A stretch of 64,000 nt of DNA, taken from positions 186,001 through 250,000 of the forward strand of contig NZ_KE386944.1 in NCBI RefSeq assembly GCF_000429725.1. Direction: 5' to 3'. Positions 1 to 64,000 of this stretch are shown here, piece by piece. The notes under the pieces were generated by a model. That model did not search any database and was not told the DNA's origin. It worked only from the letters and a program-made list of their open reading frames with translations. Each line of letters begins with the position of its first letter. Position 1 is the first letter of the stretch. A program made the position numbers and the translations under genes. This DNA comes from Alkalicoccus chagannorensis DSM 18086 (GTDB taxonomy: Bacteria; Bacillota; Bacilli; Bacillales; Salisediminibacteriaceae).

Positions 1-354
1 GGGGATGGGGAAGTGTGCGGCACGGCAATCGAAGCTCCGATGGACATCGATCTGTCGTTCAAGCTGCATAAAGGCAAACAGATCGCCGAACCGCAGTTTG
101 AAACGCCGGGACCGCTGCATCACACCTCCTCAGGGAAAGGGTTCTATGTGACGACCGGACACGCAGAAGACCTGCTGACCGCCGTAAAAAAAGCGATCGA
201 GTATATGATTGAGCATATCACGACCACCTACAGACTATCGGATGTCGAAGCCTATGCTCTCTGCAGCGTCGCTGTCGACTTGAAAATCAGCGAAGTCGTC
301 GATATGCCGAACCACCTCGTCAGCGCGTATCTGCCCTTGGATATCTTCAAATAA
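1..354 (+). CDS. Acetamidase/formamidase family protein, C-terminal part
   Basis: The window opens inside this gene, so only the last 117 codons are present. The reading frame runs in from base 1 with GDGEVCGTAIEAP, the motif that lies near the active site of FmdA/AmdA-type amidases, and ends at TAA. The family hydrolyses short amides such as formamide or acetamide to ammonia and the acid in the cytoplasm. The rest of the fragment (a later YALCSVAVDLKISEVVD stretch) also fits the family's C-terminal region. The upstream context is not visible. A hairpin terminator follows about 50 bp downstream. The family assignment is good; the substrate is unknown. Confidence 0.85.
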   Translation, partial: GDGEVCGTAIEAPMDIDLSFKLHKGKQIAEPQFETPGPLHHTSSGKGFYVTTGHAEDLLTAVKKAIEYMIEHITTTYRLSDVEAYALCSVAVDLKISEVVDMPNHLVSAYLPLDIFK

Positions 355-404
355 CCGGATGGTCCCGTGTGCGTTGTCAGCTTGATAAGGGACAAGGTGG
401 TTGA

Positions 405-430
405 AGGAGCTGCATCTGCAGCTCCTTTTG
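405..430 (+). terminator. Rho-independent terminator after the amidase gene
   Basis: A perfect inverted repeat, GGAGCTGCA and TGCAGCTCC with a tiny loop, is followed by TTTT. It lies about 50 bp after the amidase stop codon. Confidence 0.7.
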
Positions 431-774
431 CTGCGTCCACCGATTCCTTCCGGAGCATCCGGGAGGACCTTCCTGCCTCCTTGGTGCGCTGACGTGCTCC
501 AGCATAAATAACCGAAGCGTGTGCTTGTTTCGGAGAACAATCGAAACAGTGGGGCCGCCGGGACCAACACCCCGACGGAAATGCAGCGGAGCACAAGGTT
601 TCCTTTGAAAATCGTGCGGAGCATGCTGTTCGGCCTATAAGGCGCACTTCGCTCCCGATCCGGTGTTCCCTCGGATGCACGTCGTTCAGTATGAAAGATT
701 ATGGTACTTTTCACCTAACCAAAGAGGCTTCTTTCCGACGAGAATGTGTAAAAATAACTTTTTTCTCTACGGGC

Positions 775-803
775 TTGCAAAGTTCTTTTTGCTTACATAA
801 AAA
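775..803 (+). promoter_or_regulatory. Possible sigma-A promoter of the GGDEF/HEAT/GT2 operon
   Basis: TTGCAA (775-780), a 17-bp spacer and TAAAAA (798-803) lie in an AT-rich stretch about 80 bp before the first gene. The -10 is only a fair match. The local drop in GC supports a promoter region more than the hexamers do. Confidence 0.35.
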
Positions 804-885
804 ATAGGGTAACATGAAGATTAGGAAAAACGTCGTTAAGGAATAGGGAAAGAAGGAAGAGAGGATGCAAGGGGCGTGACGTTAG

Positions 886-2502
886 ATGGAAAAGTATCAG
901 AAGATGATTTACGACCGCATTCGTAAAACGATGCGGCAGTGGAATGAAGAAGAAGAAATCAGAGAAAATGAGCTCTACCGTTTTTTTCATAACATCAAAG
1001 GCACTGCCGGTACCATCGGCATGCAGGAAGTTCATGACATTGCGGCTGTGCAGCTGGACAGCCTGGAAGAAGGCAGCGAGTCGTACTGGAGCAGGGAAGA
1101 GTGGCGCCGGGCGATGGTGCCGCTGCTTCCATATGTAGACGATCCCGAGCAGGAAGAGACATTGATGGAGGAAGTCGGCAGTGTGCAGGAACCATCCGAG
1201 GATACGCCGTTGCTCCTGATCATCGACGACGACGTGGAGTTTGTTACGTACTTAAAAGACCTCGTGGAAGGAAGCGGGTACCAGGCGCTCGTCGCGATGA
1301 ACGGCGAAAAAGGAGTCGAGCTCTACTACGAATTGAACCCGCGGATGCTCATCCTGGACTACAATCTCCCGGACACCGACGGGCTGAAAATTCTGCAGCA
1401 GATCATGGATAAGGCGAAGCAGGATTTCACACCGGTTGTGATGCTGAGCGGAGAGGCAGGAACAGAAGCCAAGATTCGCTCCTATGAACTCGGGGCGTCC
1501 GATTTCATCAGCAAACCGATCAACCACCGCCTGTTCTTCCCCTTTATCCAGAACCGTCTGGATACACAGGAACGCATCTGGCAGTCCTCCCTGCAGGACG
1601 AACTGACCGGTGCGAAAAACCGCAAGTTCCTCGACGGCGAGCTGGAAGCACTTAACTATAAGCTGGGCCGTGGAGATGGAGGTGGGTTCACCTTGATTCT
1701 CTGCGACCTGGATCATTTTAAAAAGATCAACGACAACTTCGGCCACACGGCAGGGGATCGTGCACTGCGGCATTTCGTCAAAACGGTGATGTCGTTTATC
1801 CGGCCGGGGGACACTACTGCCCGCTACGGCGGGGAGGAATTCGCCCTCGTCCTGCCGGAATCGAGTGAGGAGAATGCGCTCCAGGTCATCGAGCGGATTC
1901 AGCAGGCACTAAAAGATCACCCTGTACCGGATTACCCGGAAGTGGAGCTTCGTTTTTCAGCGGGCATCCGTGCTGTCACCGAGAGCGGCACGTCCGCGGA
2001 GAGGCTTCTGGAAGAAGCAGACCGGGCCATGTACGCAGCCAAGCATCAAGGAAGGGACCGGGCAGTTCTTTTCCACGAAGGGCTGAGCGCCGTGAAAGAA
2101 ACAGCGCTGCTGCATGTGATTATTGTCGACGACGATGACGTAGTCCGGGAAATGATGGAGCAGTACATGAAGCGGAGGCAGGAGATCGGGGGTCATCCAG
2201 TGCGGTTCCACAGCTACCCTGATGGACGGGCGTTCGTGGAGGACGACTGGTACCGGGAAGGCGACTATTACTTCCTGCTCCTGGACGGCATGATGCCGAG
2301 GATGGACGGGCTGGAAGTGCTTCAGCATCTCCGGCTCCACTACAGCACCGACCGGATCCTGGTCTCGATGCTGACAGCAAGAAAAGGAGAAAAAGACATC
2401 GCGCGGGCGCTTCAGCTTGGCGCAGATGATTACATGGCGAAACCATTCCGCGTCCGCGAAGTCTTTGCGCGTATGGAACGTCTGGTGAAGAGGGTGTTTT
2501 AA
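886..2502 (+). CDS. Hpt-REC-GGDEF-REC protein, probable diguanylate cyclase
   Basis: A 538-residue signalling protein. Residues 1-75 look like a short histidine phosphotransfer domain (HNIKGTAG, His35). Residues about 108-225 are a receiver with the phospho-Asp in LDYNLPD. Residues about 235-395 are a GGDEF domain with DELTGAKNR, CDLDHFKKIND and GGEEF (315-319). Residues 410-538 are a second receiver (IIVDDDD, LLLDGMMPRMDG, KPF). RPGD (306-309) sits exactly five residues before GGEEF, the position of the inhibitory I-site, so feedback control by c-di-GMP is likely. It is the first gene of a tight five-gene operon; the next gene starts 2 bp after its stop. Inferred role: it receives phosphate from the operon's kinase and makes c-di-GMP for the encoded glycosyltransferase. 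The start is uncertain because the ribosome site is weak. Confidence 0.88.
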   Translation: MEKYQKMIYDRIRKTMRQWNEEEEIRENELYRFFHNIKGTAGTIGMQEVHDIAAVQLDSLEEGSESYWSREEWRRAMVPLLPYVDDPEQEETLMEEVGSVQEPSEDTPLLLIIDDDVEFVTYLKDLVEGSGYQALVAMNGEKGVELYYELNPRMLILDYNLPDTDGLKILQQIMDKAKQDFTPVVMLSGEAGTEAKIRSYELGASDFISKPINHRLFFPFIQNRLDTQERIWQSSLQDELTGAKNRKFLDGELEALNYKLGRGDGGGFTLILCDLDHFKKINDNFGHTAGDRALRHFVKTVMSFIRPGDTTARYGGEEFALVLPESSEENALQVIERIQQALKDHPVPDYPEVELRFSAGIRAVTESGTSAERLLEEADRAMYAAKHQGRDRAVLFHEGLSAVKETALLHVIIVDDDDVVREMMEQYMKRRQEIGGHPVRFHSYPDGRAFVEDDWYREGDYYFLLLDGMMPRMDGLEVLQHLRLHYSTDRILVSMLTARKGEKDIARALQLGADDYMAKPFRVREVFARMERLVKRVF

Positions 2503-2504
2503 CG

Positions 2505-3542
2505 ATGATATGGGCGTTCTGGCTCGCGGGTATTTTTTTCGTGCTGCAGCTCGTGCTGCTCATGTATCTACTGCTGTCAAAATCGATGGAACTCCGCTTC
2601 CAGCACCGTCTTGATAGCCTGTATAAAGAAAAACTGCCGGAATTCACGGCGTATTTCAGCGGCGCCTCTACGACGCCTCCCCGTCTGCCGACGGAAAAGC
2701 GGTTGTATCAGGAACTGCTGCAGCAGGTGCTGAGCGGGGTGACGAGCGTTACCCAGGACTCTACGGAACAGGAACAGGCAAGGGTGTACGCAGAAGAAAA
2801 GCTGCAGCCGGTTTATGAACGGAAGCTCCAGCGCGGCACGTGGGCGGACAGAATGAATGCTCTCTTTTATATTGAAGATTTCCGGATGAACGCGATGGCG
2901 GCACAGGTAGAAGCCCACTCGAAACAGCTGTCGCAGGAGGAGGAAGAGTACCACCAGGCCCTGCGGACGCTCGCGGTGCTTGATTCAGACCGTCTGATAC
3001 CGATGCTGACAGAACTAAGGCAGGTGAATATTCCGTTTGTTAAAGAAGTCTACCGGCGGATGTCCATGGAGAAACTCCGGGATCTCTCCCTGCAGCTGGA
3101 GAAGCAGCACCCACAGCATGATCTGCTGCGGCAGGCGCTCTACGTGCATGCGGGAGAAATCAGCTGGACCGACCTGCTTCCGGAAGTAGAGGCTGCACTG
3201 GAAGAGGAGGACAAAGAAGTGCGGCTGAAAGCGATGCGTGCCCTTCTCTCTTTTCAGTATGTAAGCAGTCCAGAGAAGGTCCGTGCCTTTTTTCAGTCGC
3301 CGCACTGGGAAGAGAGAATGTATGCCTGCAAGGTGGCTTCGGCACTGAATCAGGAATCCTGGCGCCAGGATTTGATGCGCTGCCTCGGGGATCAGGTGTG
3401 GTGGGTCCGGTCTGCTGCTGCAGAAACCATCCGCTCCTTTTCAGACGGAGATATTATGCTTGAATATGCACGCACCTCGCATGAGGATAAATTCGCCAGA
3501 GATATGGCAGAACAACTGCTGTCGATGGAAAAGGAGGTATAG
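2505..3542 (+). CDS. Membrane-anchored HEAT-repeat protein
   Basis: 345 residues. Residues about 3-24 form one strongly hydrophobic segment (FWLAGIFFVLQLVLLMYLLL), followed by a charged, helical, soluble part. The C-terminal half (about 185-340) has degenerate HEAT-like helix pairs, for example LEEEDKEVRLKAMRALLSF and DQVWWVRSAAAETIRSF. HEAT repeats are protein-binding scaffolds; no catalytic motif is visible. It starts 2 bp after the diguanylate cyclase stop and ends 3 bp before the glycosyltransferase, so the three are translationally linked. Inferred role: a membrane scaffold tying the signalling proteins to the glycosyltransferase. The exact function is unknown. Confidence 0.75.
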   Translation: MIWAFWLAGIFFVLQLVLLMYLLLSKSMELRFQHRLDSLYKEKLPEFTAYFSGASTTPPRLPTEKRLYQELLQQVLSGVTSVTQDSTEQEQARVYAEEKLQPVYERKLQRGTWADRMNALFYIEDFRMNAMAAQVEAHSKQLSQEEEEYHQALRTLAVLDSDRLIPMLTELRQVNIPFVKEVYRRMSMEKLRDLSLQLEKQHPQHDLLRQALYVHAGEISWTDLLPEVEAALEEEDKEVRLKAMRALLSFQYVSSPEKVRAFFQSPHWEERMYACKVASALNQESWRQDLMRCLGDQVWWVRSAAAETIRSFSDGDIMLEYARTSHEDKFARDMAEQLLSMEKEV

Positions 3543-3545
3543 CGG

Positions 3546-4961
3546 ATGGACATCCTTTCCATGCTGATGACCATCGCCGCTGTTGCCATTATTGTTTATA
3601 TGCTGGCTGTCGGTGGTGTCTACCTGATTCTGTTCTTCCTGGCGGTCCCGCGTGTTTTCCGTGAACGAAAACTCGACAGGAATGAGCCTATTGAAGACAT
3701 GCTCGAGAGCAGTGATACGTATCCGGTCTCGGTACTGGTACCGGCCTACAACGAAGAACTCGGCGTCGTATCCACGGTGCGCTCTCTTTTGTCTCTGGAG
3801 TATCCGGAGTTTGAAGTCATCGTGATTAACGACGGATCGAAGGATGCGACGAGCGAAAAAATGATTGACGCGTTTCAGATGAAACAAGTTTCCATGGCCG
3901 TCCGGCAGCATTTTGAAACCGCTGAGATGCAGGCTGTGTACCGTTCGAACGTCTTCCCGCACGTGGTGCTGGTGGAAAAAGCAAACGGCGGCAAGGCGGA
4001 TGCCCTGAATGCAGGTATCAACGTCTCCCGCTACCCGTATTTTGCGGCAATCGACGGTGATTCGATTCTGGAGCGGGATGCCCTGATGAAAACGATGAAG
4101 CCGATTATCGATTCCAACGGACTGGTAACGTGTACCGGAGGGACGGTACGGATTGCCAACGGGTCGACGATCCGCGACAGCGTGGTCGAGCAGATCCGTC
4201 TGCCGAAGCAGGCCCCGGCCATCATGCAGATCATTGAGTATTTCCGTGCCTTTCTCATCGGCCGGCTCGGCTTGAGCCGTTTGAACGTTCTTCTTATCAT
4301 CTCCGGGGCATTCGGCGTGTTTGAAAAAGAACGTGTCGTCCGCGCCGGGGGCTACGAAACGAAGACGGTCGGAGAGGATATGGAGTTGATCGTCCGGCTT
4401 CATGCCATGCTGAAGGAAGAGAAGTCGAAGCAGCGGATTGAATACATTCAGGATCCAGTCTGCTGGACCGAGGCGCCGTCGGATATGCGCTCGCTGAAAT
4501 CGCAGCGCATCCGCTGGCAGAAAGGGCTGTTTCAGACGCTCTGGCGCCATAAATACATGATGCTGAACCCGAAATACAAAGGCGTCGGCTTGTTTTCCAT
4601 GCCGTACTTCCTGCTGGTGGAACTGCTCAGTTCCGTGTTTGAGCTGATCGGCTATGCCGTTATTATTCTCGCGCTTCTCTTCGGACTGGTTGACCCAACG
4701 ATTACCATGACGATGATTATTGTCACGATTTTATACGGATCGCTGCTCTCATCCTTGGCGGTTCTTTTGGAAGAATGGACGTACCACAAATATCCGGATA
4801 CGCTCAGTGTGCTGAAGCTGTACCTCTGGTCGCTCACAGAAACATTCTGGTACCGCCCGTTTATGGTCTGGTGCCGGGTCATGGGAATCATCGCCTTCTT
4901 TAAAGGTGGACATTCCTGGGGCCACATGCAGCGCCGCGGAATCAGCAGCCCAGAGCAGTAA
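3546..4961 (+). CDS. Family 2 membrane glycosyltransferase (polysaccharide synthase type)
   Basis: 471 residues with the features of a processive GT2 enzyme: an N-terminal membrane helix (about 8-32), VSVLVPAYNEE, a DGD metal-binding motif at 170-172, GED at 276-278, and QRIRW (Q320, R323, W324), the Q-x-x-R-W motif of cellulose and poly-N-acetylglucosamine synthases. Two or three further membrane helices follow (about 355-440). Such enzymes use a nucleotide sugar in the cytoplasm and push the polymer across the membrane. No PilZ domain is fused to it, and no export or deacetylase partner is encoded in the operon. AAGGAGGT precedes the ATG. The polymer made is unknown. Confidence 0.9.
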   Translation: MDILSMLMTIAAVAIIVYMLAVGGVYLILFFLAVPRVFRERKLDRNEPIEDMLESSDTYPVSVLVPAYNEELGVVSTVRSLLSLEYPEFEVIVINDGSKDATSEKMIDAFQMKQVSMAVRQHFETAEMQAVYRSNVFPHVVLVEKANGGKADALNAGINVSRYPYFAAIDGDSILERDALMKTMKPIIDSNGLVTCTGGTVRIANGSTIRDSVVEQIRLPKQAPAIMQIIEYFRAFLIGRLGLSRLNVLLIISGAFGVFEKERVVRAGGYETKTVGEDMELIVRLHAMLKEEKSKQRIEYIQDPVCWTEAPSDMRSLKSQRIRWQKGLFQTLWRHKYMMLNPKYKGVGLFSMPYFLLVELLSSVFELIGYAVIILALLFGLVDPTITMTMIIVTILYGSLLSSLAVLLEEWTYHKYPDTLSVLKLYLWSLTETFWYRPFMVWCRVMGIIAFFKGGHSWGHMQRRGISSPEQ

Positions 4962-4979
4962 TGACGAGGAGGAATGAAC

Positions 4980-5336
4980 ATGAGTCATATTTTAGTAGCA
5001 GATGATGAAGAGATTCTCCGCATGCTGATTGTCGACACCCTCGAAGACCTTGGGCATGACATAGAAGAGGCTGAAGACGGCGGCGAAGCCCTGCAGAAGC
5101 TGCAGGAGCAGTCGTTCGATCTGGTCGTGCTCGATTACATGATGCCGGAACGCACAGGGCTGGAAGTACTCCAGTCCCTGCCCGATCAAATCAAAGAAGA
5201 TACGTTGATCATCATGCTGACTGCCAAGGCGCAGGATGCAGACCGGGAGGCTGCATTGCAGGCAGGAGCCCGTTATTTCGTGGCAAAACCGTTCAGCCCC
5301 GGCGAGCTGGAAACCCTCGTAAAGGACGTGCTGTAA
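4980..5336 (+). CDS. Single-domain response regulator
   Basis: 118 residues, a lone receiver domain: VADDEE acid pocket, phospho-Asp in VVLDYMMPE (Asp52), a conserved Thr in MLTAKA and Lys in VAKPFS. I start it at the second ATG because GAGGAGG is 7 bp upstream; the first ATG (4974) is too close. The kinase gene begins at the base after its stop codon, so the two are translationally coupled. With no output domain it probably passes phosphate on, for instance to the Hpt domain of the first gene, or acts by protein binding. Confidence 0.9.
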   Translation: MSHILVADDEEILRMLIVDTLEDLGHDIEEAEDGGEALQKLQEQSFDLVVLDYMMPERTGLEVLQSLPDQIKEDTLIIMLTAKAQDADREAALQAGARYFVAKPFSPGELETLVKDVL

Positions 5337-8168
5337 ATGCGTTTCCGTCCACAAACGAAAAGCATCCGTTCGGAATTTCTATGGAAGTCTGCCGTCTACG
5401 TCCTGGGTATCATCATCCTTGGTACCCTCGTGACGCTGTTTATCCTGAACAATCAGCAGGATCATGCAGAAAATCAAGATTATCTGCTGGAAAAAGCCGA
5501 AGCCGCGGAAGACGTCGAACAGTCGCTGCAGCAGCTGTTCTATCATGTCCGGGCCTACTACAGCTTCCAGAATCAAACGGATCTTCAAAACATTAATCAG
5601 GATATCCGGGAGCTCGAAACGGCGCTTAATACATACCAGGATCTGGATCTGGCCCCCGAAGAGGAGAGCTTCGCCGAGAGTCTCGATACCTTTATGGACA
5701 CATACGAGAACACGAACCTCCCAGAGGCCATTGCTTTCGTGGAAGCAGATGATTACGAAGGGCTCCGGACCTATGCGAATCAAGGGACCAATCAGCAGAT
5801 TGACTCGTTGATTGAAGAGGCTTCCGACCTGCGGGAGGCCGTCTTTACGAATCTGCAGGAAGAGTATGATACCGCTATGTCCGAAAGCAATCGGAATATC
5901 GTGCTGGCCATGGGGCTCGGCCTGCTCGTCTTTCTTACGATGCTGTTAGGATCCCAGCGTCTCTTAAGCCGGCTCGTCGTTCCGATCGAAGAGTTGACGG
6001 CGGCATCGGATGAACTGACGAAAGGCAATGCGGTGAAAGTAGCTGCCGCCTCCAGGGATGATGAAATTGGCGCGCTTGCCCGCTCGTTCGAGACCATGTC
6101 GACGACGATGCGCGAAAACGAAGAGGAGCTGCAGGCCCAGAATGAAGAACTTCAGGCGCAGCAGGAAATGCTCGAAGATGCGCTCGATCAGACAGAAAAA
6201 GAAAAAAATAAAATTGATCGATACAGCCAGCTCAACCAGACGATGTCGACGAAACTGGATAAAGAGGCGTTTCTTACCTCTATCTTCCGGTATGTCAATG
6301 AACTGTATCCGAATGACCGCAGTATTCTGTATCTGCTCGAGGAGAACGACTACCGGGCCATGGGATTGACGAAGCAGGGCATTGCGCAGTGGAAGGAAGC
6401 TGACAAGTCCAGCTGGATCACGCGCCTGAAGGAAGAAGCGCACATCCACGTAACGAGAGAAGCGACGCCGGAGGAGAAAGGCATTGCAGATGGAGCGGTA
6501 CAGGCCCATGATTATTATACGGCGGTAAAAGATGCGAACGGAACCATTTTCGCGCTGTTTGCCTGTACCCGCTTCGGCTACCCGTACACCGAAGAGGACA
6601 TGGAAGAGATCGAGTCCTTGATGAGTCATATCGCGCTCGGACTGGAACGTTCGGTTGTTTATGAAGAAATCACGCGTGCGCGGAAGCTGAGTCAGGATAT
6701 TCTCGATAACGTTAATGAAGCGATACAGTTTGTGGATGACGATGGCGCAATGCTGCAGAACAACGATGCGATGGAGGAGCTCCTCACCTACGAAAATACG
6801 GCAGAAGCTGTACCTGCAGAGGAATGGATGGGGGAAATGCTCCACCGTGCAGAGGAGGAGCAGGCGCTCGAAGCCTTTTACCGGGCAATGCTCGAACAGG
6901 AGACGAAAGAAACGCTCTCCCAGCAGTTTGAGCTTAAAGACGGGAGCCGGGTGATCACCGTGTACGGTACAGCTGTCTATAACGACGACGAACGCGTCGG
7001 AACCGTGTTCGTGTACCGCGACATGACCCGCGAGCATGAGCTCGACAAGATGAAGTCTGAACTGGTCAGCACGGTCAGCCACGAGCTGAGAACCCCGCTG
7101 TCGAGTGTGCTCGGCTTCACCGAGCTGCTGCTGACGAAGGAATTGAAGCCGGAGCGGCAGAAACGCTACCTCAGTACGATTCATAAAGAAGCCAAGCGGC
7201 TGACGAACTTGATCAATGATTTCCTCGATCTACAGCGGATGGAAGCCGGCAGTCAGCCGTATCAGATGGAAGACCTGTCGATGGATGCGGTCGCGATGGA
7301 TGTCATTTATCAGTTTAAAAACGAGCAGAAGCACCGCCTCTCCTTCGTCGATCAGTCTTACGCGGCGAAAGTGGAAGGGGACCGCGAGCGGCTGTATCAA
7401 GTGCTGACCAACCTCGTCAGTAACGCGGTGAAGTTTTCACCGGAAGGCGGAGAAGTAACGATCCACTTCTCGAACAGCGGAAGCGACCTGCTCGTTGCCG
7501 TTGAAGACGAAGGGCTCGGCATTCCACCGGAAGCGAAAGATTCTCTGTTTAACAAGTTCCAGCGGATTGATAACAGCGACCGCCGGAATATCGGCGGGAC
7601 GGGACTCGGCCTCGCTATCTGCAGAGAAATTGTGGAGCGGCACGGGGGAAGAATATGGGTGGAATCAGAAACGGGCCAGGGATCCACGTTTTTCTTCCGT
7701 CTCCCGTTGAAACACCAGCAGCAGGCGCGGACCGTGACGACGCCGGAAGGCTACCCGAAAGGGGCCTCCGTCGTCATCGTGGAAGATGACACGAGCCTTG
7801 CTCTGCTGCTGTCCGAGGAACTGCGCTCCCACGGATTCCGGGTGATTCATCACCTGAACCCGGAGCATGCGTACCGTGATATCGTCCGCACGGTTCCGGC
7901 AGCCGTCGTCGTCGATCTCATGCTCGGAGAAGCAACAGACGGCTGGGACTTGATTCAGCGTCTGAAAGAAGAGCAGACGACGAACGATATCCCGATTATC
8001 ATCTCGTCTGCGCTCGATCGTTCCGATGAAAAAGTACAGAAATACGGGATTGAGCAGTATTTAACGAAGCCTTATCCTCCGCAGGACTTATCAGCAGCGC
8101 TGCTGAAGTCCATTCAGGAAAGCCGCGGCACGGAAAAAGGAGCCATATTATTCCCGGATCACCAATAA
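5337..8168 (+). CDS. Hybrid histidine kinase (membrane sensor, HAMP, GAF, PAS, kinase, receiver)
   Basis: 943 residues. Transmembrane helices lie at about 14-36 and 186-205, flanking an extracellular helical sensor of about 150 residues. A HAMP domain and a coiled coil (EELQAQNEELQAQQEML) follow, then a GAF-like domain (about 300-440), a PAS-like domain (about 450-560), a HisKA domain with His582 in VSHELRTPLSS, an ATPase domain (NLVSNAVKFS, DEGLGIP, GGTGLGLAI) and a C-terminal receiver with Asp860 in VVDLMLGE. It is the last gene of the operon and a strong terminator follows. Inferred flow: His582 to Asp860 or the lone receiver, then the Hpt and REC domains of the diguanylate cyclase. The ligand is unknown. 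Confidence 0.92.
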   Translation: MRFRPQTKSIRSEFLWKSAVYVLGIIILGTLVTLFILNNQQDHAENQDYLLEKAEAAEDVEQSLQQLFYHVRAYYSFQNQTDLQNINQDIRELETALNTYQDLDLAPEEESFAESLDTFMDTYENTNLPEAIAFVEADDYEGLRTYANQGTNQQIDSLIEEASDLREAVFTNLQEEYDTAMSESNRNIVLAMGLGLLVFLTMLLGSQRLLSRLVVPIEELTAASDELTKGNAVKVAAASRDDEIGALARSFETMSTTMRENEEELQAQNEELQAQQEMLEDALDQTEKEKNKIDRYSQLNQTMSTKLDKEAFLTSIFRYVNELYPNDRSILYLLEENDYRAMGLTKQGIAQWKEADKSSWITRLKEEAHIHVTREATPEEKGIADGAVQAHDYYTAVKDANGTIFALFACTRFGYPYTEEDMEEIESLMSHIALGLERSVVYEEITRARKLSQDILDNVNEAIQFVDDDGAMLQNNDAMEELLTYENTAEAVPAEEWMGEMLHRAEEEQALEAFYRAMLEQETKETLSQQFELKDGSRVITVYGTAVYNDDERVGTVFVYRDMTREHELDKMKSELVSTVSHELRTPLSSVLGFTELLLTKELKPERQKRYLSTIHKEAKRLTNLINDFLDLQRMEAGSQPYQMEDLSMDAVAMDVIYQFKNEQKHRLSFVDQSYAAKVEGDRERLYQVLTNLVSNAVKFSPEGGEVTIHFSNSGSDLLVAVEDEGLGIPPEAKDSLFNKFQRIDNSDRRNIGGTGLGLAICREIVERHGGRIWVESETGQGSTFFFRLPLKHQQQARTVTTPEGYPKGASVVIVEDDTSLALLLSEELRSHGFRVIHHLNPEHAYRDIVRTVPAAVVVDLMLGEATDGWDLIQRLKEEQTTNDIPIIISSALDRSDEKVQKYGIEQYLTKPYPPQDLSAALLKSIQESRGTEKGAILFPDHQ

Positions 8169-8176
8169 GAAGAGAG

Positions 8177-8211
8177 AAAACACCTGCCGCAGCGTGCGGC
8201 AGGTGTTCTTT
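8177..8211 (+). terminator. Strong terminator closing the GGDEF/GT2 operon
   Basis: AACACCTGCCGCA and TGCGGCAGGTGTT form a 13-bp perfect stem with a GCG loop, followed by CTTTGG. It begins about 10 bp after the kinase stop codon. Confidence 0.85.
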
Positions 8212-8447
8212 GGCTGTTGATAACGTTTATCTGTTTGCCTGTTTATTTGTTTCGTTGTATTTCCCCTCTGCTTCCCGGCGGAAGCTTGCCTTTCGCTATT
8301 TCTCAGGAAAGACCCCTGAGAAAGGAGCTTCAGGCTGCGCTGATACCACAGGCGTCCCCGCCGGACACGTCAGTGAAGCGGGTCTGCTTATTGGAGAAAG
8401 ACGTCACGATAGGCAGGCACGACGGCTTTGCTGTTCTCATGGCATGA

Positions 8448-8583
8448 TCGGAATGTATAAGTTTCCATTTAGGGTGACGGCGTAACCGGCTGCACGGGAA
8501 GAAAAAAACCTTTTCTTCCCTCGAAGAGCATGCAGCGACGCCGCACGCCGTTCCCGAACAAAAGGTGCTTTGCGCTTTTATTC
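8448..8583 (+). repeat. Interspersed repeat family A, full copy 1
   Basis: About 135 bp. It has an AATGTATAAGTTTC-type 5' end, a GGGAAGAA...TTCTTCCC hairpin, a GCAGCG...CGCACGCCGTTCC middle and a 3' hairpin (AAAAGGTGCTTTGCGCTTTT). Related copies occur at 15529, 20741, 20928, 43097 and 55698, with fragments at 38496 and 51004. The second arm pair is imperfect here. Confidence 0.8.
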
Positions 8584-8779
8584 CAGGAGTACCTCGGCTT
8601 TGTACTCAGCTTTTTTAAGAGAGGGAAGGGGCAGCGGACAAACCTTGTTTCTGTTACGAGCGCGCAGCCGGAAAGCACGCTGGTTCCTTCTATTCCGCGG
8701 CGGACGGAGCAGGTTTTCTGGCGGTTTGAGCCCTGGGGAAGGAAGCAGGTCGAGTACTTGGCCGAAGCGCCGTTTCCTG

Positions 8780-8945
8780 AGTCGGAGCGTCCGCCGGGCA
8801 CCGCTGAACGTCCGCTGCGCTCCTTTGAGTGACCGCCCAACATCGGAACGGCCGTTGGGAGCATCGCAGCGTCTGCGGACGAAGCTGCAGCGACCGAGAA
8901 CAGCCGCTGAGTGACCGCTCCGGCGCTGCGAACGTCCGAGCCGCG
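8780..8945. repeat. Family E phrase repeats (GCGGACGTTC / GCGGTCACTC type)
   Basis: Short phrases recur at irregular 15-40 bp spacing: GAGCGTCCGC, GAACGTCCGCTG, GAGTGACCGCCC, GAGTGACCGCTC and GAACGTCCGA. The same phrases occur on the opposite strand at 42608-42790. They are not exact tandem repeats and do not keep a reading frame. Confidence 0.55.
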
Positions 8946-9138
8946 CCCAGATCACCGACGCGGAAGGCCCTCTCCCTCTTTATCCGGTAGAAAATCATGC
9001 CCGCACTCTCTCTAAAGGGGATACTGTCGTTCAGGTAAAACCATCGATGGTCCTGACTTTCCCTTGGTGGGACATTTCAGGAGTAGGGCGGAGGGAAAAC
9101 GGCTAAAGGTAAGAACACACAAAAAGAGGTGATCGAGG

Positions 9139-10659
9139 ATGGCAACGCTGTGGCTCCTCGGCAGCCAATGTTCCTTCCGGCAGCCGTGGTTTGAAGAGAT
9201 CGATAAAAAGAAGGATCATATTCTGCTGATCGAAGCGCGTTCGCGCTCCACGTGGCAGCAGTATCATAAGCAGAAGCTCGTGCTCGTGTTTTCCATCATG
9301 CGTCATTTTAAAGCGGAACTGGAGGAAGCAGGATTCAGCGTGGACTACCGGCAGGGAGATTCGTTCGAGGAAGAGCTGCAGAAACATATTAATCAGTACA
9401 AAGCGAAAGAAATTCTCATTCATCAACCTTCCGACCATCGGATGGAGAGGCAGATCCATTCCTGGAAGAACAAACAAAAGGACGTCGACATTCGCATGCA
9501 GGAGGAAGGCGGTTTTTTAATCGGCCGCCCGGAGTGGGAGGACCTGTTGCCGGATAACCAGAAATGGCAGATGGATAAGCTGTACCGGAAGTTCCGGACC
9601 CGCTTTGATGTGCTTTTGACGAACGAAGGAAAACCGCTCGGCGGCAAGTGGAGTCTCGATGCGGAGAACCGCAAGCCGCCGAAAAAAGGGCTCGATTTCC
9701 CGGCACCCGCCTGGCCGGACCAGACGACGATCACGAAAGAGGTGATCGCGGACGTGGAGCAGCATTACACGGAGAATTACGGCAGCATCGACTCGTTCCG
9801 CTATCCGGTTACTGCGGACCAGGCGGAAGCATTTCTAGAGGACTTCATCAAGCATCGGCTGCCGACGTTCGGGGACTATCAGGACGCGATGATTCCGAAA
9901 GATCCGTTCATGTCCCATTCGATGCTGTCAGCTTCCATCAACATGAACCTGCTCGACCCGCTGGATGTCATCCGGAGGGCGGAAGAAGCATATGAAGACG
10001 GCCATGCTCCGCTGAACGCCGTCGAAGGTTTTATCCGGCAGATTCTCGGCTGGCGGGAGTATATCCGTGGTATTTATCTTCGGAAAATGCCCGAGTACCG
10101 GAACGTGAATGAACTCGATCATCACCGGGATCTTCCGGACTTTTTCTGGACGGGAGAAACAAAGATGCACTGCATGCAGGACAGCATCGGCTCGGTGATC
10201 GAACATGGCTACAGCCATCACATCCAGCGGCTGATGGTGATCGGCAACTTTTCGGTGCTCGCCGGCTTTTCTCCGCAGCAGGTGTCCGACTGGTTTAACG
10301 AAATGTACATCGATGCACTCGACTGGGTTGTGCTGCCGAATGTGCTCGGCATGGCGCTCTATGCTGACGGGGGGCTGATGTCGACGAAGCCGTATGTCTC
10401 CAGCGGCAACTACATCCATAAAATGAGCCGCTACTGCGGGGACTGCGAATACAGCGTCAAAGACAAATACGGCGAGACCGCCTGTCCGTTCCACTCGCTG
10501 TACTGGGATTTCTTAGAACGACAGCGAAGCCGGTTTGAAGAGAATCCACGCATGAAAGTGATGTTCAAACACCTGGATAATCGATCGGAGGAGCAGGTCC
10601 AGCAGCAGAAAGAGACGGTGGATCTCGTCTTTGACCGACTGAAGAAAGGAGAGCTGTAA
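9139..10659 (+). CDS. Cryptochrome/photolyase family protein, FeS (PhrB-like) type
   Basis: 506 residues, the usual length for the DPRP/FeS-BCP branch of photolyases. The N-terminus (LWLLGSQCSF...LIEARS) is the Rossmann-like antenna domain; the helical FAD domain contains ILGWREYIRGIY and NVLGMALYADGG. Four cysteines, C345, C433, C436 and C449, keep the spacing of the 4Fe-4S ligands of Agrobacterium PhrB (88, 3 and 13 residues). Such enzymes repair (6-4) photoproducts by light-driven electron transfer. The stop codon overlaps the ATG of the following DUF429 gene, so the two are co-transcribed. Confidence 0.93.
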   Translation: MATLWLLGSQCSFRQPWFEEIDKKKDHILLIEARSRSTWQQYHKQKLVLVFSIMRHFKAELEEAGFSVDYRQGDSFEEELQKHINQYKAKEILIHQPSDHRMERQIHSWKNKQKDVDIRMQEEGGFLIGRPEWEDLLPDNQKWQMDKLYRKFRTRFDVLLTNEGKPLGGKWSLDAENRKPPKKGLDFPAPAWPDQTTITKEVIADVEQHYTENYGSIDSFRYPVTADQAEAFLEDFIKHRLPTFGDYQDAMIPKDPFMSHSMLSASINMNLLDPLDVIRRAEEAYEDGHAPLNAVEGFIRQILGWREYIRGIYLRKMPEYRNVNELDHHRDLPDFFWTGETKMHCMQDSIGSVIEHGYSHHIQRLMVIGNFSVLAGFSPQQVSDWFNEMYIDALDWVVLPNVLGMALYADGGLMSTKPYVSSGNYIHKMSRYCGDCEYSVKDKYGETACPFHSLYWDFLERQRSRFEENPRMKVMFKHLDNRSEEQVQQQKETVDLVFDRLKKGEL

Positions 10660-11351
10660 TGGCGCGCTGCCTCGGCGTCGACGGCTGCCGCGGAGGATGG
10701 GCGGTCGTGACCGCCGAGCAGGGCCGGCTGGTACAGGCAGAAATAGCTGCATCGCTCGCTGCTATTGAGACGGCCGGCGTGGATCGAATCTGGATCGATA
10801 TGCCGATCGGAATGCCGTCTGCTCGACAGTTCCCGAGGGAAGCGGATGCCGGAGCGAGGCGCCTGCTCGGACCGCGCAGGGCCAGTATTTTTTCAGCGCC
10901 GTGCAGGGAGGTGCTGGAGGCAGCCGATTATGAAACGGCCTCCGCCGAGCACCGCCGGCTGACGGGCAAGGGGATCTCGAAGCAGACGTGGAACCTCGTA
11001 CCGAAAATCCGGGAACTGGCGGCGTGGCATCCGGATGTGCCGGTGTATGAGGCGCATCCGGAGCTGGTGGCTGCAGGACTGGGCGGGGAGCCGATGAAGG
11101 CGAACAAGAAAACGGAAGCGGGGCAGGCGGAACGGATCGAACTTCTGAAGGGATCCGATTTCGGTCCGGAGCAGCTGAAGGCGTGGAAACAGGAGTTTGG
11201 AGGCCGTGCGGCAGCAGATGACTGGATCGATGCTGCGCTGTTGGCCGTGGCTGCCTCTGATCCGGCGCTGGAGCGGCGGACCGTACCGGAACAGCCGCAG
11301 CAGAACGATGCGGGAGAGGACATGGCCATTCATTACAGCATCCGGGGTTGA
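10659..11351 (+). CDS. DUF429 domain protein
   Basis: 230 residues. The N-terminus MARCLGVDGCRGGW, then IWIDMPIGMP and SIFSAPCREVLEA, are hallmarks of DUF429, a family with an RNase H-like fold suggestive of a nuclease and with no settled function. The acidic residues of VDGCRGGW and IDMPIG would be the candidate metal ligands. Its ATG shares a base with the photolyase stop, so a role alongside DNA repair is possible but inferred from position only. It converges on the SDR gene, with a shared terminator between them. Confidence 0.85.
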   Translation: MARCLGVDGCRGGWAVVTAEQGRLVQAEIAASLAAIETAGVDRIWIDMPIGMPSARQFPREADAGARRLLGPRRASIFSAPCREVLEAADYETASAEHRRLTGKGISKQTWNLVPKIRELAAWHPDVPVYEAHPELVAAGLGGEPMKANKKTEAGQAERIELLKGSDFGPEQLKAWKQEFGGRAAADDWIDAALLAVAASDPALERRTVPEQPQQNDAGEDMAIHYSIRG

Positions 11352-11482
11352 TACAGGGGAACACCTTCGGATGGAATCGGCGCGCGGTGTCCCTGCAGGT
11401 TTGGGTAGAGGTTCCTCTCGTGAAGAGACACGAAGCCTACATTTTGGTTATGGCCACATGTGTGCTTTCTGCAAACATAAAC

Positions 11483-11510
11483 AGGCCGTCTCCTGGAGGA
11501 GGCGGCCTTT
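11483..11510. terminator. Bidirectional terminator between DUF429 and SDR genes
   Basis: AGGCCGTCTCC and GGAGGCGGCCT pair around TGGA with one G-T wobble. On the minus strand the hairpin is followed by TGTTTATGTTT, which suits the SDR gene; the plus side has only a short T run. Confidence 0.65.
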
Positions 11511-11524
11511 ACGTGTGGATGGAC

Positions 11525-12277
11525 TTATTTCAGCGAGTAGCCGCCGTCGATGACGAGTTCGGCACCGATCATGTACGACGAGACGTCGGAGGCGAGGAAG
11601 CGGACGGCGTTGGCAATTTCGTCCGGGTCGGCGTAGGAGCCGCGTGGAGATTCTTTCGATGCTTTCTCCAGTGCTTCTTCGCTGCCGTACGCTTTCTTGG
11701 AAAGATCCGTAACGGTAGGGCCCGGCGAGATGCAGTTGACGCGGACGCCCTGTCTCGCAAAACGGAGCGACGTGCTCTGGGTCATGGCAACGACCGCTGC
11801 TTTCGTTCCGCTGTAGGCAGGAAGCATCGGATTTACTTTGTCGTTCCCGAGAATAGCAGCGTTATTGACGATGTTTCCGGATTTCTGCTTCTGCATCCAC
11901 TGCAGCGCATACTTCATGTACAGGTAGATTGCTGTCTGGTTCGTGCCGATCAATTTATCCCAGTCTTCTTCACTCACGCGGGCGAGAGGTCCGCCGCCGA
12001 TGGAAATGACCCCGGCATTGTTGAAGAGGATGTCGATTTGGTCTTCTTCCTTTTCCAATTCTTCGAAGAAACCGGCAATCTGCTCCCGCTCCAGGTTATC
12101 GACTTGATGGAAGTGCGCATATCCATCCGCTTCTGATTCGACGTTTTTTCCTTTATCTTCATCGCGTCCCGTAAAATGAACGCGGGCTCCTCTAGCTGCA
12201 AACTGCTTCACGACGGCAGCTCCGATCCCGGACGTACCGCCGTTCACAATAACCACTTTTCCTTCGAAATTTTCCAT
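11525..12277 (-). CDS. SDR family NAD(P)-dependent oxidoreductase
   Basis: 250 residues, a classical short-chain dehydrogenase. It has the cofactor motif NGGTSGIGAAV, NNAG in LFNNAGVIS, a catalytic YSGTK, and the C-terminal PGPTVTDL and GAELVIDGGYS typical of glucose-1-dehydrogenase-like SDRs. The substrate cannot be read from sequence. A sigma-B-like promoter lies upstream (12320-12345), and several bacilli place such SDRs in the general stress regulon. The ribosome site GGAGGCTGAAGGA precedes the ATG. Confidence 0.92.
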   Translation of the reverse strand: MENFEGKVVIVNGGTSGIGAAVVKQFAARGARVHFTGRDEDKGKNVESEADGYAHFHQVDNLEREQIAGFFEELEKEEDQIDILFNNAGVISIGGGPLARVSEEDWDKLIGTNQTAIYLYMKYALQWMQKQKSGNIVNNAAILGNDKVNPMLPAYSGTKAAVVAMTQSTSLRFARQGVRVNCISPGPTVTDLSKKAYGSEEALEKASKESPRGSYADPDEIANAVRFLASDVSSYMIGAELVIDGGYSLK

Positions 12278-12319
12278 GTTCCTTCAGCCTCCTTGATTGG
12301 TTTCCCTTTTGTCATAGGT

Positions 12320-12345
12320 ATACACGATTTTTACAAAAGTTAAAC
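12320..12345 (-). promoter_or_regulatory. Sigma-B-like promoter for the SDR gene
   Basis: On the minus strand GTTTAA, 14 bp, then GTGTAT closely matches the sigma-B pattern GTTTAA-N12-15-GGGTAT. It ends about 45 bp before the SDR start codon. Confidence 0.4.
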
Positions 12346-12496
12346 ATGGGGCTGATTTTTGATGATGAATAGGAATGGATCAAGGCTCATCGCGGAAGGA
12401 CGTGGCTTTAGCTGCTGCTTGGGAAGGTGGGCTTGTTCTTGCCTGAAAACGACCGCTTTCCCACGAACAGGCGCTGCTCATTTTTCATCCACGGAA

Positions 12497-12527
12497 AAGA
12501 ACCGCCGGCGGACTGCCGGCGGTTCAT
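12497..12527. terminator. Bidirectional terminator after queF
   Basis: GAACCGCCGGC and GCCGGCGGTTC form an 11-bp perfect stem around GGACT. Reading on the minus strand it is followed by TTTTCC, 25 bp after the queF stop; on the plus strand it is followed by ATTCTTCTTTTC. Confidence 0.75.
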
Positions 12528-12552
12528 TCTTCTTTTCTTATCAAGCTGAACG

Positions 12553-13041
12553 TCAGCGGTGATCGATTTTTTCCGGGTAGAGGTCGTGCTGCAGGAGCCG
12601 CTGCTCGGCCATCTTCTCGTACTTCGTGCCGGGACGGCCGTAGTTCGTGTAGGGATCGATGGAGATGCCGCCGCGCGGGGTGAATTTGCCGAGCACTTCG
12701 ATATAGCGCGGATCCATCAGTTCGATGAGGTCGTTCATGATCGTATTCATGCAGTCCTCATGAAAGTCGCCGTGGTTGCGGAAGCTGAACAGATACAGCT
12801 TCAGCGATTTGCTCTCCACCATCTTCACATCCGGAATGTAGCTGATGTAGATTGTGGCAAAATCCGGCTGGCCGGTTTTCGGGCAGAGGCTGGTGAACTC
12901 CGGGCAGTTGAATTTTACAAAATAATCCCGGTAGGTGTGGCGGTTCTCAAAGGATTCGAGGATGGAAGGGTCGTATTCCATTTTATATTCCACGTTCATG
13001 TTTCCGAGCAGGTCTACTTCTTCTTCACGGTTATGGGCCAT
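12553..13041 (-). CDS. queF: NADPH-dependent 7-cyano-7-deazaguanine reductase
   Basis: 162 residues. QueF reduces preQ0 to preQ1 in queuosine synthesis. Cys53 of [10 protein letters not shown] is the nucleophile that forms the thioimide and Asp60 the acid; FHEDC (His94, Glu95) is the substrate-binding pair, matching the short Bacillus-type enzyme. The open frame extends far upstream, but I start at MAHNREEE because GAAAGGAACG lies just before it and the upstream residues are not family-like. It is divergent from the SEC-C gene and monocistronic. No preQ1 riboswitch was seen upstream. Confidence 0.96.
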
Positions 13042-13198
13042 TGACAGTCGTTCCTTTCTTCTTTTCAGGATGCCTTTATCATACACAATCCCAGCAGGGG
13101 AGAGCAATGGGATGCCCTCCGCGAGAGCTGCGGATATTTTTTCAGCGCAGAAAGTATAGTAAAGTGGAAGGAACAAACCAAGACAGGGAGGAAAACAA

Positions 13199-15196
13199 AT
13201 GAATGTCGGTCGGAATGACAAGTGTCCGTGCGGAAGCGGTAAAAAATATAAAAAGTGCTGTGGGCAGTCCAATGTGACGGCCTTTAGCCAGAACGTAGTA
13301 AAGCAGGAGGTGGATCAGGCGTTTGGCCGTTTGATGGACGAAGGGATATCGAACAACCAGAAGGTGAAGCGGCTGATCGCGCAGGAGGGAGACAGCGATA
13401 AAACGATGGTAAGGCTGGAGCTGGAAGTCATCGGCTCGATGCTGCTGGATCCGGTAAAGGGAAATGCAGAAATGAAGGATTTTGTTTCCAGGGAGAAAAA
13501 ACAGCAGATCCGGCCTCAGGTGAAAGCAGCACTGGAACAGTGGACGAACACGGAGCCGGGACTGTTTGAAATCACAAAGCCTTCGATAGAGACCGGCTTT
13601 CCCTGGGAAGCGAGGAATCTGTACACCGGGGAAACCTTCCCCGTGAGAGCAGCGGAAGAGGACCAGGCAGGAGAGTGGGAAGACATGACGTTCTATCAAT
13701 TCGGCTTTCCGCTGTCCTATGGAACGAGTTACATGATTCATCCTCCGGATCTGGCATTGACAGAAAGAGGGAGAGATCACTTCATCCAGAAAGTGGACGA
13801 GAGAAAGGTCCCTGCGGACGTCACGTTCCACGAAGATTTTTTTTCGTGGATCAATGTATATGAACGTTTGTTTTTAGAGGGAGACACACTGGAGCAGGAG
13901 GAATACTTCGACCCGATCCCCCTTCCCCCTGAGGATAAAGGCGTATGGGACATGGTGGAAACATCCCTGCTGCAGGAAGGAGCTGGCAGCGAGGTCCTGG
14001 CGAACTTGAAATTCCTCTGGGAACGATATCTGCTGGAGCAGAAACCGAGGATTCCGAAACCCGAAGTTCCCGCAGCTGCGCTGGAGTACTTCTTCCGTCA
14101 TCATGATGCGTTCGGGTGGAACGGCAGGCCGATGACACAGAAAGAAGCTGCGCAAAAGTACGGAGTAAGTCCCGGCAGCGTGTCAAACCGGGCCATGGCA
14201 TTGGAAAGCCAGCTTTTCTCTATTTTCTTTGATGCGTGGGAGACAGAAGATCAAATGGGAGAGCCAGCCCTCCGTGAGTCGGACAACTTGTTACGCTGGA
14301 CCAATTCCTCCGTCGAGATAGAGATGGAGAAACGTCTGTACCAAATCGTCGTTCTGATGACGAGAGAGGGACTTCCGGATACAGATGCAACCTTCAACGA
14401 TTTGTATCATCGATTGGATGCGTTGTTCGAAGCAAAAACAGCTGCGGAAAAGGCACAGATGATGGTCTACGATGGATACGAACAAGATAATCCCGAGGAG
14501 CGGATTCGGACAGCGGAGAACGCCATGAAGATCGACCCCTCCTGCGGGGACGCCTATACACTTCGCGCAACCGCGTACGAACCGGGCGAGACGAAGCTCA
14601 ACGACCTGCTGAAAGCGGTGAACATGCATCTTCGCAGCGGCATTCTACTGCGGGTAGAGGAGGTAGAAGAAGCATGGCATGATCCCATCAGCCGGCCGTA
14701 CTTGAGGGCAGAATATCTGCTGGCTGAGACGTATGCCGCGCTTGGAGACGTCGAACAAGCGGCGAAAGAGCTGGAAGAACTGCTCCAGCATACCCCGGAA
14801 GACATCCAGGGAGCGAGGTATCTGCTCGGAGCCTGCTATGCCAGACTGGGGCGAGCGGAGGATCTCGACCATCTGCTGGAAAGTTTTGAAACATCCGGAT
14901 CAGACGATACCTGGTTTGACTATACGCTCCTGCTGCACCAGGTGATGACATCGACGAAATCTCCCGGCCAGGAAGAGAAGATGATGATACAATTCAGCAT
15001 GATGGATGCGGTGGAAAGCAATCCGCACATCGCGAAAATGCTCGCATCTGGTGATATCGACCAGCAGGCGCCGACGTATCATCAGGCAGGCTCCTATGAA
15101 GAGGCACAGTGGTATCTGTCGCTGTATCGGCAGGCGTGGGCACCTTACCAGCAGCTGTTGCACGAACTTTATGAAGGTCTATCGGACCTCCCGTAG
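13199..15196 (+). CDS. SEC-C motif protein with TPR-like C-terminus
   Basis: 665 residues. The N-terminus [17 protein letters not shown] is a complete SEC-C zinc-binding motif (Cys9, Cys11, Cys20, Cys21), the small domain also found at the SecA C-terminus. The middle contains a helix-turn-helix-like segment ([20 protein letters not shown], about 316-335). The region from about 435 resembles tetratricopeptide repeats ([48 protein letters not shown]). Proteins of this layout are common but poorly understood; protein binding is the safest inference. GGGAGG precedes the ATG. It is separated from queF by about 150 bp. Confidence 0.8.
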
Positions 15197-15352
15197 GCAT
15201 CCCGGAGGGGGGAGGGCATTTTCGCGTGAGCCGGAGCCCTCTCTGCCCGCTCTTCTGTTCCTGACGAGCCGTCGGTGTGCGGCCAGGGCGCCCGTTGCAA
15301 TCCGGCGTCGGGTATGGTACGTTGATACAAATGAGAAACGGGGGACGAAAGC

Positions 15353-15415
15353 ATGATTCTGTATCGCGCGCAGCAACAGCATAAGCTCTGTTTTTTTCCG
15401 CGTGCCGAGCAGTAA
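15353..15415 (+). CDS. Candidate 20-residue leader peptide
   Basis: MILYRAQQQHKLCFFPRAEQ followed by TAA. GGGGGACG lies about 8 bp before the ATG, a good ribosome site. Its codons for Leu-Cys-Phe-Phe-Pro form the left arm of the inverted repeat 15385-15442, so a translating or stalled ribosome would open that stem. The arrangement resembles attenuation leaders, but no regulatory codon run is evident. It may also be chance. Confidence 0.3.
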   Translation: MILYRAQQQHKLCFFPRAEQ

Positions 15416-15442
15416 TCAGAGGCTCCCGGAAAAGAACAGAGC
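15385..15442 (+). promoter_or_regulatory. 16-bp inverted repeat in the rRNA methyltransferase leader
   Basis: The arms 15385-15400 and 15427-15442 are complementary at 15 of 16 positions with a 26-nt loop. GCTCTGTT in the left arm also occurs at the ends of repeat families B and C, so the structure could be a repeat remnant rather than a switch. Confidence 0.45.
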
Positions 15443-15454
15443 GTCTTCACGCAT

Positions 15455-15494
15455 ACCGCAGTATTGGCTCTACGGGGACCGGTGCGGTTTTTTT
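15455..15494 (+). terminator. Terminator-like hairpin upstream of the methyltransferase gene
   Basis: ACCGCA and TGCGGT close an imperfect hairpin followed by seven T residues. It lies after the inverted repeat, as in a transcription attenuator, but could simply end the transcript of the SEC-C gene. Confidence 0.5.
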
Positions 15495-15528
15495 GTGTTC
15501 TTAAGATAGTAGAGAATGTCCTGGCAGG

Positions 15529-15642
15529 AAGACGGCGCCTCGTACGCTGCGCGGGAAGAATGAAGAACTGTTCTTCCCTGGAGAAGCCTGCAGCGTCGCC
15601 GCACGCCGTTCCGACCAAAAGGCGCTTTGCGCTTTGGTTCTG
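15529..15642 (+). repeat. Interspersed repeat family A, copy 2 (5' end missing)
   Basis: It contains GCGCGGGAAGAA...TTCTTCCC, GCAGCGTCGCCGCACGCCG and the AAAAGGCGCTTTGCGCTTT hairpin, but lacks the AATGTATAAG-type 5' end. It ends about 30 bp before the methyltransferase start. Confidence 0.75.
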
Positions 15643-15675
15643 TTCAAATTCAACTAATAGAAAGAAGGCTGCAAT

Positions 15676-16887
15676 ATGGAAGAAAAGATTCTGCGGGTCA
15701 GCCCGTCGTATGAAGCACAGTACCGGGACGGCTATCCGCTTGTCATGGAGGAGGCGCTCACGAACCCAGGCGCCCTGAAAGAGGAAGGGGAAGTATTCCG
15801 TCTGGAAACGAAGGGCGGCGATTTTCTTGGCCGCGGGTATCACGGACGTCAGAACAAAGGGCTCGGCTGGATCGTGACGACGAAAGAAACGGAAACGATC
15901 GACGAACGGCTGATTCAGAAGCGGCTGATCGTCGCGCTCGGCCGGCGGGGACATTTCTTCGGCCAGGAAGAGACGAACCTGTTCCGCCTGTTCAACGGGG
16001 AAGGGGACGGCTTCGGTGGTGTCCTCATCGACTACTACGACCGCTGGTATGTCATCCAGTTTTACAGCCGCGGCGCGTATGCGTTCAAAGATGTATTTGT
16101 CGAGGCGATCCTGCAGAACACCGATGCCATCGGGGTGTATGAGAAGAAACGATTCAGCGACGGTGGCGCATACGTCGCCGATGATGATTTCGTGACGGGC
16201 ACCCCGGCACCGGAGCCGCTTCCGGTGAAAGAAAACGGCATGACGTTCGCCTCGTATTTGAACGACGGCGCGATGACGGGCATCTTTCTCGACCAGCGGG
16301 ACGTCCGGAGAAAAGTCCGGGATGAGCTTGCAGACGGCAGAAACGTCCTGAACACATTTTCGTATACGGGGGCGTTCTCTGTCGCAGCAGCGCTCGGCGG
16401 TGCGGCGACGACCAACATTGACGCGGCGAACCGGAGCAGGGAAAAGACGATCGAGCAGTTCCGCATGAACGGCGTTGATCCGGCTGCGCACGACATTATT
16501 GTCGATGACGTCTTCCAATACTTGAAAAGGTCAGCGAAGCGGGAGAAGCGCTGGGATCTCGTCATCCTCGATCCACCCAGCTTCGCGAGAACGAAGCAGA
16601 CGACGTTTAAAGCATCCAAGGACTATCCATCCCTGCTTGTATCTGCAGCAGCCGTCACCGAAACCGGCGGCTATATTCTGGCCTCGACGAACCACGGCGG
16701 CATGACGCACGGGCGGTTCCGGAAATTCATCAAACAGGCGGCAGCCGAAGCCGACTGCACGTTCAAGGTGGAATCGGTCTGGTCGGTGCCGGAGGATGTC
16801 GTCCAGGACGACAAGTACCCGGAAGGCAGCTACTTGAAAGTGTATCTCATCAAAAAGATAGCCGAAGGAGGAGCTTCACATGAGTGA
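15676..16887 (+). CDS. Class I SAM-dependent rRNA methyltransferase, RlmI/YwbD-like
   Basis: 403 residues. Residues 1-80 form a PUA RNA-binding domain ([24 protein letters not shown]). The region about 110-200 contains [26 protein letters not shown], typical of RlmI/RlmK. The SAM-binding Rossmann part has [21 protein letters not shown] and the catalytic-loop motif DPPSF starting at Asp299. The E. coli relative makes m5C in 23S rRNA; the target here is inferred by family only. The gene overlaps the following glnS by 8 bp. Confidence 0.9.
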
Positions 16888-18523
16888 ACACCACACCCAC
16901 TTTATTAAACATATCGTCACAGAGGACATGGAGAGCGGCGCTTACGACAGCATCACGACCCGTTTTCCGCCCGAGCCGAACGGCTACTTGCACATTGGCC
17001 ATGCGAAGTCGATCGTGCTCAACTTCGAGCTGGCGGATGAATTCGGCGGCACGACAAACCTCCGTTTTGACGATACGAATCCGTTGAAAGAGGATAAAGA
17101 GTATGTCGATGCGATCAAAGAAGACATCGAGTGGCTTGGCTATGAGCCGGAGAACCTCCGTTTTGCTTCCAATTATTTTGAAGAGATGTACAACCAGGCC
17201 GTCAGTCTGATCAAGCGCGGGCTTGCCTACGTGGAAGACTTGTCGCAGGACGAAGTACGGGAGCTGCGGGGGACACTGACCGAACCCGGAAAGGAAAGCC
17301 CGGCGCGGAACCGGAGTGTAGAGGAGAACCTCGAGCTGTTCGAACAGATGCGCAGCGGCGCCTTTGCTGACGGAGAAAAAACGCTGCGGGCCAAGATTGA
17401 TATGAGCTCGCCGAACATCAATCTGCGGGACCCGGTGCTGTACCGGATTTCCCACACGGATCATCATAATACGGGAAGCGACTGGTGCATTTATCCGATG
17501 TACTCGTTTGCCCATCCGTTGGAAGATGCGATCGAAGGCGTCACCCATTCGCTCTGTACGCTGGAGTTCGAGGATCAGCGTCCCCTGTACGACTGGGTGA
17601 TCGCCAAAGCGGATCTTGCCTCCGAGCCGAAACAGATTGAATTCGCGCGGCTGAACTTGACGAACACCGTCATGAGCAAGCGGAAGCTGAAGCAGCTCGT
17701 CGACGAAGCGTTCGTCGACGGCTGGGACGACCCGCGGATGCCGACGATTTCCGGCCTGCGCCGCCGCGGCTTTACGCCGGAATCGATCAAGCAGTTCTGC
17801 CGGGAGATCGGGGTTTCGAAAGCCGATAACCTCGTCGATGTCCGGATGCTGGAGCACTTCCTGCGGGAGGACTTGAAACTGAAGGCACCACGGACGATGG
17901 CGGTGCTGGATCCGGTGAAAGTCATTATTACGAACTATCCGGAAGGAGAAACCGAGTGGCTTCCGGCAGAAGTAAATCCGGAGAATGAGGAGATGGGTAC
18001 CCGGCAGATTCCATTTTCCCGTGAGATTTACATCGAGCGGGAAGATTTTATGGAAGACCCGCCGAAAAAATATTTCCGGCTGTTCCCGAACAATGAGGTG
18101 CGCATCAAGCACGCATACTTTATCCACTGCCACGATTTCAAAAAAGATGAGAACGGACGGGTGACTGAGCTGTACTGCACCTATGATCCGGAGACGAAGT
18201 CCGGATCCGGTTTTGATGCACGGAAGGTGAAGGGCACGCTTCACTATGTAGAAGCCGGACATGCGGTGCCGGCGGAATTCCGTCTGTACGAGCGGCTGAT
18301 TGATGATGAAGCCGAAGGGGATAACTTCCTGGACTTCGTCAACAGCGAGTCGCTGACGGTCAAGCACGGCTTTGTGGAGCCGAACATGGCAGATGTCACT
18401 GCCTACGACAAGTTCCAGTTCTTCCGCCACGGCTACTTCAGCGTCGACCCGAAAGACAGCAGCCCAGGTGCGCCGGTGTTCAACCGGGTGGTCGAGCTGA
18501 AAAGCTCGTTTAAGCTGAAGTAA
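16880..18523 (+). CDS. glnS: Glutaminyl-tRNA synthetase
   Basis: 547 residues, close to the E. coli enzyme length. It has the class I signature [15 protein letters not shown] (from Pro30), GlnRS-type RFDDTNP, and a KMSKS equivalent VMSKRKL (from Val264), followed by the C-terminal anticodon-binding beta barrels. It charges tRNA-Gln directly with glutamine. Most Bacilli lack this gene and make Gln-tRNA by misacylation and the GatCAB amidotransferase, so its presence suggests ancient transfer or lineage-specific retention. It overlaps rlmI-like upstream and is followed 11 bp later by the DUF202 gene. AAGGAGGAG precedes the ATG. Confidence 0.96.
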
Positions 18524-18534
18524 AGGCCGGCCGG

Positions 18535-18906
18535 ATGAAGGAAGAACAGCGTACGACCGATTCCAGCTATATTCAGCAGCACCTGGCGAATGAGCGGACG
18601 TTTCTCGCCTGGGTGCGGACGGCGCTGACGATGAAGGGGATCGGCTTTCTCGTCTTCAGTCTCGAGCTGATGATCTCGGGGCAATCTGTCTCCACAGCAG
18701 CGCAGCTCGTAAGTGCCGTGTCCTTCGTGGCCGGCCTGACGATTCTCTCCGCAGGCACGCTGCTGTATTTCCGCAGCAAAAAGACCATCAACGACCAGCT
18801 GTACCGGGCTGCTTCCACGACCGTCGTACTGACGGCGGTCCTTGTAGCGGTCGTGCTCACCGTCATCTTTCTCTATGCCCTCACGGTCGGATCGGGCCGC
18901 CTGTAA
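18535..18906 (+). CDS. DUF202 (YidH-like) membrane protein
   Basis: 123 residues with LANERTFLAWVRTALTMKGIG, the core motif of the DUF202 family, and three predicted membrane helices (about 38-58, 62-80 and 98-118). The function of the family is unknown. It begins 11 bp after glnS and is probably the last gene of the methyltransferase-glnS transcript, since a terminator follows 60 bp later. Confidence 0.85.
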   Translation: MKEEQRTTDSSYIQQHLANERTFLAWVRTALTMKGIGFLVFSLELMISGQSVSTAAQLVSAVSFVAGLTILSAGTLLYFRSKKTINDQLYRAASTTVVLTAVLVAVVLTVIFLYALTVGSGRL

Positions 18907-19240
18907 TACAACGCTGTCCGGGACGAAGGACGCAGGCGCGCGTGTCGTCTGCTCGATATCAGCCTGACCGTCTCCCGTTTGGAGGCGGTTTTTGGCGTGC
19001 TCGGCGTTCTCACGCAGAGCGCTGCTGCTTTGGTAAGATGAAAGATAGAAAAGAAGCGCGTTTTGTGGAAAACAGTTGCCTTTTCATGCAGGAAAAAAGT
19101 TTTATATATGCTGAAATGCAGTAGTATTTTCTGTGTTTTTAGGGAAAAGGATAACATCACAAACCAGGATGTTGGGACATTTTCATCCGTTCAATACTCT
19201 GTTGGACAGGATCAGGACCGGAAGTCGGAGGAGATGGCTT
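18907..19240. other. Intergenic region, terminator only
   Basis: A 334-bp gap before the membrane diguanylate cyclase. Beyond the terminator at 18966-18995 it holds an AT-rich patch (about 19060-19160) where a promoter could lie, but I see no convincing -35 and -10 pair. Confidence 0.4.
18966..18995 (+). terminator. Terminator after the DUF202 gene
   Basis: ACCGTCTCC and GGAGGCGGT pair with one wobble around CGTTT and are followed by TTTTT. Confidence 0.7.
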
Positions 19241-20275
19241 ATGGAGAACTATCGTGCCCCGTTTATACAGCTGTTTACGGAGAAGGACACCGTGCATATG
19301 ATGAGCCTGGCGGCCACGGCCCATGCCGCCGTAGTCACTGCTTTTCTTTTCTTTGACTTCGCTGTGCTCGCCGCCATCAATTTGCTAAGTGCGCTCGTCC
19401 TGCTGGGAGTGCGAATGACTGGACTGGTGTACAGGCCGGCTGCTTCCTTTCTTATTCTTTACGGATCGACGCTCGTTCACGTGGGGATTGGCTCTGTGAT
19501 CCTCGGTTGGGAAATTGGCCTGTATTTTTTTCTCATCCTTTTTCCGATTGTCGGTTTTCTGCTGCTGCAGCCGCGCCAGTTAATCTGGATGCTCGCGACG
19601 AGTGCCTTCTCTTTTATCCTGCTTTACCTGTTCACGGCAGGTCAGCCATCGCCGCTTCCTGCACCGGTCCATGGCTTCTTCTACCTCTTCAATGCAGGCA
19701 TGGTGGTGTCGGCCATCGTTCGTGTGATTATGCTGTCTACCAGAGTGAACCAAGATAGGATGGGGACGATCCAAAACCAGGCGGACATCGATTCCCTGAC
19801 CGGTCTGCTGAACCGAAGAGCACTGCTCGATCAGGTGGCTCTGCTCACGGAGGAAGCGCACGTGATGCTGGTGGATCTGGACAATTTCAAACGGATCAAC
19901 GACCGTTTCGGGCACAGTACGGGGGATATGGTGCTGAAGGATTTCGGTCGTCTGCTTCAACAGCTTCCGGATGATATCCAGGCTGCCCGCTGGGGCGGAG
20001 AAGAATTCCTTCTGATTCTTCCCGGACAAACCAGGGCGGAAACGACAGCGTGGTTCGACTCTCTGCTCGAAGGGTTCCAGGAAATGGAGGCCTCCTACCA
20101 GAACTGTCCGGGTATCCAGTTCAGCTTCACCGCAGGGGCGGCCGATGTCGGAGCTTCCTTCGATCGAGCTGTTTCCCGTGCAGATGAACTGCTGTATCAA
20201 GCAAAAACGGCAGGGAAAGGCCGGCTGCTCCGGGACGGAGAAGCAGCGGAGCCATCGGCACAGTACCGGTCATAA
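19241..20275 (+). CDS. Membrane diguanylate cyclase (GGDEF)
   Basis: 344 residues. About six hydrophobic helices occupy residues 20-180. A GGDEF domain follows (DSLTGLLNRRALL, VDLDNFKRINDRFGH, WGGEEF), making c-di-GMP from two GTP. Unlike the cyclase at 886, the residues five positions before GGEEF are not RxxD (LPDDI is found), so the inhibitory I-site is missing. The frame is open further upstream, but I start at MENYRAPF because GGAGGAGA lies 7 bp before it. It is monocistronic. The input signal is unknown. Confidence 0.88.
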   Translation: MENYRAPFIQLFTEKDTVHMMSLAATAHAAVVTAFLFFDFAVLAAINLLSALVLLGVRMTGLVYRPAASFLILYGSTLVHVGIGSVILGWEIGLYFFLILFPIVGFLLLQPRQLIWMLATSAFSFILLYLFTAGQPSPLPAPVHGFFYLFNAGMVVSAIVRVIMLSTRVNQDRMGTIQNQADIDSLTGLLNRRALLDQVALLTEEAHVMLVDLDNFKRINDRFGHSTGDMVLKDFGRLLQQLPDDIQAARWGGEEFLLILPGQTRAETTAWFDSLLEGFQEMEASYQNCPGIQFSFTAGAADVGASFDRAVSRADELLYQAKTAGKGRLLRDGEAAEPSAQYRS

Positions 20276-20395
20276 GGCACGCGGATGACCTGCCGGCAGC
20301 GGACAAGCTGCCTCGGGAAAGCGAACATCGACGCGGGCGGCACGGTGAGAGTCCCTTAGAGACGAGGCTGGAGAAGAAATTCCAACGAAGGAACC

Positions 20396-20436
20396 AGGCT
20401 TCCGATGATCCGAAATGGATCGTCGGAAGCCTTTCA
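20396..20436 (+). terminator. Probable terminator after the membrane cyclase
   Basis: GGCTTCCGATGATCC and GGATCGTCGGAAGCC form a 15-bp stem with one wobble around GAAAT, followed by TTTCAT. The T run is short. Confidence 0.55.
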
Positions 20437-20552
20437 TATGTAGAGAAACATAGTTTCAGGTCAGTCACTGCACTACATGGCTGCAGAGCAGAGAAGGGGA
20501 GGCCCGAGATGGCAGCTCGAGAGGCGTAAGGAGAAAGGAAAGGGCCGGCTAT

Positions 20553-20660
20553 TGGCTCAAATGCAGAACAGAAGCGTCCCGAAGCGGCAGGGGGAGCGTC
20601 TCTAATCGGGAAGAGAGTGGCTCAAAAAGAGGGGAGTGGCTCAAAACATCGGCCGAGCGA
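20553..20660 (+). repeat. Family D phrase repeats (GTGGCTCAAAA type)
   Basis: TTGGCTCAAATG, GTGGCTCAAAAAG and GTGGCTCAAAACA occur within 110 bp. Similar phrases are found at 33361-33412 and 60735-60910. Confidence 0.5.
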
Positions 20661-20740
20661 CCCGATAGAGGACCTCGACCCGCTCGCTTTCGAAGCGGAA
20701 GCGTCGCCTTTTTCACCGAAAGCGACGCGCTTTTCGCATG

Positions 20741-20883
20741 ATAAAAATGTATAAGTTTTCATACAGTGTGACGGCGGCTCCATGCGCTGCTCGGGAAGAA
20801 ACAAAGAACGTTTTCTTCCCTCAAAAAGCTTGCAGCGCTTCCGCACGCCGTTCCGACCAAAAGGCGCTTTGCGCTTTTGTTCG
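20741..20883 (+). repeat. Interspersed repeat family A, full copy 3
   Basis: The best copy of the family: AAAATGTATAAGTTTTCATA, a GGGAAGAAA...TTTCTTCCC hairpin, CGCACGCCGTTCCGACC, and a 3' AAAAGGCGCTTTGCGCTTTT hairpin. Confidence 0.85.
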
Positions 20884-20927
20884 AGGTTGGTTCATACAGG
20901 CGACGTGCAGACATTTTTTCACACGGG

Positions 20928-21061
20928 CAGTATACGTTCTTATACAGGGGGACGCGGCTTTGTCGGCTGCGCGGGAAGAAGGAAAACCGCTTTCTTCCCT
21001 TCAAAAACCAGCAGCGACGCTGCATCCCCGTTCTGACCATTAGGCGCTCTAAGCTTTTGTC
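20928..21061 (+). repeat. Interspersed repeat family A, diverged copy 4
   Basis: It starts 45 bp after copy 3 in the same orientation. GCGCGGGAAGAA and TTCTTCCC are kept, but the last hairpin has decayed (TAGGCGCTCTAAGCTTTTGT). Confidence 0.7.
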
Positions 21062-21129
21062 CATAGAATACGGCTCCTCCCGACAGCTGCCTTGACTGTA
21101 TCTCCTGCCGCCTCCCGCGGCTGTAGAAA

Positions 21130-21183
21130 AAAACAATAAAAAAGCCGGCAGCCAAAGCATTGTGTGCTTTGGCTGCCGGGCTT
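21130..21183 (-). terminator. Strong terminator of the M20-PilZ-racemase-DJ-1 operon
   Basis: On the minus strand CCCGGCAGCCAAAGCA and TGCTTTGGCTGCCGG pair almost perfectly and are followed by TTTTTTATTGTTTTTTT. Confidence 0.9.
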
Positions 21184-21196
21184 CCAATGGAATGGA

Positions 21197-21862
21197 TTAG
21201 TTGCTGTTCAGTGCTTCGACGATTTTATCCGCCGTGCTCTGGCTGGACATTGGGTTCTGTCCTGTGACAAGGCGGCCGTCGCGGACGGAGAAGTCTGTCC
21301 AGTTATCCCCGCGGACGAATTCGGCTCCTTTTTCACGGAGCGTGGATTCGAGCAGGAATGGCACCGCGCTTTCCAGTCCCATGTCTTTTTCTTCCTCATC
21401 GGTAAAGGCATTGACCTTCTTATCTTTCACGAGCGGTGTCCCGTCCGACAGAGTAACATGAACGAGGGACGTCGGACCGTGGCAGACAGAGCCGACGACA
21501 GCACCGTTTTCATAGTGATCTTTAATCAGCTTCTGCAGCATCAGGCTGTCCGGGAAGTCGAAGACCGTTCCGTGTCCACCCGGCAGAAATACGGCATCGT
21601 AGCCGGCTTTTACATCGTCTTCCGACAGTTTTTCGGTATTCGCAAGCTTTGCCTGCGCTTCCTGCCATTCTACTTTTTCTTCTTCAGGCAGGCTGTTCGG
21701 GTCGAGCGGCACTTGACCGCCTTCCATGCTGCGCACCGTGACATCATAGCCCTGCTGGACGAATGTGACGTAAGGTGCGGCGAATTCTTCGAGCCACAGG
21801 CCTGTATCATTTTCTGCGATTTTATCTGCGCTTGTTACGACAATCAGTACGTTTTTACTCAT
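21197..21862 (-). CDS. DJ-1/PfpI (Hsp31-like) family protein
   Basis: 221 residues. VLIVVTSADKI starts an Hsp31-like fold, VFLPGGHGTVFDF precedes the nucleophile elbow, and VGSVCHGPTSL carries the reactive Cys with the adjacent His. The 220-230 residue form with the FDFP cap loop resembles class I DJ-1 proteins that act as glyoxalase III or deglycase-like enzymes, or as holdase chaperones. I choose the second of two adjacent ATGs because AGGAGG then sits at 7 bp. It is last in the minus-strand operon, 64 bp after the racemase. Confidence 0.88.
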   Translation of the reverse strand: MSKNVLIVVTSADKIAENDTGLWLEEFAAPYVTFVQQGYDVTVRSMEGGQVPLDPNSLPEEEKVEWQEAQAKLANTEKLSEDDVKAGYDAVFLPGGHGTVFDFPDSLMLQKLIKDHYENGAVVGSVCHGPTSLVHVTLSDGTPLVKDKKVNAFTDEEEKDMGLESAVPFLLESTLREKGAEFVRGDNWTDFSVRDGRLVTGQNPMSSQSTADKIVEALNSN

Positions 21863-21926
21863 CATGATTCCTCCTCTAATCGTTCGTTACGGTTACAGAA
21901 AGTAAGTTTCCCGGATTGTCCGCCGG

Positions 21927-22604
21927 CTAAACATCCGCGAGCATCCAGCGGCTCAGCTGCCCGACATGAGCTTCGAGCGAATCTACTTTTGGCCGGCCTG
22001 CGGGGTAGTCGAACAGAGTAAGTTCGGTGCACGCGAGGAGAAGGCAGTCCGCGTCAGACGCAGCCACCATCCGGTGAAGGTGATCCTGTGCCTGCGGACG
22101 AACGATGCCGGCTGCGAGTTCCTCGAAAATGGTGTCCTGGAGCCACTGCTGGTCGTTCTCAGTAGGAAGCAGCGGCATCATTCCCCTCTGCTCCAGCGGG
22201 CGGGTGAAGAGCGGGGACTGCATCGTATAGGCCGTGCCGAGAAGGAGCGGCTTCCTGGTTCCGGCCGGCAGTGCCTCCAGCACGGCATCGACAATGGAGA
22301 GGAGCGGGACGTCGAGCTGCTCCTGCACCCCGTCTGCTGCGAGATGGGCGGTGTTGGAACAGAGCGCGACCGCCTCAGCGCCTGCCGCCTCCAGCCTCCG
22401 GGCACAACCGCCGAGAAGGTCGGCAGCCCCCGTCCAGTCTGCCTGATCTTGAAGACCGATCAGCGCCGGGAAATCGACGGTATCGAGCAGGAGTGGTGCC
22501 GGGGTGAGCGGGCCATGCGCCGCGGCTGCTTCTTCATGAAGGCGCCGGTAGTAGATCAGGGTTGTCTCCCAGCTCATGCCGCCGACGAGTCCGAGCCGCC
22601 TCAC
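21927..22604 (-). CDS. Aspartate/glutamate racemase family protein
   Basis: 225 residues. The N-terminus LGLVGGMSWETT and two catalytic cysteines, Cys82 in ALCSNTAH and Cys192 in LACTEL, are the paired acid/base residues of cofactor-independent Asp/Glu racemases. It interconverts L- and D-forms of an acidic amino acid, probably aspartate from the GMSWETT signature. It begins with GTG, overlapping the PilZ stop by 4 bp, so the two are translationally coupled. Confidence 0.92.
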   Translation of the reverse strand: MRRLGLVGGMSWETTLIYYRRLHEEAAAAHGPLTPAPLLLDTVDFPALIGLQDQADWTGAADLLGGCARRLEAAGAEAVALCSNTAHLAADGVQEQLDVPLLSIVDAVLEALPAGTRKPLLLGTAYTMQSPLFTRPLEQRGMMPLLPTENDQQWLQDTIFEELAAGIVRPQAQDHLHRMVAASDADCLLLACTELTLFDYPAGRPKVDSLEAHVGQLSRWMLADV

Positions 22605-22957
22605 TGCTGTTCCCGGGCGTAAGACTTGAGTGCGCGGATGATATCCTGCTCGTAGGCTTCGCTGACAAAGTCGATGCCGTACTGGAACTGCTCCCCTTTG
22701 ACGGCTTTCCAGACGATTCTGCCTACAGGCTCGATCACCATGCCGGCCAGTTCAAAGGAAAAGGTGAGGTGGTAATCAGAGTCAGGCAGGTTCAGTCCGG
22801 TCCGCATCCGCATGCCGCCCGGGCTGAGGTCTTCTAATACCCCTTTTCCTTTTTTGGACTCGCGGGATTCGCCCTGCACCCGGCTGATATAGAACGTCGT
22901 ATCAATCGGAAGGCCGAACGTGTAGCGGAGAGGTTCCTTACGTCGTCGTGAGCTCAT
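22601..22957 (-). CDS. PilZ domain protein, candidate c-di-GMP receptor
   Basis: 118 residues, a stand-alone PilZ domain. The second c-di-GMP motif is intact (DLSPGG, Asp43, Ser45, Gly48). The first motif, normally RxxxR, reads RRRKEPLR near residues 4-11: an Arg cluster is present, but strict spacing gives Lys7-x3-Arg11, so binding is likely but not certain. It lies 26 bp downstream of the M20 gene and overlaps the racemase. AAAGGAGA precedes the ATG. Its partner is unknown. Confidence 0.85.
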   Translation of the reverse strand: MSSRRRKEPLRYTFGLPIDTTFYISRVQGESRESKKGKGVLEDLSPGGMRMRTGLNLPDSDYHLTFSFELAGMVIEPVGRIVWKAVKGEQFQYGIDFVSEAYEQDIIRALKSYAREQQ

Positions 22958-22983
22958 CGGTTCGTCTCCTTTCCATGCTGAAA

Positions 22984-24168
22984 CTAGACAGTAGTATGCG
23001 TGGCAGTGTCGAATTCGTTCCGGATTTCCTGCCGAATATCGTCGTTTGCCAGAATATCAGCAGCGGTGCCGGCCAGCGTGCGGACACCGAGCAGCATGCC
23101 GTCAAAGCCTTCGCGGCTCAATGCTGCATCGCGGAAGCCGGTCGTGTGGGCCGTGATCGGCATGCGTGAAATGCGGATGTATGGGTGAATGGCTGGACAG
23201 CGCTGGCTGACGTTCCCCATATCAATCGAGCCCGATCCGCCGTCCTGTTCATGGATTTCCTCCGGTCTGACTCCCTGCTGCTGCAGATGCTTCGTAAAGA
23301 GAGTGGAGAGCGTCCGGTTCGTCTGCATGTCATCGTAGGAATATTCATAGTTGCGGATCTCGAGTTCTGCTCCGGTGGCCGTTGCTGCTGCCCGGGCACA
23401 GTTTTTCACTTTTTCCGTTACTGGATTCAGCCCGTCTCTCGTTGCTGCACGCACGTAGAACTGGGCTGACGCGAAGGCGGGTACGACGTTGGCGGCCGAG
23501 CCTCCGTTTGGAATGACGCCGTGCATGCGCACGTCCGGCGTCACATGCTGACGCAGCGCGTTGACCGCGTTGAACGTCTGGATGACGGCATCGAGGGCAT
23601 TGATGCCTTCTTCTGGAGCGGCAGCAGCGTGCGAGGTCCTCCCGTGAAACGAAAATTCGACGGCATCCATCGCGAGGGAGGAACCACTTTGGACAAAAGC
23701 AGAAGATGGATGGGCCATCATGGCAGCATCGAGATGATCGAACATGCCATCCTCTGCCATCGTTACTTTGGCCCCGTTCGTTTCTTCTGCCGGTGTTCCG
23801 TATACATACACGGCGCCGCCGGTCTCCTCCAGCAGGGACGAAGCAGCAATGGCTGCCGCTGCTCCCTGGGTGCCGATCAAGTGGTGGCCGCAGGCATGGC
23901 CGATCTCTGGAAGCGCATCGTATTCGCACATGAATCCGACGGCAGCGCCCGGCCGGCCGGAATCTTTTACAGCGGTAAAAGCGGTCTCCGGCTGCCCTTC
24001 GACCTCGGTGTGCACCGAAAAGCCATGGTCGCGGAGCAGAGAGACGAGAGCTTCCTGAGCGAGAAACTCCTCGCCGCCGAGCTCGGGATTTGCTCCAATA
24101 TACTGACTCACCTCGTACAGGCGTGGTTCAAGTTCCTCTGTTACTTCCTGAATCTGTTTTTCATACAT
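22984..24168 (-). CDS. M20 family amidohydrolase/peptidase
   Basis: 394 residues. VGFMCEYDALPEIGHACGHHLIG carries the metal-binding Asp and His residues of the M20D/PM20D2-like branch. TPAEETNGAK holds the catalytic Glu pair, and the dimerisation domain with FHGRTSHAAAAPEEGINALDAV follows. These enzymes cleave N-acyl or N-carbamoyl amino acids, indole conjugates or dipeptides; the substrate is not predictable. The frame is open further upstream, but GAGGATATCGTC before MYEKQIQ marks the start. It is first in a four-gene minus-strand operon. Confidence 0.9.
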   Translation of the reverse strand: MYEKQIQEVTEELEPRLYEVSQYIGANPELGGEEFLAQEALVSLLRDHGFSVHTEVEGQPETAFTAVKDSGRPGAAVGFMCEYDALPEIGHACGHHLIGTQGAAAAIAASSLLEETGGAVYVYGTPAEETNGAKVTMAEDGMFDHLDAAMMAHPSSAFVQSGSSLAMDAVEFSFHGRTSHAAAAPEEGINALDAVIQTFNAVNALRQHVTPDVRMHGVIPNGGSAANVVPAFASAQFYVRAATRDGLNPVTEKVKNCARAAATATGAELEIRNYEYSYDDMQTNRTLSTLFTKHLQQQGVRPEEIHEQDGGSGSIDMGNVSQRCPAIHPYIRISRMPITAHTTGFRDAALSREGFDGMLLGVRTLAGTAADILANDDIRQEIRNEFDTATHTTV

Positions 24169-24297
24169 GACGATATCCTCCCTCTTTCTCCGGCGGTGCC
24201 GGCAGTTCCTGCTGGTTTCTACTTTACCGCAGGCAGATGGGAGCAACAAGGGAAGTCTGCCCATATGGAAAGAATCGGGGTAATTTTCTGCAGATAA

Positions 24298-24306
24298 TGG
24301 TATAAT
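24298..24306 (+). promoter_or_regulatory. Extended -10 promoter of the ATP-grasp/alpha-E/transglutaminase operon
   Basis: TGGTATAAT is a perfect extended -10 element about 48 bp before the ATG. No good -35 is seen at the expected distance, which extended -10 promoters tolerate. Confidence 0.55.
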
Positions 24307-24354
24307 AATAAAAGTAAGAAAAATCCGAATTTTACTGCATCGGAGGCGGTGTAC

Positions 24355-25818
24355 ATGCTGAAAAATTATCCTGTTTCTTCATTTTATGATGAAATGATGA
24401 AGGAAGCCGGTCAAGCGAGACCCCACTATGAGAAATTCCACCGGCTGCTCCATTCCATGGAGATGAAAGAGCTCCACGAGAAACATGAAACAGCCCAGCT
24501 GAGCTTCCTGCGGCAGGGAATCACGTTCACGGTCTACCATGAAGAAGGCGGTACGGAACGGACGATGCCGTTTGACTTTGTACCGATCATTATTCCTGAC
24601 GAAGACTGGGAACGGATTGAGGCTGGCATTAAGCAGCGTGTCCGCGCCCTGAACCACTTCCTGGAGGATGTATACCAGGAGAGAGAAATCATCCATGACC
24701 GCATCGTTCCGCGGGAGGTAGTGGAAAACAACCAGTACTTTTACGAGCAGCAGGCTTCCGGCCTGAAGCTGCCGCACAATAACCATATTTTTCTTGCCGG
24801 GATCGACCTGATTCGGGATAACGAAGGGACCTACCGGGTGCTGGAAGACAATCTACGGAATCCATCCGGTCTCTCCTACGTGTTTCAGAACCGTTTTGTG
24901 ATGCGGAAAGTATTCCCGGAACTGTTTTTTGAACACGATATCTGGACCCTCGAACATCAGATGAGCCGTTTACATCAGGCGCTGTTAAGCCACGTGCCGG
25001 TACATGCACCGAACCCGGACAACCCGACTGCCGTGCTGCTGACGGCAGGGATGTATAATTCTGCCTACTACGATCATGTGTTTCTGGCCCAGCAGATGGG
25101 AATCGAACTTGTTGAAGGGCAGGATCTGCTGGTGAAAGACGATGTTGTCTTCATGAAAACGGTCCGCGGCCTGAAGCGGGTAGACATCATCTACCGGCGC
25201 ATTGACGATGATTTTCTTGATCCGGAAGTTTTCAGTCCCGATTCCGAAATCGGCGTCGCCGGCCTTATGCGGGCGGTGGAGAAAGGCAATGCCGCGGTAC
25301 TCAATGCCGTCGGAAACGGCGTCGCGGATGACAAAGAGATTTATGCCTACGTGCCGGAAATGATCCGCTATTACCTCGGCGAGGATCCGCTCATCCCGAA
25401 TGTGGATACGTACTTCCTCCGGGATAAAGAGACGAGAGACGATGTGCTGCAGCGGCTTGATGAGCTCGTCATTAAAAACGTCGGTGCTTCCGGCGGTTAT
25501 GACATGCTGATCGGACCCCAGTCGACGGCCGAGCAGCGGGAGCAGTTCCGGCGCCAGATTGAAGCGAAGCCGGAACAGTATATTGCCCAGCCGACCATCC
25601 AGCTCTCCCGGGCGCCTGCCTTTCAGCAGCAGCGGTTTTATCCGTGCCACGTGGACCTGCGCGTATATGCGGTCGGATCAGACGATATTCACGTTCTTCC
25701 GGGAGGACTGTCCCGCGTAGCGCTGAAGGAAGGGTCCCTGGTCGTCAACTCGTCGCAGGGCGGCGGGGGCAAAGACACCTGGGTCATGAGAAGGGGGGGA
25801 CCGCAGCATGCTGAGTAG
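24355..25818 (+). CDS. Circularly permuted ATP-grasp protein
   Basis: 487 residues of the 'CP_ATPgrasp' family, whose ATP-grasp fold is permuted. Visible hallmarks are VLEDNLRNPSGLSYV, NAVGNGVADDKEIY, VIKNVGASGGYDMLIGP and the ATP-binding C-terminal VNSSQGGGGKDTWV. The family is predicted to ligate amino or carboxyl groups, but no product is established. I start at ATG 24355 because GGAGG is 8 bp before it. Its last 11 bp overlap the alpha-E gene, and a transglutaminase-like gene follows, the standard trio. Confidence 0.93.
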   Translation: MLKNYPVSSFYDEMMKEAGQARPHYEKFHRLLHSMEMKELHEKHETAQLSFLRQGITFTVYHEEGGTERTMPFDFVPIIIPDEDWERIEAGIKQRVRALNHFLEDVYQEREIIHDRIVPREVVENNQYFYEQQASGLKLPHNNHIFLAGIDLIRDNEGTYRVLEDNLRNPSGLSYVFQNRFVMRKVFPELFFEHDIWTLEHQMSRLHQALLSHVPVHAPNPDNPTAVLLTAGMYNSAYYDHVFLAQQMGIELVEGQDLLVKDDVVFMKTVRGLKRVDIIYRRIDDDFLDPEVFSPDSEIGVAGLMRAVEKGNAAVLNAVGNGVADDKEIYAYVPEMIRYYLGEDPLIPNVDTYFLRDKETRDDVLQRLDELVIKNVGASGGYDMLIGPQSTAEQREQFRRQIEAKPEQYIAQPTIQLSRAPAFQQQRFYPCHVDLRVYAVGSDDIHVLPGGLSRVALKEGSLVVNSSQGGGGKDTWVMRRGGPQHAE

Positions 25819-26752
25819 AACGGCCGCAGGGCTTTTCTGGATGTCGAGGAACATCGAACGGGCGGAGAGCAACGCCCGGACGCTGGAATCAAGGCTGATC
25901 AATGCACTGGAGTCCCCGGAGTACAGTACGGGTGCTGTCCGGGACTGGGAAGCCGTCCTGGAAATATGTGCAGGAGTGACGGAGTACCGTGCTTTCTACG
26001 AGGATTGTACAGCGGAATCGGTCGCCTCCTATATCACGTTTGATGACCGCAACATTAATTCGATCACCAACTGCCTCGGCTATGCCCGGCAGAATGCGAG
26101 AGCGACACGGGACGTGCTGCCGGAAGAATTGTGGCAGCTCCTCAATGAGCGCTACCTCGCGATACAGGAATTCAACGGCACGTGGACGGTGCAGGAAGTG
26201 CATCGGTTCCTGCGGGAAGTAAAACAGCTGTCGTATACGATTCAAGGAATCATTGAGTCCTCCATGCTTCGGGAGGAATCGTATCATTTTATCAAAATCG
26301 GGAAGTGGCTCGAACGGGCGGAGAAAACAGCCCGCGTGCTCAACGTGGTCTGTGAGAAGACGATGGAGTCGGAAGATGAACTGCACGCCGACTATTATTA
26401 CTGGCTGAGTGCCCTGCAGTTTTTGAACGGCTACGATGCCTACCTGAAGCGCTTCCCGCCGACGATGGAGCCGCAGTACGTGCTCCCGTTCCTTCTTTCT
26501 TATGAGCAATTCCCACGTTCGATTGAATACTGCATGGAACACGTCAGAGAAGCGGTACTGAAGCTGGAGCACGGCCAGGTCTCCCATTATTCCGAGGATT
26601 TGTTTTTCGCGCTGGACCGGGTGATGGACGACTTCGTGAAAATCAAGTTCCGCAAGCGGACCGCGCGGGAAATCGGCCCGTTCCTGGATGACTTCCAGAA
26701 CAGCTGCGGCAGAATCGGCTCCGTATTTGCTTCGACGTATTATTTGTACTAA
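25808..26752 (+). CDS. Alpha-E domain protein
   Basis: 314 residues, all-helical. MLSRTAAGLFWMSRNIERAESNARTLE is the diagnostic N-terminus of the alpha-E family, which is almost always encoded next to a permuted ATP-grasp protein. Its role is unknown; it is thought to bind or support the ligase. A run of conserved acidic and aromatic residues (FIKIGKWLERAEKTARVLNV) lies near the middle. It overlaps the previous gene and is 15 bp from the next. Confidence 0.93.
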   Translation: MLSRTAAGLFWMSRNIERAESNARTLESRLINALESPEYSTGAVRDWEAVLEICAGVTEYRAFYEDCTAESVASYITFDDRNINSITNCLGYARQNARATRDVLPEELWQLLNERYLAIQEFNGTWTVQEVHRFLREVKQLSYTIQGIIESSMLREESYHFIKIGKWLERAEKTARVLNVVCEKTMESEDELHADYYYWLSALQFLNGYDAYLKRFPPTMEPQYVLPFLLSYEQFPRSIEYCMEHVREAVLKLEHGQVSHYSEDLFFALDRVMDDFVKIKFRKRTAREIGPFLDDFQNSCGRIGSVFASTYYLY

Positions 26753-26767
26753 GGAGGAGTCTGCATC

Positions 26768-27649
26768 ATGAAATACAGAATTGAACACATCAACGACTTT
26801 ACGTATGACACCTGCGTCGATCAGAGCCTGAACCATATCAGACTGAAGCCGCGGACCGATGAATGCCAGCGGCTGCTCTCCTACAGCCCGGAGATTACGC
26901 CGGTGACACTGACGAAGGAACACACCGATATCTGGGGGAACACCGTGGAGAGTTTCTTTATCGCGGAACCGCACAGCCGGCTGCAGGTCAAAACGACCTC
27001 CTATGTCAGCATCCAGAAGAGTCCGTTTATCCGGATGGTTGCCTTTACGCCGGAAATGGATACGATTTTCCGTTCCGAACTGTTCCGATCCCATTATCTC
27101 TCCTTCCTGTCGGAAACCCCGCCGACGCATCTGCGGCAGGACCAGGTGGACTACGTGCTCCGGGAGCTGGGGGACCTGTCGAATCCGGTGGACTGTGTGC
27201 TCCGCGTGATGGATTTCGTCTATAACCGCTTCACGTACGATCCCGAAGCAACCGGTGTGCACACCGGGGGAACGGAATCGTTCGATCTGGAGCGGGGAGT
27301 CTGTCAGGATTACGCCAATGTGATGATTGCCATTCTGCGGGCAAAAGGAATCCCGTCCCGCTACGTGAGCGGCTATCTCTACGTAGGAGAAGACTCCGCG
27401 CTGATCGGGGATGCAGCAACACACGCCTGGGTGGAAGTCATGATCCCGGGCATCGGCTGGGTCGGCCTGGATCCGACCAACAACGTGGAAGCGCTCGAGC
27501 AGCACATCCGCGTCGGCGTAGGCCGGGACTATAACGACACGAGTCCGGTGCAGGGCGTCTACCGCGGCGGCAGTCAGCGGCTGGAAGTGAAAGTGAGCGT
27601 GCAGCTTTTGGAGCATCATGAATATCCGGAAATGTCTCTCAGGGACTAG
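26768..27649 (+). CDS. Transglutaminase-like cysteine protease family protein
   Basis: 293 residues. An N-terminal beta domain is followed by the transglutaminase core with a complete triad: Cys179 in GVCQDYANVM, His219 in THAWVEVM and Asp235 in LDPTNN. In this trio it may hydrolyse, or reverse, the amide link made by the ATP-grasp partner. AAGGAGGAG precedes the ATG. There is no signal peptide, so it acts in the cytoplasm. Confidence 0.93.
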   Translation: MKYRIEHINDFTYDTCVDQSLNHIRLKPRTDECQRLLSYSPEITPVTLTKEHTDIWGNTVESFFIAEPHSRLQVKTTSYVSIQKSPFIRMVAFTPEMDTIFRSELFRSHYLSFLSETPPTHLRQDQVDYVLRELGDLSNPVDCVLRVMDFVYNRFTYDPEATGVHTGGTESFDLERGVCQDYANVMIAILRAKGIPSRYVSGYLYVGEDSALIGDAATHAWVEVMIPGIGWVGLDPTNNVEALEQHIRVGVGRDYNDTSPVQGVYRGGSQRLEVKVSVQLLEHHEYPEMSLRD

Positions 27650-27768
27650 CTATTTCGATGATCAAAAGATATAATCGGGAAAGCGGTTTCTTCAGACAGA
27701 AACCTCGAAAATGGATACTGTCTATGAGAAAATAGGCAGAATGATGATCATTGAACGAGGGATGAGAC

Positions 27769-28722
27769 ATGACTATGGGTGTTATTGATAACGTCACGCC
27801 ATTTATGACTTTTTCAAGAAAAGAATGGGCCGCGCTCCGCGAATCTTATTCGATGAAAGTAACGCAGGAGGAGATTGAGCAGCTGAAAGGACTCAACGAT
27901 GTGCTCAACATGGATGAGATTGCCGACATCTACCTCCCGCTCACGAGGCTGATCCATCTTCATACGATGGCTTCCCAGGAGCTTTACCGGAGCCGCTCGA
28001 TTTTCCTGCAGAAACAGGAAAAGAAAGTGCCCTATATTATCGGTATTGCCGGCAGTGTCGCTGTCGGCAAAAGTACGCTTGCTCGTGTGCTGCGGACCCT
28101 GCTGTCCCGGTGGGAGGAGCATCCGAACGTGGATCTCGTCACGACCGACGGCTTTCTATACAGCAACGAGGAGCTGGAAGAGCGGGGCATCATGAACAAA
28201 AAAGGCTTCCCGGAAAGCTATAACGTGCAGAAACTGCTCCGCTTCCTTGCGGATGTGAAATCCGGCAAGCCGCAGGTCGAAGCACCGCTCTATTCGCACA
28301 TCACGTACGATGTACTCGAAGAGACGCAGGTCGTGGAACAGCCGGACATTGTCATTATCGAAGGCATCAACGTGCTGCAGCCGCCGAGGCACGCCCACGA
28401 CCAGGAGGAGGAAGAGGTATCGGTTTCGGATTACTTCGATTTCTCGATCTACGTGGATGCCGATGAGGCCGATGTGTTCCGCTGGTACGTCGAGCGGTTC
28501 AAAACACTCCGTAGTACAGCGTTCCGAAACCCTGCCTCGTACTTTAATAAGTATGCGGATCTCTCGGATGAGGAGGCGGAATCGTTTGCGGAAGGGATCT
28601 GGAACCGGATCAACCATCCGAACCTCATCTACAACATCCGTCCGACGAAAAATCGGGCTGATTTAATTCTGCGCAAAGGGCCCCATCACTTGGTCAACCA
28701 GATCAAAATGCGTAAAATATAG
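27769..28722 (+). CDS. coaA: Type I pantothenate kinase
   Basis: 317 residues, the normal length. It makes 4'-phosphopantothenate, the committed step of coenzyme A synthesis. The P-loop is [41 protein letters not shown] and the C-terminal [12 protein letters not shown] region fit the bacterial CoaA family, which is usually feedback-inhibited by CoA. It shares a transcript with ridA, 15 bp downstream. AGGGATGA precedes the ATG. Confidence 0.96.
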
Positions 28723-28737
28723 CGCAGGAGGGATACT

Positions 28738-29118
28738 ATGACGAAAAAAATCATTCATACCAATCAGGCACCGGAAGCCATCGGGCCTTATTCCCAGGCA
28801 GTAGAGGTGAACGGGTTCGTCTATACGTCCGGTCAGATCGGCCTCGATCCGGCCACCGGCCATCTGGTGGAAGGCGGCGTGGAAGCCCAGGCACACCAAG
28901 TCATGAAAAATGTCCAGTCGATCCTCGAAGCAGCAGGAACGGACATGGACGGCATCGTCAAAGCACTCATCTTCTTAAAAGAAATGGATGACTTTGCACT
29001 CGTCAACGACATCTATGCTTCGTATCTGCAGGAACCGTATCCGGCACGCAGTGCCATCGAGATTTCGAAAATGCCGAAAGGGGCACTCGTCGAGGTAGAG
29101 GTTGTCGCAGCAACATAA
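28738..29118 (+). CDS. ridA: RidA family enamine/imine deaminase
   Basis: 126 residues, the full RidA length. GPYSQAVEVNGFVYTSGQIGLDP, the conserved Arg in YPARSAIEISKMPKGALVEVE and the C-terminal Glu are the active-site signature. RidA hydrolyses reactive 2-aminoacrylate-type enamines from PLP enzymes. It follows coaA with AGGAGGG as ribosome site and ends with a terminator. Confidence 0.96.
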   Translation: MTKKIIHTNQAPEAIGPYSQAVEVNGFVYTSGQIGLDPATGHLVEGGVEAQAHQVMKNVQSILEAAGTDMDGIVKALIFLKEMDDFALVNDIYASYLQEPYPARSAIEISKMPKGALVEVEVVAAT

Positions 29119-29128
29119 CGAATACATT

Positions 29129-29170
29129 GGAGAAAGCTCTATCGTTCATCGATGGAGCTTTTTCTTTTTG
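29129..29170 (+). terminator. Terminator after ridA
   Basis: AAAGCTCTATCG and CGATGGAGCTTT pair with one mismatch around TTCAT and are followed by TTCTTTTT. Confidence 0.8.
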
Positions 29171-29569
29171 GCTTAAAAGAAGTAGAAACGTTGATGAGGG
29201 TGTCCCGGGAGCGTCAATGCATCGTTGTCTTCGTTAACAATACTGAGTGTGGTGGTATCTTATGCAGCGCCGCCTCGGGCCGGCGCTGGTATGTGCTCCT
29301 TTCGAGCAGAAGGGAAGGGAGAAGGTGCCTGCGGCGTCGTGGCGAAGTTTCGGCGTGAGTCGACAGGGTTCACGGCATACCTCGACGTACCTCTCGCCTC
29401 GTATGGCGGGGTAGAAGCCGTTTGGCGCGCTTTTTCTCCGGGGCGACGGGCTTTTGGCTTGGGGCGTCGAGGTTGTAGGGACCTGTCGACATGCTTTGCC
29501 TGTCGAGTCGTCACGGTTTATCCCGGACCTGGATCAGGGGCCTTCGGGGAGAAGCAGCCGAAGACAGAA

Positions 29570-29607
29570 AAACCCCCGCGCCGGAGCTGATGCTGGCGCG
29601 GGGGACG
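29570..29607 (-). terminator. Terminator of the AGCS-YjiH transcript
   Basis: On the minus strand CCCCCGCGCC and GGCGCGGGGG form a 10-bp perfect stem followed by TTTTTCTG. Confidence 0.85.
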
Positions 29608-29638
29608 ATCACCCAATCAATGGGAAACGAACAATCGA

Positions 29639-30988
29639 TTAAAAGAGGAGATGGGCAATACCGACAATGATCGGCAGAGAAATCAGGGTACGCTGGAGGA
29701 AGATAACGAACATCGCTCCGAACGAGACCGGAATTTTCGATGCGAGCAGCACCCCGCCGACTTCTGATAGGAAAATGAGCTGCGTCACGGAGACGCTGGC
29801 GATGATGAAACGGGTCATCTCACTTTCAATGCCAGCTGCAAAAATAGCAGGCAGGAACATATCAGCAAAGCCGACGAGCAGCGTCGCCGAAGCTTCGGCT
29901 GCTTCCGGCACCGCCATGAGCTGCAGCAGCGGCACAAACGGAGCTCCGAGCCACGTGAAAAACGCTGTCTCTTCCGCGATAATGACGGCAATCGTACCGA
30001 AGGCCATCACGACGGGGGTAACCGCGAGCCACAAGTCACCGACCGTTTTCGCTCCTTGCGTGAAGAACGCCTTCACACTGCTGTTCTGCGCGGCGCGTTT
30101 CGCTGCTTCATCAAAGCCGTACCGGACCACGGCGAACGATTTCCCGCGGTATGCTTCCGGAACAGACTCATCTTTCAGTTGAGCTGTCCCATCGTAATAG
30201 ATGTCCTTTTTCCAAGACAGCGGCGGAATCCGCGGCATGATCAGCGCCGTGATAAAACCAGCGATAATAACCGTGCCGTAGAACTGCAGGAACATGTGCT
30301 CCAGCTCGACCTGCGCTATCACGACAAGGGCGAAGGTGATGGAGACAACCGAGAAGGTCGTCCCGATGACGGCCGCTTCGCGCTGCGTATAGTGGCCGTC
30401 TTCGTACTGCTTGTTCGTCAGGATAACCCCGACGGTCCCATCCCCGAGCCACGACGTCAGCGAGTCGATCGAAGAACGTCCCGGCAGGGTGAACAGCGGG
30501 CGCATCACTTTTGTCAGCAGACCGCTGAAGAACTCGAGCAGGCCGAAATTCAGCAGCAGCGGCAGGAAAAAGCCGGCAAAGAAAAAGATGGTAAACAAGG
30601 TCGGCAGCAGGTCGTCGAGCAGCAGGCCGCCGACAAACGGATCCCAGAGAAACGCAGGACCGAGTTCAAAGTAGACGAGAACGGTCAGGACAGCAGCGAC
30701 GAGACGGACGACAAACCAGAATAAAGATACATCGAACAGGCTTCTGGCAAATTCATATTGATCCAGCGCGTGCGGACGGAATCCCTTCTGAATCAATGTA
30801 CCGAGAAAGCTGATCCAGATGAGAATCACGATGATCGGCTGAATCGCCGCACCGAGTACATCCTGCATCAAATCAGAGAGAACAGCTACTGGTATGGTAA
30901 AGCCGTCTTCCACTGGAATCGGTGTCATGAAAAGCGCGACACCGATCAGGGAGAAGACGATAAAGGCAAGTGGTGAACGGTTGGACAT
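29639..30988 (-). CDS. YjiH family membrane protein (GATE/nucleoside-recognition domain)
   Basis: 449 residues with about ten membrane helices. SWLGDGTVGVILTNKQYEDGHYTQREAAVIGTTFS is the gate-domain region shared by YjiH and spore-maturation/nucleoside-transporter relatives. The substrate is unknown. The frame extends to a GTG upstream, but CGGGGGTG lies 6 bp before ATG 30988, which also gives the expected N-terminal length. It follows the AGCS symporter gene by 80 bp on the same strand, so a shared uptake function is possible. Confidence 0.85.
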   Translation of the reverse strand: MSNRSPLAFIVFSLIGVALFMTPIPVEDGFTIPVAVLSDLMQDVLGAAIQPIIVILIWISFLGTLIQKGFRPHALDQYEFARSLFDVSLFWFVVRLVAAVLTVLVYFELGPAFLWDPFVGGLLLDDLLPTLFTIFFFAGFFLPLLLNFGLLEFFSGLLTKVMRPLFTLPGRSSIDSLTSWLGDGTVGVILTNKQYEDGHYTQREAAVIGTTFSVVSITFALVVIAQVELEHMFLQFYGTVIIAGFITALIMPRIPPLSWKKDIYYDGTAQLKDESVPEAYRGKSFAVVRYGFDEAAKRAAQNSSVKAFFTQGAKTVGDLWLAVTPVVMAFGTIAVIIAEETAFFTWLGAPFVPLLQLMAVPEAAEASATLLVGFADMFLPAIFAAGIESEMTRFIIASVSVTQLIFLSEVGGVLLASKIPVSFGAMFVIFLQRTLISLPIIVGIAHLLF

Positions 30989-31068
30989 GCCTGGCACCCC
31001 CGAGAACGAATTATATTTATTCACAAGCGTTAATTTTAATCGAGAGGCAGAAGAAAATCAATAGCGCA

Positions 31069-32427
31069 TCAGCTGCGGAGGTCGCGTTCTTTTTCCTCCC
31101 GCATGACTTTGACGAAACGGTTCGTTTCGGCAACGACGACACCGGTCAGACCGAGAAGGCCGATCAGGTTCGGAATCGCCATGAGGCCGTTCATCACGTC
31201 TGCGATTCCCCATACGAGGTCGAGTTCAACAACGGCACCGACAAAGATCGCAGCGACGAAGGCAACACGGTAGAACGGAATGGCCTTCTCACTGAAAATA
31301 TAGCCGAAACATTTCTCCCCGTAATAGGACCAGCCGAGGATCGTCGAGAAAGCAAAGAAGACGATCCCGATCGAGACGATCATTCCTCCGAACCCGCTCA
31401 AGAAGAACTCAAACGTGGCGGAGGTGAGGGCAGAACCGTCTTCGCCGCCGATGTACATGTCACCCATAACGATGACGATACCGGTGATTGAACAGACGAT
31501 GATGGTATCGATAAACACCTGTGTCATGGATACGAGTGCCTGACGTCCCGGATAGTCCGTCCGGGCAGCAGCAGCTGCAATCGGGGCAGAACCGAGGCCG
31601 GCTTCGTTCGAGAAGACCCCGCGTGCTACACCCCAGCGGATCACGGCACCGACAGCACCACCGGCGACGGCCTGACCAGTAAAGGCATCAGTAAAGATGA
31701 AAGCGACTGCACCAGGAACGAGTTCCCAGTTAAGGATCATGATCAGGATCCCTGCGGCCACGTAGAACAAAGCCATGAACGGAACGATGAAGGCCGTCAC
31801 CCGGCCGATCGCCCGGATGCCGCCGATGATGACGAGTCCGGCTGCAAACGTCAGGATGAGTCCGGTGATCCAGAGCGGCACGTCGAAAGCTTCATCGAGC
31901 GCAAGGGAGACGGAGTTGGACTGCACCATGTTGCCGATACCGAACGCGGCGAATGCACCGAAAAAAGCAAACAGCACCGCCAGCCATTTCAGCCCGAGGC
32001 CTTTTTCAATATAATACATCGGGCCGCCGGAGAACTGGCCTTTGCTGTTTTTCTCACGGTATTTGACCGCGAGAATCGCCTCGGCATATTTTGTGGCCAT
32101 GCCAAAAAGCGCACTGATCCACATCCAGAATACCGCACCTGGACCCCCGAGCACGACGGCTGTTGCCACACCGGCAATGTTACCGGTACCAATGGTCGCC
32201 GCCAGCGCGGTCGTCAGTGCTTCAAAGTGACTGATGTCTCCTTCTGATTTTTTGTCCTGTCTGCTGGGGCTGAACGCCAGCTTGAGTCCGTAAAAGAGGG
32301 ACCGGAATTGAAGAAACCCTAGTCGGACGGTTAAGTATAAGCCGGTACCGAGAATCAGTACGAGCGTCGGTATCCCCCAGACGACGTCACTGATGGCACC
32401 AATGATGTTCATGAGCTGTTCCTGCAT
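31069..32427 (-). CDS. Sodium:alanine symporter family (AGCS) transporter
   Basis: 452 residues with roughly ten or eleven membrane helices. GTGLYLTVRLGFLQFRSL, TTALAATIGTGNIAGVATAV and RGVFSNEAGLGSAPIAAAAA are the AGCS signatures. The family carries alanine or glycine with Na+, and some members carry glutamine (AlsT). No glycine riboswitch is present upstream. A promoter with TATAAT lies at 32476-32481. Sodium coupling fits a salt-adapted host. Confidence 0.93.
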   Translation of the reverse strand: MQEQLMNIIGAISDVVWGIPTLVLILGTGLYLTVRLGFLQFRSLFYGLKLAFSPSRQDKKSEGDISHFEALTTALAATIGTGNIAGVATAVVLGGPGAVFWMWISALFGMATKYAEAILAVKYREKNSKGQFSGGPMYYIEKGLGLKWLAVLFAFFGAFAAFGIGNMVQSNSVSLALDEAFDVPLWITGLILTFAAGLVIIGGIRAIGRVTAFIVPFMALFYVAAGILIMILNWELVPGAVAFIFTDAFTGQAVAGGAVGAVIRWGVARGVFSNEAGLGSAPIAAAAARTDYPGRQALVSMTQVFIDTIIVCSITGIVIVMGDMYIGGEDGSALTSATFEFFLSGFGGMIVSIGIVFFAFSTILGWSYYGEKCFGYIFSEKAIPFYRVAFVAAIFVGAVVELDLVWGIADVMNGLMAIPNLIGLLGLTGVVVAETNRFVKVMREEKERDLRS

Positions 32428-32475
32428 GTTTGTTCCCCCTCTTTCTTTCTATATTTTGTATGTGCCTACTCTTTC

Positions 32476-32481
32476 ATTATA
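32476..32481 (-). promoter_or_regulatory. -10 element of the AGCS transporter gene
   Basis: A perfect TATAAT on the minus strand, about 50 bp before the start codon in a very AT-rich stretch. The -35 is not clear. Confidence 0.4.
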
Positions 32482-32585
32482 TTCAGAAAACAAAAAATAG
32501 AAAGAAAAAATTTCAAATTTTCGTCACAAATTTCAACGACCCCCAAAGAAAAAAGGCTGATGACGGGGATGAGAGGATACAGATA

Positions 32586-32770
32586 TTTCTTTATAAATGG
32601 CTATGTTATCGTGCGTTGTTGATTTCATCCGCTTTCGGCGGACGCTTGCTCAGGGGCTTGTCCTCCACAATCTTTCGCGAAGCGAAGGAGGATGTGCGGA
32701 CGGCGCGTATCCCTTGAGCGTCGCCGCCTATCGCTGCTTTCATCAAATAACAACATCAAGCTTGAACAGA
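32586..32770 (+). repeat. Interspersed repeat family B, full copy 1
   Basis: About 185 bp. It starts with ATGGCTATGTTATCG and GTTGTTGATTTCATCC, and ends with GCTTTCATCAAATAACAAC and AAGCTTGAACAGAG. GGCGGACGCTTGCTCAGGGG pairs with CCCTTGAGCGTCGCCGCC, enclosing an inner CTTCGCGAAGCGAAG hairpin. Other copies are at 42843 (reverse) and 54050 (with a deletion). Confidence 0.85.
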
Positions 32771-32836
32771 GACACTCACGCAACCTCACTGCACCATGAT
32801 AGATGAACACTCCTATGTTCTATTTTCAAGGCAGCT

Positions 32837-33197
32837 TTAAATAAAGCTCTGTTCTTGTTTATTGTTGATAATGACAGAAAACGCCGCTGCAACTCGGCAG
32901 GCTTGCCGTGGAGGAAATCTCCAGCTTCCTCGGTCTCACGCCCTGCGGGATCTTCCGATCTCCTTCTTCCACAGGCGTCCGCCGGTCTTCGCTGCGTCTT
33001 TTTGAAAGAAAAGAAACTTCTATTAAACGAAGCAGGCCCAGGCTCTTTTTCGAGACGCCTGCGGATAAAGAAAGCGTGACGATCATCCCGGACGAAAGGA
33101 AGGGACAGCGGAAGGATTTCTCCGCGGCAAGCGAAGAAAAAGGAGCCGCAGGCGTCCTTTTTATATCAACACCAGCCTTTAATTGAGCTTTATAAAT
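32837..33197 (+). repeat. Interspersed repeat family C, full copy with inverted ends
   Basis: About 360 bp. The left end AAATAAAGCTCTGTT...GTTGATAA is mirrored at the right end (TATCAACACC...GAGCTTTATAAAT). The first 165 bp are nearly identical to 46104-46282, including CGGCAGGCTTGCCGTGGAGG and CTGCGGGATCTTCCGATC. Confidence 0.8.
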
Positions 33198-33360
33198 AAG
33201 CGGGGGATGAGGGAGGCAATGTCTACCTGCGGGGCGAAAATGAGGATGAACGGCCGCCGCCTTTCCCCCTTTCGAGCAGCAGTGGAACGGTGCTCGATGG
33301 CCAGAGGGAGCGGTCGTGGCTCCATGACAGAAGGAAAGCGTCCTGGATGCAAGGAGAAAG

Positions 33361-33412
33361 CAGCTCAAAGGAGTCATTATCTGGCTCAAAGAGAGATGCG
33401 AGACTCAAAAGA
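33361..33412 (+). repeat. Family D phrase repeats
   Basis: CAGCTCAAAGGAG, CTGGCTCAAAGAG and GACTCAAAAGAAG occur about 20-25 bp apart, related to the GTGGCTCAAAA phrases at 20553 and 60735. Confidence 0.4.
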
Positions 33413-33510
33413 AGCGGCAGACAAGCCACTTTTTCTTCGCTTCGTAAGAAAGCATAAAATGTCCTGCCGGGTGGAAGGCGGATTCCTGCGCCGCTTGGAT
33501 GCTTGATTAC

Positions 33511-33552
33511 TAAAAAAGGCTGCCCCCATCGGATGGAGGCAGCCTTTTCGCT
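33511..33552 (-). terminator. Terminator of the M29 aminopeptidase gene
   Basis: On the minus strand AAAGGCTGCC and GGCAGCC (with flanking A-T pairs) form a hairpin followed by TTTTTTAG. Confidence 0.8.
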
Positions 33553-33676
33553 GCAGGACTCTATCTTATGACTGCAGTATTTGCCTCCTCTGCTCGAGAC
33601 CGGTCTGCAGAAGCTCTGCCGTCGTCCACTCCGCCGACAGGCTGCCGTACGAATAGAGCCGGTGAGGCGGCGGGCG

Positions 33677-34906
33677 TTAGGCCCACTCCCCGTTTCGGAA
33701 GACCGGCTCGGACGTGCCGTCTTCGTAAACGCCGTCGATGTCCATGTTTTCAGAACCTATCATGAAATCCACGTGCGTGATGCTGATGTTCAGCCCGGCT
33801 TCCTTCAGTTCTTCGCTTGTCATGTCCGCGCCGCCTTTTACACACGTAGCATAGGCAGAGCCGAGGGCGATATGGTTGGAAGCGTTCTCGTCGTAGAGCG
33901 TGTTGTAAAACAGAGTGCCGCTCTGGGAAATAGGCGAGCTGTGCGGGACGAGTGCCACTTCTCCAAGACGACGGGCACCGTTATCGGTATCAAGCAGGTT
34001 TTTCAGCGTTTCTTCTCCCTGCCCTGCGGAGAAATCAACGACGCTGCCGTTTTCAAACGTCAGCTGGAAGTCGTCAATGATGTTGCCGCCGTAGTTGAGC
34101 GGCTTCGTGTTGGTGACGGTACCGTGGACACCGTCTGCCTGTGGAGCAGTAAAGACTTCCTCGGTCGGCATGTTGGCGACGAAGTGCACGCCGTCTTTGC
34201 TCGGTCCGCCTCCGCCCATCCAGACATGCTGGTCCGGCAGTTCAATCGTCAAATCTGTTCCCGGAGCCCGGTAGTGCAGCTTCTTGTAGCCTTTGTCTGT
34301 CAGCTCACGGGCTTTGGACTGCAGCAGCTCGTCGTGCTCTTTCCACGCCTGCACCGGATCTGCTTCGTTGATGCGGACGGCTTCAAAAATGGCCTCCCAC
34401 AGCTTCTCCACTTGTTTCTCAGCAGGCTCATCCGGGAACACTTTCGCTGCCCAGGCATCGGATGGCGCAGAGATGACAAGCCAGCTGACTTTGTCCGACT
34501 GAATGTAGCTGCGGAACGTGTTCATCGCCTGACCGGATGCTTTGTTCGCTTCGGAGATCTTCTCTCCATCCACGCCTTGGAGCAGGTCCGGGTCGGTCGA
34601 CTTGATCGTCATAAACGCAGCGCCTTCCTCGGCCAGCTGTTCAAATCCGCGCGCTTTCCACTCGGGAAACTTCTTGAACGTCTCCAGCGGTGCTTCATCG
34701 TATTTCATCCGTGCGAGCACATCATCGTTCCATTCCACATGGACATTGTGTGCGCCGGCTTCGTATGCTTTCCGGGCTGTGCGGCGGACGAAGTCAACGG
34801 CGTCGATCGGTGCATTGAGGACGAGCGTCTGTCCTTCTTGGATGTTGACGCCGACTTTCACCGCCAGTTCTGCATATTGGTCGAGTTTTTCTTCAAATCC
34901 CTTCAT
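33677..34906 (-). CDS. M29 family metallo-aminopeptidase
   Basis: 409 residues, the normal length of AmpS/PepS/AmpT enzymes, which trim N-terminal residues from peptides in the cytoplasm using a two-metal site. Family features are the N-terminal YAELAVKVGVNIQEGQTLVLNAPIDA, the central LTIELPDQHVWMGGGGPSKDGVHFVANMPTEEVFT, and the C-terminal NASNHIALGSAYATCV and HVDFMIGSENMDIDGV with metal-binding Glu and His residues. AAAGGAG precedes the ATG. It is monocistronic, with a terminator 125 bp downstream. Confidence 0.95.
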   Translation of the reverse strand: MKGFEEKLDQYAELAVKVGVNIQEGQTLVLNAPIDAVDFVRRTARKAYEAGAHNVHVEWNDDVLARMKYDEAPLETFKKFPEWKARGFEQLAEEGAAFMTIKSTDPDLLQGVDGEKISEANKASGQAMNTFRSYIQSDKVSWLVISAPSDAWAAKVFPDEPAEKQVEKLWEAIFEAVRINEADPVQAWKEHDELLQSKARELTDKGYKKLHYRAPGTDLTIELPDQHVWMGGGGPSKDGVHFVANMPTEEVFTAPQADGVHGTVTNTKPLNYGGNIIDDFQLTFENGSVVDFSAGQGEETLKNLLDTDNGARRLGEVALVPHSSPISQSGTLFYNTLYDENASNHIALGSAYATCVKGGADMTSEELKEAGLNISITHVDFMIGSENMDIDGVYEDGTSEPVFRNGEWA

Positions 34907-35091
34907 CGTATAAGCAGCTCCTTTTGTTATCAGTCTCGGTTTCCATCTTTCATTTTAACAGGTTTGAGCCCCTCTTGGTAATTCGGAAAACGAAGATTAA
35001 AAGAGAGCAGAAGAGGGAAAAGGATATAGGATATGCAGCGGTTTGGGAAAGCCCTGCTTTTGTCAAAAAACATGTAATTCTGCCGGCACAT

Positions 35092-35121
35092 TTGGCTCTG
35101 TGCCAGCTGTATCCGTATAAT
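35092..35121 (+). promoter_or_regulatory. Sigma-A promoter of the LtaS-like gene
   Basis: TTGGCT, an 18-bp spacer and a perfect TATAAT (35116-35121) lie about 55 bp before the start codon. Confidence 0.55.
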
Positions 35122-35176
35122 GGCTGTAAAAGCCTGAAAAGGACCGATGGAAGATGACGAAGGAAGGGGGCAGTCT

Positions 35177-37036
35177 ATGAAGGAGCTGGTAAGCAAACAC
35201 CGATTTATGATTCTTTGTCTTCTCCTGCTCTGGGTGAAGACCGTCACCGTGTCCTTCCTCACCTTTGATCTCCTCTTCCAGAACTGGTTCGAAGTGTTGT
35301 TATTCAGCATCAACCCGCTTGCCTTTCTGCTGATCGTGTTCAGCGTCGGGCTGCTGCTGCGCCCCTCCTGGCAGCGTCCGTACTTCTTTGCGGTCAGTGC
35401 CGTGCTTGCCGGGGTGCTCTATGCCAACACGGTCTACTACCGGGAGTTTGCGGATATGATTACGCTGCCAATGCTGGTTATGAGCGGCAACATGGGCGAT
35501 CTGAGCACCAGTATTGTTGAACTCGTCCACTGGTGGGACATTATTTTCTTCGCGGACCTGATTGTCATCGGCTGGATGATGGTGAAAAAGCCTGCGTTTC
35601 TTACAGTAGAGCAGATTCGTTTTCCAAGGTATAAATGGAGTTATGCAGCTGTCGCCGGGTTCACGGTGCTGGTGATTCTTCTCGGTCAGGTGGAAACGAC
35701 AGAAGAAGAGACGCCGAACCCACCGTTCGACCGCTCGCACTTGATTAAGAGTCTTGGTATTTATCATTTTTATTTTTATGATGCCTATCTCCAACTGACG
35801 ACAGGCGCACAGCCGGTCACAGCGGAAAGGGAAGATCTCGACGACACCGAAGCGCACCTGGAAGAATATTCGGTGACGCCGTCGGAGGACATGCACGGAG
35901 CAGCAGAGGATAAAAACATCGTCGTTATTTCCCTCGAGTCTGTCGAATCGTTTGCCCTCGAACAGACGGTGGACGGGGAACCGGTCACGCCGTTTTTAAA
36001 TGAATTGATCGAAGAGAGCTTCTACTTTGATGAATTTTACGACCAGGCCGGGCAGGGGAAAACGTCCGACACCGAGTTCATGATGAACAACTCGCTGTAT
36101 CCGGTCGGCCGGGGGGCCGTTTTTCATACCCACCCGGACAACGATCTGACACCGCTCCCGCGCGCGCTGAGCGACATGGGGTACTACAATGCCGCTTTCC
36201 ATGCGAACGACGACACGTTTTACAATCGGGATAACGTCTACCCGCATTTAGGATACGATTACTATTATGACGTTGATTACTACGACGTCACGGACGACAA
36301 CAGCGTCGGCTGGGGGCTGAAAGACATTCCGTTTTTCGAGCAGTCGATGCCCTACGTGGAAGAGCTCGACGAACCCTTCTATGCCACCTTTTTGACACTG
36401 ACGAACCATTTTCCGTATGAACTGGATTATCCGGAAGATTACTTCATTCCGGCGGCGGATACAGAAAGTGATATCGTCAACCGGTACTTCCCGGCTGTCC
36501 GCTATACGGACGAAGCGGTCAGGCACTTGTTCCAGCAGTTTGAAGAAGCCGGACTATATGAAGATACGATATTCCTGCTTTATGGGGACCATTATGGCAT
36601 CGCGGAAAGCCACTACGATGAGCTGGCTTCGTTTCTTGGAGAGCCGATCGGTCCTTATGAAACCGTCAAGCTGGACCGGGTTCCTTTCATCGTGCATATT
36701 CCCGGTATGGAAGACGAGGCGGAGACGATCAGCACGGTCGGCGGCCATATTGATATGATGCCGACGCTCGAGAACCTGATCGGCGGTACGCCGGAGGATC
36801 ATGTCATGTTCGGACGGGATTTGTTCTCAGAAGAGCGGGATGACTTTGCTGTTTTGCGGAACGGCAATGTCGTAACGGATGAGATCGTCTACAATGGAGA
36901 GCTCTGTTTCGATGCCGAGACCGGCGAGGAGCTTGAAATGTCCGCCTGTCTTGACGATGCGGAGCGGGGGGAGATGGAGCTGGAATATTCCGACGAAATC
37001 ATTTACGGGGATCTGCTTCGGTTTCTCCACGACTGA
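35177..37036 (+). CDS. LTA synthase family protein (sulfatase-fold membrane enzyme)
   Basis: 619 residues. Five membrane helices occupy the first 170 residues, then an extracellular sulfatase-fold domain. The catalytic Thr is Thr296 in GQGKTSDTEF; SLESVESF and LLYGDHYG supply metal ligands. Such enzymes move glycerol-phosphate from phosphatidylglycerol to lipoteichoic acid, or prime it. The outer domain is unusually acidic and tyrosine-rich (a DYYYDVDYYDVTDD stretch), which fits a high-salt or high-pH surface. I start at MKELVSKH with AAGGGGG upstream; an in-frame ATG 30 bp earlier is possible. It cannot be told from LtaS paralogues by sequence alone. Confidence 0.9.
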   Translation: MKELVSKHRFMILCLLLLWVKTVTVSFLTFDLLFQNWFEVLLFSINPLAFLLIVFSVGLLLRPSWQRPYFFAVSAVLAGVLYANTVYYREFADMITLPMLVMSGNMGDLSTSIVELVHWWDIIFFADLIVIGWMMVKKPAFLTVEQIRFPRYKWSYAAVAGFTVLVILLGQVETTEEETPNPPFDRSHLIKSLGIYHFYFYDAYLQLTTGAQPVTAEREDLDDTEAHLEEYSVTPSEDMHGAAEDKNIVVISLESVESFALEQTVDGEPVTPFLNELIEESFYFDEFYDQAGQGKTSDTEFMMNNSLYPVGRGAVFHTHPDNDLTPLPRALSDMGYYNAAFHANDDTFYNRDNVYPHLGYDYYYDVDYYDVTDDNSVGWGLKDIPFFEQSMPYVEELDEPFYATFLTLTNHFPYELDYPEDYFIPAADTESDIVNRYFPAVRYTDEAVRHLFQQFEEAGLYEDTIFLLYGDHYGIAESHYDELASFLGEPIGPYETVKLDRVPFIVHIPGMEDEAETISTVGGHIDMMPTLENLIGGTPEDHVMFGRDLFSEERDDFAVLRNGNVVTDEIVYNGELCFDAETGEELEMSACLDDAERGEMELEYSDEIIYGDLLRFLHD

Positions 37037-37124
37037 GGCAGCCGGCCATGTTTGACGATGGTTTAAAAAGGGAATACGTTATCAATCTCTTCGCACGCAG
37101 GCATAATGAAAGGAGGTGGAGAGA

Positions 37125-37622
37125 TTGCGATACGGAAATCCCTTTCTCGGCCGGTACCTCCGCTATGTGACAGCGTGGCTGGCGCTCGGAATCTTTGTTC
37201 CGATTTTCACTGCTTCGCTCTGGATATCGCTGCTGAGCGTGCTGGCAGCGGCGGTGATCACGGTCGGTATCGATGCTGCAGGATGGCTCTGGTCTAAAAA
37301 GAAAGCGGAGGCTTTCACAGGAGAGCCCCTCCGCTGGTCGGCCGCTGCAGTCAAAACGAGTTCTGACTGGCGGGGCTATTTGATGGCGACGGACCAGTAT
37401 TTCATCTTTGTTCCGTGTTTTCATAAAATCACCTCCGCCGCATCGTGGAAAGACATGGTCTCCTACGAGATGGAAGGCGCGCATCTTCATATGTATGTGA
37501 AGCAGCAGCAGACCGTGCGCTCCCTGCAGTTCGTCGTCTCGTCGCCTGAAAAAACAGCGCTTCAGTTAAAAGAAAGCCCGATTGAAGGGCCTGCCGGCTC
37601 CATCGAAGCCGGGCAGCAGTAA
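37125..37622 (+). CDS. Small membrane protein with two helices and a PH-like tail
   Basis: 165 residues, not firmly recognised. Two hydrophobic segments (about 14-32 and 36-54) are followed by a soluble part with YLMATDQYFIFVP and MVSYEMEGAHLHMYV, reminiscent of the YcxB-like/PH-fold tails of small bacillar membrane proteins. A TTG start is chosen because AAAGGAGGTG lies 7 bp before it. It follows the LtaS-like gene by 88 bp in the same direction and ends at a terminator. The function is unknown. Confidence 0.7.
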   Translation: MRYGNPFLGRYLRYVTAWLALGIFVPIFTASLWISLLSVLAAAVITVGIDAAGWLWSKKKAEAFTGEPLRWSAAAVKTSSDWRGYLMATDQYFIFVPCFHKITSAASWKDMVSYEMEGAHLHMYVKQQQTVRSLQFVVSSPEKTALQLKESPIEGPAGSIEAGQQ

Positions 37623-37662
37623 AAGAGCCGTCTCCAACGTCCGTTGAGGCGGCTCTTTTCTG
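37622..37662. terminator. Bidirectional terminator between the membrane protein and bshB2
   Basis: AAAAGAGCCGTCTC and GAGGCGGCTCTTTT pair with one wobble around CAACGTCCGTT. T runs on both strands serve the convergent genes. Confidence 0.8.
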
Positions 37663-37750
37663 TGCAGTGGCCTGCACGGGGTATGCTGATGAAGCGAGGC
37701 GCTGGCCTGCCCTGAAAGCAAGGACCGGCTCTGCGCATGCCGCAGGGCGG

Positions 37751-38431
37751 CTACGAGCGGCTGTCGGCGTAAGGAGCAGGGTCCAGCGTCCAAAAACGCT
37801 CAGTGTGGAGCATGTCTTCGATGAAATCGCTGTTCTGACGCTGTTTGACCTGTTCAATGAGGCCTGCTGTCTGCGACGCGTGCGCTTCAATGACGCCCAG
37901 CTTGTCTTCGCGCAGGTCGGCTACATCGATGTTGACATCCGGCGGTCCGAGCGCATCGTAGGCATCATTGGAGAAGGCGACGGCGTGAATCACCGGCTGG
38001 TTGTTCTCCGGCAGTCTGGCAACAGCGCGGGCGACGGCTTCGCCTGTAGCATTATGATCGGGATGAACCGCATAGCCGGGATAAAAGGTGATGATTTTCG
38101 CCGGGGCCAGTTCATTGATCACATCAGAAACACGTTCGGTGAGTGCCTCCTGATCGGCGAATTCAACGGTTTTGTCCCGCATCCCGAATCGGCGGAGGTC
38201 CCGGATGCCGAGCAGGCGGCAGGCTTCTTCGAGTTCCTGCAGCCGGATCTCCGGCAGGGTCTCCCGCGTGCACATCACCGGCCTGCCCATGTTCCGGCCC
38301 ATCTCTCCCAGGGTAAGGCAAATATAGGTAACGGGCGTGCCGCTTCGTGTATGGTGCAGGATGGTGCCGGAAACACCGAACGCTTCATCGTCCGGGTGAG
38401 GGAAAATCACTAATACAGGATTGTCTGCCAT
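37751..38431 (-). CDS. bshB2: Bacillithiol biosynthesis deacetylase BshB2
   Basis: 226 residues of the PIG-L/LmbE deacetylase fold. HPDDE starting at His12 and HPDHNATG supply the zinc ligands and catalytic Asp. It removes the acetyl group from GlcNAc-malate in bacillithiol synthesis. B. subtilis has the same yojF-bshB2 pair. AAAGGAGCAG precedes the ATG. The 93-bp gap to yojF holds a fragment of repeat family A. Confidence 0.93.
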   Translation of the reverse strand: MADNPVLVIFPHPDDEAFGVSGTILHHTRSGTPVTYICLTLGEMGRNMGRPVMCTRETLPEIRLQELEEACRLLGIRDLRRFGMRDKTVEFADQEALTERVSDVINELAPAKIITFYPGYAVHPDHNATGEAVARAVARLPENNQPVIHAVAFSNDAYDALGPPDVNIDVADLREDKLGVIEAHASQTAGLIEQVKQRQNSDFIEDMLHTERFWTLDPAPYADSRS

Positions 38432-38495
38432 GGCTCACTGCTCCTTTTTTAAGTTCGTTAAGAAAAATGCCGTAGAAGGAAGACGGCGGCGTCCG

Positions 38496-38526
38496 CCGTT
38501 CCGACCAACAGGTGCGTTGGTCTATT
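38496..38526 (+). repeat. Fragment of repeat family A between yojF and bshB2
   Basis: CCGTTCCGACCAACAGGTGCGTTGGTC resembles the 3' hairpin end of family A. It abuts the yojF stop codon. Confidence 0.4.
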
Positions 38527-38875
38527 ATTTACGGAAGGGTTCTCTGCTCAGCTCGAGTGCTGCAGCCAGGCGTCCTTCTGGATCATGCCCGGCGAAAAGA
38601 ACCCGGTCCTGATCATCAATTTCCCAGTCTGTCAGTCCTTCTGCGTACAGCCAGCCGAGGCTCGTCTCCAAACCGATGCGGTACGGCCCTTCTCCGGCGA
38701 TTCTGCCGTGGATGTAGCGGAGTTCGACATTGCGGATAAAGGCCCCGGCGGAGAAGAAGGAGGCATCATTGTGGCTGGCATAGGCGCCGTTGGTCGTCTC
38801 TAAATGGATGTAGAGCGTTTCTCCGGCGCGTTCGTTTAAGGCTTCCTGTACGGCTTCAGGTTGAATGCTTTTCAA
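38525..38875 (-). CDS. yojF: YojF family protein (DUF1806)
   Basis: 116 residues. The Bacillus pair yojF-bshB2 is conserved, and YojF is a small beta-rich protein of unknown activity (ETLYIHLETTNGAYASH, FIRNVELRYIHG, GWLYAEGLTDWEID). It starts with TTG: AAAGGAGAA lies 4 bp before it, inside the end of the ATP-grasp gene, giving a 20-bp overlap. That overlap implies translational coupling. Confidence 0.88.
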   Translation of the reverse strand: MKSIQPEAVQEALNERAGETLYIHLETTNGAYASHNDASFFSAGAFIRNVELRYIHGRIAGEGPYRIGLETSLGWLYAEGLTDWEIDDQDRVLFAGHDPEGRLAAALELSREPFRK

Positions 38876-39797
38876 GGGATTCTCCTTTCACGCGTGCAAG
38901 GCGGGAAGCGAGGGCTTCAGCCAGACTCTTCATCCCGGACAGGCCGGCTGCTTCTTCCGCTTCGGCGTTATAATTGGTATTCGTATTGACATCGTACGTA
39001 TAGACCGTGCCGTCAGCTGCGGTAATCTGTTCAATCCCTGCAAAGGCAATGCCCTGATCTGCAAGGAACGCTTCGTACTGCGGAATCAGCGGACTGTCGA
39101 ATTGGTCCCTGATTAGGAATTTCGGCCTTGGAGCTGTGCTTTCTCCCACGCGGCAGGCGTCTGCCGGGCAGAGCTCGAATCCGTCGGACGTATCGACGTC
39201 CACAGCATAGTAAAAGCGGCCGTCAATGAATTCGCAGCGCGTGATGACCGGTTCCGGCGCCTGAATGTATTCCTGCAGGAGCATGATGCCGTCGATGGAC
39301 GGATCCACGCTTCCGGCATCCAGCGCCTGCTCCAGTTCTGCAATGCTGTCAAAGCGCTGGACACCGAGGCCTTTACCAGCCCGGTTATGCTTTGTGATGA
39401 ATGGGAGGGGCATGCTGGCAGCAGCCTGCAGAAGCGGTTCCCGGCCGACGGCAGCTGTCGTCTTCGGAACAGGGATGCCGTGCTTTTTCAACGCTTCGTA
39501 CTGGGCGGCCTTGCTCACTTCCAGGTAAAGCGCGTTCGATCCGTTGAGCACCGTCCGGCCGTGGCGCTCCAGCCAGTTCAGCACTGCAGAAGCAAGCTCC
39601 GGTGCGTAGCGGTGGCCTCTTGTGTGGGAGGAGGCGCTCATGCGGTTATAGAAGATTCCTTCCGGCGGGGTTTCGTCGAGCGGCACGAAGCCTTCGTGCA
39701 GGTGCCAGGACTCATACGGCACCCCCAGGGAATCCAGTGCGTCCAGCAGTGGCTGGGTCCACGTGTCATTTTCATGAATAATATATACTTTTTCCAT
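38856..39797 (-). CDS. ATP-grasp (RimK-like) ligase next to the bacillithiol genes
   Basis: 313 residues. The central and C-terminal parts have the ATP-grasp features KHNRAGKGLGVQRF, MLLQEYIQAPEPVITRCEF and YTYDVNTNTNYN (metal ligands), as in amino-acid or glutamate ligases of the RimK type. An N-terminal pre-ATP-grasp domain contains IFYNRMSASSHTRGH. Its 3' end overlaps yojF by 20 bp, so it heads a yojF-bshB2 operon. Bacillithiol synthesis is not known to need a ligase, so the role is open. AAAGGCGGG precedes the ATG. Confidence 0.8.
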   Translation of the reverse strand: MEKVYIIHENDTWTQPLLDALDSLGVPYESWHLHEGFVPLDETPPEGIFYNRMSASSHTRGHRYAPELASAVLNWLERHGRTVLNGSNALYLEVSKAAQYEALKKHGIPVPKTTAAVGREPLLQAAASMPLPFITKHNRAGKGLGVQRFDSIAELEQALDAGSVDPSIDGIMLLQEYIQAPEPVITRCEFIDGRFYYAVDVDTSDGFELCPADACRVGESTAPRPKFLIRDQFDSPLIPQYEAFLADQGIAFAGIEQITAADGTVYTYDVNTNTNYNAEAEEAAGLSGMKSLAEALASRLARVKGESLEKHST

Positions 39798-39862
39798 AAG
39801 GGAAGCCCGCCTTTCATTTGTATGCAGTGTCCATTATACCATCTGCGTAGGCTGAATCAATC

Positions 39863-39894
39863 GGGGAGCCCCTGATGCAGACGGGGGTCTCCCC
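39863..39894 (+). promoter_or_regulatory. Hairpin just upstream of the sucrose promoter
   Basis: GGGGAG(CCCC) and GGGGTCTCCCC form a GC-rich dyad that ends at the -35 of the fructokinase promoter. It could be an operator or a stray terminator of antisense transcription. Confidence 0.35.
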
Positions 39895-39923
39895 TTGTAG
39901 CCGAAGGGCGGGACGCTTATAAT
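39895..39923 (+). promoter_or_regulatory. Sigma-A promoter of the fructokinase-sucrose hydrolase operon
   Basis: TTGTAG (39895-39900), a 17-bp spacer and a perfect TATAAT (39918-39923) lie about 50 bp before the ATG. Confidence 0.6.
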
Positions 39924-39973
39924 GAAGTCATCCGGCAGAGCCGGAATTCGTACTGCTGACAGGAGGAGAATAC

Positions 39974-40921
39974 ATGACGAAGGGAATTGTTTGTCTCGGG
40001 GAGGCACTGATTGACTTTATCCCGCTCGACGATCACAACGAAACGTTCCAGAAGAGTCCGGGTGGAGCACCGGCGAATGTGGCCGTGGGCCTTGCGAGGT
40101 TAGGGGAACGTGCGTCATTTGTCGGAAAAGTCGGCGACGACGTGCTCGGCCGGTTTCTGGAAGAGACGCTGTCTGGATATGGCGTGGATACGGCGGACAT
40201 GTCGTTCACCAGAGAAGTGCGGACAGGCGTCGTGTTTGTGACGCTTGGCGAGGGCGGCGAGCGGAGCTTTGAATTTTACATAGATCCGAGTGCAGATCGT
40301 TTTCTCGAACCGGGAGAATGGCAGGAGGATCTGTTTACAGCAAACCGGGTGCTTCATTTCGGCTCGATCAGCATGATCAGTGAGCCGGCGGCTTCGGCAA
40401 CCGTTGAGGCAGTGCAGCAGGCGAAAGCGGCGGGCATGCTCGTGTCGTATGATCCGAACCTGCGTCTCGGTCTCTGGCCGTCGGAAGCGGCAGCAAAAGA
40501 AAAGATCTCGTCGATGCTCGGAGAAGCGGATATCGTGAAAGTGTCCGAGGAAGAGCTGACTTTTTTGACGGGGGAAGAAGATCTCGACCGAGGCGCAGCG
40601 AGGCTGGAACCGTATGCTATTCCGCTGCTTGTCGTCACGCTCGGAGCAGACGGCAGCTGGCTGTACCTGCAGGGGGAAGAACCGGTCCACGTGCCCGCAG
40701 TGAAGGTGGAGGCGGTCGATACGACAGGCGCCGGCGATGCCTTTGTCTCGGGGATGCTGTATCAGCTTGCCCGGCTGGAGCATGACCTGCGTGAACTCTC
40801 TCCCGAGGAAGCGGCTGACATGGCACGATTTGCTGCTGTGTCCGGGGCTCTCGCCGCTTCGACAAAAGGGGCCATGACCGCACTTCCGACGCTCGATCAG
40901 GTAAAGGAGGCACTCTCATGA
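39974..40921 (+). CDS. scrK: PfkB family fructokinase
   Basis: 315 residues, a ribokinase-fold sugar kinase. The first signature is GGAPANVAVGLARLG, and the second is VDTTGAGDAFVSGML with catalytic base Asp255. Placement upstream of, and 4-bp overlap (ATGA) with, a sucrose hydrolase identifies fructose as the likely substrate: hydrolysis of sucrose gives fructose, which this enzyme phosphorylates. AGGAGGAG precedes the ATG. No sucrose PTS gene or regulator is present within the window. Confidence 0.92.
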   Translation: MTKGIVCLGEALIDFIPLDDHNETFQKSPGGAPANVAVGLARLGERASFVGKVGDDVLGRFLEETLSGYGVDTADMSFTREVRTGVVFVTLGEGGERSFEFYIDPSADRFLEPGEWQEDLFTANRVLHFGSISMISEPAASATVEAVQQAKAAGMLVSYDPNLRLGLWPSEAAAKEKISSMLGEADIVKVSEEELTFLTGEEDLDRGAARLEPYAIPLLVVTLGADGSWLYLQGEEPVHVPAVKVEAVDTTGAGDAFVSGMLYQLARLEHDLRELSPEEAADMARFAAVSGALAASTKGAMTALPTLDQVKEALS

Positions 40922-42354
40922 CGGATAGAGAACAAGAGCTGCGCAGGCTTGCAGCGGAAAGTACAGCTGAGAAGAAAGACCTTGCCGCATCCGACCCGCA
41001 CCGGCAGCGTTATCATCAAATGCCGACAGCAGGCCTGCTGAACGACCCGAACGGCTGGGTGCAGTGGAAAGGGACGTACCATCTGTTTTTTCAGTGGAAC
41101 CCGTTTCAGCCGGATCACAGTCAAAAATTCTGGGGACACTGGACATCGAAAGATCTGGTGCACTGGACCGAGCATGAACCGGCGCTCGTCCCGTCAGAAT
41201 GGTATGAAAAGAACGGCTGCTATTCCGGAAGCGGATTCGAAAAAGATGGGAAGCTTCATCTCCTCTATACCGGGAACGTCAAGGATGCTGAAGGGAATCG
41301 GGAATCCTATCAATGTCTCGCCGTCTCGACGGACGGGCGGACGTTTGAAAAGCAGGGGCCGGTCGTGAATACACTGCCTGCCGGTTATACGGCCCATTTC
41401 CGTGACCCGAAAGTATGGGAAGAAGACGGCACGTACTACTTTGTGATCGGCGCACAGACGGAACAGGAGACCGGGCAGGTGCTGCTCTACCGCTCGGAGG
41501 ATGCGCATACGTGGACGTTTGCCGGTCCGCTTGCCGGATCCCATTTGAACGGCCTCGGCGCGTTCGGTTACATGTGGGAATGCCCGGACGCCTTTCATCT
41601 TAACGGGACGGACGTGCTGGTTGTTTCGCCGCAGGGACTCGATTCGGAAGGGAATCGATTCCAGAACGTGTACCAGGCAGGATACTTCCTCGGCACTATC
41701 GACAAAGAAATGCCGTCCTTTGACCACGGCGCCTTCCATGAGCTGGATGAAGGTTTTGATTTTTATGCGCCACAGACGACCGAAGACGAGCTCGGACGCC
41801 GCATTCTCGTCGGCTGGATGGGCGTGCCGGATTCCGATGAAGCGTATCAGCCGACCGTCGCCTACGAATGGGTGCACTGCATGACGATCCCGCGCGAGCT
41901 GCAGGTGACAAATGGCCGTCTGATCCAGCGGCCCGTCGACGAGCTTAAGACTCTCCGTTCCGGAGACCCGCTGGAAATGAGGATGCAGCTCTCGTTCGGG
42001 CAGGAAATTGCAGTCACGCCGGCTGCAGAAATCGACATCGACTGTTCGGCTGCCAATCGGATCGAGCTGGAGCTGCGCAGCGAAATGACGCTGTCCTGGG
42101 ACAAAGATACCGGGGAGTTGACGCTGCAGCGTCCGAGCTTCCGCGACGGCAGCACGGAAACCCGCAGCTGCACGGTGCCGGAGCTGCATCACCTGCAGCT
42201 GTTTCTCGATCATTCTTCTGTGGAAGTATTTGTCAACGGCGGCGAAGCGGTGCTGACGTCGAGGTACTTCCCTCATCCGCAGCACAACGTGGTCGCTGCC
42301 GGCGGCGACGGTACGGTCGTCTGGACCTCGTGGGAACTTCGTAAAGAGGAGTAG
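40918..42354 (+). CDS. sacA: GH32 sucrose(-6-phosphate) hydrolase
   Basis: 478 residues. Family 32 motifs are complete: NDPNG with nucleophile Asp43, FRDPK with Asp163, and WECPD with acid/base Glu221, on a five-bladed propeller, then a C-terminal beta-sandwich (DHSSVEVFVNGGEAVLTSRYFP). There is no signal peptide, so it acts inside the cell on sucrose-6-phosphate or sucrose. It is coupled to the fructokinase gene. No strong terminator is seen after it, only a weak AGAGACCATGGTTTCTCT dyad. Confidence 0.95.
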   Translation: MTDREQELRRLAAESTAEKKDLAASDPHRQRYHQMPTAGLLNDPNGWVQWKGTYHLFFQWNPFQPDHSQKFWGHWTSKDLVHWTEHEPALVPSEWYEKNGCYSGSGFEKDGKLHLLYTGNVKDAEGNRESYQCLAVSTDGRTFEKQGPVVNTLPAGYTAHFRDPKVWEEDGTYYFVIGAQTEQETGQVLLYRSEDAHTWTFAGPLAGSHLNGLGAFGYMWECPDAFHLNGTDVLVVSPQGLDSEGNRFQNVYQAGYFLGTIDKEMPSFDHGAFHELDEGFDFYAPQTTEDELGRRILVGWMGVPDSDEAYQPTVAYEWVHCMTIPRELQVTNGRLIQRPVDELKTLRSGDPLEMRMQLSFGQEIAVTPAAEIDIDCSAANRIELELRSEMTLSWDKDTGELTLQRPSFRDGSTETRSCTVPELHHLQLFLDHSSVEVFVNGGEAVLTSRYFPHPQHNVVAAGGDGTVVWTSWELRKEE

Positions 42355-42607
42355 CAGCCGATTTTTCGATCGAATATGGAAGAGACCATGGTTTCTCTTT
42401 CCTGTGCGTGTGAGCCCCCTCTGCTGTGTGCGGACGGGGCTCGTTCCTCGTTCAAATGATGACATAAGATTGGATAAGAGAAAGGCACCGCCTGCATACG
42501 CTGGATGGAAAGGAAGAACGGTTTGTTCTCCATCCTGTGAAGCGACAGCCGGCAACGAAGGAAAACACAGGACGGGAGGTGCTGGCGTGTACTTGTTTCT
42601 GGTGCGG

Positions 42608-42790
42608 AGTGGACGTTCCCGCCGCCGGCTCGGACGTTCAGCAGCAGCGGGCGGTCACCCAGCGGGCGGAAGCGGCCGTTCAGAAGGGAAAAGCGGCCGT
42701 TCGGGCGCTGGGCGGTCACTCCGTGACTGGTCTCGGACATTCAGCACGAAGCAGCGGACGTTCAGAGATAAGTGGCGGCCACTCCGCTTA
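42608..42790 (+). repeat. Family E phrase repeats, densest array
   Basis: At least nine phrases of the form GTGGACGTTCCC, CGGACGTTCAGC, GCGGTCACCCAG, GCGGCCGTTCAG, GCGGCCGTTCGG, GCGGTCACTCCG, CGGACATTCAGC, GCGGACGTTCAG and GCGGCCACTCCG occur at 15-30 bp spacing. They are the reverse complement of those at 8780-8945. Confidence 0.65.
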
Positions 42791-42842
42791 GGCTGCGCGA
42801 CCGTAGTCTGCCGTTATGTTGATAGGACATCTGATGCATTCT

Positions 42843-43030
42843 TATAAACGAAGCTCTGTTAAAGCTTGTTGCTCTTACTTGATGAAAGTAGCGATAGGCG
42901 GTGACGCTCAAGGGATAAGCGCCGTCCGAAAATCCTCCTTCGCTTCGCGAAGGATAGTTGAGGACAAGCCCCTGAGCAAGCGTCCGCCGAAAGCGGATGA
43001 AATCAACAACGAACGATAACATAGCCATAA
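42843..43030 (-). repeat. Interspersed repeat family B, full copy 2 (reverse)
   Basis: Read on the minus strand it matches the 32586 copy closely from ATGGCTATGTTATCG to TTAACAGAGCTTCG, including the inner CCTTCGCGAAGCGAAGG hairpin. Confidence 0.88.
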
Positions 43031-43096
43031 ACGAAAAAACCACCTCGGAAGAGAAACCTTCCGGGGTGGTCTGCGCAGCAGCGTTTCCTAGGTGAT

Positions 43097-43143
43097 AAGA
43101 ATGTACACGCCGTTCCGATCAAAAAGGCGCTGCGCGCTTTATT
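43097..43143 (+). repeat. Interspersed repeat family A, internally deleted copy
   Basis: AAGAATGTACACGCCGTTCC joins the family's 5' end directly to its 3' part, then AAAAAGGCGCTGCGCGCTTT. The GGGAAGAA hairpin is missing. Confidence 0.6.
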
Positions 43144-43148
43144 CAGCA

Positions 43149-44903
43149 TCAGGAAGCCCGTTCTTCTGATGTTGCTTCGTCGGGTTCCTCGAGTGCATGC
43201 GGCAGTTCTCCGTCTGATGGTGTTTCTTCGGTTACGCGGAACTGCTGCACGGCCTGCTGCATGTCTTCAGCCATCCGACTGAGCGTTTCAGCAGAAGACG
43301 TGATCTCTTCCATGGAAGCGTGCTGTTCTTCGGCGGAAGCGGCCACGTTCTGTGTTTGATCGGACGCCGTTCTGGCAGCTTCTGCTGCCTCGCCGGCGCT
43401 CGTCTGAAGATCTGATGTACCTGCGGTGATCTGCTGGGCGGCCGCCGAAATATCGGTCATACGCGAGCTGACATCCTGGACCGACGCTTGAATGGCCTGG
43501 AACGCTTCGCCGGCAGCCTGCGCCCGGCGCTGTCCTTCTTCGGCAGACGTCCGGCCGTTTTTCATCGCAGCAGCGGAAGCATTCACGCCCTGCTGCATGT
43601 CCTCGAGCAGGCGCTGAATGTCGCCGGCAGAGCGTCCGGACTGTTCCGCCAGCTTGCGCACTTCATCGGCGACGACAGCGAAGCCTTTGCCGTGTTCCCC
43701 GGCTCGTGCCGCTTCGATGGCGGCATTCAGGGCCAGCAGGTTCGTCTGCTCGGCGACGTTTGTGATCAGGTCAATGATGGAGCCGATTTCCTGCGACTGC
43801 TGCTGCAGGGTGACCATGGATTCCGATGCCGCAGCAGTACTGCTGCTGATGTCATGCATCTGGGCGATTGTATCCTCCATGACGCGGGAGCCCTCCTCGG
43901 ATCGGGAGGCAGCTTCTGCTGAAGCGTTGTTGGTCTCTTCAATCCCCGCTGAAATCTGTTCCATTCCTTTCGACATATCGTCGGTTGTCCGGGTGAAATC
44001 GGACGAGCGCTGCTGCTGCTGGTCCGCACCGCTGGAAAGTTCTTCGATCGAGCCGGTGATCGTCTCCGTCGCCCGGCTGGACTCTTCGGCACTTGCCGTC
44101 AGTTCTTCCGCGGAGGCGGCGACCTGCTGGGCGTGGTCGGTAATGGAGAGAAGCAGCGTGCGCAGCTGGTCTGTCATGTCATTCATATAGCTTTCCAACG
44201 TGCCGAATTCATCCTTCGTCTCCGCCGGCAGCGGCTCCGCGGGAATATCCCCTTCGCTGATCCGGCTCGCCCTTGTCATGATCCGCTGCAGGCTTCTCGT
44301 GATCGTTCTTGTCAGCAGCCAGATGATGACGGCGGCCGCTGCTGCCGCCAGAGCCATGACGACGATATACGTGGTCTGTGCGGCGGTGAGGGCGCTCTGT
44401 GCGTCTTCGCCAGCTTCGTACACATCCGCCATCGTTAAATCACGGAGGTTTTCGGAAGCAGTGCTGGAAGCCGAACGGTAAGATTCCAGCGCTGCGAGCT
44501 GAGACGGATCCTCATCTCCTTCGGCCACCGAGAGCACGTCATCGATGTTGTTATTGGAAGCGCTCAGCGTGGAGAACCAGCGCTCATGATCATTGGACGT
44601 AAGCTGTCCATCCAGCGCTGCTGCATGTTCTTCAAACATTTCGTTGTACTGCTGGAGGCGGTTGTCGTCGAAGTAACCGTCGGAGACAGCGCGCTCCGCC
44701 TGTATGTATTTCGCTCGAACGAGGGAGCCCATGTCCGTTGCACGGACAGCCTGCTCCGCCCGGTCTTCCAGCTCGCTGACTTCGTCGTTCACCATCTGCA
44801 GCGCGATGAAACTGCCGATCAATCCTCCGAGGAAGACGAGCAGAATGGCACCGAAGGCACCAAACAATTTCACTCGGAGTGAACTATTTTTCCATTTATT
44901 CAT
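43149..44903 (-). CDS. Methyl-accepting chemotaxis protein
   Basis: 584 residues. Membrane helices at about 11-32 and 178-197 flank a 145-residue extracellular helical sensor. A HAMP domain follows, then a long cytoplasmic hairpin with the conserved tip [38 protein letters not shown]. It links ligand sensing to CheA. There is no C-terminal CheR-tethering pentapeptide. GAGGAGG lies 8 bp before the start and can be hidden in a hairpin downstream of a c-di-GMP-I riboswitch (44948-45025), so expression should respond to c-di-GMP. Confidence 0.95.
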
Positions 44904-44911
44904 AAAAAACG

Positions 44912-44939
44912 CCTCCTCTGATCCTAGCCGGTCAGGGAG
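44912..44939 (-). promoter_or_regulatory. RBS-sequestering hairpin of the chemoreceptor gene
   Basis: On the minus strand CTCCCTGA can pair with TCAGAGGAG, one bulged base, 10-nt loop. The right arm contains the ribosome site, so this is a likely translational expression platform for the adjoining aptamer. Confidence 0.5.
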
Positions 44940-44947
44940 AAGATGTC

Positions 44948-45025
44948 CCTGCAGCTGGCTGGCATGGCCTCTCGGCTTCAGCCCCTTTAGCTTTGCGTCA
45001 CTGCATTTCTGCAGCTTTGCCTATG
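44948..45025 (-). ncRNA. c-di-GMP-I (GEMM-I) riboswitch
   Basis: Minus strand, 5' to 3': GGCAAAGCTGCAGAAAT, the class I core GTGACGCAAAGC (44990-45001), a GGGGCTGAAGCC hairpin, then GGCCATGCCAGCCAGC (44954-44969), which corresponds to the family's ATGGCAGCCAGGT tetraloop-receptor segment. P1 closes between GCTGC and its partner GCAGC near the ends. The class I aptamer binds c-di-GMP and often sits before chemotaxis and motility genes. It ends about 45 nt before the chemoreceptor start codon. Confidence 0.85.
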
Positions 45026-45164
45026 TGTGAGCTTAATATACATCTTTATGCCCATGAAAGCAATCAATATTTTAGATTTGTTGAGAAGTGAAACAGGTAT
45101 TTATCCCTGCACAGCGGATATCGCTGCCGTCTTCCCCACGTGAGGAGGAGTCTGTGCCTCCGAC

Positions 45165-45216
45165 GACGAAAAAAAAGCACCGGAAGGGAGATGACTTCCG
45201 GCGTCTTTTTTTCAGG
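45165..45216. terminator. Bidirectional terminator between cheY and the chemoreceptor
   Basis: GCACCGGAAG and CTTCCGGCGT pair around GGAGATGA. Runs of eight A before and seven T after give U tails in both directions. Confidence 0.8.
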
Positions 45217-45310
45217 ATGACAGCGCCAGCGTGGGTGGTCCTTTTGCGGAAAGGACATCAAGAACACAGCGGCAGTGGTGCTGCTCCTGCGTCACGACGC
45301 GTCGGTCGTG

Positions 45311-45673
45311 CTATTTACTCATGGCCTTCTCGAGCGATTCCTTGATCCGGGCTTCGTCGAAAGGCTTTACAATGAAATCCACGGCGCCTTTCTGAATAGC
45401 ATCAACGACCATGTTCTGCTGTCCCATGGCAGAGCACATGACAACTTTGGCGGAAGGATCCTGTTCGCGGATTTTCTCCAGCGCTTCAATCCCATTCATT
45501 TCCGGCATGGTGATATCCATCGTGACCAGATCTGGTTGATGTTCTTTATACATCTCGACAGCTTCCTGTCCATTCTCCGCTTCTGCTACGACTTCATAGC
45601 CCGCGTCGGTAACCATTTTTTTCAGCGTCATCCGCATGAATGCAGCATCGTCGGTAATCAATAGTTTCGCCAT
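45311..45673 (-). CDS. cheY: Chemotaxis response regulator CheY
   Basis: 120 residues, closely like B. subtilis CheY: LLITDDAAFMRMTLKKMV, the phospho-Asp in LVTMDITMPEMNG, MCSAMGQQ and DFIVKPF. It carries the signal from CheA to the flagellar switch. The frame extends 8 residues upstream, but MAKLLITDD is the family start; GAGGAGG is 12 bp from it, a rather long gap. It stands alone, with its own terminator, rather than inside a che operon. Confidence 0.94.
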   Translation of the reverse strand: MAKLLITDDAAFMRMTLKKMVTDAGYEVVAEAENGQEAVEMYKEHQPDLVTMDITMPEMNGIEALEKIREQDPSAKVVMCSAMGQQNMVVDAIQKGAVDFIVKPFDEARIKESLEKAMSK

Positions 45674-46447
45674 TTCGTCATACAGCCTCCTCAGCACAAC
45701 CTCATATTGTGGGTATTAAGAATGATGCATTATTGCGTTTCTTCCAATCGAAAGTCCTTTATTATTATGCCATACTTTCGAAAGAGAGGGAAGTCATCTG
45801 GGATAAATGTCTTTCGACAGGAGAAAAAAGACGCAGAAAGGGGGATCATCTCTCTGTAAGGATTCTACTCCGGCAGTATCGAAGGTAAGCGTCAAAGAAT
45901 ACGTATCTTCAAGACACGTGCGCTTTATCTATACTGAAAGCAAGCCAGTAGATAAGAGGCATGAGGTCAAGTCTGTTGTTGTTTCTATAAAAACAACAGA
46001 AATTATTTGGAATACGGAGGGACGCTCTGCTTCCGCTGGTCTGCCTCCGGCAGCCGGATCTTCGAATCGGCCTGATCCTCCCGGAGTCGCCGGCTTCGCG
46101 CCGCTCTTTTTTTAAAAAGCTCTGTGATTGTTTATTGTTGATAATGACAGAAAACGCCGCTGCAACTCGGCAGGCTTGCCGTGGAGGGAATCTCCAGCTT
46201 CCTCGGTCTAACGCCCTGCGGGATCTTCCGATCTCCTTCTTCCACAGGCGTCCGCCGGTCTTCGCTGCGTCCTTCTGAAAGAGGGGAAGAAGGACTTGAA
46301 GACAAGCCCTGCGGAAAACCCGGCGCGGCAGGCACGCCAGCGCCTGATTTCCGTACGTATTCTTTGACGCTTACTATCGAAGGACGTTTGCTGATGCCAA
46401 AAAGCAGGAAAATAAGGGTTGTATGAAGAAAAAGGAGGAGAGGACGG
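45674..46447. other. Intergenic region with a family C repeat, no gene seen
   Basis: About 770 bp between divergent cheY and ung. The minus strand near 45760 has TGGCATAAT, a possible extended -10 for cheY. A family C repeat occupies 46104-46300. The open frame at 45807-46115 has no ribosome site or recognisable domain. Confidence 0.5.
46104..46300 (+). repeat. Interspersed repeat family C, partial copy 2
   Basis: AAAGCTCTGTGATTGTTTATTGTTGATAATGAC and the following 145 bp match the 32837 copy with only a few differences; similarity then fades after CTTCGCTGCGTC. The right inverted end is missing, so this is a 3'-truncated copy. Confidence 0.82.
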
Positions 46448-47140
46448 ATGGCAGACGCATTCGCGAATGACTGGCAGGAAATTGTTGGCGGTGAAATGGA
46501 GAAATCGTACTTTCAGGAACTGAAGCAGTTTTTGAAGGAAGAGTACGAACAGCAGCGGGTCTATCCGCCAAAGCCGCTCATCATGAACGCCCTGTATACG
46601 ACCCCTTACCGGAAAACGAAAGTAGTGCTCATCGGACAGGATCCCTACCATGGGGAAGGCCAGGCTCATGGTTTGAGCTTTTCCGTCCGGCCCGGCGTGA
46701 ACGTGCCGCCGTCATTGAAAAATATATTTAAAGAGCTTCAGGAGGATCTCGGGCACCCGGTGCCGCAGCACGGTTGTCTGCAGCCATGGGCGGAGCAGGG
46801 AGTGCTGCTGCTCAATACGGTCCTCACCGTCCGGGCTGGAGAACCGCAGTCCCATCAGGGAAAAGGATGGGAGACGTTTACGAACGAAGTCATCGATCAG
46901 CTCAACCTCCGGGAAGAACCAGTGATTTTTCTACTGTGGGGGCGATCGGCCCAGGCGAAGAAGGAACGTATTGATACGTCCCGTCACGCCGTGCTGGAAT
47001 CCCCGCATCCGAGTCCCTTTTCCGCCAACCGCGGATTTTTTGGGAGTCGGCCGTTTTCGACAATCAACACCCAGCTCGAGTCATGGGGCATGGACCCGAT
47101 TGACTGGGAGCTGCCGGTGACATGGGAGGAATCAACGTGA
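46448..47140 (+). CDS. ung: Uracil-DNA glycosylase, family 1
   Basis: 230 residues. The water-activating motif GQDPYHG carries Asp65, [14 protein letters not shown] is the Asn-containing uracil pocket region, and HPSPFSA is the DNA-intercalation loop with the catalytic His. It removes uracil from DNA at the start of base excision repair. AAGGAGGAG precedes the ATG. The next gene starts just before its stop. Confidence 0.97.
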
Positions 47141-47958
47141 AACACCTGCAGGATACTGTCAAGCTCCATAATGGAACAGAGATGCCGTGGGTTGGTCTCG
47201 GCGTCTACAAGGTCGATGAAGCAACCGAAGTCGAACAGGCCGTGGAAACAGCGCTCGAGACCGGGTACCGCAGCATCGATACCGCGTCTTTCTACGATAA
47301 CGAGGCCGGGGTGGGCCGGGCTGTGAAGCGGTCCGGTGTCCCGGAGGACGAGATTTTCATCACGACGAAAGTATGGAATGACCAGCAGGGATACGAGGAG
47401 ACGCTCCGCGCGTTTGAAGCAAGCCGGGAGAAGCTCGGAATGGATATCGACCTGTACTTGATCCACTGGCCGGTCAAAGAAACGTACCGCGACACGTGGC
47501 GTGCGCTGGAAAAACTGTATGCACGCGGGGACGTCCGTGCCGTCGGGGTCAGCAACTTCGAGCCGCATCATCTGCAGGAGCTCCGGCAGGTATCCGATCT
47601 GGTGCCAATGGTCAACCAAGTGGAGTATCATCCGTGGCTTGCCCAGAAAGAACTGCTCGAATACTGCCGAACGAACGGCATACAGCTCGAAGCGTGGAGT
47701 CCGTTGACGCGGGGCCGGAAGCTCGACGATCCGATCGTCGGCAGAATCGCCGGGCGCCATGGCAAAACTCCGGCGCAGGTCATTCTCCGCTGGGATCTGC
47801 AGCAGGAGGTTGTCACGATTCCGAAGTCTGTTACGCCGGCGCGGATCCGGGAAAATGCGGACATCTTTGACTTTGAGCTCTCTGCGGAGGAGCAGCGGGA
47901 ATTGAATGCGCTCGACGCCGGCATCCGGTTCGGGAAGCATCCGGACGAATTTGCCTGA
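47137..47958 (+). CDS. Aldo/keto reductase, YvgN-like
   Basis: 273 residues, very like B. subtilis YvgN/YtbE ([33 protein letters not shown] with catalytic Asp and Tyr, DLYLIHWP with His, [12 protein letters not shown] for NADPH). It reduces aldehydes such as methylglyoxal. I take GTG 47137 as start, with GGGAGGA 6 bp upstream; an ATG 15 bp earlier lacks a site. It overlaps the ung stop codon by 4 bp. Confidence 0.93.
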
Positions 47959-48045
47959 CTGTACGACGGGGTGGAACAACCGAACAGCGGCCGTGAACGA
48001 AGGCTTGCTGAGAGCGGCATCATAACGCAGAAAGGATGAGAAAGG

Positions 48046-48897
48046 ATGAAGACAGCATTTATTGGAACGGGTGTGATGGGCGCGGGCATGGTCCGCAACC
48101 TGATGAAAGGCGGCCACGAACTGATTCTGTATACGAGGACGAAGGCGAAAGCAGACCCGCTGCTCGCCGAGGGCGCTTCCTGGGCTGACTCTCCAGCAGA
48201 AGCCGCCGCCGGAGCAGATGCTGTTATTACTATGGTTGGGTATCCGGAAGACGTCCGTCAGGTGTATGATGAAATCATACCAGCAGCTTCAGAAGGAACG
48301 CTGCTGATTGATATGACAACCTCCCGTCCGGACCTGGCGGCAGCCATTGCCGCCGAGGCGGAGAAAGCCGGGCTGCACGCACTGGATGCGCCCGTCTCCG
48401 GAGGGGATACCGGAGCGCGGGATGGAAAGCTCGCGATCATGACAGGCGGCAGCACGCGTGCTTTCACTCTGGCCGAACCTTTGTTTCAGCTCATGGGAAC
48501 GAACATCCAGCATCTTGGTGACGCGGGAGCGGGGCAGTACACGAAAATGGCGAATCAGATTTCGGTTGCCTCGATTATGATGGCAGTGAGTGAATCGCTC
48601 GCTTATGCGGACAAAGCCGGTCTTGACCCGCGGCAGGTGCTGGAGACGATCGAGACTGGGGCGGCAGGAAGCTTCGCGTTGACGAACCTCGGCCGCCGCA
48701 TGCTCAACGAAGACTATGAACCCGGATTTTACGTGAAACACTTCATCAAGGATATGCGGATTGCGATTGAATCCGCACAGGATATGGGACTGGAGCTTCC
48801 AGGATTGACGCTCGCGGAGAAGCTCTATACAGAACTGGCAGAAAACGGGGAGGAGAATGCAGGGACGCAGGCGCTGATCAAAGCGTATCTCTCCTGA
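48046..48897 (+). CDS. Beta-hydroxyacid dehydrogenase family oxidoreductase (YkwC-like)
   Basis: 283 residues. FIGTGVMGAGMVRNLMKGGHE binds NAD(P), DAPVSGGDTGARDG is the substrate loop and Lys167 in YTKMANQ is the catalytic residue of the 3-hydroxyisobutyrate/6-phosphogluconate dehydrogenase family. The natural substrate cannot be read from sequence. The kinase gene follows after 17 bp, so they are probably co-transcribed. Confidence 0.92.
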   Translation: MKTAFIGTGVMGAGMVRNLMKGGHELILYTRTKAKADPLLAEGASWADSPAEAAAGADAVITMVGYPEDVRQVYDEIIPAASEGTLLIDMTTSRPDLAAAIAAEAEKAGLHALDAPVSGGDTGARDGKLAIMTGGSTRAFTLAEPLFQLMGTNIQHLGDAGAGQYTKMANQISVASIMMAVSESLAYADKAGLDPRQVLETIETGAAGSFALTNLGRRMLNEDYEPGFYVKHFIKDMRIAIESAQDMGLELPGLTLAEKLYTELAENGEENAGTQALIKAYLS

Positions 48898-48914
48898 CCC
48901 GCAGGGGGGAGTCT

Positions 48915-50999
48915 ATGTTTCAACATTTACGAGGAAAGCTGTTTGCGTTTATGCTGCTCGTTTCGCTCGGACCGATGCTGCTGATCGGTATCGCGGGCTT
49001 TACCGCGCAGCAGGAAGAGATGTCAGAAGGCGCCGAACAAGCGCTGCAGGACCAGAGCGGCAGGCTCTCGGATGAAGTCGGCCGATATCTGCAGGAGCGG
49101 ATGCAGGATGTGGAATACTTATCACAGAATCCGATCCTCCGCATGGGCAGTACAGGCGCCGAAGCATCCGGCACCGAGCTGGAGACGTTCCTCGAAACGC
49201 ATGACATGTATGAGGACGTGTATCTTGCGTACACGAGCGGCATCATTCTCACCGACGTGCACAGCGGCTTCCGTGGAGAAAACCTCCGCGACCGGCCGTG
49301 GTTTTCAGACATAACGTCGGGAGAAGCCGTGATCTCCCGCATGTACTACTCGGATCTGCGTGAGGAGCCGGTGATGGTCATGGCGGCCCCGCTGTATGAC
49401 GCGGGCGGTCAATGGACGAGAATCATCATTCCGGCTTTCGATATCGAATCCTTTCACAGGGAAATGACAGGATTTTTAGAACGGGAAAGCGGCGCCTGGG
49501 AGACGGACAGCGTGCTGATGAACGAATCGGGCGAGGTCATTATCCACGAAGACATGGATCAGGTGCTCCGTGACAATTACCTGGAACAAAGGAACATCGA
49601 GCAGGCAGTGGAAGACGACGCGCTCGTCCGTGCGAATGGGGATGTTCATGCCTTTACATCGGTGGACAGCTTCCCGGGGTTTGACCATAACTGGTACATA
49701 TCCGTCTCCGCGGCTGAAGAGGAGATGTTTGCCCCGCTGGATGCCCTGCTCCGGGACTACCTGCTCATTGCCCTCCTGGTGCTGCTCGGCGTCATTCCGG
49801 CGGTGTTCTGGCTCTCGAGCAGGCTGACGGTGCCTGTCCATCAGCTCATGGAAAAAGCCGCTGCTCTTGCTGCCGGACGGGAGCCGGTGCCCGCTTTTAA
49901 AGGCACGTACGCCGAGATCACCCAGCTGAACGAGACGTTCGATTCGATGGCAAACGAAATCAAAGACCGCGAAGAACTGCACCGGCGCTCCACGCTCGTA
50001 CTCGAATCAACAGACAACGGCGTGTTCTCCTTTGAAGCAGCTTCCGGCAGCATCACGCTCTGGAACCGGCGCTGCCGCAGCATGTTCGGTCTCGACAAGC
50101 CGGATACCATCGCCGATATCGCAGCAGCTTCCCCGGCGTTCCGCACGCTGCTGCCGTCGCTGTCTTTCTCTGCCGGCAGTACCGAACGGGAGATGAAGCT
50201 GGAAGAGGACGGCTCCGTGCGGACGTTTACAGTTTCGACCACCCCGCTGGACGGGGCGGAGAAAGAAGAGTGGCTCGTGCTCTTTTTTGATATGACCGAC
50301 AAGCGGAACATGGAGCAGGAGATGGTCCGGTCGGAGAAGTTGAAGGTCATTGCCCAGATGGCGGCCGGTTTTGCCCACGAAGTGCGCAATCCGCTGACGA
50401 CCATCCGCGGGTTCATTCAGCTGGCCCATGAGAAGCAGGAGCCGATCGGAGAAGCGTATTATTCGCTCGTCATGGAAGAGATCGACCGGGTGAACAAGAT
50501 CATCCATGAACTGCTGCAGACGGCAGATCCGGACCCGGATACCGAGGTCACGGTGATCGATGTCAATCGCGTGCTTCACGATGTGATGGCGCTGCAGGAG
50601 ATGCAGCTGCGCTCCCGTTCGATTTCCTGGGTGCAGGATCTCGATCCGCAGGTGCCCCAGGTTTTCGCCGACGAAGGGAAACTGAAACAGGCGCTGATCA
50701 ACCTGATCCAGAATGCGGTGGAAGCGATGCCGGCAGGCGGAGAGCTGACGATACGCACGTTCCCGAAGGAGGAAGCGGCGGCGGTCGAAATTGAAGATAC
50801 CGGCATCGGCATGGATGAGGACACGATGGACAAGCTGGGCACCCCCTTTTTCACGAAGAAAGAGACGGGAACGGGCCTCGGCCTGACGGTGAGCTACGGT
50901 CTGGTGGAGGAGATGCAGGGCCGGATGGTGGTCGCTTCCCGTCCGGAAGAGGGGACATGTTTTCAGATGATGCTTCCGGCTTATGATCCGGCCGGATAG
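48915..50999 (+). CDS. Sensor histidine kinase, Cache-HAMP-PAS
   Basis: 694 residues. Helices at about 10-29 and 279-300 bracket an extracellular double-Cache sensor (FLETHDMYEDVYLAYTSG, VMAAPLYDAGGQW). HAMP, a PAS domain (about 360-460) and a kinase core follow: His488 in FAHEVRNPLTTIRGFIQLA, NLIQNAVEAMPAGG, DTGIGM and GTGLGLTVSYG. The phosphorylation-site sequence resembles the sporulation kinases KinA-KinE, but no regulator is encoded next to it. AGGGGGGAG precedes the ATG. Confidence 0.93.
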   Translation: MFQHLRGKLFAFMLLVSLGPMLLIGIAGFTAQQEEMSEGAEQALQDQSGRLSDEVGRYLQERMQDVEYLSQNPILRMGSTGAEASGTELETFLETHDMYEDVYLAYTSGIILTDVHSGFRGENLRDRPWFSDITSGEAVISRMYYSDLREEPVMVMAAPLYDAGGQWTRIIIPAFDIESFHREMTGFLERESGAWETDSVLMNESGEVIIHEDMDQVLRDNYLEQRNIEQAVEDDALVRANGDVHAFTSVDSFPGFDHNWYISVSAAEEEMFAPLDALLRDYLLIALLVLLGVIPAVFWLSSRLTVPVHQLMEKAAALAAGREPVPAFKGTYAEITQLNETFDSMANEIKDREELHRRSTLVLESTDNGVFSFEAASGSITLWNRRCRSMFGLDKPDTIADIAAASPAFRTLLPSLSFSAGSTEREMKLEEDGSVRTFTVSTTPLDGAEKEEWLVLFFDMTDKRNMEQEMVRSEKLKVIAQMAAGFAHEVRNPLTTIRGFIQLAHEKQEPIGEAYYSLVMEEIDRVNKIIHELLQTADPDPDTEVTVIDVNRVLHDVMALQEMQLRSRSISWVQDLDPQVPQVFADEGKLKQALINLIQNAVEAMPAGGELTIRTFPKEEAAAVEIEDTGIGMDEDTMDKLGTPFFTKKETGTGLGLTVSYGLVEEMQGRMVVASRPEEGTCFQMMLPAYDPAG

Positions 51000-51003
51000 C
51001 TGC

Positions 51004-51035
51004 GTAGAACAAAACGGCTTCGCGCTTTTGTTCTA
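51004..51035 (+). repeat. Fragment of repeat family A
   Basis: TAGAACAAAACGGCTTCGCGCTTTTGTTCTA is a perfect-armed version of the family's 3' hairpin alone, right after the kinase stop. It may also act as a weak terminator. Confidence 0.5.
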
Positions 51036-51075
51036 TGCTGGATTGCTGTAGGATACAAAGTAGGACAATAGGTAC

Positions 51076-51084
51076 TGATACTAT
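51076..51084 (+). promoter_or_regulatory. Extended -10 before the oxidoreductase-peptidase fusion
   Basis: TGATACTAT fits TGnTAnnnT and lies 20 bp before the start codon; the short leader and missing -35 leave it tentative. Confidence 0.3.
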
Positions 51085-51103
51085 AAAACCGAGGTGAAGC
51101 AGA

Positions 51104-53608
<2,505 letters not shown>

Positions 53609-53683
53609 AGACAGGCAGCGGGGGCGGCTCATCCAAGGATGGACCGGCCCCTGATGCGCGAAGGGGAAAAGGAGAAGATCGTT

Positions 53684-54013
53684 ATGGATATTCCAGCAAA
53701 ACTGGTCGTTGAGAAAATGGAATCCGAGCTCGCGCGGTTGAAAGAAACGCTGGATGACAGCAGTGCCGGATCGTACCGGGATCATGCCCAGTCGTTGAAA
53801 ACGTACTGCGAGCTCCTGCTGGAATCCCAGCATACCGGCACGTACTACAAAGCACCGCCGGTACAGCATGCATCCCCGGAAGACGTGCGGCAGCCGCAGA
53901 CGCCGGCGGAGTCGTACAAGCCGGGAGCCGCTGCAGAAAAGCAGCCGAAACAGCGGCCGTCGTTTTACGACGAAGGCGATAAGCCGGAAAGTGACAGCCT
54001 GCTCGACTTTTGA
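53684..54013 (+). CDS. ywdI: YwdI family protein (DUF5327)
   Basis: 109 residues. The N-terminal half (IPAKLVVEKMESELARLKETL...SYRDHAQSLKTYCELLLES) is a helical segment typical of the small Bacillus protein YwdI; the C-terminal half is polar and probably disordered, ending in SLLDF. Its role is unknown. In B. subtilis the gene lies near ung, as here, though four unrelated genes now separate them. AAGGAGA 8 bp upstream fixes the start at the internal ATG. Confidence 0.75.
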   Translation: MDIPAKLVVEKMESELARLKETLDDSSAGSYRDHAQSLKTYCELLLESQHTGTYYKAPPVQHASPEDVRQPQTPAESYKPGAAAEKQPKQRPSFYDEGDKPESDSLLDF

Positions 54014-54049
54014 TGTCATCGACACGTTGAAACCAGCGTGCATCGTTAT

Positions 54050-54192
54050 TTCTAATGGCTATGTTATCGTTCGTTGTTGATTTCATCCGCTTTCGGCGGA
54101 CGCTTGCTCAGGGGCTTGTCCTCAACTATCCCTTGAGCGTCGCCGCCTATCGCTGCTTTCATCAAATAACAACATCAAGTTTTAACAGCGCT
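54050..54192 (+). repeat. Interspersed repeat family B, copy 3 with internal deletion
   Basis: Same ends as the other two copies, but TCAAC-TATCC passes directly to CTTGAGCGTCGCCGCC. The missing 35-45 bp inner hairpin lies between two TATCC words in the 42843 copy, which points to deletion by slippage. Confidence 0.85.
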
Positions 54193-54202
54193 TTTCTAAT
54201 AA

Positions 54203-54246
54203 AGAAAGCTGCCTTTCTGGATGGAGCCAGGAAGGCAGCTTTCTTA
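54203..54246. terminator. Bidirectional terminator between ywdI and the GNAT gene
   Basis: AAGAAAGCTGCCTT and AAGGCAGCTTTCTT form a 14-bp stem around TCTGGATGGAGCCAGG. Confidence 0.8.
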
Positions 54247-54420
54247 GCATGTATGAAAGTATAGAGTGTCATCAAAGGCAGGCAGAGCACTCTACCTGCT
54301 TACGACATCTTTGCCGCTTGCTGGGTAGAAACGTTTGGTCACGTTTTTGGCTGCAGTCGACGAGGTTCAGATGCGAGTCGACAGGCTTTGTGTGAGCAGC
54401 CTTCTCCTCCTGCTCTATCC

Positions 54421-55038
54421 TCAGGAGAAATCAGGGTTCCGCCACTCCACCAGCACCCCGTAGTTCCCGGATTCTTCATCATCCAGATAGTCCGGGATGG
54501 CCTCTACGATATGCAGCCCCTGCTTCAGCATAAAGGAGAGCACTTGATCTTTTTTCTCCCCGGCTGCCACGGCTTCCAGATACGCGTCGATACCAAGCTC
54601 CTGTCCCTGGAAGTCCGGAATGCGGGCGCCTGCTACGTACCGGCGGAGACCGAGGCGTCGTACCAGGTCAAAACGCGCCTGATACAGCGCACCTGCAGCG
54701 CCGGCTCCCCGGAACGACGGCCGCACGCACAGATCAATCCCGTACAGCGTATCCCCGTCCGGATCGTGCGTACCACGGATATATCCGTCATCCGCCACTT
54801 CCTCCCACGTATGATGCCCGTTTTGCAGCGTCGTCACGAGCGAAGTCGCCGACCCCGCCGGCTCCCCATCTGCAAACACCATCATCCCCCCTTCGGGAAA
54901 CGTGGATACGTGTGCCTCGATGTGCTCCCGCGACCACCACAGCTCCTCAGGAAACGGGGGCGGAAAAGCTTCCTTCTGTATCTGCAGCAGGGCATCAAAA
55001 TCAGCGATTGTATACGGACGAACGGTTAGTTCCGGCAT
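54421..55038 (-). CDS. GNAT family N-acetyltransferase
   Basis: 205 residues. LTVRPYTIADFDALLQIQ starts the fold, and IDLCVRPSFRGAGAAGALYQARFDLV is the acetyl-CoA pyrophosphate-binding motif (R-x-x-G-x-A/G). The substrate is unknown. GGAGGTGC lies before the ATG. It converges with ywdI and is divergent from ywdK. Confidence 0.88.
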   Translation of the reverse strand: MPELTVRPYTIADFDALLQIQKEAFPPPFPEELWWSREHIEAHVSTFPEGGMMVFADGEPAGSATSLVTTLQNGHHTWEEVADDGYIRGTHDPDGDTLYGIDLCVRPSFRGAGAAGALYQARFDLVRRLGLRRYVAGARIPDFQGQELGIDAYLEAVAAGEKKDQVLSFMLKQGLHIVEAIPDYLDDEESGNYGVLVEWRNPDFS

Positions 55039-55207
55039 GTAAGCACCTCCTGAATAGTCGTCCCTTCATTATAGTAGGACGTCGGCGCAGGCGCAAAAGA
55101 GAGCCCGACAAAGCGAGAGACAGAGCGGGTTCACATTTTCTCCATTCCTGTCCGGGCCGAATCCTGATAAGATAGACGAGAGACTCTACGGAAAAAGAGG
55201 GATATCT

Positions 55208-55585
55208 ATGCAGTTATTTTTGATTATCGGAGGCATCATGGCCTTTTTGTTTGTTGCGATCGGTGCATTCGGCGCGCATGCGCTGGAGGCGAGACTCGAA
55301 GAACTCGGCCGGACCGCCACGTTCGAGACGGGTGTGCAGTATCATATGATCCACGCCCTGGCGATCGTCGCTGTCGCCATCCTGACGCAGCACTTGGAAG
55401 CTTCCGGCCTGCTCTACGGCGCCGGCTGGGCCTTCACAATCGGCATCATCATTTTCTCCGGCAGCCTCTACGTGCTGAGCCTGACCGGCATCGGCATCCT
55501 CGGTGCGATCACCCCGATCGGCGGCCTAGCCTTTCTCACCGGCTGGGTGCTGCTCGTGATTGCCGCTGTTTCAGGCGGCGCGTAA
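55208..55585 (+). CDS. ywdK: DUF423 (YwdK-like) membrane protein
   Basis: 125 residues with four membrane helices. AIGAFGAHALE and TGVQYHMIHALAIV are the DUF423 signature. Its function is unknown. In B. subtilis ywdK lies near ywdI and ung, so this is part of the conserved neighbourhood. AAAAGAGGGA precedes the ATG. Confidence 0.88.
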   Translation: MQLFLIIGGIMAFLFVAIGAFGAHALEARLEELGRTATFETGVQYHMIHALAIVAVAILTQHLEASGLLYGAGWAFTIGIIIFSGSLYVLSLTGIGILGAITPIGGLAFLTGWVLLVIAAVSGGA

Positions 55586-55642
55586 CCAAACAGAGGTTCA
55601 GCAGCCAAGCTGCTGTACGCTCCAACGCTTGATGCTTATACG

Positions 55643-55690
55643 ATACAAAAAGAGCGCCGTCTCCCTGATAAAGGAACGGCGCTTTTTTCA
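55643..55690. terminator. Bidirectional terminator between ywdK and hemQ
   Basis: AAAAAGAGCGCCGT and ACGGCGCTTTTTT pair around CTCCCTGATAAAGGA, with T runs on both strands. Confidence 0.82.
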
Positions 55691-55697
55691 TAGTATA

Positions 55698-55781
55698 GGA
55701 ATGTATACGTGTTCATACAAGAAGCCTGCAGCGATGCCGCACACCGTTCCGACCTAAAGGCGCTCTGCGCCCTTTGTTCTG
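55698..55781 (+). repeat. Interspersed repeat family A, internally deleted copy
   Basis: It keeps GAATGTATACGTGTTCATAC, AAGCCTGCAGCGATGCCGCA, CACCGTTCCGACC and the AAAGGCGCTCTGCGCCCTTT hairpin, but lacks the GGGAAGAA...TTCTTCCC hairpin. Confidence 0.7.
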
Positions 55782-55809
55782 ACGTGCAGATGACGGCCAA
55801 CGTGGTGGA

Positions 55810-56553
55810 TCAGACAGCAAAGAGCGGCTTCACGTCGTCTTCACTCATCGTCTTTCCGACGTAAAAGGTACCGAAGTCGCCATATCTGGCGCTGACTTCG
55901 TCAAAGCGCATTTCATAGACGAGCTTTTTGAATTCCAGCACGTCGTGCGCGAAGAGCGTCACGCCCCATTCCCAGTCGTCGAATCCGACAGAGCCGGAAA
56001 TGATCTGGCGCACTTTCCCTGCGTACTGCCGGCCGATCATACCGTGGGAGCGCATCATGCTGGACCGCTCTTCCATCGACAGCATGTACCAGTTATCGTT
56101 GCCCTGGCGGCGTTTGTCCATTGGATAGAAGCAGACATACTTCCATTTCGGCAGAATCGGTTTCAGCCGTGCCTGAATCTCCGGATCTTCGTTTGGATCT
56201 TTTTCTGCCGGAAGATAGTTACTCAGTTCTACTACAGAGACATAGGAATAGGTCGAGGTCAGGAACTCTGCCAGCCGTGTTTTGTTGAACTGCTGTTCCA
56301 GGTCCATCAGCTCGTCCATCGTCGGACGGAGCCAGAAAAACATGATGTCTGCTTTCTGTCCCATAATCTGATACATGCCGTGACTTCCTTCGAGCTTGTC
56401 CTGTACGCTGGACCATTCCTGCTGCAGATCGAGGAACTCCTGTAAAATCTGATGCCGCTCTTCTTCCGAGATCTTCTTCCATTCTGCCCAGTTCACTTTG
56501 CGCAGGTCGTGGTAGCAGTACCACCCATCCAACGTTTTTGCCGGTTCTGCCAT
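55810..56553 (-). CDS. hemQ: Coproheme decarboxylase (HemQ)
   Basis: 247 residues of the chlorite-dismutase-like fold. Tyr143 in FYPMDKRR is the catalytic radical Tyr, and His170 in [14 protein letters not shown] the proximal heme ligand. It turns coproheme III into heme b using peroxide, the last step of the Gram-positive coproporphyrin-dependent pathway. A conserved neighbour of pta in Bacillus. GGAGTGACC precedes the ATG. Confidence 0.96.
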
Positions 56554-56625
56554 ATTAGGTCACTCCATTTCATCATCTAATCTCACAGGGACCATTATAC
56601 AAGGCAGAGCGTACAAAAGCCAAAT

Positions 56626-57369
56626 CTACTGCCGGTTCCGCTGAACGAATGCCTGCAGCGCCTCCTGGTGGGCGCGGGATCGTCCGGCGATGCGCTGGGA
56701 GCGGACCTCCATGTCGAGGATGTCCGGAAGGGACGCGTCAAAGCCGTGTTTCATGTTCTGCTTCATCAGTCCGTACGCCGGCAGCGGGGCAACGACAAGC
56801 CGTTTTAAAAGCTCTTCCGGCCAGCCGGTGCCGTGGATCAGCCCGATTTCTTCGGCCTCTGCCGGAAGGACTTTTTTGCCGGTGCCGAGTTCGAGGGCTT
56901 TCGAGAGGCCGACGAGGCGCGGAAGGTAGTAGGAAGCGCCCGCGTCTGGAGCAAGCCCGATGTTGAGAAAACTGAGCGAGCAGACGGCGTCCGGCGCGGC
57001 GTAACGGAAGTCACAGGCGAGCGCGATACTCAGCCCTGCTCCGACGGCCATGCCATTCAAATAGGCAACGGTCGGTTTTTCCATCCGCTCCAGCAGGAAA
57101 ATAAGCCGGTTGTACGTTTCTTCGAGGTAGTCGCCGTGATCAAACGTCTCTAATTCCTCGAGCGGAATGCTCTTCAGATCGGCCCCGCTGGAGAACGCAT
57201 CGCCGGAACCAGTCAGGATGACGACACGCACTTCGGGATCTTCGTTCGCTCTCGAAAGACAGTTGTACAGGTCCTCGTGCATCTCTTTGTTGATGGCATT
57301 TTTAACATCGGGACGGTTCAACGTAATAACACCCGTCTTCTGTTGTTTTTCATACGTTACGGTTCGCAT
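56626..57369 (-). CDS. Enoyl-CoA hydratase/isomerase family protein
   Basis: 247 residues, crotonase fold. VILTGSGDAFSSGADLKSIPLEE forms the oxyanion hole and CoA site, AYLNGMAVGAGLSIALACDFRYA the trimer core, and LNIGLAPDAGASYYLPRLVG the region of the catalytic Glu, replaced in some isomerases (here Asp in PDAG). It lies 21 bp after the dienoyl-CoA reductase-like gene, so both probably serve unsaturated fatty-acid breakdown. Confidence 0.9.
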   Translation of the reverse strand: MRTVTYEKQQKTGVITLNRPDVKNAINKEMHEDLYNCLSRANEDPEVRVVILTGSGDAFSSGADLKSIPLEELETFDHGDYLEETYNRLIFLLERMEKPTVAYLNGMAVGAGLSIALACDFRYAAPDAVCSLSFLNIGLAPDAGASYYLPRLVGLSKALELGTGKKVLPAEAEEIGLIHGTGWPEELLKRLVVAPLPAYGLMKQNMKHGFDASLPDILDMEVRSQRIAGRSRAHQEALQAFVQRNRQ

Positions 57370-57390
57370 CAGGATAACCCCTCTCTTGGA

Positions 57391-59301
57391 TTAAAGTGCC
57401 CGGCCGGTGACGGCACCATCATAAATGGCTTTTTTCGCATCGAGTCCAAGGGCGTCGGCGGCTCCACCGATGACGTGGACACTCCGGCCTCGTGCCTGCA
57501 GCTCGTCTGCCAGTGTCGTATTCGTCAGCTGCCCGGCAGCGGTGACGACGACGGCAGCTTCGATCGTCCGTGGCTGTCCATCGATCGTGACGTGCACGGC
57601 ACCGGGTTCAATCCGATCGTACGATTCGATGCCGCCGGTCATGCGGATGCCCTTCTGCTTCATCTCCATCAACGTTGCCCAGCGCGTCGTTTTGCCGAGG
57701 CCGCGGCCGAAAGAGGTGGAGCGCTGCAGCAGCTGAATCGGGGAAGTGCCCCGTTCGGCGCTGTAGAGTGCGAGGTCACATGCGATGCCGCCGCCGCCGA
57801 TAACGACCATCGGGCCGTCCGGCGTCGTGTCACGCTGGAAGATCTCCTGGTAGGAAACGGCGTGCTCGATTCCCGGGATCTCCGGCTGGCGCGGGGTGAT
57901 CCCGGCAGCGATGATCACTTCATCTGTATGAAGAAGCGGATCGTCTGCATCCACACGGGTGCCGAGGCGGACATCGACACCGAGCTTGTCGAGCTGCACG
58001 CGGTAATAACGAAGCGTTTCGTAAAACTCTTCTTTGCCCGGAATCCGTTTCGAGTAGTTCAGCTGCCCGCCCAGCTCTTCCCGCGCATCGATCAGCGTCA
58101 CGTGATGGCCGCGGAGAGCGGCAACACGGGCGGCTTCCATGCCGGCGGGACCGGCGCCGACGATGCTGATCCGCTTCACGTGATCCGTCTCTTCCAGCGG
58201 CAGGTCGAGCTCCCTTCCTGCCTCTGGATTCACGAGGCAGGTGGCAGCTTTTCCTTCGAAAACGTGGTCCAGGCATGCCTGGTTGCAGGCGATACAGGTG
58301 TTGATTTCTTCATGCCGCGCTTCCTTCGCTTTTGTTAAAATATCCGGGTCGGCAAGAAACGGCCGTGCCATCGAAATGAGCTGAACGTTGCCGCGCTGAA
58401 GTACTTTTTCGGCATCGTGGGCGTTGTTGATCCGATTGCTCGCAATAACGGGAATGTCGACCGCACCGGCAATGGATTCCGCTACGGGCACGAACTGCAT
58501 GCGGGGCACCTTCATCGAAATCGTCGGCACCTTCGATTCGTGCCAGCCGATGCCGATATTGAGTGCATCTGCTCCGTGCTGCTCCAGCTCCCGTGCCCAG
58601 CGGAGCGTCTCTTCTTCGGTAGTGGAACCTTCGATGAGGTCGATGCCGGACATGCGGAAAATGACCGGATAGTCCGGACCGACCGCCTGTCGGACCGCCC
58701 GCAGTACATCGAGCGGGAAGCGGAGGCGTCTCTCGATATCCCCTCCCCAGGCGTCCGTCCGCTGATTTGTGACAGGGGAGACGAACTCGTTAATCAAGTA
58801 GCCTTCTGAGCCCATGATTTCGACAGCGTCAAAGCCGGCGCGCACGGCCCGTTCTGCACCGGAGGCAAAGGCAGCTATCGTGTTTTGAATATCGTCTTCC
58901 GTCATTTCTTTCGGCGTATCCGGATTGATGGGGGACTTGATGGCCGATGGTGCAAACGACGTCATGCCGGTCATCGCCTGATACGCGTAGCGGCCCGAGT
59001 GGAACAGCTGCAGCGCAATAGCGCCGCCTTCCTCATGGACAGCCCGGGTCAACGGCTGCCAGCGGGAGGCATCCTCTTCCTCGTAGATCGACATAAACTC
59101 TTCTCCGCCGCCGCTGCCTTCCGGTGAGACAGCCGCTCCGCCGGTAACAATCAGACCGACATCGGCTGCAGCACGCCTCCGGTAAAACTCCGTCAGCCTT
59201 TCTTCTCCGCGGTCCAGTCCTTCCAGACCGACGTGCATCGATCCCATCATGACACGGCTCCTCAGCTTTAACGGGCCTATGTGTACAGGTTCAAACAGCA
59301 T
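57391..59301 (-). CDS. 2,4-dienoyl-CoA reductase-like NADH:flavin oxidoreductase
   Basis: 636 residues. Residues 1-360 form an old-yellow-enzyme FMN barrel (LRSRVMMGSMHVGLE, QLFHSGRYA); a Cys cluster CIACNQACLDH...CLVNPEAG binds a 4Fe-4S; the rest is an FAD/NAD(P) domain (SIVGAGPAGMEAARVAALRGH, MVVIGGGGIACDLALY). The layout is that of FadH, which reduces 2,4-dienoyl-CoA, though related enzymes act on enones and trimethylamine. CAAAGGAGGAG upstream decides for the internal ATG. It heads a two-gene operon with the crotonase. Confidence 0.9.
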   Translation of the reverse strand: MLFEPVHIGPLKLRSRVMMGSMHVGLEGLDRGEERLTEFYRRRAAADVGLIVTGGAAVSPEGSGGGEEFMSIYEEEDASRWQPLTRAVHEEGGAIALQLFHSGRYAYQAMTGMTSFAPSAIKSPINPDTPKEMTEDDIQNTIAAFASGAERAVRAGFDAVEIMGSEGYLINEFVSPVTNQRTDAWGGDIERRLRFPLDVLRAVRQAVGPDYPVIFRMSGIDLIEGSTTEEETLRWARELEQHGADALNIGIGWHESKVPTISMKVPRMQFVPVAESIAGAVDIPVIASNRINNAHDAEKVLQRGNVQLISMARPFLADPDILTKAKEARHEEINTCIACNQACLDHVFEGKAATCLVNPEAGRELDLPLEETDHVKRISIVGAGPAGMEAARVAALRGHHVTLIDAREELGGQLNYSKRIPGKEEFYETLRYYRVQLDKLGVDVRLGTRVDADDPLLHTDEVIIAAGITPRQPEIPGIEHAVSYQEIFQRDTTPDGPMVVIGGGGIACDLALYSAERGTSPIQLLQRSTSFGRGLGKTTRWATLMEMKQKGIRMTGGIESYDRIEPGAVHVTIDGQPRTIEAAVVVTAAGQLTNTTLADELQARGRSVHVIGGAADALGLDAKKAIYDGAVTGRAL

Positions 59302-59432
59302 CGTACTCCTCCTTTGTAATCGTCCCGGCAGCAGCGTCCGCACCGGGAATGACTGAACATTCATTCATTATTGTCAGTATACCTGACACACTGCCGGCTG
59401 TCAGCATGATTCTGAAAATTAGAACTTTCCAC

Positions 59433-59446
59433 CGTAAGCCTTTTCA
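59433..59446 (+). promoter_or_regulatory. CcpA-site-like sequence (cre) upstream of pta
   Basis: CGTAAGCCTTTTCA matches the cre pattern TGWAAGCGNTTWCA at about 12 of 14 positions, but the central CG is CC. It lies just upstream of the -35. CcpA activates pta in B. subtilis from an upstream cre. Confidence 0.35.
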
Positions 59447-59451
59447 CTATT

Positions 59452-59479
59452 TTGCAAATGGCGCAGGAAAGAGTATGCT
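59452..59479 (+). promoter_or_regulatory. Sigma-A promoter of pta
   Basis: TTGCAA (59452-59457), a 16-bp spacer and TATGCT (59474-59479), about 35 bp before the start codon. Confidence 0.5.
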
Positions 59480-59512
59480 GGAGATAATGGATAATATAAA
59501 GGAGGAATTCCT

Positions 59513-60496
59513 GTGAGCAGCATGTTTACAGCGATCGCAGATAAAGTCAAGACAGCCAAGCCGTCCATCGTCTTTCCAGAAGGAAACGATGAGCGCATTC
59601 TGGAGGCGGCAGTCCGCCTGCAGCAGGACGGAGTGCTTGAACCGCTCGTCATCGGCAGCGAAACCGAGGTGACCGGACTGGCAGATAAGAACGGGTGGGA
59701 CGCATCCGGCCTGCACATTCTCGACCCGGCTGTGTACGATGCTTTTGATGAACTCGCGGATGCGTTTGTCGAACGACGCAAAGGAAAGAATACGAAAGAA
59801 GAAGCGATGGACATTCTCAAGCAGCCGAACTATTTCGGAACGATGCTCGTCCACACCGGCCGTGCAGCAGGGCTGGTGAGTGGAGCGGTTCATTCCACGG
59901 GCGATACCGTCCGTCCAGCGCTGCAGATCATCAAAACTAAAGAAGGCGTCAAGAAAACGTCCGGCGTCTTTGTCATGGTCAAAGACGACGAGCGCTATAT
60001 CTTCGGCGACTGTGCCATCAACATCGCACCGAGCAGCGACGACTTGGCGGAAACAGCGGTGGAAGCAGCGAAAACCGCAGAAGTCTTCGGCATCGACCCG
60101 CGCGTCGCGATGCTGAGCTTTTCCACGAAAGGTTCAGCGAAAAGTGAAGAAACCGAGCGTGTTGTAGAAGCGACCCAGCTCGCGCAGGAGAAGGCACCGG
60201 AGCTGAACGTCGACGGCGAATTTCAGTTTGACGCAGCCTTCGTACCGGAAGTAGCGGCGAAAAAAGCGCCGGACTCGCCACTGGAAGGGAAAGCGAACAC
60301 CTTTATCTTCCCGAGTCTTGAAGCCGGCAATATCGGCTACAAAATCGCCCAGCGCCTCGGCGGCTATGAAGCGGTAGGACCAATTCTCCAAGGCTTGAAC
60401 AAGCCGGTGAATGATCTCTCCCGCGGCTGCAGCACCGAGGATGTTTACAACCTTGCTTTGATCACCGCGATGCAGAGCCTTCAGGACGAAGCGTAA
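59513..60496 (+). CDS. pta: Phosphate acetyltransferase
   Basis: 327 residues, the short Bacillus-type enzyme. FPEGNDERILEAA, LVHTGRAAGLVSGAVHSTGDTVRPALQIIK and MLSFSTKGSAKSEETERV are family motifs. It converts acetyl-CoA and phosphate to acetyl-phosphate for overflow acetate production. GTG is the start: AAAGGAGGA lies 6 bp upstream. Acetyl-phosphate and CoA link it to the glyoxylate-cycle gene glcB downstream. Terminated at 60511-60550. Confidence 0.97.
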   Translation: MSSMFTAIADKVKTAKPSIVFPEGNDERILEAAVRLQQDGVLEPLVIGSETEVTGLADKNGWDASGLHILDPAVYDAFDELADAFVERRKGKNTKEEAMDILKQPNYFGTMLVHTGRAAGLVSGAVHSTGDTVRPALQIIKTKEGVKKTSGVFVMVKDDERYIFGDCAINIAPSSDDLAETAVEAAKTAEVFGIDPRVAMLSFSTKGSAKSEETERVVEATQLAQEKAPELNVDGEFQFDAAFVPEVAAKKAPDSPLEGKANTFIFPSLEAGNIGYKIAQRLGGYEAVGPILQGLNKPVNDLSRGCSTEDVYNLALITAMQSLQDEA

Positions 60497-60510
60497 CGAG
60501 GTGAATGAAA

Positions 60511-60550
60511 AAAGCCTGTCAGGAGGAGTCTCTCTGGCAGGCTTTTTTTG
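60511..60550 (+). terminator. Terminator of pta
   Basis: AAAGCCTGTCAG and CTGGCAGGCTTT pair around GAGGAGTCTCT and are followed by a run of seven T. Confidence 0.85.
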
Positions 60551-60734
60551 CGGTTTGAGAAAATATACGCTTCACAGGAGGAAGACGGTGTCCTTGTATG
60601 ATGCATAGGAAGAAGCCTGCATTGCACGCGGGTGTGGTTGAGAAGCAGGACGAAGCGTCGATGAGCGGATTTTCGCCGGCTGGCCGTGGCAGCCGGGGAT
60701 CGGAAGGGTTAGGTGGATGACGGGCTGACGTCAG

Positions 60735-60910
60735 CGTGGCGCAATAAGCGGGCAACGTATCGGGTTTGCTGCTGGAACAGGCGCAAAACGGTCGCAAGGT
60801 GGCTCAAAAACAGCGGCGTGGCGCAAAAATTCCGGGAAGCGACGCGCGGGCGGTGCCAGGGCGCCCGCTTCCGAGTGGGAAGCAGCGCAAAAAGTTGGTG
60901 AAGTGACGCA
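60735..60910 (+). repeat. Family D phrase repeats, GTGGCGCAAAAA type
   Basis: GTGGCGCAATAAG, CAGGCGCAAAACGG, GTGGCTCAAAAACAG, GTGGCGCAAAAATTCC, CAGCGCAAAAAGTTGG and GTGACGCAGATATGG lie 17-65 bp apart. Confidence 0.6.
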
Positions 60911-61038
60911 GATATGGATTCGGCACAGCATAAGCGTCAATCACCTCGTTTTCGCCGGCTGCCAGTAGCAGCCGGGGGACCGGAACGGAAGAAGAGCTGG
61001 GACAAAAAAGTTTTCTAAGAAGGCCGTTCATTGCTCGT

Positions 61039-61242
61039 CTAACAAGCATCAAAAACTTCTTCCAGTATCGATGCAATGAGGTTAGTCACCGCAAATGGAC
61101 CATCATGTTTTGTTATCGTGAAAAGACAAGCCCGAGGGAAAAGCAAGGGCTGAAGATGTCCCGTCGCTGTTTTTGCGACGGTTAGCTGAAGCCTTACCCA
61201 TGGCAAGCGATTGTCATTGGAAGGATCAATCCCCTCATACAA
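61039..61242 (-). other. Unexplained block with paired stems and a 67-codon frame
   Basis: The plus strand has CCGTCGC-TGTTTTT-GCGACGG and AGCCC...GGGCT hairpins. On the minus strand a 67-codon frame opens just after the HAAS terminator (MYEGIDPSNDNRLPWVRL...), with no ribosome site. It may be a small RNA, a conserved intergenic element or remains of a mobile element; I cannot assign it. Confidence 0.3.
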
Positions 61243-61274
61243 AAAGCCCTCACCGACATGGTAAGGGCTTCTTT
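61236..61274. terminator. Terminator of the HAAS-domain gene
   Basis: AAGCCCTTACCAT and GGTGAGGGCTT pair around GTC on the minus strand and are followed by TTTTTG; the plus side has TTCTTTC. Confidence 0.75.
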
Positions 61275-61333
61275 CTATTTTGGTTTTGTCCCAGCCTCTT
61301 CTTCTATCTCTTCTGCCGTCCGAGAGCGGCTGT

Positions 61334-61936
61334 CTACCTCAAGTAGAGGCGGTTCAGTTTATCCCGCACATTCACATAGATGAGCAGGACCGCAATGCCG
61401 TAGAGGATAAAGACGGCAAAGGAAGTTAAGTTCGGGGCGCCGTCCAGAATGCTCCGTAAAAGAAAGGCCGCGGCGCCGAGCGGAAGAAAGAGAAACAGCA
61501 TCAGAGGCTGCAGCTGATGCAACAACTTGAGCCGGCCGTCGCTCCACGTTTTGTTGATGCCGAACAGCCAGATGGAGACGCCGGCGATGATCATGATCGG
61601 AAGGGCGGTGCGGCCCGGTGCCAATTCACCGATGAAAATGACGGCGATGACGAGACCGAAGCCGACGCCGAGGGCATTCACCGCCATCTTGAAAGAAAAA
61701 TCCGCCACGGGACTGTCATGCTGCAGGTCGAGCGCCAGCTCCTTCGGCGTTCCGATCCCTGCGACGGCTTCTTCGACCGCCGCTTCCCAGGCGGTACCTG
61801 CTTCATGTTTTTCCTTGGCGATCTGATACAATTCTTCTTTGATTTCCTGCGCGTGCGTTTTTTTCTCTTTTTCCGTCTTGTCGTTTAAATGATCCATGAC
61901 TTCTTCTACATACTCTTCAATTAACGGTTCCTTCAT
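61334..61936 (-). CDS. HAAS-domain (DUF1700-like) membrane protein
   Basis: 200 residues. The first 80 residues (EEYVEEVMDHLNDKTEKEKKTHAQEIKEELYQIAKEKHEAGTAWEAAVEEAVAGIGTPKELALDL) are the helical HAAS/DUF1700 signalling domain often paired with PadR regulators. Four membrane helices follow (about 82-105, 110-128, 143-163 and 172-190). The frame is open 17 codons upstream, but MKEPLIEEY is the natural domain start with GGAG nearby. No padR gene is adjacent. The function is unknown. Confidence 0.78.
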   Translation of the reverse strand: MKEPLIEEYVEEVMDHLNDKTEKEKKTHAQEIKEELYQIAKEKHEAGTAWEAAVEEAVAGIGTPKELALDLQHDSPVADFSFKMAVNALGVGFGLVIAVIFIGELAPGRTALPIMIIAGVSIWLFGINKTWSDGRLKLLHQLQPLMLFLFLPLGAAAFLLRSILDGAPNLTSFAVFILYGIAVLLIYVNVRDKLNRLYLR

Positions 61937-62064
61937 CCTCTGATCGCTCCGTTTCTGTCTGAGTTCCTGCTCCCTACAGCATAGCATCGGAAAAATTTTC
62001 TGTCTACGTGCCTGATATGGCGGGAATTCTCCAGATTTCTCTCAAAAAAGGCATGTTTTTTTGA

Positions 62065-62078
62065 AAAAAGCGCTTGCA
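62065..62078 (+). promoter_or_regulatory. CcpA-site-like sequence (cre) overlapping the glcB -35
   Basis: AAAAAGCGCTTGCA matches the palindromic cre TGAAAGCGCTTTCA at 11 of 14 positions with the central GCGC intact. It overlaps the -35, the usual place for CcpA repression. Confidence 0.45.
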
Positions 62079-62101
62079 ATCTTTTTGTCTTGATATATAA
62101 T
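62074..62101 (+). promoter_or_regulatory. Sigma-A promoter of glcB
   Basis: TTGCAA (62074-62079), a 16-bp spacer and a perfect TATAAT (62096-62101), about 65 bp before the start codon. Confidence 0.65.
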
Positions 62102-62104
62102 AGA

Positions 62105-62133
62105 TTTTATAAACATCAACTGTTATAAAACAG
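62105..62133 (+). promoter_or_regulatory. Dyads downstream of the glcB -10, candidate operator
   Basis: TTTTATAA and TTATAAAA face each other across 10 bp, and CTGTT-ATAA-AACAG (62120-62133) is a perfect palindrome. The position just after the -10 is typical of a repressor site. Confidence 0.45.
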
Positions 62134-62164
62134 TTTGAAATTCAGCAGCTTGAAGGAGGTTGTC

Positions 62165-64000
62165 ATGGTCAAACAAGAGAAGCATGGACTGCAGGTAGAT
62201 CAGGCGCTGGTAACGTTTCTGGAAGCCCGGGTGCTCCCGGAAACAGCCGTCGATTCCGCGTCCTTCTGGAAGGGGTTCGCCTCCTTAACGGAAGAACTGG
62301 AGCCGGAAATCAACCGCTGTCTTCACCGGCGAACCGAGCTGCAGGAGGCACTGGATTCGTATCACCTGAAGCATCCAGGCAGACCCGATCCGGCCCATTA
62401 TCAATCGTACTTAAAGGAGATCGGCTACCTGGAGGAACCGCCGGAAGTTCAGCCGGTGACAGCCGCAGCGCTCGATCCGGAAGTCTTCGAGCAGGCAGGA
62501 CCGCAGCTGGTCGTTCCCTTGACGAACGCCCGCTACGTGCTTAATGCAGCAAACGCCCGGTGGGGCAGTCTCTACGACGCGCTGTACGGGTCAGATGTCA
62601 TTTCCGACGTCAACGGCGCCGAAGCCGGAACGGCATATAATCCGGTGCGGGGGGAGAGGGTCATCCGTTTCGCCAGACTGCTGCTCGATGAGTGGCTGCC
62701 GCTGGAACAGGGGAGTCATGCCGATGCAGCCTCGTACGATGTAGAAGAAGGGGAACTGGTCGTCCAGCTGGAGGAAAGCAGCATCCGTACACGACTTCAG
62801 GATCCCGCACAGTTTCTCGGGCCGACGGAAAACGGCGGACGGATGTTCCGTCACCACCGGCTTCACATAGAAATGCAGGTCGATCCGGGACACCCAGTCG
62901 GCAGGCAGGACCCAGCCGGTGTGAAGGATATTCTCATGGAAGCGGCACTCACGTCGATCATGGACGCCGAGGATAGTGTGGCGGCGGTGGATACCGAGGA
63001 CAAGCTGCTCGTCTACAGCAACTGGCTCGGTTTGATGGATGGAACACTCGAGACCGAGATGGAAAAGGGAGGACGGACGTTCACCCGGAGGCTTGCGGAA
63101 GACCGGACGTACATCGACCGGGACGGCCGGGAGCAGCAGCTGAAAGGCCGCGCGCTCATGCTCATCCGAAACGTCGGACACCTGATGAAAACAGACATGG
63201 TGACGTGGAACGGGCAGCCGGTGTCGGAAGGTATCGTGGATGCCGTCGTTACTGCCGCCGCAGCCATGATCGACCGGAAAAAACGGCGCAACTCCGAACA
63301 TGGATCCATGTATATCGTGAAGCCGAAAATGCACGGAACGGCAGAGGCTGCCCTGACCAACGAGCTGTTTTCGAAAGTGGAAACCCTGCTCGGGCTTCCG
63401 CAGCAGACGATAAAAGTCGGCGTCATGGATGAAGAAAGACGAACGTCGCTGCACCTGGATGGCGCTATTCAAGCCGTAAGGGAACGCATTTTTTTCATCA
63501 ACACCGGTTTTCTCGACCGGACCGGGGATGAGATCCATACTTCGTTCCTTTCAGGGCCGCTGCTGCGGAAACAGGAAATGAAACAGGCAGACTGGTTCCT
63601 TTCCTATGAAGAAGCGAACGTAACGAAGGGGCGGAAGGCCGAACTGCATAAAAGCGGTCAGATCGGCAAAGGCATGTGGCCGATGCCGGATGAAATGAAA
63701 CAGATGGTGGAACAGAAGAACGGGCAGCTGCTCGCCGGAGGAACGACCGCCTGGGTACCGTCACCAACGGCTGCTGTGCTGCATGCCCTTCATTATCATG
63801 ATGTGGATACGGCGAACGTGCAGCCGCCGGAGAACGACGGGAAGGCCATGCTTGAGATTCCGATTGCCGAACCCGGCTGGAGCAGGGAAGAAATCCGCTA
63901 TGAAATGGAGACGAACGTCCAGGCCGTGCTCGGCTACGTCGTCCGCTGGGTGGAACACGGCATCGGCTGTTCCAAAGTCCCGAATCTGGAAGGTACCGGA
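62165..64000 (+). CDS. glcB: Malate synthase G, 3' end beyond the window
   Basis: 612 codons are present. The sequence aligns throughout with E. coli GlcB: AGPQLVVPLTNARYVLNAAN and ARWGSLYDALYGSD near residue 115-140, DAEDSVAAVDTEDKLLVY, FIRNVGHLM-like LIRNVGHLMKTDMV, INTGFLDRTGDE and the late GYVVRWVEHGIGCSKVP. It condenses glyoxylate with acetyl-CoA to malate. About 110 C-terminal residues, including the catalytic Asp region, lie outside. AAGGAGG sits 5 bp before the ATG. The cre-like site and dyads upstream suggest carbon-source control. Isocitrate lyase is not in the window. Confidence 0.97.
   Translation, partial: MVKQEKHGLQVDQALVTFLEARVLPETAVDSASFWKGFASLTEELEPEINRCLHRRTELQEALDSYHLKHPGRPDPAHYQSYLKEIGYLEEPPEVQPVTAAALDPEVFEQAGPQLVVPLTNARYVLNAANARWGSLYDALYGSDVISDVNGAEAGTAYNPVRGERVIRFARLLLDEWLPLEQGSHADAASYDVEEGELVVQLEESSIRTRLQDPAQFLGPTENGGRMFRHHRLHIEMQVDPGHPVGRQDPAGVKDILMEAALTSIMDAEDSVAAVDTEDKLLVYSNWLGLMDGTLETEMEKGGRTFTRRLAEDRTYIDRDGREQQLKGRALMLIRNVGHLMKTDMVTWNGQPVSEGIVDAVVTAAAAMIDRKKRRNSEHGSMYIVKPKMHGTAEAALTNELFSKVETLLGLPQQTIKVGVMDEERRTSLHLDGAIQAVRERIFFINTGFLDRTGDEIHTSFLSGPLLRKQEMKQADWFLSYEEANVTKGRKAELHKSGQIGKGMWPMPDEMKQMVEQKNGQLLAGGTTAWVPSPTAAVLHALHYHDVDTANVQPPENDGKAMLEIPIAEPGWSREEIRYEMETNVQAVLGYVVRWVEHGIGCSKVPNLEGTG

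Follow-up and report, generated by a model that had tools for sequence, protein, structure and literature searches.

What does a c-di-GMP aptamer do when it precedes a chemoreceptor gene with just 43 bases between itself and the start codon? The question is raised by a locus on the minus strand of the window, by which we mean the whole 64 kb stretch of DNA that was analysed. Our answer, to which we give a probability of roughly 60%, is that the leader of the chemoreceptor mRNA carries a cis-acting c-di-GMP-I riboswitch that most likely works as an OFF switch. We predict that its control acts on translation, on termination or on both. The pairing of this aptamer with genes for methyl-accepting chemotaxis proteins (MCPs) is already known elsewhere; the case in the window is an ordinary new example of it with an unusually short switch.

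Judged by its sequence, the RNA at 45031-44947 is a c-di-GMP-I riboswitch aptamer, and its membership of the family is established. The covariance search with the Rfam GEMM-I model that a preliminary description of this DNA had proposed gives 70.3 bits against a gathering threshold of 35 (RF01051, E 9.5e-12, cmscan of the whole window), an E-value that rules out a chance match, and this is the sole above-threshold Rfam match in the window. A whole-genome search recovers the same aptamer and brings the genome total to two. The class I motifs named in that description all lie on the minus strand and in the order it claimed, and its span of 44903-45025 takes in the leader and most of the aptamer, the match starting 6 bases further upstream. 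What it drew as one stem, GGGGCTGAAGCC, has to be redrawn: GGGGC and GCC are, by the Rfam alignment, two parts of P3 that flank the tetraloop-receptor position.

The residues expected to contact the ligand are all kept, with G 45021, A 44994 and C 44951 as the equivalents of Vc2 G20, A47 and C92 (this mapping, and that of the interhelical pair, is our own, from the Rfam alignment). The equivalent of the interhelical Watson-Crick pair, whose counterpart in Vc2 we take to be C44-G83, is present as C 44997 and G 44959. In PMC4744006, G20, A47 and C92 are named as ligand contacts of Vc2 and the interhelical pair (C36-G90 in Vc1) is described as universally conserved. The P2 tetraloop of the GNRA type reads GAAA (45009-45006), the receptor position in P3 reads CUGAA where the consensus has CUAAg, and after the C92 equivalent the aptamer departs from the consensus with an A in place of C. 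No outer P1 helix is apparent; the longest ungapped run is 2 pairs, a value found in 12 of 120 tested aptamers. We do not regard P1 as defining the family, since it is absent from the Rfam consensus structure and was not seen in Cd1. The closest other aptamer reaches an identity of 0.72 at best, and the nearest-aptamer identities thus indicate no single donor.

As the preliminary description had it, the next gene encodes a chemoreceptor: a protein of 584 residues, read from the ATG at 44903, with a HAMP domain (3e-11, 43.9 bits, cut-off 25) and an MCP signalling domain (Pfam MCPsignal, 3.7e-45, 154.3 bits, cut-off 34.6). Upstream lies a stand-alone CheY-like gene whose 120-residue product also gives a match of its own, and a terminator-like site and a predicted promoter stand between this gene and the aptamer (Table 1). 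The same promoter pattern, TTGnTT-N17-TATATT, also precedes the orthologous gene in a genus-mate, G002. A generic promoter scan of 44700-45400 found no promoter, and a MAFFT alignment of the two leaders matches up the -10 regions and misplaces the start codon, so we base the promoter prediction on the pattern match. Our guess for the transcription start is near 45028, nearly at the edge of the aptamer, which would leave little space for a P1 helix.

Table 1. Features of the locus and c-di-GMP-related genes in the window, in window coordinates.
Feature	Position	Strand	Basis
c-di-GMP-I (GEMM-I) riboswitch aptamer	44947-45031	-	RF01051, model 1-87
G, equivalent of Vc2 G20 (ligand contact)	45021	-	Rfam alignment and 27-base distance to A47
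A, equivalent of Vc2 A47 (ligand contact)	44994	-	Rfam alignment; role from PMC4744006
C, taken as equivalent of Vc2 C92 (ligand contact)	44951	-	Rfam alignment and folds
Predicted ON (anti-sequester/anti-terminator) hairpin, CCAGCUGCAGGGA / UCCCUGACCGGCUAGG	44923-44958	-	13 pairs, -15.2 kcal/mol
Predicted OFF hairpin, CUCCCUGACC / GGAUCAGAGGAG	44913-44939	-	-12.2 kcal/mol alone
Shine-Dalgarno sequence AGGAGG, 8 bases before ATG	44912-44917	-	sequence
U6 tract directly before start codon	44904-44909	-	sequence
Chemoreceptor gene (methyl-accepting chemotaxis protein, 584 aa)	43149-44903	-	Pfam MCPsignal and HAMP
Stand-alone CheY-like gene, upstream	45311-45673	-	Pfam Response_reg 2.1e-34 (tested on 45314-45664)
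Terminator-like site between cheY and riboswitch promoter	45178-45203	-	9-pair stem and T-run
Predicted promoter TTGCTT-N17-TATATT	45035-45063	-	pattern match
GGDEF match	1591-2061	+	inside protein 886-2502
GGDEF match	19781-20221	+	inside protein 19133-20275
PilZ match	22628-22864	-	score slightly above cut-off

The sequence between the aptamer and the ATG can fold in two ways, and in our folds the two are mutually exclusive. In the first, the ON hairpin, CCAGCUGCAGGGA (44958-44946), which comprises the 3' strand of the aptamer with its tail and includes the C92 equivalent, pairs with UCCCUGACCGGCUAGG (44938-44923) and leaves the ribosome site outside. In the second, the OFF hairpin, CUCCCUGACC (44939-44930) pairs with GGAUCAGAGGAG (44924-44913), and this 3' arm contains most of the ribosome site. 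The OFF stem, which carries two single-base bulges, reaches -13.7 kcal/mol with one flanking base per side and is followed by CG, U6 and AUG, the U6 standing three bases past the last pair; two simple scans for intrinsic terminators did not pick up the combination. This is the CTCCCTGA/TCAGAGGAG hairpin of the preliminary description, which does exist at 44939-44913 with the energy given in Table 1. The proposal that it hides the ribosome site is plausible, and it missed both the competing hairpin formed with the aptamer 3' strand and the terminator-like arrangement of hairpin and U6.

These two folds suggest how the switch might work. Without ligand, the growing transcript would form the 13-pair ON hairpin first (44958-44946 with 44938-44923), the Shine-Dalgarno sequence would be left unpaired by it, and the receptor would be made. 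With c-di-GMP bound, the aptamer would retain its own 3' strand, with C 44951 in the pocket; the released CUCCCUGACC could then pair with GGAUCAGAGGAG and hide the ribosome site, and the OFF hairpin together with U6 may additionally stop transcription. High c-di-GMP would thus mean less of one chemoreceptor. The direction follows from the strand that both states need: because ligand binding requires the strand that the ON hairpin consumes, the ligand should favour OFF. If this prediction is true, c-di-GMP acts beyond flagella, on which chemoreceptor is made.

To follow the order of events we folded growing transcripts at every third 3' end. The ON hairpin belongs to the minimum-energy structure at ends 44921, 44918 and 44915, where part of the OFF arm has yet to be transcribed. 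When transcripts end at 44912 or 44910, free RNA divides between the two (ON 0.53 and 0.39, OFF 0.47 and 0.60), while with the aptamer locked OFF takes 0.98 at both ends and ON at most 0.01. Once transcripts extend to 44903 or further, the ribosome site is mostly paired in both states, on average 0.74-0.83 in free RNA versus 0.77-0.92 in locked RNA, and the ON value of the free RNA ranges from 0.13 to 0.99 depending on the 3' end. Locking even reduces the OFF stem at ends 44903 and 44897, from 0.52-0.53 to 0.35-0.37, as other pairings gain; total pairing of the ribosome site rises slightly on locking at all five transcript ends tested. The energies are similarly close, with -40.3 kcal/mol when ON is enforced at end 44897, -39.5 when the aptamer is enforced and -40.6 for the free minimum, which is OFF-like, so that the ON and OFF states lie within about 1 kcal/mol. 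A change at equilibrium that is this small and this dependent on length argues for a switch that is mainly kinetic, or weak. Since equilibrium pairing barely changes and swings with the 3' end, our OFF prediction leans on co-transcriptional folding.

How often would such a pair of hairpins arise by chance? We shuffled the 36-base platform with the aptamer strand kept and counted hairpins at thresholds of -15.19 (ON) and -13.49 (OFF), a little more permissive than the energies observed, -16.3 and -13.9. Of 5000 dinucleotide shuffles 20 yield both hairpins, as do 7 of 5000 mononucleotide shuffles; the ON hairpin alone reaches its threshold in 67 and 159 of 5000, respectively, and the OFF hairpin alone in 601 and 293. 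Folded with its flanks (44941-44910, -13.9 kcal/mol), the OFF hairpin has a z of -2.03, with 7 of 200 shuffles as good; folded two bases short of the full stem, it has a z of -0.60 (50 of 200). Taking the z of -2.03 together with the 601 platform shuffles at -13.49 or better, the OFF hairpin is modestly better than chance. The whole leader of the window is unremarkable, with 70 of 300 shuffles as good. The same count for five other leaders of the genus is 0 (L080), 1 (L087), 5 (L097), 43 (L089) and 50 (L096) of 300.

The OFF direction could also be achieved by transcription alone. On this reading the hairpin at 44939-44913 followed by CG-U6 is an intrinsic terminator and the hiding of the ribosome site is incidental. 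The stability of the hairpin, -12 to -14 kcal/mol, and the spacing of U6, three bases past the last pair, are consistent with it, and so is the architecture of related leaders, which we obtained from a survey table of 281 aptamers (the sum of per-genome counts, the window's included). We fetched 120 of these, namely every one of the genus (23) and, from the higher-scoring matches listed, 97 of the 258 others, and called MCPs within 3500 bases by tblastn, using the window protein and also its signalling part as queries (the L186 and L091 stretches are shortened by contig ends). An MCP is the apparent first gene behind 9 of the 120, the window's included, where apparent first gene means an MCP frame opening 43-237 bases after the aptamer, with smaller intervening genes possible. 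It lies further downstream behind 5 more, and one doubtful extra case (L103) is left out of the nine. Coming from the receptors instead, we ran Rfam on 20 (L051-L070) of 29 MCP loci (L050-L078, one being the window's own) and found the aptamer at two, L067 and L070, the latter being the same place as L130 and already in the survey count. Eight leaders of the survey and L067 thus make nine other MCP-linked leaders. All nine have a hairpin and a T-run: in eight, a script places the hairpin end and the onset of the T-run 34-65 bases past the aptamer; the script did not pick up L067, where we saw both by eye.

It is this same comparison that sets the window leader apart. In the other MCP-linked leaders the ribosome site, where recognised near the start, lies downstream of the T-run, whereas here it is inside the stem; and the T-run of the eight scripted leaders begins at 34-65 bases, a range to be set against the 43 bases that separate aptamer and ATG here. 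From these spacings the platform of the window leader, as read from its sequence, is shorter and differently built than theirs. Together with the two bulges in the stem and the failure of terminator scans to pick it up, this makes a purely transcriptional switch unlikely. A fuller version of the OFF reading, in which one short hairpin serves as both ribosome-site lock and terminator, giving c-di-GMP coherent two-level OFF control of a single chemoreceptor within 43 bases, and in which one lineage of the genus acquired this control downstream of a promoter already there (or a relative lost it), is about equally doubtful. Such a short platform would be a compact test case for riboswitches possibly acting on transcription and translation together. 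Two other RNAs came up in the Rfam run, a Bacillaceae-1 RNA and a ZMP/ZTP riboswitch, at L052 3310-3375 and L070 1335-1415, loci with relatives of the chemoreceptor.

Which published systems come closest? Vc2 of Vibrio cholerae is like the window riboswitch in G20, A47, C92 and, on our numbering assumption, C44-G83, whose equivalents are all present, and in a translational OFF logic that for the window riboswitch is predicted; Vc2 depends on its own P1 helix, whereas P1 is not apparent here. It is termed a translational OFF switch in PMC9262584. The same paper describes Cd1 of Clostridioides difficile as a c-di-GMP OFF switch in which P1 was not detected and whose antiterminator forms at the expense of ligand binding, and each of these points has a parallel in the window leader, where the OFF direction is predicted and an anti-hairpin would compete with the ligand; Cd1, however, is a transcriptional switch of flagellar genes, while the window leader precedes one chemoreceptor and holds the ribosome site in its hairpin. 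Bc1, for which the link between aptamer and MCP has been published in Bacillus thuringiensis, often precedes MCP genes in the B. cereus group, mcpE among them (PMC11218506), and PMC4933901 likewise places it upstream of an MCP. Like the window leader, Bc1 may exert control at both transcription and translation, and it has two terminators and exerts opposite effects on transcription and translation (PMC11218506). It differs in its long platform, in having those terminators 28 bp apart and in that its genes, although Bc1 binds c-di-GMP, did not follow cellular c-di-GMP levels in expression (PMC11218506), where the window leader has 43 bases from aptamer to ATG and one hairpin containing the ribosome site. 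The titles in the literature we searched, with most subscription journals outside that scope, include no chemoreceptor riboswitch outside the B. cereus group.

Bc1 also bears on the possibility that the direction is reversed and ligand binding favours translation. Placed before an MCP, it turned on a reporter in B. subtilis (PMC11218506), and Bc2 is an ON switch (PMC4933901); leaders of the same genus before SinI-like genes resemble ON switches as well, and the OFF stem itself is lowered by aptamer locking at ends 44903 and 44897. We nevertheless consider an ON switch quite improbable, given that the structure that frees the ribosome site uses up the strand of the ligand pocket and that locking slightly raises total ribosome-site pairing at every one of the five ends.

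Returning to the OFF reading, we ask how the arrangement is distributed in the genus. Of 23 aptamers in 8 genomes, only that of the window is followed by an MCP; with the window protein as query, tblastn finds one behind 0 of the 22 others within 3500 bases downstream (the L091 stretch ends about 300 bases after its aptamer, and some other fetched stretches are also shorter than 3500 bases). A search of the genome contigs with the MCP gave no relative, and so no second copy of the window leader. The neighbourhood itself is more widespread. A cheY at least 87% identical is found in 4 of the 8 genomes, the window's included. In G002 (L140) an MCP comes after it, sharing 50% identity with that of the window across 558 residues, with the gene order and promoter spacing of the window and without the aptamer: an Rfam search of this leader at permissive thresholds gave no c-di-GMP match. 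In G004 (L164) and G006 (L165) a relative of the window's GH32 gene adjoins cheY, with no MCP between. The aptamer may have been gained in this lineage or lost in G002. If the OFF prediction is right, such a syntenic locus, with the aptamer in one sister species and without it in the other, is a clean natural setting in which to compare receptor control.

The absence from G002 also raises the prospect of a riboswitch that binds its ligand and no longer controls the gene, being unresponsive or in decay. The lack of an apparent P1 helix and the small, length-dependent change at equilibrium would fit this, and Bc1 is a published MCP riboswitch that does not respond (PMC11218506). A score of 70.3 bits with the contact residues kept, and the rarity of joint ON and OFF hairpins in shuffles, argue against it, and we think it slightly less probable again than an ON switch.

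Is there a dedicated source of c-di-GMP nearby? The preliminary description tied the chemoreceptor to the diguanylate cyclases and the PilZ protein of the window. As a list of genes this is true (Table 1), and one of the two GGDEF proteins has two receiver-domain stretches. The link is unspecific, as the genome holds 22 GGDEF and 12 EAL matches and the window genes in question are more than 20 kb away; the 22 GGDEF matches rule out a specific tie to the window cyclases.

Sensors of 3',3'-cGAMP usually have an A at the G20 position. That the ligand here is another dinucleotide of this kind is very improbable even though homologous aptamers include the cGAMP sensor pilM (PMC9262584), because the G20 equivalent is a G, at a position described as a selectivity factor (PMC9262584), and the genome encodes many GGDEF and EAL domains.

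The other aptamers of the genus also mostly have a short distance to the start codon, and in many the ribosome site is part of a structure. In our own reading of the folds, five leaders (L080, L087, L089, L096 and L097) have a G-rich ribosome site paired within a hairpin directly behind the aptamer; their sequences have diverged, and the proteins behind them are 48-63% identical among the five. L089 is the other aptamer of the window genome (G000 contig 17, 37028-37113, 76.5 bits) and precedes a 291-residue protein without a Pfam match, relatives of which sit behind aptamers in G002, G003, G004 and G006. Eleven of the 23 (L083-L086, L090-L095 and L100, from genomes other than the window's) stand 27-39 bases before a reading frame of 47-50 codons; the five of these frames that were tested match Pfam SinI, four of them above the cut-off. 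In about 8 of the 11 the aptamer 3' strand pairs with the ribosome-site side, again by our own reading of folds, suggesting that these leaders may be ON switches of an anti-repressor. A putative c-di-GMP riboswitch before sinI has been reported in Bacillus methanolicus (PMC4342826). Finally, a weaker aptamer in G002 (L099, contig 1, 97632-97722, 50.4 bits) precedes a GH114 glycoside hydrolase gene, and there too a T-run comes after the ribosome site AGGAGG, immediately ahead of the ATG.
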